The position numbers and the translations under genes were made by a program. A stretch of DNA of 64,000 nt. It comes from Nymphaea colorata (lineage: Eukaryota > Streptophyta > Magnoliopsida > Nymphaeales > Nymphaeaceae). Location of the stretch: NCBI RefSeq assembly GCF_008831285.2, contig NC_045145.1, positions 18,288,802-18,352,801 of the forward strand. The letters are read 5' to 3'. The notes beneath the pieces were generated by a model, which did no database searches, was not told where the DNA came from, and saw only the letters and a list, made by a program, of their open reading frames with translations. This document shows, piece by piece, positions 1-64,000 of the stretch (position 1 is the first letter of the stretch; each line of letters begins with the position of its first letter).

Positions 1-707
1 TGAAGTAAATTGCAAGCTGCTCAAAGATGAGGGTAAAGAGGTCAAACAAGAAAGGCATCAAAGGTTGGTGGATAAATTAATACTTTACATAATACGCCCA
101 GATATTACTCATGCCGTGAGTCTAGTCAGTGAGTTTATGCACAAACCAAGAGAGAGACATTTGGAGGAGGTGTAAAAAATATTAAAATACTTAAAAGCAA
201 GTCCTAGTAGAGTAATTTTGTTAAAGAGAAATCAATCTCTTGCTCTTCAAGGATATGCAAATGTTGATTGGGCTGAAGACCCTAATCAGAGAAGGTCTAC
301 AACTAGTTTTTACACATTTGTAGGTAGTAATCTTGTCACATAGAAGAGGAAAAAGCAAAATGTTGTAGCTCGGTTTAGCACAGAAGCTGAATACAAAGCT
401 ATAGTGACTTGTACTTGTGGAATCATCTGACTAAAAGGCTTTGTTGAAAGACATGAGAATCGACACCTCTTATCTTGTGGAACAGAACTGTAATAATATA
501 GCAGATATTTATATAAGGGCTAATCTTGTGTATAATAAAAGAATTGAACATATAAAATAGACTGCCATTTTTTGAAAAAGAAAAAATCAAGTCGGAATAA
601 TCAAAACTCTTCATGTAAAAAGCTAAGAGCAGCCTATTGATATTTTTACGAAGTTCTTAAGAAAAATCTCAAGCAAGTTGGGCTACTCACCAACTTGAGG
701 GGAGAAC
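1..707 (+). mobile_element. Ty1-copia retrotransposon, 3' end of pol (RNase H), decayed
   Basis: Frame-interrupted translation reads like the end of a copia polyprotein. It shows RPDITHAVSLVS and FMHKPRERHLE near 95-175, then ILKYLKASPSRVILLKRN, LALQGYANVDWAEDPNQR, RRSTTSFYTFVG, KKQNVVARFSTEAEYKA (to ~405), and farther on remnants of the ADxxTK region (DIFTKFLRK, SKLGYS near 630-690). The DW and TEAEYKA motifs are typical of the RNase H domain. Stop codons (for example after HLEEV) and small deletions show the copy is dead. The element enters the window from the left, so its 5' part is not visible. It is followed by a polypurine-like tract and a candidate 3' LTR. Confidence 0.85.
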
Positions 708-960
708 TGTTGGACTATCGTAACTTGAGGAGAAACTGTTGGACTATCGTGTGGATTTCGTAACTACGCTGATAAAAATTCTCTTTGTTATATATTGCTG
801 GTGTGATTCTTGCCAAATGTTAACTAATGAGAATCAAAGAAAGGGCTCGATGCTCCTTGTTATGGATGTAGGCATTAGCGACGAATCACGTTAATTGCTG
901 TTTTTCTTTTTCTTTTCTTTTTTTCCGTTCATTCTTTTTAGCAAGCTCGTTATTTTATTG
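708..960 (+). mobile_element. candidate 3' LTR of the copia remnant
   Basis: A purine-rich tract (TTGAGGGGAGAAC) ending at 707 is followed by TGTTGGACTATCG, a good LTR start after the pol end. The tract plus LTR start is duplicated with a 30-bp period (691-720 and 721-749). The T/C-rich stretch at 895-945 resembles the U5 side of copia LTRs. The right border is uncertain because no matching 5' LTR is in the window. Confidence 0.5.
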
Positions 961-1500
961 GAAAGGAGATTAGGTGGGGGAGTAATATGGACACTGCAGA
1001 AGGACAGGCCGGGACCAAAGTTCGAGGTGGAAAAGCAGGGGGTATCTTCTCACGTACCTTCGTTCCCACCGAAGCCCCCAGCAATGGCGAACATCACGTG
1101 CCCGCTGCACGATTCCCGACGCTGAGTAAGGGAGCCCCAGAGGCCAAGTGGCGCCACTCCATCGCCCTGCCAGGCCTACTCAGCTCCCCACACCAACCAA
1201 TTGCAGCTTTTTAGCCTCCTCCTCCTTCTTCCTCCCACTCTTCCTTCCTCTCGCATTGTGCAGAATCACGTACAGCTTTTTGGTCTCCGGCTTTTTCCTT
1301 CTCCTCCTTTTTCTCCCTCTTGCATTTGTGCAGTATCACGAAGATCACCTTTTTCTTCTTCTTTTTTAAACTCTTAGATGTTATACAGTCGGTCTTTGTA
1401 CCGAAAAGACAGATCATCGCAGCTTTTTGGTCTCCCCTCTCATGTACGTTTGTACATATAGGTCTTAGTGCCGTCATGTACCCTACGCGGTAAAAGAATT
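961..1500. repeat. GC-rich segment with imperfect tandem repeats
   Basis: Positions 985-1200 are distinctly GC-richer than their surroundings but contain no ORF I recognise. From about 1203 a T/C-rich unit beginning GCAGCTTTTT and ending near GTGCAGAATCACG recurs imperfectly at ~1203, ~1272 and ~1419. This looks like decayed repeat DNA rather than a gene. Confidence 0.4.
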
Positions 1501-3370
1501 GATGCCCTTTTCCGTTCTTCCTTTCTTATTATATAATATAATTCAATTCATGAACTTGATCGGCGAAAGCTGCCGGCGCCGGCCGGGTTTTGAAAATCCG
1601 GTTTCTAGATTTACGTGTAGATTAAGAAAACAGAGGGGTATGTGTATGTATCTCAAGGCATTTTTTGTTTTAAAAAACTCTTGAGATATCGGCGCTGATT
1701 CTTTATAAAATTTAGGCTCTACATTCATTTTCCATATTTGTTCCTATGCATATGATTTACATACTTTGGTTTCATCTTTGCAACTGCGTTTCAAAAACAT
1801 CTGACGAAATCTACCAAATCAAGCCAATCAGTGGTAAAGTTGGATGTCTAAATTCGTGGACTATATATAGTCTTGTTATCCAACTTTTCTGGCTACCACT
1901 AATTAATTGTTTTCAGGAAATCGAACAATAATGTACTTAATGACTACTAATGAGAAAAAAAAAATACAAAGATCCCATGCTTAAATCGAAGTCCGTAAAT
2001 TTACTTTACTTCAGAGTCTTGGGTTTGTCTCCTCTCGAAACCAGATTTATATATTATGTTAATCCTATAGTTTTGTAAATTTTGAGCATATATATGCTCA
2101 TACAGTTAAATTTCATCAAGAACAAGGAGGAAGTACAACTGGCAGTAGAGATTTTCATGGGAACTTTAGACAGCCAAAATCTCAAAGAACTCGTAACAAA
2201 CTGTTATTGTTCTATAAGAGTGAGGTTGTTCTATGAATCTGCCTCAAATTTTTTTAGACAATTCCAGGTTCAGTGAACAATAATAATTTGTTATTATTGC
2301 CAAGCAAACCATTAAAAGAACATCATCTGCTGTGGCTAAATACTTTAACAGTGATTTTGTTCTTTTAACTAATTATCTAAATGTGAGCTTCATCTTTGGA
2401 AGCCTGAAAAATCAAATAAAAGCATCATGACATTGATATATAGAATACATAAAAGTTCTAAAATATGTAAACGATTCAGAAAATTGATTTTGGGATATTA
2501 TGAAAACATGATTAACTTAAATTTCTTATGTTTGCAGCTCCAACACGGCAAAGATGAAGCCAGTGTGACCGACGAAGACATGCTCAAATTTAATATGTGA
2601 ATCTGCTTTCCGAAGATTGCAACGCTTGACTAATTCCTGGCAAAATTTGAAATGGTAAACAAATTATAGTTCATTCATTTTTTTTGTAATAAAGGCTTTG
2701 GGAGATCCCCCTTTTTTTTTTCCGGCCGTAATAAACCTCAACTCATGTCAAACTATAGGAACTATGACTCTACATATTAATTAATAGCTTAAATTTGATA
2801 ATACCAAACTCAAATATTGTACCGCAACGAAAAGAATATATATGAAAGATCACGAGAGCGGGGCTATGTCCAAGCGACTAGGTCGGTGCAGTCGAGCCAC
2901 ATGACTCGTGGGGGCCCTTCCCTGGTGACCTCGGTCCCATCCGAGCTACGTCCCGACTTGGGGGTCCCTCCATTGATGTTGCCACAACTGAAGTTGATCC
3001 ATGGGAAAGAGCAGCAGGCGGATACGATCTTCCCCCTTACTTGGAGTACACCCAGGCAGGCAGAGATCCTTATCCACCTGACTCAGAATCTCTATTCCAT
3101 CCACCATGGTTACATGCTACCTAACTCACTTCCCTTTTCTAGAACCTTCTCTCTTTTTTCCCTTAATGCAACTCTTTTTTGGGAAAAGCTTGGATCCGGA
3201 TAATTTGAGTAATTGCTGGAAGGAATCTATGGGCGCACCAACGTACTCAAGGAGCGAGAAATTTTTAGCTGAGGAGCACCCATATCTTTACATTGTAATT
3301 TGAAGAGAATCTATATCTAAGCCAGTGAATGACTCTAGGGTCTTAAACATATAAATAAACCGTTTGTTTG
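1501..3370. other. intergenic, no recognisable gene
   Basis: AT-rich sequence with short unsupported ORFs. A segment at 2538-2600 looks like a small terminal exon (TTTGCAG acceptor, then 20 codons and TGA), but nothing upstream joins to it. The ORF at 2817-3203 (128 aa) has no motif I know and no codon signature. I cannot assign either. Confidence 0.5.
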
Positions 3371-3480
3371 GGTTTTTGTGTGGGCAATTGTCCACACGCT
3401 TCCACTTGTGTCTCTGCCACGATCGGAGACCTCTTGGCGTTTAGTTATTTAATTCATTGATTTCTTTGAGGGCCGCCCCA
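3371..3480. repeat. dispersed repeat terminus with near-palindrome
   Basis: The segment GTGTGGGCAATTGTCCACAC is an almost perfect palindrome. It lies next to a sequence reading as an inverted 'gagccag'-type repeat end. Similar GTGTGGGCAACTGCCCAC text occurs near 8,590, and GTGTGGCCGCTGCCCAC near 53,740, so this is a dispersed family in the window. Class unknown. Confidence 0.4.
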
Positions 3481-5490
3481 ACAAAATTTTGGCACTAAAT
3501 TGGATTTTGGCAATTTAATGGAGTATTTGAGAACATAAACATCGCTATAGTATTTCATGAATCTGTCTCAAATATTAAGGCAAATTTAAATTTGACTTTT
3601 AAGACAAACTTATGAGACACTGTGTTAGTGTCCTTATTAGTAAACACCTCTTAAGATTTGATTGATTGCAAACTGATCTAGATGACCAATCTTGGTCCCA
3701 TTGACCGGCAAAAATGAGGTTCTTACTTGCACATAGGTCTATCTTAATTGGTGATAGATATTGGCAAGAAACCAACTTCCTCATAACAAATTTTCCATTA
3801 CAACCCTGTGGGGGAAAGGTCCCCTAACCTTTTGTTCCAACAACAAATATATGAAACTGAGCCAGTAAGGAACAGTAAACAAGAAGACACCAGAAAGCTG
3901 AAGGAACTAAATTTACAAATTTCTCAACAAACTCGGTCCTCATAACAAATTTTCGTAACAGCGATGGCCGAAGTTGAGGGACGAAGACATACGTTTTATT
4001 ATAAACATTATTTGGATCTAATTGAGAACTGGAAACGAAGTTAACTCAAAACTACTGGGATTGACAATCCGGCCGTCCAACTATAGAATGATCAACCATT
4101 GTTGTCTGTTGCATTTACCGGTGTAGAACCCATCGGATCTCGCATCTCTTCTTGTGCTTATGATGCAAATGTTCTAATAGCTAGCACTGGAAGGGAAAAT
4201 CGGCCCAATTGGGAGAAAGAGACTCGTGAGTTTCTAGAAGTAAATTGGATTGCAACCAAGCATGTGTGGTCAATTGCCCATAATAGAGCTCACAAAAAGT
4301 ATTTTTTTTTATATTGAAACTCCTTTTCTCATTTTCATACAGGTACCCCTCCACGATCTTAAATTATATAAAAAAAATGCCGACATCACCAAAACTTTCT
4401 GGCTCCAAAGGGGAGGCGAAACCAAGGGAGCTGGTAGTCCTGGAAAGATTTTTAAAAGTAAAATTTTACTTCTTAAAATTTATGTGAAATTTAAGGTGAC
4501 TCTTTTAAAACCTTTGATAAAACATGGTTGCCCTTTGTGAAAAATTATCAAAAGTTTTGTTTAGTCATGTGTGCCATGTATCGCATTCGGCCCCTCATGA
4601 AAATTTTCTAGCTTGATTTGAATCAATCTAACTTTATAACAAAATGGTTGCACTGCACCGATTGTGCGCCTGACCTTGAATGGCCGCGTTCATGCACGCA
4701 CACATGCACAAACATACATTGAATCACGTTTTAAGTGTTGGAGTTCCTTATTGAAGGGATTTTGCTCATCCAATATGAGAAATGGATGGTCGGCCACTCA
4801 TCAATTCATCGTAATCGGGCGGGAAAGTGACATGATACAATTCTGTCCTCTTCCCAATAGGGGCTTGCCCATAGTCTGTTTCAAATAATGCTTCTCCAGC
4901 CCTTGTTTTATACGCATAGAGAAATTACTAGGTTCCAACCATTAGGTCGAGCACAATTTATATCACAGCTCACATAAGATCAACATTTTGATAGGTGAAA
5001 AAACTATATTTTCCTTAAAAGTAACTTGAAGTCAGAAATATATATTTTTTGCATGTTTTTTTATTATAATCGGAGCGAGTCAGATTCAGGTTACAGGCAG
5101 CCGGTTTGGAGCGGAGTTGCAGGCGAGTGCTGCGGCCAGGCCGAAGGTTGAAGGATGAATGGAGTTCGTTAGGTAGTGAGGGACAACGCAAGACAATTGT
5201 TGCTGAAGTTTGTGAAATGGAGTGAAGCTAACCAGATCACGAATTGGGCGCTCAGCAAATGTTTACTTGAAGTCTGGAGTACAGAGTTGTCAGTCCTACA
5301 ACGACAGGGGGCTTTTGTGAATCTCCAAAGTAAGGAATGGACAGCAGCGTTGTGGTTGGCAAAGGAATTAACAGCCCTCTTATCCACCCAACCAGATTTT
5401 CAACTATCAAGAATGGGATCTTCGTGACGAAAGAGTTCTTATATCCCTTGGGAGGGAACTTTGGGGTTGGATCTCATTATTTCCCCATTT
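3481..5490. other. intergenic, no recognisable gene
   Basis: There is a short direct repeat (CCTCATAACAAATTTTC at ~3,779 and ~3,940), which may mark an old insertion. ORFs at 4099-4317 and 5176-5427 read open but match no family I recognise. The second sits in a locally less AT-rich segment (5,080-5,440) that may be a fragment of a dead element. No promoter or splice structure supports a gene. Confidence 0.45.
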
Positions 5491-5514
5491 TATATATATA
5501 TATATATATATATA
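5491..5514. repeat. (TA)n microsatellite
   Basis: Uninterrupted TA dinucleotides, about 12 units. Confidence 0.95.
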
Positions 5515-5602
5515 ATTCTCTGACCATCCGTCCATTTGATTATACATTGGGTTATATATTTGAGAGGCGGGAAGTATTCTGGAATCCACATTTTGGCCTT
5601 GG

Positions 5603-5835
5603 CTCCCGAGTAGGGATGTACAACGAACATCAGTCAGCTTGAACTTTATTTGACTCACATATAGCTCGGCTCCAGCTCGACTCATTTAAACTTGTGTCTT
5701 TTAATATATATTTTATGCTTATTTTCACATTTTTTAAGCCATTGTAAGTTTTTAAAATTACTAAAATAAGTATCAATGTTAAACGAGTCTAATCGAGTTC
5801 AATCCAGTTGAGTTCATCCAGCCCGTTTATTAATT
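5603..5835. repeat. degenerate relative of the GAGCTCGA-rich hAT-like element
   Basis: Starts with TAGGGATGTACAACGA and contains AGCTCGGCTC, AGCTCGACTCATTT, AAACGAGTC and AATCGAGTTCAA. These are the building blocks of the better-preserved element at 55,727-56,257. No clear terminal repeats or target duplication are left. Confidence 0.4.
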
Positions 5836-6690
5836 AATGATGTGAAATCCATAATGTTCCAACGGGAAAATTTTATTAAGTTAATTATTTATTGACTTTA
5901 AAATTTTATAATAATAAAAAAATGAATTGCTTTTCTTCAATATTTTAATAGTAGAAAATAAATATTTTTCATTGAAACAACTTGAATCAGGACATGTTTT
6001 ATATTAAATTAGCACTTATAAAAGAGAAGTTGAAATCTTCCGGCCATCCAGCCGTCCAAATGCCTCACAGCCCAATGCATTGAATGCAATGCGTGCGAGA
6101 CATCCTCTTGGATGGGGCAATCCATAAATCCTGATAAACATATTAGAATGACCATACTGTGTCTAAAACGTTTTTGAATAAGAATTTAAGAGATCTAGTT
6201 TTTGTGCTGGAAGAGAGTCCTGCAGGGTAAGTTGGCTCCGGCCAAGTATGCGTTTGCAGCATGTAATCTTGTGTTGCATTCTTGCTAACAGATATAGTTT
6301 GTGCAGGAAGAACTATGAGCCTTATTAGAATATGATCATCATTTAGCTGCATTTGGAGCAGAATGTTTGGATTGGCTACTATTTCTAAGTTTGATTGAGG
6401 GTGGTGGCCTGGGCAAGAATTCAAAGAAGCTCTAGTTCTGGTTTCAGGTCAAGTTTGAGGACTGATGGCTTAGGAGATGCTTACAGTTTGAGTTTCATGT
6501 GATGGTATGGAAAGATTGGCTTTACCAAATGAGTATTTGTATTACGAGTGTGGATATAGCAAGGCAAGTGGATATTTTTCCAACTTTGGTCTTGCTGTAA
6601 TGCCATTTAGTTGGCAATGAAATGAAGGACTAAGAGTTGTTACTGCACTCGTGGTTGAGATCAAGAGTGGTCTTTGGCAACTTGTAGCAT
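5836..6690. other. intergenic, unassigned
   Basis: AT-rich to ~6,000, then a more balanced stretch with open frames on the minus strand (6,424-6,143 and 6,790-6,542) whose products I do not recognise. This could be a fragment of a dead retroelement. There is nothing conserved enough to call. Confidence 0.35.
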
Positions 6691-6930
6691 TTGAGGCAAT
6701 CGCGGAGCTAGAATTTTTTGGGTGGGGAAGCACAAAAGTCATCGGTGCAGCTTTGGGGCACAACACAACTTGCAATTCTTGAATTATCATGGTATAATTT
6801 CATGTCATTCTATAAAAATTTTGGATGATAGCGAGTGGCAGAGCCAAAATTTTTTGGCTATGGGACACTAGCAGCTGGCGCCCTGCCAGCTGCTGGCTAC
6901 TGCCGCCCTTGGGCCTTGGCCGGTGGCCCT
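6690..6930. repeat. dispersed 'gagccaaaattttttgg' repeat with hairpin
   Basis: Two related starts, GCGGAGCTAGAATTTTTTGG (~6,701) and a second copy near 6,836, each followed by a G-rich segment, resemble the end of a dispersed family also seen (inverted) near 53,960-54,030. A perfect 10-bp inverted repeat with a 5-base loop lies at 6,870-6,894 (AGCAGCTGGC / GCCAGCTGCT). Confidence 0.45.
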
Positions 6931-8560
6931 TGCGGCCTTGCCCTTCGCCGTTTCAGCCTTCTCCTTTTTGAGTTTCGATGAATTTGGACCCTTCGCCGTT
7001 TCGCGGCTTCGCCACTTCGGCCTTTCGCTTTCTAGGTTTCGGTGAATTTGGGTGTAATGGGCGGGCAGACTGTTTTAAGTTTCTTGGTGAAGCTGGATCG
7101 CTCATCGCTACTGGAACTCAATCCATTTCTGGCAACCCGGCGTCAACAGGGGCGTGAATCTCCATTCCACATGGAGCTACCTCCGCTACTGACGATAGCC
7201 CACACCAACCCCCATGTACCTCTGCCACTGCTCGAAAGGATTATCGATCTTTCATCGGGTGCTTGTAAGACCTGAAGGTAAGTGAAGTGGCTATTTAATT
7301 TGTTTGCATGAGTGTGTTTTGGGTTATTGAAAGACAGCGGCCTGTAAAGCTATGGTGGAGCACGATGTCCCAGAGTTGAACCTTCCGCCCTAATGTGGAC
7401 AGTAATGGTTGTGTGCACCGTTATGCATGCACAGCTTACATACATAGTAAAAAAAGGGGATGTTTTCATAAGGAGGAGCGAATTTAACTGACTCCATGAG
7501 GCATTCGATTTCATATGATCTAAATTTCAAGTTTTCAGAATCGTGGATTTAAGATTAGACTCTCCAGCCTCTCCGATCTTAAATCTGATTAGCTGACCTT
7601 TTCTTCATGAAAAATAAAAATAAAAAATAAAGGTTTTGAGTCTGGATCTGAGGTCTAACCTTAGATTCGTGGTTTGAAGAACCAAAAATTTTACAATGAA
7701 TCCTTTGTCACATAAGCAAAAGTGCGCCAGGTCAAATCCTTAGATTTCAAATCTGAAGGAAAAAAATGCCCCATCGTCTATATGTTCGTATTTGTGTGTT
7801 GGTATGATGCTATAGTATATGTTTACAGATCAAAATCTGTCTGCAATTTTAATGGTTGTGAACGCCAAAAGTTGGTGATATATGGCACTAAGCAGTTGAA
7901 TGTCGTTCTCAGAAAACCTTCAAATTTGTTCCGAATCAGTAATAACGAGTGAATGATTTTTTGGAAACTAAACTTACGAGATCAATATCAGCATTTTTCA
8001 CAAAACAAAGTGCTTAGATTGGATGCTCGGGACATTTACAATCACATTTCAAAGTATGAAGCATATCGGCTTATATAAATGCTTTTAGCTGAACACGGCC
8101 ACAGGATTGAGTGTGAAGATTGCATCCATAATATATTAGCCTCATGAAGAAGAACATGCAAATACGAGCAGCAAAACTCTTCTATGTCAAGGAACGGTTA
8201 GTGGTAACCATAACTCTTTATTAATCGGCGCGTGTTAACCTCTAACTATGCAGACATTGGTGAACAGAAGAACGGATGTCATGTCCATAGTTTGGACAAA
8301 GTGAATGGGCCCGATGAACTTAGTAAAACGGTGAATTGGAAAAGTAGCTAATAACATGGAGATTACCATTTGGGAAAGAGCTTTCCTCCCTTTCTTTTTT
8401 GGCAAACACAGCTAGCTAGAATTCGACCTTACCAACAACTCCACCAACATTACTAGATCTACCACAAAAAACTAGCAAAGTTTGGTTCCAAAGTGGTTTG
8501 GTGTGGTAGGGCCGAACCTTATCTGTTAGGTGGATAGTCACCATTCAAGTTTTATGAGAG
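6931..8560. other. intergenic, unassigned
   Basis: Begins with a GC-rich low-complexity segment (to ~7,030). At 7,500-7,680 several short inverted and direct copies of a GATTTAAGATTAGACTC-like phrase occur. No gene model can be built. Confidence 0.4.
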
Positions 8561-8660
8561 CGGCAGCAGCTGAGCTACCATGAGGCTGGTGTGGGCAACT
8601 GCCCACCCCAATAACCATTGTATTTTTGTTCATCATGTGTTGGACTCAGGCCTAGCCATA
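8561..8660. repeat. dispersed repeat (GCTGGTGTGGGCAACTGCCC family)
   Basis: The text AGGCTGGTGTGGGCAACTGCCC followed by CCATTGTATTTTTG is closely paralleled at ~53,725-53,780 and more weakly at ~3,380. Confidence 0.45.
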
Positions 8661-9069
8661 TAAGGTGCCCCACACCAGACCTATGCAATGCCCTGTCGCT
8701 CTATATGCACCCAATCAAATGCAATAATAGGATGGATCAGTGCTCCTTAGCGAAACCTGTCTGGCTCCAGCGGTGCTCTAGGCGAGACAAATCAAGCATG
8801 TAAAGGCCGCTTGAGTGGTCATAGTAGCCCATGGGTTTTACACATCTTTTTCCATGGGCTCAACTTTGAACCTATTGCGGTTGAGAGGAAGAGCACACTG
8901 GATTGTGATAGCAACAACAAGATTTGACCACAGATCCCCTTTGAAGTGGAGTGCGGAATAAAAAGACTAAACAACACGATGGAGAAATAATAAACTGTTT
9001 TCTCATGCAGAAAATCAATGTGTTTTTCCGGCATTTTCTTAACTGAATGTTTTTTTGTTGGAACATAAC

Positions 9070-9560
9070 TGGCATTTTCTGGGTTTTGGGTGGAGGGTAT
9101 TTGGCCGTTTCTTGTGGAGGTGCCAGAACCAATTTAATTCAAATAAGTGTTGGGTTTGTGGCTTATTTGGAAGGTTTAGAATATCTGGGAGGAAAACCAT
9201 ATGGAGGAAGTTATTCGGAAACAATGAGATTAAGTGGTGAAATTTGGAAATTCACAAAATTATTTTTTTGGGATTCGTGCGCAGGGTATTTGGCCCTTTT
9301 TATTGTAGGTGACCAGATTTAATTCAAATAAATATTGGTTTTGTGGCTTACTTGGAAGGCTTACAAGATCGGAAAGGAATAACTTGTAGATGAAGTTATA
9401 TAGGAACAATGAGATTAAGTGGTGAAATTTGGAAATTCATAAAATTAATTCTTTTGGGTTTTGTGTGCAGGGTATTTGGCTCTTCTTCTTTTAAGGTGCC
9501 AAAACCAGATTTAATACACTTAAGTATTGAGGTTTTATGGCTTATTTGGAAGGTGCCTAT
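9070..9560. repeat. three ~187-bp tandem repeats downstream of CYP78A copy 1
   Basis: The phrase GGGTATTTGG recurs at 9,095, 9,284 and 9,470 (spacing 189 and 186). Each time it is preceded by a TTTTGGG...GCAG segment and followed by a TTAATTCAAATAAGT-like and GGCTTATTTGGAAGG-like segment. The repeats are part of the flank block that is duplicated in inverse orientation at 15,360-15,943, where the array is rearranged. Confidence 0.75.
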
Positions 9561-9953
9561 TGTTTGTGGTTTGATTCCTGTGGGCGTTATTATCCTTTCT
9601 TTCAGTGGGTTTGAGATGGAGTCATTGGTTGTCTTCCACTCTCCCCCTTCCTTCTCTCTCTCTCTCTCTTTTGAAATGTTGCATTTATATTTAATTTGCC
9701 CTTGCTCTATAGTCTATATGGCCCTGTTCTGAGGATTGACACAAAGCTAGAATATATCGTTTAGAGACCAAATTCTATGTGGGTGCAATTTCCAACGGTT
9801 GCAGGCTTCAAAAAATGTGTTGATTTATGGCATTAAGCACTTTAATGTCGTCCACAACAAAGTCAGAAATTTGGCCAGAATCATTTTCCTACCCTTATGA
9901 AGTGTATAGTTTAGATTCTCATGAACATTTAAAAGCTCACATTTCAAAGTATT

Positions 9954-10003
<50 letters not shown>

Positions 10004-11042
10004 AAAAAGAACTCCATTTTGAACGGCATTTTTGAATCGCCAAAAAAAAATTCATATACAATTTCCCATTAATAGTTAGGGTCGATCCGATAACCCCTTC
10101 GGCACTTTTAGAGGTTGTTTGATTAGCATTATCAAGAGTGCAAAATACCGAAGCGAAGGGCATTTTATATGTAAACATACAAAACTTTGGGGTTAACCAA
10201 TCTTGAAAGATAGTGACGAAGGATAATAGTGAATTTCTGAAATGCTCGGGAGTCGGGGCGGGTCTCACCCTAGTCATAAAAAGATAATAAATGAAGATGA
10301 CAGTGTATGGACGTGCATATATGGACAATTGGACATGCATTTTAGGTAATAGACAAAGAGGTGACATTTTTGTGCGTTGGCGAGTTATATTATACACACT
10401 GCAAGTGATGAACCTCTTCTTATAAATGGAAAAGAAACAACGAAAGGAAAAACACGGTTGTGAGGACAAAACATAAACAGCAGAAAAGAAACTTCTTTCA
10501 TGAGCCAACAAAACTGACACGGCTTACTGTAAGTGGCGCTTTCACATTCTGCTTCAACACAAGGTATGGGATGAAGTTGAAGATCTTACATCACATTTTA
10601 ATCCCGCCATCTTAGTTTTTTTGGATAGTGGGGCTTCACCCCCCATTGAAGAAGAGCATTTCATACGTAATTAATGAACGCGATACCCAAGTCTGGGTGC
10701 ATGGTCAGATTTCTCACTCTTCAATTACCTTGAGGATTACCATTCAGCACTATCATATTTGTCATCCCATTAATTTACTTAAATTTTCTTAAACTGAAAA
10801 TTTATTTATTAATAACCAACAAGCAGGGTTTTTTTTTTCATTCAAACGATCGACTTTAATTAAGAAGGTGTTACGTAGCATCCTGTCGTTTAGATCAGAG
10901 ATGCTACGTAGAATCTTATATTTTAGAGAGAGAGCTCCTCGTTTCAAAGCATCCTTTTATTTAGAAAGAAGAGACATTCAGCAAGGCTCGTCAAAATTGA
11001 GAGATGCCTACGGTGAGATCCGATCAACGCGATTAAAACGCA
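9232..11042 (-). repeat. 3'-flank block A of CYP78A copy 1 (inverted copy at 13,885-15,943)
   Basis: Read on the minus strand, this block follows the stop codon of CYP78A copy 1. It matches the plus-strand block at 13,885-15,943 almost throughout, with small indels. Shared marks are the (GA)n tract and TACGTAGCATC repeats, a non-coding segment giving an open frame at 10,520-9,954, the (TA)n tract at 9,960-9,987 (expanded in the other copy) and the tandem repeats. No independent gene is supported inside it. Confidence 0.8.
10956..10961 (-). terminator. poly(A) signal of CYP78A copy 1
   Basis: AATAAA on the minus strand, about 72 bases after the stop codon, in the 3' UTR segment that resembles, but is clearly diverged from, the 3' UTR of copy 2. 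Confidence 0.5.
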
Positions 11043-12844
11043 ATGGCAGCACGATGGGTAGCAACAGCACAGAGAGGGTTCTTCATCTCTGAGGATAGTT
11101 TCAGCACCTCCGTCAGGTCCACCTCCTTCCCAGGTGCCTTCTCCCAGCTGAAATGGTGCACCAGCTTGGCCACCCACAGGCTGACGGTGACCAGACCCAG
11201 GTTCTTGCCAGGGCACACCCTCCTGCCGGCGCCGAACGGCGCCAGCCTCAGGTCGTTCCCCCTCACGTCCACGCATTCCCCTCCTTCCTTCTCAACGAAC
11301 CTCTCCGGCTTGAATGTCCCAGCGTCCTTCCACACGTTGTTGTCGTGTGTGATGGCCCACATGTTAACCATGGCCGTCGTCCCCGCCGGCACCACCATCC
11401 CGTTGCTCAGCTGCACGTCGCTCGTCGACAGCCTTGCCCACGATAGGAGAGGGCCGGGAGGGTGCACCCTTAGCGTCTCCTTCACAACCGCCTGCAGGTA
11501 AGGCAACTTCGCGACGTCGGTGTCCTGCACGCTCCTCTCCTTCCCAACCACATCATCCAACTCCCTCTGAAGCTTTTGCTGAATATGAGGGTTAAGCACC
11601 AGCTCTGCCATCACCCACTCGGTCAGAAGGGCGGTGGTGTCAGTTCCCCGAAAAATCATCTCCTGCAAATGTCATGCACATATATAATATCAAGCATGAA
11701 CCGATAGATCAAAAAACATGAATCGATATGAGTGACAATATGTATCAGTTTTTCCGAACTAGCATCAAAACATGAATCGATTCATTTAATCATAGGGAAA
11801 GAGAGCAAAAAAAATGATACGTACCCATAGCACTGCGATCATGTCGTCCTCTTGGAGCTTCTCCTCGCCTTCCAGAGAGAGCAGGACGTCAACGAAGTCA
11901 GCACCATCGGCGAGGTTGGAGCCGGATTCCCTCTTGAGTTTGTGCTCCCGGATGATGCCTTGGACGAAGGTTCTGACTCGAGGGACGAGAGCGGCACAAC
12001 GGGCTCTAATGCCGCTGGGGTCGTAGAAGAAACTGAGCCATGGCAGGAAGTCGGACCAGTTGAAGGAGCCCAGCAGGTCGAACCCCTCGCGCACCATCTC
12101 CCTCAACTCCGTCACCTCCCGATCCTCTGCGGACGAGGAAAGGTCGTAACGCCGGCCGAAGACGCTTCCCATTATGTTGTTCAGTGCGGCGCCTTGCAGG
12201 TGGGACCTTAGCGACACGAAACCATTGTCCCTTTGCTCAGCTGCGATAGCTTCGAGCATAGCGGAAGCATCGGCCTGGCGACCGGACTCGTGGGCAGCAA
12301 TGCGTCGAGGGGCAAAGAGATGTGAGGATGCGATCCTACGGAGGAGTTTCCAGTAGAAGCCACTGGGGGCGAAGCCCATGGCCCTCTCGAAGAGCAGCTG
12401 ACGGGCAGACAGCTTGATGGGGCGGTCGGCAAAGTGAGGGGAGGTGAGGATCTCCTTGGCCGTCTGTGGCTCGGAGGCGACGACCGCCGGTGTGGAGCCG
12501 AGGCTGAAAGCCATCAGCTTCTTAGCATTAAGGCGGTGGGCCATGGCCTGGAGGGTGCGGTGGGCGAGGCCGACACTCAGGACGTGGAGGCTGCCTACGA
12601 TGGGCAGTCCCCTGGGCCCGGGAATGGAGACGGCACCGCGAGAGTTGCGGCCGTTCTTCCAAGCGGCGCCACCAGAGGAGAGCCACCAGGAGACAGCGAG
12701 CGTGGCGAAGAGAGCAATTGCAAGCGAGAGAAGGGTGAAGGCATCGCAGAAGCCGAGGGTCTTGGAGCCGACGAAGGCAGAGAGGGTGTAGAATAACCAG
12801 CTGGGGTCCTTGCTTGCCTGGGAGGAAGACAACCCAACATCCAT
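11033..12844 (-). CDS. CYP78A: cytochrome P450, CYP78A family, copy 1
   Basis: Two exons on the minus strand, 12,844-11,825 and 11,662-11,033, with a GT-AG intron of 162 bp (11,824-11,663) in phase 0, predict 549 aa. Visible features are a hydrophobic N-terminal anchor (about 33-55), a proline-rich hinge [11 protein letters not shown] (75-85), the I-helix RGTDTT (345-350), the K-helix ETLR (402-405), PERF (459-462) and the heme loop [10 protein letters not shown] (483-492, Cys490). The single intron just before EMIFRGTDT and the overall sequence fit CYP78A, an ER-anchored plant family whose members (for example KLUH) promote organ and seed growth through an unidentified product. The start is the first ATG after a TATA-like box. 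It lies head to head with copy 2, which differs only in the last ~10 residues. Nothing suggests a defect. Confidence 0.93.
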
Positions 12845-12917
12845 CTTCACTTCAGGGAGAGTGGAAAACGGAGGAGGAGAGAACGAGGTGGTGGGTAAAC
12901 GAAAGGGGTGGCGGTGG

Positions 12918-12925
12918 TTTAAATA
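12918..12925 (-). promoter_or_regulatory. TATA-like box of CYP78A copy 1
   Basis: TATTTAAA on the minus strand, 74 bases upstream of the ATG, in the ~200-bp proximal region shared with copy 2. Sequence identity with copy 2 ends near 13,041. Confidence 0.6.
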
Positions 12926-13041
12926 GAGAACCAAATTCACAACGCCCCTTAGTTGGCAGGTGCTGCAAAAATGGTGTCTCATTAATTATGATGAATTAAT
13001 TTATTTGTTTCTTAGTATCGGAGAATTGATCATTTTGCCGG

Positions 13042-13770
13042 AGAGGGTAATTATGCCTTATTTGGATCATACAAACTTGGTGGAACCAAACCTGATTTGT
13101 GAAAGAGCGGGCTGGTCCTCCCCCTGCTTTTCGTTTCAGTGGGTACAACTATTCATGCATGTGAGCTGGTTTACAACTCTTCTCTTCTTATCTTAGAGTG
13201 CATACCTTTCAGCTGAAGGAACATGGTCATTTTCATATTAGTCTCATCAAAATAGAATTTTAGTGCTCTTAGACGTTGGACTTGGTTTTGAAAAGTGAGA
13301 TCATACCCAAGAGTAAAGGGGTAGTTAGGAGTTGTTATTGTCTCATGAACCTGATTTAAAAATTAGGTTAAATACATAAGACACTATGTTATAATCTTGA
13401 ATCTATCTCCATCTTTAGATACATTCATGGTACAGTAACAACTTGTTACTGTTGCAAACATGCTATCAATGACTCGCTCCCAAGGTTGTGAAACCCAGGA
13501 CTTACTATCTCCACTCCAATGACGGCATTTACATGGTTGAAGAGTTTTTTCGGTGACCGTCCACCTAACGTCCAACTTTTGCCCCCACTGCAACCAAAAA
13601 CCTTTTAGAGCGAATGTAGCGACGATGGAGTTGCTGGGGAGAGGTAGAGTGCTTGATGTGTTTTGCCAAAACTGAATGGGAGGAAAGGACTTCTCTTTCC
13701 AAATCGTAATCTTCATCTTGTAATTAGTTTCTTTTCAAATTCGTCGTTTGTGTCTTATTTGGATCAAATT
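13042..13770. other. unique upstream region of CYP78A copy 1
   Basis: This 0.7-kb spacer has no counterpart upstream of copy 2. It includes an open frame (13,716-13,384 minus) without recognisable content. It is the likely distal promoter of copy 1. Confidence 0.5.
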
Positions 13771-13884
13771 GCTGATGCACCATCTCAGCTGGGAGAAGGC
13801 GCCTGGGAAGGTAGGTGGACCTGACGGAGGTGCTGAAGCTGTCCTCGGAGATGAAGAACCCTCTCTGTGCTGCCATTGCGTTTT
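13771..13884 (+). pseudogene. 3' remnant of a third CYP78A copy
   Basis: About 115 bp match the end of CYP78A exon 2 (from the HH(L)SWEKAPGK region through MKNPLC to the stop). There is a 1-bp insertion after the GGGAAG that encodes GK, which breaks the frame. An 18-bp deletion between short direct repeats removes residues near the C-terminus. The GGG glycine codon, the final CCATTGCGTTTTAA and the following 3' UTR match copy 1 rather than copy 2. It is therefore the tail of a copy-1-type gene whose body is lost, in plus orientation. Confidence 0.85.
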
Positions 13885-14905
13885 AATCTCGTTGATCGGA
13901 TCTCACTGTAGGATGAGCCTTACTCTTCTTTCTAAATAAAAGGATGATTTGAAACGAGGAGCTCTCTCTCTCTAAAATATAAGATTCTACGTAGCATCTC
14001 TGATCTAAACGATAGGATGCTACGTAACACCTTAATTAAAGTCGATCGTTTGAATGAAAAATCCTGCTTGTTGGTTATTCATAAATAAATCTTCAGTCTA
14101 AGAAAATTTAAGTAAATTAATGGGATGACAAGTATGATAGTACTGAATGGTAATCGTCAAGGTAATTGAAGAGTGAGAAATCTGATCATGCACCCAGACT
14201 TGGGTATCTCGTTGATTAATTTTGTATGAAATGCTCTTCTTCAATGGAGGGTAACCCCACTTTCCGAAAAAACTAAGACGGCAGGATTAAAATGTGATGT
14301 AAGATCTTCAACTTCATCCCATACCTTGTGTTGAAGCAGAATGTGAAAGCGCCACTTACAGTAAGCCGTGTCAGTTTTGTTGGCTCATGAAAGAAGTTTC
14401 TTTTCTGCTGTTTATGTTTTGTCCTCACAACCGTGTTTTTCCTTTCGTTGTTTCTTTTCCATTTATAAGAAGAGGTTCATCACTTGCAGTGTGTATAATA
14501 TAACTCGCCAACGCACAAAAATGTCACCTCTTTGTCTATTACCCAAAATGCATGTCCAATTGTCCGTATATGCACGTCCATACACTGTCATCTTCATTTT
14601 TTATCTTTTTATGACTAGGGTGAGACCCGTCCCGAGCATTTCAGAAATGCACTATTATCCTTTCGTTCCTATCTTTCAAGATTGGTTAACCCCAAATTTT
14701 TGTATGTTTACATATAAAATGCCCTTCAAATACATGGTGAGTACATTGCTGGCTCTGCCATGCTTTGGTGTTTTTGTACTCTTGATAATGCTAATCAAAC
14801 AACCTCTGAAGGTGCCTAAGGGGTTATCCGATCGACCCTAACTATTAATGGGAAATTGTATATGAAAATTTTGCAGAGACATGTTCAACTTTTGGCGATT
14901 CAAAA

Positions 14906-14908
<3 letters not shown>

Positions 14909-14964
<56 letters not shown>
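14909..14964. repeat. (TA)n microsatellite, expanded allele
   Basis: About 28 TA units. The paralogous position at 9,960-9,987 has about 14 units followed by (GA)n. Confidence 0.95.
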
Positions 14965-14970
<6 letters not shown>

Positions 14971-15370
14971 AATACTTTGAAATGTGAGTTTTTAAATGTT
15001 CATGAGAATCTAATCTATACACTTCATAAGGGTAGGAAAATGATTCTGACCAAATTTCTGACTTTGTTGTGGACGACATTCAAGTGATTAATACCATAAT
15101 TCACCACATTTTTTGGCGGCAGCAACCGTTGGAAATTGCACCCATATAGAATTTGGTCTATAAACGATATATTCTAGCTTTGTGTCAATCCACAGAACAG
15201 GGCCATATAGACTATAGAGCAAGGGCAAATTAAATATAAATGCAAGATTTCAAGAGAGAGAGAAGGGGGAAAGTGGAACACGGCCAATGACTCCATCTCA
15301 AATCCACTCAATAACACTCTCCAAATAGCACCCATAAAAATCAAACCAAAAACTATATGCACCTTTTAGG

Positions 15371-15770
15371 TAAACCATAAAACCTCAATATTTAATTGTA
15401 TTAAATCTGCTTTTCGAACCTTCAACAAAAAAGCCAAATACTCTGCACACAAAACCCAAAAAAACTACACAAACCCAAAAAAATTAATTGAGATAAACCA
15501 TAAAACCTCAATATTTAATTGTATTAAATCTGGTTTTGGCACCTTCAACAAAACGAGCCAAATACTCTGCACACAAAACCCAAAAAAATTAATTTCATGA
15601 GAGCCAAATACTCTGCACAAACCCAAAAAAATTAATTGAGATAAATCATAAAACCTCAATATTTAATTGTATTTAATCTGGTTTTGGCACCTTCAAGAAA
15701 AAGAGCCAAATACTCTGCACACAAAACCCAAAAAAATTAATTTCATGACTTTCCAAATTTCACTGCTTAA
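15371..15770. repeat. rearranged tandem array in block A'
   Basis: The phrase TAAACCATAAAACCTCAATA recurs at 15,371, 15,494 and (as TAAATC) 15,642, alternating with CCAAATACTCTGCACAC and CCCAAAAAAATTAATT. Spacing is 123 and 148 bp. In block A the same phrases occur in ~187-bp units, so the array was re-expanded after duplication. Confidence 0.7.
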
Positions 15771-15943
15771 CCTCATTGTTCCTATATAACTTCATCTATA
15801 AGTTATTCCTTTCCGATGTTGTAAGCCTTCCAAATAAGCCACAAAACCAACATTTGTTTGAATTAAATCCGGTCACTAGGGCCAAATACACTGCACACGA
15901 AACCCAAAAAAATTAATTATGAGCATTTCCAAATGTCACCACT

Positions 15944-16140
15944 CCGGCAAAATGACCAATTCTCCGATACTAAGAATCAAATAAATTAATTCATCATAAT
16001 TAATGAGACACCATTTTTGCAGCACCTGCCAATTAAGGGGCGTTGTGAATTTGGTTCGCTATTTAAACCACCGCCACCCCTTTCGTTTACCCACCACCTC
16101 GTTCTCTCCTCCTCCGTTTTCCACTCTCCCTGAAGTGAAG
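15944..16140 (+). promoter_or_regulatory. proximal promoter and 5' UTR of CYP78A copy 2
   Basis: About 200 bp, nearly identical to the matching segment of copy 1, with a TATA-like box TATTTAAA at 16,060-16,067, 74 bases before the ATG. Everything farther upstream is block A', i.e. 3'-flank DNA of another copy, so distal control must differ from copy 1. Confidence 0.65.
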
Positions 16141-17955
16141 ATGGATGTTGGGTTGTCTTCCTCCCAGGCAAGCAAGGACCCCAGCTGGTTATTCTACACC
16201 CTCTCTGCCTTCGTCGGCTCCAAGACCCTCGGCTTCTGCGATGCCTTCACCCTTCTCTCGCTTGCAATTGCTCTCTTCGCCACGCTCGCTGTCTCCTGGT
16301 GGCTCTCCTCTGGTGGCGCCGCTTGGAAGAACGGCCGCAACTCTCGCGGCGCCGTCTCCATTCCCGGGCCCAGGGGACTGCCCATCGTAGGCAGCCTCCA
16401 CGTCCTGAGTGTCGGCCTCGCCCACCGCACCCTCCAGGCCATGGCCCACCGCCTTAATGCTAAGAAGCTGATGGCTTTCAGCCTCGGCTCCACACCGGCG
16501 GTCGTCGCCTCCGAGCCACAGACGGCCAAGGAGATCCTCACCTCCCCTCACTTTGCCGACCGCCCCATCAAGCTGTCTGCCCGTCAGCTGCTCTTCGAGA
16601 GGGCCATGGGCTTCGCCCCCAGTGGCTTCTACTGGAAACTCCTCCGTAGGATCGCATCCTCACATCTCTTTGCCCCTCGACGCATTGCTGCCCACGAGTC
16701 CGGTCGCCAGGCCGATGCTTCCGCTATGCTCGAAGCTATCGCAGCTGAGCAAAGGGACAATGGTTTCGTGTCGCTAAGGTCCCACCTGCAAGGCGCCGCA
16801 CTGAACAACATAATGGGAAGCGTCTTCGGCCGGCGTTACGACCTTTCCTCGTCCGCAGAGGATCGGGAGGTGACGGAGTTGAGGGAGATGGTGCGCGAGG
16901 GGTTCGACCTGCTGGGCTCCTTCAACTGGTCCGACTTCCTGCCATGGCTCAGTTTCTTCTACGACCCCAGCGGCATTAGAGCCCGTTGTGCCGCTCTCGT
17001 CCCTCGAGTCAGAACCTTCGTCCAAGGCATCATCCGGGAGCACAAACTCAAGAGGGAATCCGGCTCCAACCTCGCCGATGGTGCTGACTTCGTTGACGTC
17101 CTGCTCTCTCTGGAAGGCGAGGAGAAGCTCCAAGAGGACGACATGATCGCAGTGCTATGGGTACGTATCATTTTTTTTGCTCTCTTTCCCTATGATTAAA
17201 TGAATCGATTCATGTTTTGATGCTAGTTCGGAAAAACTGATACATATTGTCACTCATATCGATTCATGTTTTTTGATCTATCGGTTCATGCTTGATATTA
17301 TATATGTGCATGACATTTGCAGGAGATGATTTTTCGGGGAACTGACACCACCGCCCTTCTGACCGAGTGGGTGATGGCAGAGCTGGTGCTTAACCCTCAT
17401 ATTCAGCAAAAGCTTCAGAGGGAGTTGGATGATGTGGTTGGGAAGGAGAGGAGCGTGCAGGACACCGACGTCGCGAAGTTGCCTTACCTGCAGGCGGTTG
17501 TGAAGGAGACGCTAAGGGTGCACCCTCCCGGCCCTCTCCTATCGTGGGCAAGGCTGTCGACGAGCGACGTGCAGCTGAGCAACGGGATGGTGGTGCCGGC
17601 GGGGACGACGGCCATGGTTAACATGTGGGCCATCACACACGACAACAACGTGTGGAAGGACGCCGGGACATTCAAGCCGGAGAGGTTCGTTGAGAAGGAA
17701 GGAGGGGAATGCGTGGACGTGAGGGGGAACGACCTGAGGCTGGCGCCGTTCGGCGCCGGCAGGAGGGTGTGCCCTGGCAAGAACCTGGGCCTGGTCACCG
17801 TCAGCCTGTGGGTGGCCAAGCTGGTGCACCATTTCAGCTGGGAGAAGGCGCCTGGCAAGGAGGTGGACCTGACGGAGGTGCTGAAACTATCCTCAGAGAT
17901 GAAGAACCCTCTCTGTGTTGTGGCCATCCCTCGTGCTGCTGCTGCTGCCCTTTAA
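16141..17955 (+). CDS. CYP78A: cytochrome P450, CYP78A family, copy 2
   Basis: Exons 16,141-17,160 and 17,323-17,955 (GT-AG intron 17,161-17,322, phase 0) predict 550 aa. All motifs described for copy 1 are present at the same positions: anchor, [35 protein letters not shown] with Cys490. Exon 1 encodes the same 340 residues as copy 1 and I see only isolated silent changes. The 162-bp intron is identical base for base. Divergence begins after MKNPLC: this copy ends [12 protein letters not shown], copy 1 ends [11 protein letters not shown]. The 3' UTRs are only distantly alike. The enzyme should be an ER-bound monooxygenase of the organ-size pathway; its substrate is unknown. Near-identity ending sharply at both borders suggests recent gene conversion or re-duplication. 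Confidence 0.93.
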
Positions 17956-18032
17956 GCTTCTGTGGATGGAGCATCTCTCAATTTTAAGGGGATTTTGATG
18001 AGTCATGCCCTCATGCTGAATGTCTGGTTTCG

Positions 18033-18038
18033 AATAAA
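18033..18038 (+). terminator. poly(A) signal of CYP78A copy 2
   Basis: AATAAA 77 bases after the stop codon, at the position matching the copy-1 signal although the surrounding 3' UTR has diverged. Confidence 0.5.
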
Positions 18039-18059
18039 AGAGATGCTTGAGATGCTTTT

Positions 18060-19807
18060 GCCAAAGTGGATTGATAAATCTCTCTCTCTCTCTCTCTCTC
18101 ATTGAATCGTTCTTAATCTCATCATTCCAATGAAACATAAACCAGAATGCTGATTATTCATAAGTATTCGGTTTCAGAAAAGTAAATTAATTAATGAATC
18201 GACAAGAATGTTCTGTGTCTTAAAATGGGAGGACAACAGTAAGCCTAAGAAGTAACAAACGAAGTAGGCGAAGTGACAAAATCAATGTAAGTGTCATGTG
18301 TCCAGTTTTTGGCTACTAAACACGTCCAATTCAGATTACCTCCGATGATAAACCTCTAGACCACACTAGAACTGAATCTATAGCTAGAAATGCCTGTGTG
18401 AAATCACATGTATAAGGAAAATATGTTCAAAATTTTAGAGAACAAATAAATATTCTAATCTTCAATGGTATTTGAAATTTTGATGTGCTTGGTCACGTTT
18501 GTCAGTGATAGGATACATCTTTTGCTATGGTATTTAATGACACACAATAAAAAATAAACATCACATCATAAAGGTGGCCTACTGATATCAATTTTCCTAT
18601 ATATATATATATATATATCAAGGTTGCTCAATGTTATAATACTTAAATATGACTATTCAATGTTGTGAGGGTTCAATACTAAAATTTCTAAGTTGTTTTT
18701 TATAAAAGTATTCAATATTGGAAAGTTTACTTATGTTTTCGGTAGGGTTCTACCTAACCATATGGATGGCACATATAATTTATATATTTTGTCTCTTTAA
18801 ACATATGATAGTGCAAAAAAATCACGAATAATTTTTTAGGAGATACAAATTTCTAATTCAAATTTTCCATTTTATGCTGTTTTTTGTTAATTCTTTGCGA
18901 TGTATAGCCTTTTTGCAAGAATGGGCCATTTTCAAGCTATGTTTAAAAGGCATAATTGAAAAAAAAGAGAGAGAGAGAGAGAGAAAAGGAAGTGCAGCTT
19001 GTTTTAGATTAAAAATGGTCTAAAACAGTGATGAGCTAATAGAGAGACCAGAAAATGTCCACGTAAACTAAGAATATGATTAGCCACTGTCTTAACAATC
19101 AAATGTGGTAATATACTAATTATATCATACGGGATCTAACTCATTTACCTTTTTAAGGCAAAGTAGTTGAACAAGAGGCCAACCGAAATGTGGTTCATCT
19201 CGATCAAATTAAAATATGGCCTTAGTTTGATTTAATTCTTATTTTAATAAATTGAACTCATTACACATTAGTAGGGACATAGTCGAATTACAATTTTAAA
19301 ACTATTTTCAGTCGAATTACAGTTTTAAAACTTTGAAAATAATCGAAATAACACTTTTTAAATTTTTTATATAAGATAAATAATTTTTTTTTTAAATCTA
19401 CATGTAAATTTTTAAAACTTCTTTTTGGCTTGAAACTGTTTGATTAATTATAATAAACAAAGGGCACGGTATCGAAGTTGCGGGCATAATTTAAGATCAT
19501 GCGATCACAATATGGAGACAATTTATCGCTTTGCCGATGAGGATAGTCGCGAGCTTATTCCCGCAAAGTACGCGAGGCCTATTTGGCATTAGGATCAAAA
19601 GATTGGCCTCGGAATGAAATTCGCCGTCTTAGATAGAAAACGTGGTTGATCCATGGACGCAGAAAAATGGAATGGCGGGCCTTTTTCGGGAAAAAAAAAA
19701 GGATGCGCCGTTTATCCGTTGCGGGACTGAACGTGTCTGTTGATCAAAACTCGCGCTCTATCTTTCTCGCCTGACGAGAGCGGAAGCAGGAAGAGAAAAG
19801 GAGGAAG
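18060..19807. other. intergenic between CYP78A copy 2 and the ABC1 kinase gene
   Basis: AT-rich, with (CT)n at 18,079-18,100, (TA)n at 18,598-18,620 and (GA)n at 18,966-18,984. Around 18,140-18,230 it shows weak old similarity to the start of block A. The last ~350 bp become GC-richer and should hold the promoter of the kinase gene. I see no clear TATA box. Confidence 0.5.
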
Positions 19808-39659
<19,852 letters not shown>

Positions 39660-40804
39660 CCTCTCGGAATTGCAGACCAAGTGTAGAAATGTTCCATTAG
39701 AAGATCTTCATCCAGGCACTCAATTTTGTCAATGGCTTATTAACAAAAGTTATTTGAAACCTGTGCCTTAATATTTGGAGATGGCGTCTTCCTCGGCAAA
39801 TTAAACCAAGGCAAATCTTCAACCAAACTGAACCACGGTGTAGACCATAGAAGGTCACTTGTACATCTATACCTGAACTTGATTGAAAATGTGCCAATGT
39901 CTAGATTAGTGGGTTATGTAGTGTGGCTTGGAGCCAAGGGGGAAAAAAAAAAGAAACACTTGGAGGTAAGAGACAAAGTAGTCGACCAAGGTCTTGAACC
40001 CATGTAGTCCAATGATGAAAGTCATATCCTTTATTCACGACGAAGTGGTCACGGACGCACGGTTCATTCAGTCTGTCAATGCAAACGGTTCACTGTGCTA
40101 ATATCTTGTGCCAACAGTAAGCCTATGTTCATTTTTGAGAGGGTGTTAGAAATGGTGATATAGCATTCACTTGGTTCCATATCTTTGAACATACATCTCT
40201 AAGTATAATCAGGGTGGATATAGACGTGCCGATGGTCCTAGAGTCTCAAGCTTGAAATAAGCATCAAAAGGCTACAAGCAAAATAAAAATCGGAAAGGGT
40301 ATTTCTTCAGGCTGTCAATGGAACTGAAGATCAGATAGATTCCTGTATATAAACAGAATCCACAGAGCTATGAATTCAATAACACTGCCTTTCGGTCAGC
40401 AAGTTCAACAAACCTGCACCTCTAGAGCCTGCAAGTTTTTCTGCGTACAACTCAAATGCTTTTGCTTAATCAAAGAAAATAATAAGGATCAAGTCATTAC
40501 CGCCTCCCTGCTTAATACAGTCATGAAAAGAAAGAAAAGAAAAGGTTTCCCTCCAATTCTACCTGCAGCTTTCAGTATATTCAATCTTCCCCAATCTAAC
40601 CATCTTGGTTGATATATCAAGCCATTGAAAATAGAGGCCTGATGACAGAGGGGTTCTAGGCATTGGTGAATTATCTCATCAGTTGTCGAAGCTTTGTACA
40701 ACTTGTCCTCTGTACAGCAGAAAGCAGTGAAATGTTGTCGTCTAGTAATAACCAAAACAAAAATAACGTAGAACAAATATTGGCTTTGCTGCCAAGGCAA
40801 GGAC
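39660..40804. other. convergent intergenic region, ABC1K and SKL1 3' ends
   Basis: The two 3' UTRs must share this 1.1 kb. A plus-strand AATAAA lies at 40,282. No other gene is evident; the open frame at 40,848-40,489 minus is just the SKL1 3' UTR read through. Confidence 0.5.
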
Positions 40805-43800
40805 TCAGAAAACATGTCCATTGCCTCCCTTCCAGCTAAGAAACTCATTAATTTTTACCAGTGCCTGCCCAAAAAAAAAAAAAAAAACATCAGCACAGCA
40901 CATAAGCAAGAAAAAAAAAGAGCAATATTGGCTAGCAGATTGTATGGAGCAGCTGACATTACACCATGGAATTGAAAATGAAAAGCGACAAACCTCAATG
41001 GCAATTGTTGTTGGTGTGAGAGCCGATACATCTTCAAGCCCTAGCTTGTAAGCAATATCTGGAAACAAGAGAAAACTGGCACATGTTGAAGAAAACTGGC
41101 ACAAGTCTCAGCATATCAAAGGAAGTGAACGAAAAAGCTCTGCAGAAGATACTAACAGTCTAAAGAAATGCAACGGGATTGACGACTGAGACTTCCCAAG
41201 TCAGACACGCATATGACTAAGCCTGTGGCCAGCATAGGAGTAAACCAAGAGATTTTCTAAATCAACAGGCTCACATGGATTTAGCCCAATATACTAGGAT
41301 GGATTAACACCGATTCTGAACTTCTACTAGAATATTGCTCCAAATCTTAAACACTTATTGGTGTTACATGGCAGTAAATTTTCGTTCTCACTAATGTAAG
41401 TTAAAGCTTCAATCAAGTCCATATAGAAACAACATGCCCCTTCCACTGGGGGCTAACACTAGCTTGTTCATCCCCCAGTTTTTTAAGTTCCCAAGCCACA
41501 CAGCAACGACTGGCATAATGCCATGAAGCTATGATATCCATGTACGAGGGATTGGCTAACCACTTCTGGAAAGTGCAAACAGTAAGCACATTGATAAGGG
41601 TCAACTGCACTGGCAACATGGTTGGCAATACAGAAAGTAGAAACTAGCTTTAATTGTGTATACTGAAACAATGAGGATGCATGAAAGATGTAATAACAGT
41701 TTGCAGCTTCGTAAAATGGCAGCAACTTGTATACTGTAAAGGCAGTATATGCATCTAAAACGAAGTAGGTAGCAATAAGCACACATAAAATGCTTTCAAG
41801 CACATACCCTCAAGTGAAACTGTTGCATCAGAATTAGCATAAGCATCTGCTCTCTCTTCAGAAAGTGCAGACAACCGTAGAAAAGCCTGAAAAGTAGTGT
41901 CAACAAGGATATTACAAGGTGATATATTAACAACATACATACTTAGAGGAATTACAGATGGATCATACACCAGAGAGATTCAGACACCTTTTTTATGTGG
42001 CTTTCCATGTGTTTCACTTAATAGAACCTTACACATACAATTGTATAATTACTTTGGTAGAAAAAATGTTAAACTAGACAATTTTCATCAACGTTGTAAA
42101 TATCGTTATTGGGCGAGCAAATATATAAAAGTTACGTATATTGTCTTGTCTCACCCTATGTTTTATTTTAATAAAAAAATTCAAAATATTTTAAATCAAT
42201 TCAGAAATAAAAAATGAAAGAACAAAAATTCATATCGGCCCTGGATCATGTTTGCAAGGGCTAATCCACTTCTACACAAGCGATTGATAACATTGATTTT
42301 CATGCTTATACTTGTACTTTGAAAGAGGAAAAAAAACTTGTCATGCCAAAAGCTTGATGGAAAACAATCGAGTTCTTCTATAAATTAGTTAGAACTAAAG
42401 CATGGTTCAGAACAGTGTTCGGATTAAATCAGAAACATGTTGAAGTAAAATTTTTCAGGTGCCTGATCTATCTGGAATAAAAACCGTCTGGGAGTCATAG
42501 CCAACCTTTGTGTATGCATCTCCAGGTTCATGATGCAAAAGAGGCCGTGAATGTGTCCCCACTGCAGCAATCCTCCTAGCTAGAGCTTCCAAAGGCACGT
42601 CTAGCCAGACAGTGACACCTCGTTTCATATATTTCCTGATAAAGCATTGCTAGAAAATGTGATAATTTCTCCATTCTCAAAAAAGAAAAAAAACCAACAG
42701 ATGTGTTGAGATGCAGGAAGCATTACCAATTGATTGGCCGGATGACAGCACCACCACCAGTTGCCACAACAAGTCGATGCATTGTAGACAAGTCTTTCAG
42801 AACCTTAGTCTGATTATCTTAGTGAATCAGAAATTCATGTTCAAGAATATTGACAAAACAATGTTGATATCATATGCTTAGAATATATGAGAACAATCAA
42901 CAGTAGTCACACAAAAAAAAAATCTCATGGCTCCATATATATTGCTGACCAAAAGACATTGGTACCTCGGTTCTCAAATGCATTCATCATAGTTGTACAA
43001 ACTTCACTGAGCATATAAATATAGTATTTCAGTATCCTAAATTTTTCTCTCCCCAGAACTTCCAAACAGTCCACGATTAAGATGACGTCTATTACAACAG
43101 AAACAAAAGAGTGCTCCTTAGCAATTAGCATACATCTGATGGGAGCTGAACATAAAAGAGATACAATTCACATTAAAATGCCTTGACATTCTCTAGTGTT
43201 GAAACCATTAACTTAATCATGCTCCATAAAAACCTTCATCAGTAGTACCCTTACTCCACCAGGTGTAGTAAGTTGCCCAGTATATCTGGTATCAGAACCA
43301 ATACACCCTTTATCCCTGTTTTTACAGTGGTTAATTGCGTCCATAGCCATGTTCAACAAAGAACAAAAATATTTTAATATCTAACATCACATGGATTGGG
43401 GGATACAACCATTTTTAGTAGGTCTCTAATATAGATTTATATAAGGAGATACAGAGGAGAAGTAAAAATGAAGTACCATTGTGATATTTCATCAAACAGC
43501 AAACAAAATCACCCAACTTGATCATGCACCACAAATAGACTTGATCAACCTTTTTCATTTGTTACTCAATAGTTACAGGTCCCCACGGTGGTATTCCTTT
43601 TTCCTTTTTCCTCATTTGGTCCCATGGTAGTGGGAAACTACCAGGTTTTCTGGATGCATTGGATTTCCTGATCCAAAGAGATGCATGTTTACCATGACAT
43701 ATTCTGGTTGCCCCTTGGTTAAAACTCCCAGCTATCCCGGACATGCCCATCAAGAAGAATTCATACCCTTGGCCTTGTAGTAAAGAGCGATAATTGGCTC

Positions 43801-46800
43801 CAGATTTACTTTAGCATGTGTTCATTAAGTCAACCCATATAGCCAGGTAAGAGGAGCCCTTGTGGGAAGTAAAGTTCATTGATTTTATTATGAACATTGA
43901 CGGTTTCATTGAATCTGACCCAATTCATTGTTTATTATGTCCCCTCATCTTATCCTCCATTTATCAAACATGCATAGAAAGAACTATCTTATGCCTTCTA
44001 ACAACTAATGCTCTAAAAACTCAAAAGTATACTTTATCACAATATGTTGTACAAGATGTATCATATTATCATACTTTAGAGTTTAGAGTCTTAGAACAAT
44101 ATGAGCACAACCCTGTATTGGCTTATTAAGTTTCACATCATATCAGCACGTCGCTGCCCAATGAACACATGCCTTGCATGGTATTGCTGAATTTCTTTTA
44201 ATGGTATGATGCCAAAAATTATGTGCATGACTACTTATGGAGGATATTGTTAATTTCCATGGGACATTTCAGCTCCAGCTTCTCTCTCTCAGACTCGACC
44301 CCTTTTCCACACATATCTTAATGCATTCGAAGATCAAACCAAACCAAAATTGTATCTTATAACAAGGTCTGTGCCCAAAGGATTTGTGCACTAATCACTG
44401 TCTGCCTCATCGATGTAATCTCAGGCATTGGTTTCTGAAAAGCTTAGTATATCCTAAAGTACAGTGATCATTCTGTTGTAAATGATGAATCGAGCTCCTT
44501 AACCAATTCAATGTTTAGTTGCACTTCATCTTTTTCATGCATTGCACAATCTAATATTTACCTTTCAAGTTCTTCCTAGGGTAAACGACTACTTATCGTT
44601 TCATATCCCCATTTAACTTTGCAATGGTCAAACTGAAGGAACAACATGCTCTTTGAGCTGTAATCTGAAATTATGTTCCTTCCTAAAATACAACGTGAGA
44701 AGCACGACACTTCCAAATCTCTGATAGCAATCTGCAAATCAAGTAATTCTGCCCAAACTAAATGCACATCAAAGAAAAAATATGTAAATCCAAGACTGCA
44801 AGCAGAACGCTTCATTAGAAGAATGAGACCAGAAAATGGAGAAGTGAATTCTCATGGAAAATCCAGTTTGGAAAAGATAATAGGTCTTCAAATCTGTCAA
44901 GGGAAAAGAAGGCAAAGAGCAGAAGGGCCAAAAAACCTCATTCTCTCTAAAGAACTGTTCACTATACTCCTTAAATATTTGAGCAACCGAAACTCCACCT
45001 ACAGCCTCCTCTACCAATTTGTCACTGCAGACAAACAAAGTAGAATCCCTCTATTTACTCATGTATCAAGAAAGAAAGCCACATTGAAAATGGAACAAAG
45101 AAAAGCATGCTGCAGTCAATCCCATTATGTGTTCCAGTCATACCTGTCAAAAAAGTAATAGCCTAGTGCTTCAGACAAAATTTTTCCCACAGTAGTTTTA
45201 CCAGATCCCATCATTCCTGTAAAAGGTGTTAGCAATGTCTTCAATATTGGCCATAAGATATGTAAATGATATGGGGCTTAATATCTGATATGCTGTTCCT
45301 TATAGCTTTAATTATTCACAAAATTCAGGCATTTTGACAGTTACGGAAAGGATTACTAACCTACAAGAAATATGCAGTTCCCATTTAAATATGGGATAAC
45401 CTCTTGAGCTTTGTCCTGGAAATAAATTTATAATGCTCATGATTTGTAAAATCCAAACAATGTAACCATAACCATAAGAGAACCAAAAGCAAATAAAGAA
45501 TCAACAATTAAGTAAAAAAATTATAAATTCTCAATTGATATGACGATATTACCTTCAAAATCAAGGCCTCGTCATCAGGAGACCTAAAGTTCTTTGCTTT
45601 CAATTCACAAGGCACTGTCACCAAGTAAACAAAAGACAGCAATTATGCAAAAGAGAACATTGTGAAAAAAATTCAAGTGGAGGATAACAAATGGTATGGA
45701 TGGGACCACAGCTTCAAAATTTTGCAGGGAATCAAAGAGCTGGCTCAAAATCTTCTCACTGAATAGCCTTGATCCAAAGGGGACCTAAAGGACAAAGGAG
45801 ATGGGGAAGATGTTTTTGAATGATTAAAAGCTTCTTGGTTTGTTAGTAGATCTGAATGTCAGCATGTGGATAAGGAATGCAACTTAGTTGCATGTAGCTG
45901 ATCAACATTTTATTCTTTAGCAGGAAACAGAGTCTCGAAGAAAAAACTCTGGACTATTTTCCCAACAGTATAGCCCACTAGATCCAATGGCATGATTATG
46001 ATAAGCTTCTACTGATATTAGATAAGTTGCCTCTAAGTCTCAATTCCTCCATCATGGAAAGCATGTTTCTGAGACTAAGTATTCTCCATGAGAATTAAAC
46101 TTCTGGTCAGGTCATTTATACAATTAAAGAAATGTTTTTCATGTAACAACCAAGAAAGTCACCATAACGGTATAAGAGCTATTGCTGGATCTGGAAATGA
46201 TCCACATAGTCTACTACATCTAGTGTTTTGGGGGTGGGTGGGGGGGGCGCGGGCTGTTGACATTATCGTCTTGTTTAAAGTTAGCTGACAATGTTGGACT
46301 TGACCGATGGCAACCCTTCTTTCTTTTATTCTTCTTCTTGTGCAGGTTAAGTCTGGTGCAAGTTAACATGGTGCTAGGGCACATGGCATGTGACTGTTAA
46401 GGTGTGCTGTCCCAAGGGATCTACTCATCATTTTAGGTCAAGAAATATTTTTTTCCACCTTTCTGACACTTTTTCCTAGAAATTCTGTTCTATTCAAGAT
46501 CCATCTTGATTCCAATGTCTTCCATTCTTTTCTCAATTTTCTGATACGTTCGTCCTTGAAAACTTTCAGTGCAGCAAAAGGAGGCATGTGCAAGAAGGAT
46601 GAGGGTTTCTCCTCACTCCCAACATGTCAACCACTTGGTTTGTAGGGATGTAAACTTGGTGTCTTTACAGACCCCTTTGTGCTACTAAGCTGGTGAGAGC
46701 TGAGCTTAGTTGCAAAGAAAAACATCTCAAAGTTTCCAAGAAAATAACCCAGTGCAAGATATGTTCTTTGATTTTCAGAAGAAAGTTCTTCAAGATCCAA

Positions 46801-48386
46801 ACATTGAATGATTATGAGCTCGTAATTTCTATATTCTCATGAAATAAAAACGCCTCAGTTCTCAAATGATTTTCTGACTTGAAAGAGTTCTCTTGCAAAA
46901 CATTGTTTATGGAATGGCTGAAAGAAAAAACAGGCACGTATTTGAGACCACTAGATCTCTTCTTTTTGCTACTAATGTTCCAAAGAGCTATTGAGCTGAT
47001 GAAGTTTGTAGGGCATTTTATCAAATAAATCATACGCCATCAGAAGTTTTAAGTGAAATGTCTCCTTATGAGAAACTATATGGACATAAGCCAAACTTGA
47101 AACTACAACATGATGAAAGTGTTCAGATGCACTTGCCTTGTCTTCATACCAAAGCAATTGAGAGATAAGCTTTCACCTAAAGCTGCAAAGTGTTGTTTCT
47201 TGGCATTCTCAAAAGATAAAAAGGGCTAGAAATGCTATCATTCAATTGGGAGAAAAATGTGGGTTTCAATGCCTGTAATCTTTCACAGGCATGAGGCCAT
47301 GCTTTGTGGAAGCAAATGAAAAGATAAAGAATAGTGATGTAGATCTATCCTTTCTAATGACATATTCCTAAGAAAGCGGAAATGAAGAGAAAGAAAAGCA
47401 GTTAGAAAGTGGAAGAGAAAATTCCCCTGATGACTCTGGAAAAGAAAATAACATCAGTGCAGTTATCACAGAAGAGAAAAAAGGACCATTCGTATTCCAT
47501 TTCTGATCTAATTCTTTCTGCTGTTTTTGAACCTCCAATTCAAAGAGAGAATTCCTTCCCATCCCTTTCTCACATTACTCATTTACCTCCACAGGTACAT
47601 CGCTGTTCAAGAGTCTCAATTCCTCCTTGCTTTTTTTCTCTTAAACATCGTGCTTATCTCACTTTCTCCATCAGTCTCATATGCACACACACTTTATGGC
47701 TTTGAGGGGGTGTCTGACAGCATGAAAATAGTTCAATGCAACTTTCTTGCAGTTGAAACATCTCTAAAAAAATAGTTGGACCCCTCCAAGCTGACTTCTT
47801 TTTTGAAAAACTTAGGAGAAATTTCGATGCTTCATTTGAAAATTTTTTGCTGATCATACGCCTCCTAAAGGCGTGTGGTACTCCATAGGTAAGTTAGGTT
47901 AAGAGAAGTTTAACCTGAATTACTTGAGGATAAGATTGGCCTCCTCTTTTGAGGGGACCGTTCTTCCCCATTTTAAGGGAGACATGTTTTAGGGTGAAAA
48001 TCATCACACGTTTAATTGAGTGATTTAGACACAAGCACATTGCAGCTTTACCCACGTAAAAAGTTTTCTTACTTTCAAATATGCGATCAAGAAAAAAATA
48101 CATATATTAAGTAATAAACCCTGTATACAATAGCACGAACAATCAACAACGGTTAAGAACAACTTTGCGCTTCTAACTCCAATATCCAAGAACGCCCTTC
48201 TTAAGCACCTCCTAGTTATGTATCTCTTCCTGCCTCATATGACCCTCAAAACACAAAAAAACCCCAGTTTCCTTTCTGGCATTGCTTCTCTGTTCTGCCT
48301 TTGATGCCCTTGTTTATCAAAATGGAAATACACCAACAGTCTTCACGGAGAAATACCATTAATAATAATACAAATGAAAATTAATA

Positions 48387-48444
<58 letters not shown>

Positions 48445-48915
48445 TGTTGGCGTCGTTGTTACAACAACAGCCAATACGGGAAGCAACCGATCAAACTCCA
48501 GCCTAAAGCATCAATGCAGACCATACACCGCACTAACCACCGGAAAGGTAGAAAATAAAGGAAACAACAATGACGCTTTTTTCCAGAAAGCAACGAACTG
48601 AGATTTGACAAACATCGGAATGGTACTGGCAAACAAAAAAAGAAAAATGCATCAGCCATTATTTGAAGTCACATACATCTCAGGGTTGAGTTGGGTACCT
48701 GCAGGATCCTTATAGGAACAAAAGCACTTGATGGGTGAGGCAGCCTTCGATTTGCAAGCCGCAGTCTTCAACAATAGGTCGCGCGATGGAGCGACTCCCA
48801 CGCCCTTCCTCTCCGGCCAGCTCTGCAAGAGGAGTGAACCCTGCACCTTGGTCTTCCTTTTCTCGAAACAGAGCCCTCCACAAGCGTGCAGACATAATGC
48901 ACCATAATTCTCCAT
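40805..48915 (-). CDS. SKL1: shikimate kinase-like protein 1, plastid
   Basis: Ten exons on the minus strand, all phases consistent: 48915-48699, 45614-45553, 45415-45361, 45216-45144, 45024-44937, 42809-42727, 42635-42506, 41886-41808, 41058-40994, 40864-40805, giving 303 aa. The first ~75 residues are a plausible plastid transit region. The kinase fold shows Walker [10 protein letters not shown] (112-120), DSD (135-137), FFREN with Arg162, the glycine triplet GGG (183-185) and lid SRPLL with Arg223. The C-terminal [11 protein letters not shown] and overall order match SKL1 from memory. In Arabidopsis SKL1 is required for chloroplast biogenesis and is reported to lack shikimate kinase activity. 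A bona fide shikimate kinase is the alternative. The first exon is the least certain, because it rests on splice phase and a transit-like sequence. Confidence 0.85.
42810..44936 (-). other. SKL1 intron 5 (2.1 kb)
   Basis: Lies between the FFRENE exon and the TKVLKDLS exon. AT-rich, with short open frames on both strands (43,860-44,129 plus; 43,753-43,562 minus) that carry no recognisable motif. Confidence 0.6.
46990..47340 (+). mobile_element. Ty1-copia integrase fragment in SKL1 intron 1, antisense to the gene
   Basis: Broken frames read [20 protein letters not shown] (~47,038-47,098), [20 protein letters not shown] (~47,168-47,228) and [21 protein letters not shown] to ~47,310. These match the C-terminal integrase region of copia polyproteins. 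In-frame stops and shifts show it is dead. The surrounding 46,240-47,800 may belong to the same insertion. Confidence 0.8.
48387..48443. repeat. palindromic (TAA)n(TTA)n microsatellite
   Basis: About eight TAA/AAT units run directly into about eleven ATT units, making a long self-complementary tract inside SKL1 intron 1. Confidence 0.9.
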
Positions 48916-49560
48916 GAAGCCCCACCTTTTCCAATCAAACGATCAACTACCAACGACTCAAGAGCGCCGAAAAAAAACTCCCGCCCTTGAGTAAATGCGA
49001 TTCGAGAATCCAAAACTCCGATGCCCACTTAGTAATTCTTCCCAGATTCGACAAAAATGCAACCACTGTTGAAGGGTATTGCCCGACCAACCCCAATGCC
49101 CAACAAAAAAGAAAAAACAGAACCCCAGAAACAACCAGGAAGAGGATTCCAGCCACCAACAAGAAAAAAAAACACAGACCAAGTAAAAGTGAACCTTTTC
49201 GGTTACGAAACACACTCGATCCAAAAAGCACCAGAAAAAGATGACCAAAAGCATGGATATTCTGCCGCAACAATGCTGGCCGTGGACAAGATGACTTGCA
49301 GATGACTAATGTTGATGCGGAATATGGTACATCACCAACGAGATAAAGAGGAGGTTTCCCCTCCACACGTGGTGACCAGATGTTAGTGATATTAAAAATG
49401 GAAAACCTTACTAAATTTCTTTCCTTAGGATGGTGTGAAGGGTTCAATGTCGTCGAAAAGAAGAAGCACAGATGTACCAAAAATGAGGAGGAAGTGGGTA
49501 GGTGTGCTGGGTAACTTTGGTTTGAAGAACCAGGTAAAAGGTCCTTAATTAATGTCAAGA
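48916..49560 (-). promoter_or_regulatory. SKL1 upstream region
   Basis: Positions immediately 5' of the predicted SKL1 ATG. It is rich in A on the plus strand (T on the gene strand). A 203-aa open frame on the minus strand (49,558-48,947) looks low-complexity and is more likely 5' UTR/promoter than coding. No clear TATA box. Confidence 0.35.
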
Positions 49561-50066
49561 ACGGCCTGCTTTTGACGCGTCACCTCTTCTTCGGCGTCCG
49601 TTTCTTACCTATCACACCGCCATTGACCGGTCTTTTAACGAACCCAACAAATGTTACTGCGCTGATAAACTGCCAACTGACGTTTTTACTCTCATGCATT
49701 ATGTTCCAGAATTCAAAAGCTGTCCATTCTCCAGGGTGAGACAAGTCCCGTAATTTTGTGAAGAAAAGAAATTTCTAAAATTTCCAATAAATAGCACCTT
49801 TTCTAAAGAATATAATACGATTTAAAAAACAATAATAATGTTACCTCGCAATTTTTTGAGATATAATATTACCATAAAAGTTTCTGCAGTCCATTGCTTC
49901 CACACAATTGTTTCTGCTGAATGCACATTAGTGGACCTAGTCCGAGGGGCAGTGCCACGTATAGCCGACCCCTTGACCTGCCAACACTTCAAGGTGAGAA
50001 GAAGAGTTAATTTGCAGATCAAACCTGTTGGAGGATTCATTCTCTGCTCGTAGTGTAAGTGGTCAT
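49561..50066. other. intergenic, unassigned
   Basis: No recognisable gene. A short balanced-GC segment at 49,890-50,050 is open in both directions but has no motif. Confidence 0.4.
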
Positions 50067-50408
50067 GGGTTGATCAAAGTACAGTTATCAGTTTGATTAT
50101 TGCAAATAGTGGTAAGTATTATTCTCTGAGTTTAAGAGAGTAATGGTGGGTTGATCAAAGTACAGTTATCAGTTTGATTATTGCAAATAGTGGTAAGTAT
50201 TATTCTCTGAGTTTAAGAGAGTAATGGTAAGTTCACTCAAGTTCGAAAGCAGCCTTAAATTAGTATAAATTGAATGAGTATTATTCTCGAGTTTAAAAGA
50301 GTAATTGTAAGTTCACTCAAGTTCAAAAGCAGCCTTAAATTAAATGAGTATTATTCTCGAGTTTAAAAGAGTAATTGTAAGTTCATTCAAGTTCTAAAGC
50401 AGCCTGAA
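50067..50408. repeat. tandem repeats with 81-bp and 70-bp periods
   Basis: GGGTTGATCAAAGTACAGTT starts two 81-bp units at 50,067 and 50,148. The tail of the unit (TATTATTCTC...GAGTAAT...AAGTTCA...AAAGCAGCCT) then continues as units starting GAGTATTATTCTCGA at 50,276 and 50,346. Confidence 0.85.
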
Positions 50409-51036
50409 GAGAGAAGCACTTCGACTTTTTTGAAGTAACTCCTCCTATAATTTGAACTTTAGAATGAACCCCTATCTATGTTGGGTAGATCAAAACTGGG
50501 TCTGCACAGTGAGAAGGGTTTAACAGTCCGGATACGAGCCTGCCCTGTGCCTAGGCTGGGCGACCCAACTCCGAGATGGCCGGAAGCACAGAATATACTT
50601 TAATGCATAAGGAAAAAGAAAAGTCATTCTTATGATAAAAAAATATACTTTTACTGTTTTGAATATATTTTAACAAATTTTATTTTTTTTAATTGTTCTT
50701 ATATATTTTTCATTTTCTAAAATTTATTTTCTGTCGATTCAATAACCTGAAGCGCCAATCTGAGCTAAGTGGCTCTCTTTTGCCTGATTGTTAAGCAGCC
50801 GCTGCTATATATTCTTTCTTCTAATGAGATACCATCATCTCGGAGCTGATTAAGGTATATATATATATTAATTACTTAAGATTATTTTAAGGTAACTCCA
50901 CACTGAGTTACCGCTTCACATTCTACATCACTTCGTTTTCTCTTGGGTGCTTACAGGTTGTTGGTGTCTGGGGATGTGAGAAGGTCACCTACTACTCAAA
51001 CCTTTTCAAGGGTTTAGTTGGGTATTGATGGACACA

Positions 51037-51039
<3 letters not shown>
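50409..51039. other. intergenic, unassigned
   Basis: AT-rich, with no gene or element I recognise. Confidence 0.4.

Positions 51040-51100
<61 letters not shown>
51040..51100. repeat. (CT)n(AT)n compound microsatellite
   Basis: (CT) to 51,070, then (AT) to 51,100. Confidence 0.95.
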
Positions 51101-51102
<2 letters not shown>

Positions 51103-51176
51103 TTCATTTTGTATTCCATCCAATCATGATCACCCGTGAACGTGATTAAACACACCACCTGGTGCAAGAAGGAGAC

Positions 51177-51183
<7 letters not shown>

Positions 51184-51260
<77 letters not shown>
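51184..51260. repeat. (CT)n(AT)n(GT)n compound microsatellite
   Basis: Same order and orientation as the tract at 51,040-51,100, only ~85 bp away: CT to 51,230, AT to 51,254, then a few GT. Confidence 0.95.
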
Positions 51261-51261
<1 letters not shown>

Positions 51262-51399
51262 ATAGTTCAACAACATGGTTTAGAAGGACCACATTATTGC
51301 AAGGTTGTCGGCAGGATTATGAATTGACACATGATAGTTTGGCCCCCGACAATGAGCCTCTGACCATTTGTCATCTCTCTAGCACTTGGGATCAAGGGA

Positions 51400-52080
51400 A
51401 AAGTTGAGGGGGGCCATGGACCCCCACTAATTTTTTTTTTTTTTAAATCCAATTTAGCTCACTTGAAAATTTTGAAACATTATCTCTCAGCCCCTATCAA
51501 AATATTATAATTGGGATTTCAGTTATTGCTCAATTTTAGGTGCATTTTAGAAAAAATTCCAAGTAATTCTTCCTTTACAAGATGATCATGTTCTCTAGCT
51601 AGCAAGAGAAGCATAAAAGGAAAGCATGTGGGATGTCGAACGATGACTGAGGGGTTTGTCCTTTGAAATTAGACTTTGATTGAATAACTTTGGCTTCATC
51701 ATAAAAAACAAGATAATTAGCACACGATGTGAAAGTTCCACAAAGTCCAGTTAGCATAATAAAGAAGCCTGACGATGTGCATGTGCACATACAAAAAGAG
51801 ATCATCACAGGCATCGCAAAAAAGGTCAATTTAACTTTGGAGGAGGTTTGTTGGTTTTGATTCTTCCAAGTTCAATAACGATACCATGTTGCAGTTGTGT
51901 GGTTATGCTCAAAGATCTTGACAAAGATATTGGGTAGTGGCTCTGAGCTCTATCCTTTTCTCAAAGGAGATTATGTAGTTAGGGAATTAAAACAAAAAAT
52001 AAATCACTATTAATGTTTCTGTTTTAATTCTTATCATAAATCTCCATGCCATAACCGTAGCTAGGATTAGGGAAATCTTG
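51400..52080. other. intergenic with a dispersed-repeat end
   Basis: GGGGGGCCATGGACCCCCACTAA followed by poly-T at 51,412-51,444 resembles a dispersed-repeat end (compare 62,140-62,180). The rest is unassigned. Confidence 0.35.
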
Positions 52081-52089
52081 AGTGGCGGT

Positions 52090-52449
52090 CTATAAAACCC
52101 AGCTTTTATTCATCTAACGGTTGATCGTTGGGTAATCAACCTGCGGCTCTTAGAAGCAAACCCTCAAATCAAGTTCTCTCTTACTTCTTCCTTTTCTCTT
52201 TTATTTTGTCACAGGTGCTGCTGTTGAGTTGTGGCTGAAGAATCGCTGAAGTTTCCACTGCTTTAGTACTACTCTGTTCCATCAAAAGATCCATCTGAAC
52301 CCACAACACACAACAAAAGGAGAGATAGAATAATAGGGAAACAAATGGTGAGTTTTGGGGATTTTACGGGTGTGCTTCAAGGAGCTAAATGCTCATGCGT
52401 TGATATCTCCAAGTTCTATTGTGCAAAAAGGAGATGTTGGATTAAATAA
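52090..52449 (+). other. possible small transcription unit
   Basis: TATAAAA-like sequence at ~52,091 is followed by a pyrimidine tract and TTTGTCACAG (a possible 3' splice site at ~52,215), then ATG at 52,345 with a 34-codon frame ending at 52,449. ATGGTGAGT also has the look of an exon end, so the real coding part could continue elsewhere. I recognise no product. Confidence 0.2.
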
Positions 52450-53453
52450 CCGGCTATCTTGGATTCATGTATGCGTAGGCTTAGCAGTGACAGGCTAGTG
52501 AGAGATTATTTTTCAGTTCTTATTGCATTCCCACATATCGGTGCCTCCGTATTTGCAGCACAGATAGTTGACGCAACGAAAGATTCAAGCAAAGACCAAC
52601 AAACGTCCTGCACCAACCCTCCTCGAAGATTATCTGTAACTGATTTACCAAAGTTGTAAATAACAGATTTACAGGCCTTCTCTTTCACTTTGGGTCTAGC
52701 AATTTGCCACAACCCAACAGAAATTTCTCTTTCTCTCTCTCTCGTATGTTAACTTGTGCATTTTGAGTTGTGTAGTTAGTTTTGTCTCTGATGTATGTTT
52801 TTCCGGATATACCAATTTCTATATAACTAGAAACATATGCACACCTTGAAAAAAAAAAAAAGATTATCTCGGTAGAATCCTTCGGAAACTCATCTGGAAA
52901 ACGTGACAAGAAATCAAGCAAAAATCAGTTCTAGATCGAAAAATCAAAATTCCGTCCAAGTACCAATTTTACTAACGTAAATTGGTAAATGGTAACTTGA
53001 TAATTGGCATAAGAGATGATGTTGATTTGAAATGACTCGGGGAGAAGTACTTGGTCCTAAAGTCCTAGCTTGTCACCTTTCGCATTCACTTTTTACCACG
53101 CTTACAACCCGTGATATTCAAGATGTGATAGGAGTCGGTGATTCAACGTGTGATCGAAAGAAATTTAGTGCCACGCTTTCAATAATTTTAAAATGTCAAG
53201 AACGGGAACAATGAATGCAAGCATGCAAGGAGATAGTTTAATTATTTTATAATTAAATGATAAGCAACCCAATTGTGAATTACATACACACATGCATCAC
53301 AGAGCTCCACTAAGGCAGTGCAATATGTGGTTGCCACTAGCTAAATTTACTGTTGTAGCACTCTATTTATTATGTTGTAGCTCTTGTTTGTTATTATAAA
53401 GAATATTTTAAGAAAGAAAGCCACTGACAAGCTGGGATCACTAAACTCTACCA
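52450..53453. other. intergenic, unassigned
   Basis: A 66-codon open frame at 52,459-52,659 and a short (CT)n at ~52,730 are the only features. No family is recognised. Confidence 0.4.
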
Positions 53454-53697
53454 ATGTGTTTGGATGACACTCAAAAACCAGGTTTTAAAAGCCAACTAAT
53501 TTGGTTCCAAAATTAAGTTTTTGGAGTGCTTGGGTGTCACAAAAATGAGTTTAAGAAAAAGTCAGTTTTGACAAAAACCTACTTTTGTAAAAAGAAAGGA
53601 AAAATCTGACCCCATCGGTTTTTGCTAAAAAAATAAAACAAACAAACCAAGTTTTAAAAACTAAGTTTTGTAAGTTGAGGGTGTCATTCAGATGCAT
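53454..53697. mobile_element. MITE-like element
   Basis: Left end ATGTGTTTGGATGACACTC pairs with the reverse complement of the right end ATGCATCTGAATGACACCC. Internal sub-terminal copies of GGTTTTAAAAGC/AGTTTTAAAAAC are also inverted/repeated. The element is 244 bp. No clear target duplication. Confidence 0.5.
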
Positions 53698-53704
53698 GAT
53701 GCGG

Positions 53705-54035
53705 ACAACTGCAGTGCAGTAGCGGAGCCAGCGTGGGGCTGGTGTGGCCGCTGCCCACGTCAGCCCAACCATGTTTTTGCCTGCTTAATTTCAAGTTTGT
53801 TTATGTATGTATCGGTTTCGGCTTTCGTTTTTCTTTTTATAAAATTAAAATTATAGGCATTCCATACACACGAGAAAGAAACTCAACTGCTTATAGCAAT
53901 AGAGAAACTAGCATGAAGCTGGCGTGAGCGCTCACGCCAGCTCGCTCACGCCAGCCTGAGCCCAAAACAGCCCAAGGTACTATTTAGTTGATAGTGCCGA
54001 TAGCAAAAAAATTCTGGTTCGTCACTCGAAAGCGC
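53705..54035. repeat. nested dispersed repeats with 26-bp perfect palindrome
   Basis: GTAGCGGAGCCAGCGTGGGG at ~53,718 starts a copy of the family seen at ~8,565. At 53,918-53,943 a 26-bp sequence centred on GAGCGCTC is its own reverse complement, followed by a further CGCTCACGCCAGC. A reverse-orientation start of the 6,836 repeat ends near 54,030. Confidence 0.6.
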
Positions 54036-54955
54036 TTTCCCTGCCGGGCATGGATCGTCACTAAAGCGAAAAGGCGCGTTCATGAAAGCAAAAAGCTGAC
54101 ATTAATTTGAGCTGATGATGAGCGGCGCTTTTCTTTTTCCGAACAAGGCTGCACCATCCACACTAACAGTGGGCAATCCTCAAAAAGAAAAAGAAGCAGA
54201 AATTACAAGTACCCGCATTTTTAACGTGATATATCAAATGGATTTATATACTCTAAACATTGGCTTTTTAAGACTCGACTTCATTTTCACTTTAAGATAA
54301 ATACAATTTTCTGCCATGATCACCAGAATTAATTTACAAGCAGGTTTAATTAGTGTTCATGAATTTCATTAAGATATTTTCTATCAAACTCGGATTTGAA
54401 ATGGATCCAGCACCCGATCTGATCATGAATTGGATATAGATACCATATGCAGATGCCATTGATTTGCATTTTAGGTAAAGCTTAACGATCCTACCTTACA
54501 GATGGACCGGTTCTCCATCCTTCTCCCCGATAACAACATTGTGGGGAAAGAGATCTCAACAGCTTCTGCGGTAGGAGGAAAGCGATCTCTCATTGGAATC
54601 TCTGTTTAATGGAGTTAGGTAGAGCTTGAAGAGGAATTACATCACAAGATATTGCAGACAATTGAAGGATGGAAGCCTTTCTGGGGAACCATCACTCCGA
54701 TTCCTTTCTCCAGGAATCATGCTTTCTCAATCTCTCTTTCTCTCTTTCTCCTCTTTTGCTTTTGTCTTGCGGTTTGTTACTGTAACTAGGGGACTTTTTG
54801 TCCCCAATTTTTGTATTTAGGGAACGTCTTGTCCCCTAATTTTGATATACATTCCCATTTTATCAGCTCTCTCTCTCTCTCTTGATCCACCAAAAAGATG
54901 ACAAGATATTCCAGATCATTGAAGGAAGGAACTACCTTTCCAAATTCATAAGCTT

Positions 54956-54995
<40 letters not shown>

Positions 54996-55718
54996 CGGAA
55001 AGATATTACATGTAAACACATTCACACACATAGACCTAGTGAAGACGAGTTTCGCTACTTGAATAAAGTACCTGAATAGATACCGAATATGTATTAATTG
55101 GGACCATACCTTTAGTCTGGTGAAGATTGTCCAAAGTAGTAGTGTGCCTACAAAAGTACATTGACAACTTGATGGAAAGATTCTGAAGATTGGACAACTT
55201 ACTAAAGTAGCATGAGTGGCTGCTTGGTAATCAAGTACAGAGCATATCAATGTATAATTGGTAAGATCAATCAATCACGAGTTTAACACATGGATGTGTT
55301 TGAAAAGATGAAGACTGCTAGTGGACTCGGCCTGAACATTATCAACAACCGGTTTCTTGAAGCCACTAAACGTTAACGTGTTGTACAGCACGAACCCCAC
55401 CAGCTAGCGACCCGTGACATTAACTCTGCGTAGTTGTGAGGTCAGCCCAAGCATGGGCGGGCACCTTAAATACTATAGCTGCCACAGTCGTTTATCACCA
55501 AATAATGATACTTATTGTAATTAAGATTTTGCTTGTTTTAGTTACATTACATTTGATCAATTTGAGTCGGCATCATTACTAGCTAAGTTGGGATCACGGC
55601 CAACCTAGGTGGTTTTTGCTGTGATTATTCGAGCATGTTTTTTGGATGGATCGAACAAAGCTGAACTCAGCACTGTTTGTACCGAAAGCAGCCCTGATGT
55701 TCATGGGAGATAGAGGGA
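54036..55718. other. intergenic, unassigned
   Basis: Contains (CT)n tracts near 54,867-54,884 and 54,957-54,992. A partial duplication (ACAAGATATTGCAGACAATTG at ~54,645, ACAAGATATTCCAGATCATTG at ~54,900) is also present. Open frames here run through the (CT)n and are not genes. Confidence 0.45.
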
Positions 55719-56265
55719 GGTAGGACCAAGGGTGAACACGAGCCGAGTCGAGCCCGAGTTCAGTGAGCTCGAGCTCGGCTCGACTAATGAAACCTCGAGC
55801 TTGAGAATAGCTCGATGGAAGTAGCTCAAGCTCGACTCGTTAGTTACGTGTTGAGCTCGAGTTCGACTCGATTGAGACTCGACAAACTCGTTTGAATAGA
55901 ATTGATATTCATTGTTACATGTTAAGCTTGAGCTCAACTCGATTAAGGCTCGACAAACTCGTTTGAATAGAATTGATATTCATCGTCACGTGTTGAGCTC
56001 AAGTTTGACTCGATTAAGGCTAGACAAACTCATAAACTTGTTTGAATATATCGACTTGATTAAGGCTCGACAAACCCGATTAAGGCTCGAGCTTGACTCA
56101 ACAGTTACGTGTTGAACTCGAACTCAACTCAATTATTTGAACGAGTCGACTCATGAACTCGAGCTCGACTCGTTAAACACATTACTCGACTCAAACTCGT
56201 TCACGAGCTGAGCTTTAACAGTCAAGCTTGAGTAGCTCGACTCATTGTTCACCCCTAGGTAGGAC
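55719..56265. mobile_element. hAT-type non-autonomous element with 8-bp target duplication
   Basis: GGTAGGAC occurs directly outside both ends (55,719-55,726 and 56,258-56,265). The element (531 bp) starts CAAGGGTGAACACGAG and its reverse complement starts TAGGGGTGAACAATGAG, so the terminal repeats match at about 10-12 positions. An 8-bp duplication and a CA(R)GGGTG-like end are hallmarks of hAT elements. The interior is built of GAGCTCGA/ACTCG repeats, including a 71-bp unit (GACAAACTCGTTTGAATAG at 55,881 and 55,952). It has no transposase. Confidence 0.8.
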
Positions 56266-58292
56266 GCTTCAACAATCACTGGGATGGTGGATGAGTCTCC
56301 CTTTCACCCAAACCCAGCACACCTCCAAGACTTCATATTTGAACATGTTGAGTTCAGGGTGCGCAATGCCGCGTGCCCCATGATCATCATCACAAGGTGA
56401 GGAAGAAAATGACAGTTCGCGAAGCAATTAGCGATGCTTCTAGGCAACACATGAGTCTTAAATCTAATATCTGTCTCTCTAGTTAGGGTTGTAACTAGTT
56501 TGGCGTTCTCACGCCAAGAAAGTGTTTTGAGTGTACTCTTGGAACACATGGTTTTAAAAACCGAGTGCCATGTTCTTATTTCAGAAAATATTAGTGTTTA
56601 ATAGTTGAACTCAAGAACATTATTCATAAGTACATATAGTTTTTTAAAACAAGATCATATGCTCTAATATTGTTCTTCTTATCAAAATTAACATTTATTT
56701 TTTGGATCATATGTATATTCGATAAATGCCTACAGTCCGGCTAACTCGCGGGCCCGGTCAGTTCACGATGCATGGTGTCTCCTGGCCGGATTCGGCGAAC
56801 ACGTGTAAAGGATAAGGGATCGATCTCTGGACTTATTCACCTACTGTAAGCATCTCGACTGGTGGATTAATGTAGGTGGGTGCAACCTCTTTTTGTCATC
56901 ATCAGGCCTCACATGGGGCTGGACCCAACTCCAGCTGTAGAGTGCAAGTTTAAAGGTTTTTCAAAGCAAAATGATGGTGATTGGCAGTTTCCCTTTGAGA
57001 AATATCAACTTCCAGAAACCATTTGCTGCCATTGTTGAATCAACGACAGTTTTGATCAGTTTCGTCTATTGTAGAACTTGCCATGTTTTTCGTTCAACAA
57101 ACTTAGATGGATTCTGAAAATTACTAAGAAAGAAAATGAAGAAGAAGAAAGCAATTCCACATTAAACTATTCATTCCATAATACTTTTCGTTACTGAATG
57201 GATCATGATGAACGCATTCATCGGGGGAAATCTGAATCAAGTACGTTAGTTGTTACCTTGTCAATTGTCATCATGCATGATGAACGCCAATCTCTTTCCC
57301 TACCTACCAAACCCCACTGAGTCGCGCTGATACGTTTTCTTTCGCATAAGCAAGAAACTGCATTCTTCCTTCTAGTGAATTCTCGAAAGCAACGTCTTCC
57401 GATTTTATAAACAGAACCACAACGGAATGGTTGCTTTCTTTATGACACTGGTGATCACACTTAGCATTAAAAAAACTGCTCCCCATAAATGGAGATGATG
57501 TTCTGCCACCAAAAACAAAACCGAAAATCTGTGAATTAAGCACTACCAAGGGCTCCGCCTCTAATGGAGTAAACAAACGGCGAAAGCAGATATTCATCCA
57601 CAGTGGAGATGATGATTGATGGTTGGTGTCGCTTGAAAGGCATTTGGTTTGGTTTGAAAGAGAGAGCGGTGAGGTCATGGGGGAACATGGATCATGTCAA
57701 GAAGTGCAAGGCACAAGAAAGAAGTAAGACGAAGCTAGTTATATGTATAGGCTTGTGCACAATCATTGTACGCAAGAACCATTTCTCCCCCGAGTAAGAC
57801 GGGACAATTTGGCTCCTTCCCCTTCGCCCTCCCACTCGTTTTCTCTTTCTCTACAAGCTTAACATGTCTGAACTGTGAATTGCTTTTAACTGCACAATGT
57901 GATCCTTGTCTAATAACCTAAGCATGAAAAGAAACATGAAACAAAAAGCTCTCCCATTCATAGGTTATATTTTATAGTACAAAGTTCAGCAAATCAGCGT
58001 CATTAATATGCATCAGTATATATGGATTGACCCCTCATCGGACTGATTAATTAGGGGCAAATATGATGAATGTTTTCAAACACGGGCCAAAAATGAAGCT
58101 GATTTAATTTGTACCAACATGTTAGTAGATATTTAAAGTAAGCAATTAGAAATAATTTTTTATTTTACACTTAAAAATAATTTAAAATGACCAATATTGT
58201 CCTCTACATCCTAATTCATATCTAGAGCATTAATCTGCCTCAAATTTATATCGGCTACATCAGCTGAAACGACCAGGTTTCAAAAAACAAGA

Positions 58293-58294
<2 letters not shown>
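56266..58294. other. intergenic, unassigned
   Basis: No gene I can support. A 124-codon open frame on the minus strand (57,678-57,304) is unrecognised, with no splice or promoter context. Confidence 0.45.
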
Positions 58295-58387
<93 letters not shown>

Positions 58388-58545
58388 TAGAGAGAAAGAA
58401 TATATATATATATATATATATAGATAGATAGAGAGAGAGAATATATATATATATATATATATAGATAGATAGAGAGAGAGAATATATATATATATATATA
58501 TATATAGATAGATAGATAGAGAGAGAAAAAGAAAGAAAGAGAGAG
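58295..58545. repeat. long (AT)n tract leading into a ~40-bp (GATA)(GA)(AT) minisatellite
   Basis: About 45 AT units (58,295-58,385), then four units starting GATAGA... at ~58,385, 58,423, 58,463 and 58,503, each of the form (GATA)n(GA)n(AT)n. The apparent IYIY-rich reading frames are artefacts. Confidence 0.95.
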
Positions 58546-60051
58546 CACCGATCCCAAGAGAAGTCATCCTGTTCTGTAGTAGGCTTGCTAAAATCCAGTG
58601 TTAGTAAAGGTGAAAGGCAAAGTTGTCGAGGAATCTGCCTACGCAGATCGCTGCTCACAAGATGCAACCAAGGAAGGTTCAGATGTACAGCAATTTATCA
58701 GCGGCAGATCTTCCTTGGCACAGTTTGAATGTTTCATGGGCGGTTGTCATTTATTTAATTTAATGAAGAACATCTATTATAAATTTAATTTGGTGTATAT
58801 TTCATACTTAGGGTTTAAGGATGTTTCGAGTAGTTCTTTAAAAGTCAGGTGTCATGCATTATTGTTTTTAGTATAAAAAAGTAGCACTTACGAGAATCGA
58901 ACTAAGAATGCATGATCAATGTGACACTTAAACCAATCAAACTATATAAAACTAGTTAAAGCGTTATGAAGAGAAAATGAAGTGTGCACCGTTTGATCAG
59001 ACTTGCAAATCGGCGCTCATCTCAAAAAAAAAGGTTAAAAAAGCATTATGTTTGAATAATTAAAAGGAACGACGAGGCACGATTTTTATGTTCTAAAGAT
59101 ATATAGACTTCAACTGATGCACATCTCATTCCCTTTTTTAAGAGAGAATGGAGAAAAACTACCCAGGGCGTGTGGGATGTGGCCGTGCTGGGTTTAGCAC
59201 ATCTCAGCTTTAAAATTTTGGCCATTTTTGTTGTTTCCGTAACAAATTCTGTTCATTTTTTTATTATTAAAAACATTATCAAAGTGAAAATTACTAATTT
59301 AATGTTTTTTTTTTCACCAAATCATGTTTGAGATCATATATATAAGATTAGATTGGCTAAAAAATACTTTAATAATAAATTTTAATGGTAAGGTTTTTGT
59401 TCCTTACCTAAGTATATATTTGTAGAGAGAGAGAGAGAGAATTGAGTATATATCCTTATTATGTTATATAATCATAATGAGGATATGAAAATTTTTAAGT
59501 AATGGTGATCTAGTCAGATGATTTGAATTAGGTGATGAATAATCGGACCTAAAGATATCTTAATCACATTAATGATCAGAAGTGGATGATCGTATACAAA
59601 TCGGGCACACACACAGCCGCACACGGGTCACGTGACGGCTGGTTGAGGGAATGGAATGGATGATGCATTTAAGAGCAAGGGCAGAAACAACATGTAGCAA
59701 AAGAGGGGGGCCGCCCCAAATGGACATTCTCTTCTCCATTTTGCAGCCTATATTTATTGCAATCGCTCTATTTTTATCCGATCAGCCACGGCAAACTGAT
59801 TGTTCGAGGTGTCACGTGTTAGCTTTTTATTAATTTGTTAAACATTTTAAGATTTCTTTTTGTTTTAAATTAATTTTTATATATTTTCATTTATTTGTTA
59901 CGAACTGAATCGCAGATTCAGCATAATCAGTGAATAAGCAAATCGACTTTAACAACATTCATCGGTTCCATCGGAATGGATTGTGCCATCTCAGCCGTTC
60001 GTTGGTTTTCTCCAATTTAAAAGCCAGTAATCACTGTAATATTCTATTTAG
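58546..60051. other. intergenic, unassigned
   Basis: AT-rich, with (GA)n at 59,425-59,441 and a G-box-like GTCACGTGAC at ~59,626. No gene recognised. Confidence 0.45.
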
Positions 60052-60761
60052 CTTTGTTTGGTTGAAAGAAAAGTGAAGGAAACAACAACCAAACCTTTGT
60101 TTGGTTGATTAATTTTTAAAGAAAAAAAAAAGTAAAGAAAAACAAAAAGTTTGTTTGGTTAAAAAGGAAGAAAAAAAAAAGGAAAAAAAAGAAAATGAAA
60201 CTCTAATATAAATCCAATTCCTCCAAAATTAAAATGATTAATAATGAAAGGAAAACTCTATACCCTTTTAATAGCCTTTGCACATGTCATACAAAAGAGA
60301 CATCAACCGACTCGCCTTACGTGGCTCTTTCTTTTTCTCCTCGCTGTTGGTCAAGACTCCGATGGGCGTCGGGCTTGTCTTTCTCTTTCCCTTCTCAACA
60401 CTGCTCGAGCCTTGGATTGTATTTCACAATGGTTGTTTTACCAAAGTCAAGTTTTATGTCATTTTTATGTCATCCAATTAGTACACCTGAACTTTTTGTT
60501 TGTTTGGTGTGGTTTCTTTTATTGAATAGGAAATCAAAATAAAAATATTTTTATTTGAATAATAAATTTTTTAATGTTGGGCATATTATTATAAAGTATT
60601 ATAAATTCTATCATTTCCTTTCATTTCTACCCAAACAAACTTTATAATCACTTCTTTCCTTTTCATGTTATTCATTTCTGATTCCCTTTTATTCCTTTTC
60701 CTTTCATTTCTTTTTCATCTCTTTCTTTCCTTTTCTTTCTTTTCTCTCCATCCAAACAAAG
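60052..60761. mobile_element. candidate MITE with purine-rich ends
   Basis: The left end CTTTGTTTGGTTGAAAGAAAAG and the reverse complement of the right end CTTTGTTTGGATGGAGAGAAAAG agree. Internal TTTGTTTGGTT (60,097; 60,149) and CCAAACAAAC (60,633) suggest nested or repeated insertions of the same kind. About 710 bp; no target duplication seen. Confidence 0.45.
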
Positions 60762-60992
60762 TGAAAGTGAAAGCTTCTTAATTTTATGCATGCTACATGG
60801 CCTCGAAAACATTCATATGAATCAAATTGTTGATTGAGAAAAAAAACTAAAAAGAAAATGTGAATTAATGTTGAAAAACAAAAAATGTTCATTCTTTTTT
60901 TTTTTTTCCTTAATCATCCATTATATTGCATGGTAAAAACTTTAATTACAATGAATAATTATTAAAAAGCTAAAGTTATCATTCAATTTTTT

Positions 60993-61023
<31 letters not shown>

Positions 61024-61070
61024 ATTATATCACGTGCATTAATTGATCAATTATAATAAAAAAAATTAAA
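60762..61070. other. intergenic, AT-rich, with (TA)n at 60,999-61,022
   Basis: Nothing besides the microsatellite is recognisable. Confidence 0.5.
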
Positions 61071-61140
61071 AGGTATGACGTGTCACGTGTCCTTTGAGTC
61101 CACGTCACTTGCTCGTCGGCGGACAGAAGCGACGTGAACT
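61071..61140. promoter_or_regulatory. cluster of ACGT-core motifs
   Basis: GACGTGTCACGTGTCC, CCACGTCAC and GACGTGAA lie within ~65 bp, giving four ACGT cores resembling ABRE/G-box sites for bZIP or bHLH factors. No gene start is recognisable just downstream, so the role is speculative. Confidence 0.3.
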
Positions 61141-61795
61141 GGTATGGGCGAGTTGGCGATCTGCCACTAATTCTGAGGCAGCCGATCAGTTTGGCTTGGC
61201 TTTGAGCCGAGCCGATAGCAGCGGCACATGGGCGCGTCAATGGAGGGGACCCACGGACCCCCTACTTGTGATGGATCCGAAAGCGCGTGAACCATCATGA
61301 CGTGCACATGCTGCCATACATCACATGCACAATTTTTTCGATTCTTATCATTTAAGAGCACCGATTCTAAAATGTTAATCTGCAAACATAGTGGGTATTT
61401 GTAACTAAGTTTCTCAATAACCAAATTTCCTTATTTGAAGTCAATGCAGGAACAATTTTTTTTTTTCACAAAGCATTAAATATATGATTAACAAATTTTT
61501 AATTGACCATGAAACAGTTACCCGGATCTTGTGGAGCTAACATTACATTGTAAATCATTTTTTTAATGGAGTCAACCAATCCAGCAACTTAGTCGGAACG
61601 ATGGAAAAAAAAATTAATTATTATTTCAAAAAGAGTAAATGGAAAATTGTATAAAAATTCATTAAGGTAAGAAGATTTTTATATTTTGTCTAAAATATTT
61701 GAAGAATGGGAGATCTCTCTCTCAACCTACCTTGCATGTATAGTACAGTCGGTGGTTGTTTTTTTTTGTCTCTCTTTCACATGTGTGTGTGAGAA

Positions 61796-61870
61796 GAACT
61801 CGGACATCCAATAAAATTGGAACAATACATAAAAGATTAGCATGACCACCCCTTAAGGAAAAAACCGAGG
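61796..61870 (+). pseudogene. U6 snRNA-like pseudogene
   Basis: CGGACATCCAATAAAATTGG, then AACAATACA and AAGATTAGCATGACC, match the conserved body of U6 snRNA, including the region around ACAGAGA, which is here changed to ACATAAA. The 5' stem is degraded and the downstream part (AAGGAAAAAACCGAG) is diverged. No upstream element of the TCCCACATCG type or TATA at the expected spacing is seen, so this is a pseudogene. Confidence 0.8.
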
Positions 61871-62179
61871 TGCTCAACAGGACAAGTCTTGTCTGGGGGT
61901 TGCATTGAGATTTAGATAAATGAGTGAACCATAACAAAAAAAAAAAAAAAAGAGTAGGAACCAATATCCCTTATCAAATGCATATTATACAAAAAAAAAA
62001 AGTCATAGTTTTTGGTGAGATGCATAACTTTCTTTCCTTTTTTTACTTACATTTCACGGGCTAAATGAAAACATTTTGTTTATTATAAACTTGATAAGTT
62101 TTGGTTGTCGGATAGGATTGTACCTTATCTGCAAGGACAAAGCTAATGGAGGGCCTTCCACGGACCCTACCCCACTTAA

Positions 62180-62225
<46 letters not shown>

Positions 62226-63158
62226 AATTTTAAAAAAAATAATTATTAATGATATTTCGACCTCAATCAAAATTTAAAAATTTAATTCGATTTTGATAAA
62301 ATATTTTTAGCTCGGCTTCTACCTACCTGAAGTCGTGAGATCCACAACTGGCCGATGACTTAATGGAAAAACCCACGAACTGGACCCGTTTTTTGTGGAT
62401 CCGGTGTCAGGATCTGTCAGAATCTTGCGCGGCTTCCAAGTCCCACGCGAAACCCAAAAGTGGACCACTTATTGAAAGCCCGATCCAGCGTTGACGTCGC
62501 CTTAACCATTTTCCCACTTTCGAATTCATGCTCCGAGTAAGAGTGTCCGGTTTGGATCTAAGAATTACCCGACATTGAAGCCAAATCCAGATCCAAGTCT
62601 TTCAAATGTAGAATTTCTGGATTGCGATCCGTTCATGTATCTGTGGACAGGATATGGATTTTCGGATCGCCCGCCCAAGCCGCTCCATCTGGCTTCTGCA
62701 AACTGCTGGCCGAGCTACAGTGGACACCGAAATTGTTCTCCCCGTGAGTGAATCAGTGACGGCAGACAACAGTAGCCAATGTCCTGCATTCCAACGCACC
62801 CTTCTGGATGCCATTGTCGCTTGTGGGTTTGAGTGCTGCTCCAATCAACAGAGTGGACCACCCTGTGGAAACCTTTCCGTATCTTGAGCTTTTGGCAACT
62901 TTTTATATTGATCGGAAACCTCCATAGATAGATAGATTGAAAGCTCTGACAGATTCAGCTCCACCTTACTTCTTCCAACCAATCCTTGGGCTTCCCTCTT
63001 TATTTGCATTCATTATTTTCATAAATTGAGGATTTTGGAAACACACCAACAAAATAATTTTTATGGAATTCAATTGTACAACCTGGCTAATCACGGGTAG
63101 CCAAGAGGAAAGGAGGGAATGGCGTGAGCTTCCCATGCCGTGTGCCGCTAAATTCCAC
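61871..63158. other. region upstream of the beta-xylosidase gene
   Basis: Includes (TA)n at 62,182-62,221 following a dispersed-repeat-like GGAGGGCCTTCCACGGACCC. From ~62,330 the sequence is less AT-rich; an open frame at 62,654-62,887 has no known motif. The last kilobase should contain the xylosidase promoter. Confidence 0.45.
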
Positions 63159-63165
63159 TATAAAA
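63159..63165 (+). promoter_or_regulatory. TATA box of the beta-xylosidase gene
   Basis: TATAAAA, 92 bases before the ATG. Confidence 0.7.
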
Positions 63166-63250
63166 GGAGAACCCACCTCCCCATCAGTGAAGAGGTAGCC
63201 ATTGGAGCTCAACCCAAGAGCGGATACTGGAGAAAAAGGAAACAGAAGAG

Positions 63251-63679
63251 ATGGGTTGTTCTTGCTCCAATGGCGCTATCTTGATGGTGGTGTTGTTGGT
63301 GGTGGTGCTTCTAGGGGTCGCCGGAGTCCCTTCTGTGTTGGGACAGAGTCCGGTGTTTGCCTGTGATGCGGGCAAGAGCCCAAGTGTGAGTTCATTTGGT
63401 TTCTGTGATGCGTCGCTGGGGATAGATGAGAGGGTGAAGGACTTGGTCGGAAGGCTGACATTGGACGAGAAAGTTGGGTTCTTGGTGAACAAGGCAGGGG
63501 CTGTTTCTAGGCTTGGGATTCCTGCTTATGAATGGTGGTCTGAGGCCTTACATGGCGTCTCCTATGTTGGTCCAGGAACCCATTTTTCTAGCCAGCTTGT
63601 TCCTGGAGCTACCAGCTTCCCCATGGTCATTCTTTCTGCTGCTTCTTTTAACGCTTCCCTGTGGGAAGCAATGGGAAAG
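63251..63679 (+). CDS. BXL: beta-D-xylosidase, glycoside hydrolase family 3, exon 1 (partial gene)
   Basis: 143 codons are visible. An N-terminal hydrophobic segment (9-30), probably cleaved around VLG-Q, indicates secretion to the cell wall. The mature part has the conserved start of plant BXL proteins: [15 protein letters not shown] (61-75), [16 protein letters not shown] (87-102) with the EWWSEALHG substrate-site signature, and [21 protein letters not shown] (123-143). The family removes xylose (some members also arabinose) from wall polysaccharides. The reading frame then runs into an intron, and the conserved VVSTEARAM exon is not in the window. The first ATG after the TATA box was chosen. 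The catalytic aspartate would lie in the missing exons. Confidence 0.92.
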
Positions 63680-64000
63680 GCAAGAACCTTTTCTCTGTCT
63701 TCCTTTTTTTTTTTTTTTTTTCAAAGCTTTTGCAATAAGGTTTCCTAGAGCATTCTTTCTCAATTTATGTGATTCAGTGACCATTACACCCCTTCATTTC
63801 TTGATTTGGTGGTGGATATTTTCTGCTAGAAGCTTTTAGGATCCTACTGGATATAGCTTTCTTGGTCATTTCCACCCATGTCCAAGTTTGATTGCTCTGA
63901 TATTCTTTTCCCTCGTTTTGGTGATACAGCTCTTTTACAAAAAATAAAATCTTTACCAGTCGGTGAAACTCAATGGCATGCTGCACTTCCACGTCCATGT
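63680..64000 (+). other. beta-xylosidase intron 1, incomplete
   Basis: Starts with GCAAGA directly after AAAG, a typical GC-type donor, followed by a poly-T tract. No next exon is recognisable before the window ends. Confidence 0.7.

Follow-up and report, generated by a model that had tools for sequence, protein, structure and literature searches.

How can two neighbouring genes agree at almost every base of their bodies, intron included, when their 3′ untranslated regions look like those of an old pair? This question is raised by two genes, A and B, in the 64,000-nucleotide stretch of Nymphaea colorata DNA that we analysed (the window). An earlier note on this DNA had described the pair, and its observation is confirmed here in a stronger form than was stated. 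To it we add the clustering of the differences at the edges of the near-identical region and a third, partial copy, U, which lies between the two genes.

Table 1. Positions in the window of the two genes, the partial copy U and the tracts compared among them
Feature	Position	Strand	Description	Basis
Gene A	11033..12844	minus	P450 gene; exon 1 12844-11825, exon 2 11662-11033 including stop; 549 aa
Gene B	16141..17955	plus	P450 gene; exon 1 16141-17160, exon 2 17323-17955 including stop; 550 aa
Near-identical arm, A side	11046..13046	minus	from ~202 bp before the ATG into the last codons; 99.25% to 15939-17939
Near-identical arm, B side	15939..17939	plus		self-comparison of the window by BLAST
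Inferred conversion tract core, A side	11322..12926	minus	1 difference in 1,605 bp	edge-versus-core tests
Inferred conversion tract core, B side	16059..17663	plus		difference list; edge-versus-core tests
B's own old 3′ UTR region	17956..18235	plus	184/300 alignment columns match A's 3′ flank
U	13771..15938	plus	broken gene tail (1-bp insertion, 18-bp deletion), then inverted copy of A's 3′ flank	BLAST, mismatch/gap list, blockwise divergence
3′ flank of gene A	9233..11032	minus	source or sister of U	BLAST, mismatch/gap list, blockwise divergence
Second inferred conversion tract, U side	14284..14543	plus	260 bp identical to A's flank 10604-10345
Second inferred conversion tract, A-flank side	10345..10604	minus		mismatch/gap list, blockwise divergence

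Two divergent P450 genes share an identical intron and 538 identical residues

A and B are neighbours on opposite strands and point apart, and their models are open frames joined across a 162-bp GT-AG intron (Table 1). The Pfam p450 profile, which was run on exon 1 of A and exon 2 of B, matched them at 7.3e-22 and 8.1e-56, respectively, and the ten-residue P450 heme motif is found in both genes, so profile match and heme-binding motif together mark the pair as cytochromes P450. From their sequence we take both, as the earlier note did, to belong to CYP78A, a developmental P450 subfamily tied to organ size. As in that subfamily, A and B have two exons, a match to the P450 fold and the heme motif, but they are present as two copies with nearly the same body.

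The introns had been described as the same base for base, and we count 0 differences over their 162 bp. The first 340 residues had also been given as the same, which is correct as far as it goes, but the identity extends over the leading 538 residues. The few silent changes mentioned at that time come to 5 before codon 539 (codons 70, 454, 496, 516 and 518), out of 392 synonymous sites in codons 1–538. Identity had been said to end within the last ~10 codons, and it does so at codon 539, beyond which 9 of codons 539–549 differ in the ungapped register. The near identity thus reaches silent and noncoding sites, and since the intron matches fully and the 5′ region almost fully, protein constraint is not its cause.

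The differences between the arms lie at their edges

The inverted arms that contain the two genes are 2,001 bp long and align without gaps at 99.25%, with 15 differences at B-side positions 15941, 15956, 15977, 16033, 16058, 16350, 17664, 17790, 17850, 17856, 17918, 17922, 17925, 17927 and 17930. Five of these fall in the first 120 bp and nine in the last 276 bp, so that the outer 396 bp hold 14 of the 15, and the central 1,605 bp hold one, at 16350/12635, 412 bp inside the arm. The longest difference-free run is 1,313 bp, a length that was never reached when 15 differences were placed at random 100,000 times, in a permutation that, like the one on U below, presupposes evenly spread mutations. 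Fisher tests of edge against core (1 in 1,605) gave 8e-6 for the 5 differences in 118 bp and 2e-7 for the 9 in 267 bp, with blocks that were picked post hoc and each start or end at a difference.

In 100-bp bins that enter the arms from upstream, the differences number 75 outside and then 4, 1, 0, 0 and 1, followed by at least 11 bins of 0; at the 3′ end of the arms they number 1, 1 and 7, and then 78 outside. Upstream, identity had been said to stop near 13,041/15,944. The end is abrupt (75 to 4 in adjoining bins), and its true limit is 13046/15939. The sequences upstream of the arms have no homology between A and B, their alignment score being equalled or exceeded in 387 of 500 shuffles, and the upstream boundary is therefore a structural limit.

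The 3′ flanks of A and B are old homologues

Downstream, the earlier note saw 3′ UTRs that share only patches. The alignment of B's 3′ UTR region to A's 3′ flank (184/300 columns) bears this out, with a score of 63.0 against a shuffle maximum of 34.0 that leaves 0 of 500 dinucleotide shuffles reaching it, and the wrong-strand control is at chance (199/500 shuffles reach its score). Beyond 18236 there is no homology between B and A on this side (401/500). Aligned to U, the same region of B scores 44.5, barely over the shuffle maximum of 43.0. The two 3′ UTRs are real but old homologues, and the near-identical body is bounded within this older homologous pair.

A broken third copy lies between the genes

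U lies directly upstream of B, whose head abuts it, and it is an inverted copy of 11165 down to 9233, where gene A ends and its 3′ flank follows. U and A's flank mismatch at 140 of 1,849 aligned columns overall and at 89 of 1,639 when the microsatellite and a repeat-rich stretch (14900-14975 and 15300-15430) are left aside, a divergence of ~6%. Short tandem-like repeats (~100–300 bp, 77–90% alike) are common to 9075-9554 and 15313-15943, and U has 270 bp more of these repeats of A's distal 3′ flank.

Within this diverged alignment is a stretch of 260 bp, 14284-14543 in U and 10604-10345 in A's flank, with 0 mismatches, compared with 89 in 1,379 columns elsewhere, and 0 of 20,000 permutations reach such a run. 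This suggests a second conversion tract, in noncoding DNA; an alternative would be a hidden constraint on that stretch.

With three copies, it is possible to ask which two agree at each column. In the coding tail (96 aligned columns), A agrees with B at 5 of 7 informative sites, and each of the other pairings, A with U and B with U, is backed by one. Over 17918-17939, where U's deletion leaves 3 columns, all three copies are alike. The relationship is different outside the gene: over 17940-18130, A agrees with U at 68 columns, A with B at 2 and B with U at 2, with 2 where all differ; over 18131-18225 the respective counts are 21, 1, 3 and 1; and beyond 18225, past the end of B's homology, they are 83, 2, 7 and 3. 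A is thus the closest relative of U outside the gene and of B inside it, the numbers inside the tract being small. A switch of this kind marks exchange between paralogues. Three of the five sites at which A and B agree are silent, with A and B carrying rare codons where U has AAG, CTG and TCG; in B these are AAA (3 of 24 Lys codons), CTA (5 of 67 Leu) and TCA (2 of 47 Ser). The shared rare codons do not indicate the direction of a conversion.

Probable interlocus gene conversion between A and B

The best explanation for these observations is a recent interlocus gene conversion between A and B inside an older rearranged cluster, which we regard as probable. This had been the first choice of the earlier note, as an old pair homogenised over ~2 kb, and it gains support from the age of the 3′ ends, from the near identity of body and intron, and from the position of the differences at the edges. 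U, which was unseen at that time, provides a separate test through the switch of relationship, and this also points to exchange.

The near identity, its limits and the switch of relationship are observed; from them we infer how the repair took place and in which order the events occurred. A and B would be old paralogues whose age is still visible in their 3′ UTRs, and an older rearrangement would have set U, copied in inverted orientation from the tail of gene A and its 3′ flank, immediately before B. Later, an interlocus (ectopic) conversion between the inverted genes, probably during break repair with the neighbour as template, would have homogenised the bodies from ~200 bp ahead of the ATG through codon 538, with the latest conversion tract spanning at least the 1,605-bp core. 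Conversion would have run out together with the homology, upstream at the U/B junction and downstream among the last codons and 3′ UTR, which have diverged. A separate, smaller tract would have homogenised the 260 bp of A's 3′ flank and U. Taking divergence as clock-like, with 1 difference in 1,605 bp in the core and ~6% between U and A's flank, the core would be younger than the split of those two by a factor of about a hundred. It counts against this reading that the upstream limit of near identity is also a structural junction, which a copying event may have created.

A broader possibility is that this inverted cluster maintains itself, with repeated conversion between the opposed copies keeping both P450 bodies alike while the 3′ UTRs, and possibly regulation, drift, and with the broken third copy taking part; we consider this rather unlikely.

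Other explanations

A recent re-duplication, the other reading offered in the earlier note, could also have placed a new body next to an old 3′ end, if template switching or break-induced replication copied the body of A, inverted, into what was left of an old paralogue. The near identity starts exactly where U ends, at the structural junction at 15939, a few bases are shared at that junction (BLAST overlap 15939-15943), and earlier rearrangements are evident at the locus, all of which fit such an event. However, one copying event predicts an even spread of differences, and 14 of the 15 are confined to the outer 396 bp, as though the edges had been homologous for longer than the core; also, the site of the 3′ join lies within homologous, alignable sequence, as a join made by conversion does. 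We consider re-duplication improbable.

An assembly or polishing artefact, against which the earlier note cautioned, is slightly less probable still. Here, bodies that are merely similar would have been made identical in the core by short reads that map to both, or by a collapsed repeat contig used twice. Where reads are anchored in the unique flanks, the edges would stay different, and we reason that reads of a few hundred bases would produce such a pattern, with differences up to 120 bp and 276 bp from the ends, but the difference at 16350/12635 persists 412 bp inside the arm. Moreover, the 260-bp patch shared by A's flank and U sits in sequence that differs by ~6%, which short reads can separate. 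Collapse also requires bodies that are already nearly identical, and it would leave unexplained why the 3′ ends are old and the bodies young.

Strong selection that held both genes alike without exchange would account for the 538 identical residues and is highly improbable, as silent sites (5 in 392) and the intron (0/162) are as similar as the protein, which rules out purifying selection alone. A duplication of the entire unit as one clean inverted segment was also rejected, since B's 3′ flank is old and B is preceded by a copy of A's 3′ flank, not by a copy of A's upstream sequence.

Relation to known cases

RPP8 is reportedly a case of gene conversion among clustered plant duplicates. Gene conversion between duplicates in general has been described, with mention of plant R genes (PMC3924837). 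As in these plant clusters, exchange at the present locus would be among clustered duplicates that include a broken copy, but unlike them A and B are P450 genes and form an inverted pair. Conversion between adjacent inverted paralogues is known from the C. elegans hsp16-1/hsp16-48 modules, which resemble A and B as adjacent opposed paralogues with extreme identity and with flanks that lie outside the limit of identity (PMC3966223). The evidence for hsp16 includes known gene modules and other studies (PMC3966223), whereas that for A and B comes from a single sequence plus a partial third copy that shows the switch of relationship. In the open-licence literature, as judged by titles and the openings of abstracts, we found no converted CYP78A pair. 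The pair is a neat case of a known kind, with unusually clean edges.

If confirmed by reads, the locus would be a clear single-locus example of conversion making old duplicates look young. A gene tree built from the coding sequences would date A and B as very recent, and the 3′ UTRs reveal an old pair; the case bears on the dating of duplications and changes no general view. For knock-out design, guides or probes directed at the body would target A and B together, and only the 3′ UTRs discriminate between them.

Other features of the window

Upstream of gene A, a perfect 13-bp direct repeat (13057-13069 and 13754-13766) brackets ~700 bp. It is perhaps a target-site duplication around an insert; two or more matches of this kind arose in 1 of 100 shuffles, and no element was identified. 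Parts of the ~700-bp stretch match 8326-8842 in inverted orientation (149/230 columns, 0/500 shuffles).

Five other open frames of the window, among them those at 19775 and 63191, had no Pfam match at 0.001. The first of these (19775-20338) is presumably the start of an ABC1-kinase-like gene, and the second (63191-63748) we take to be the beginning of a beta-xylosidase-like glycoside hydrolase of family 3. A tRNA scan of the window found 0. A long, TA-rich, self-complementary microsatellite lies at 58289-58545 and resembles that at 14906-14964.
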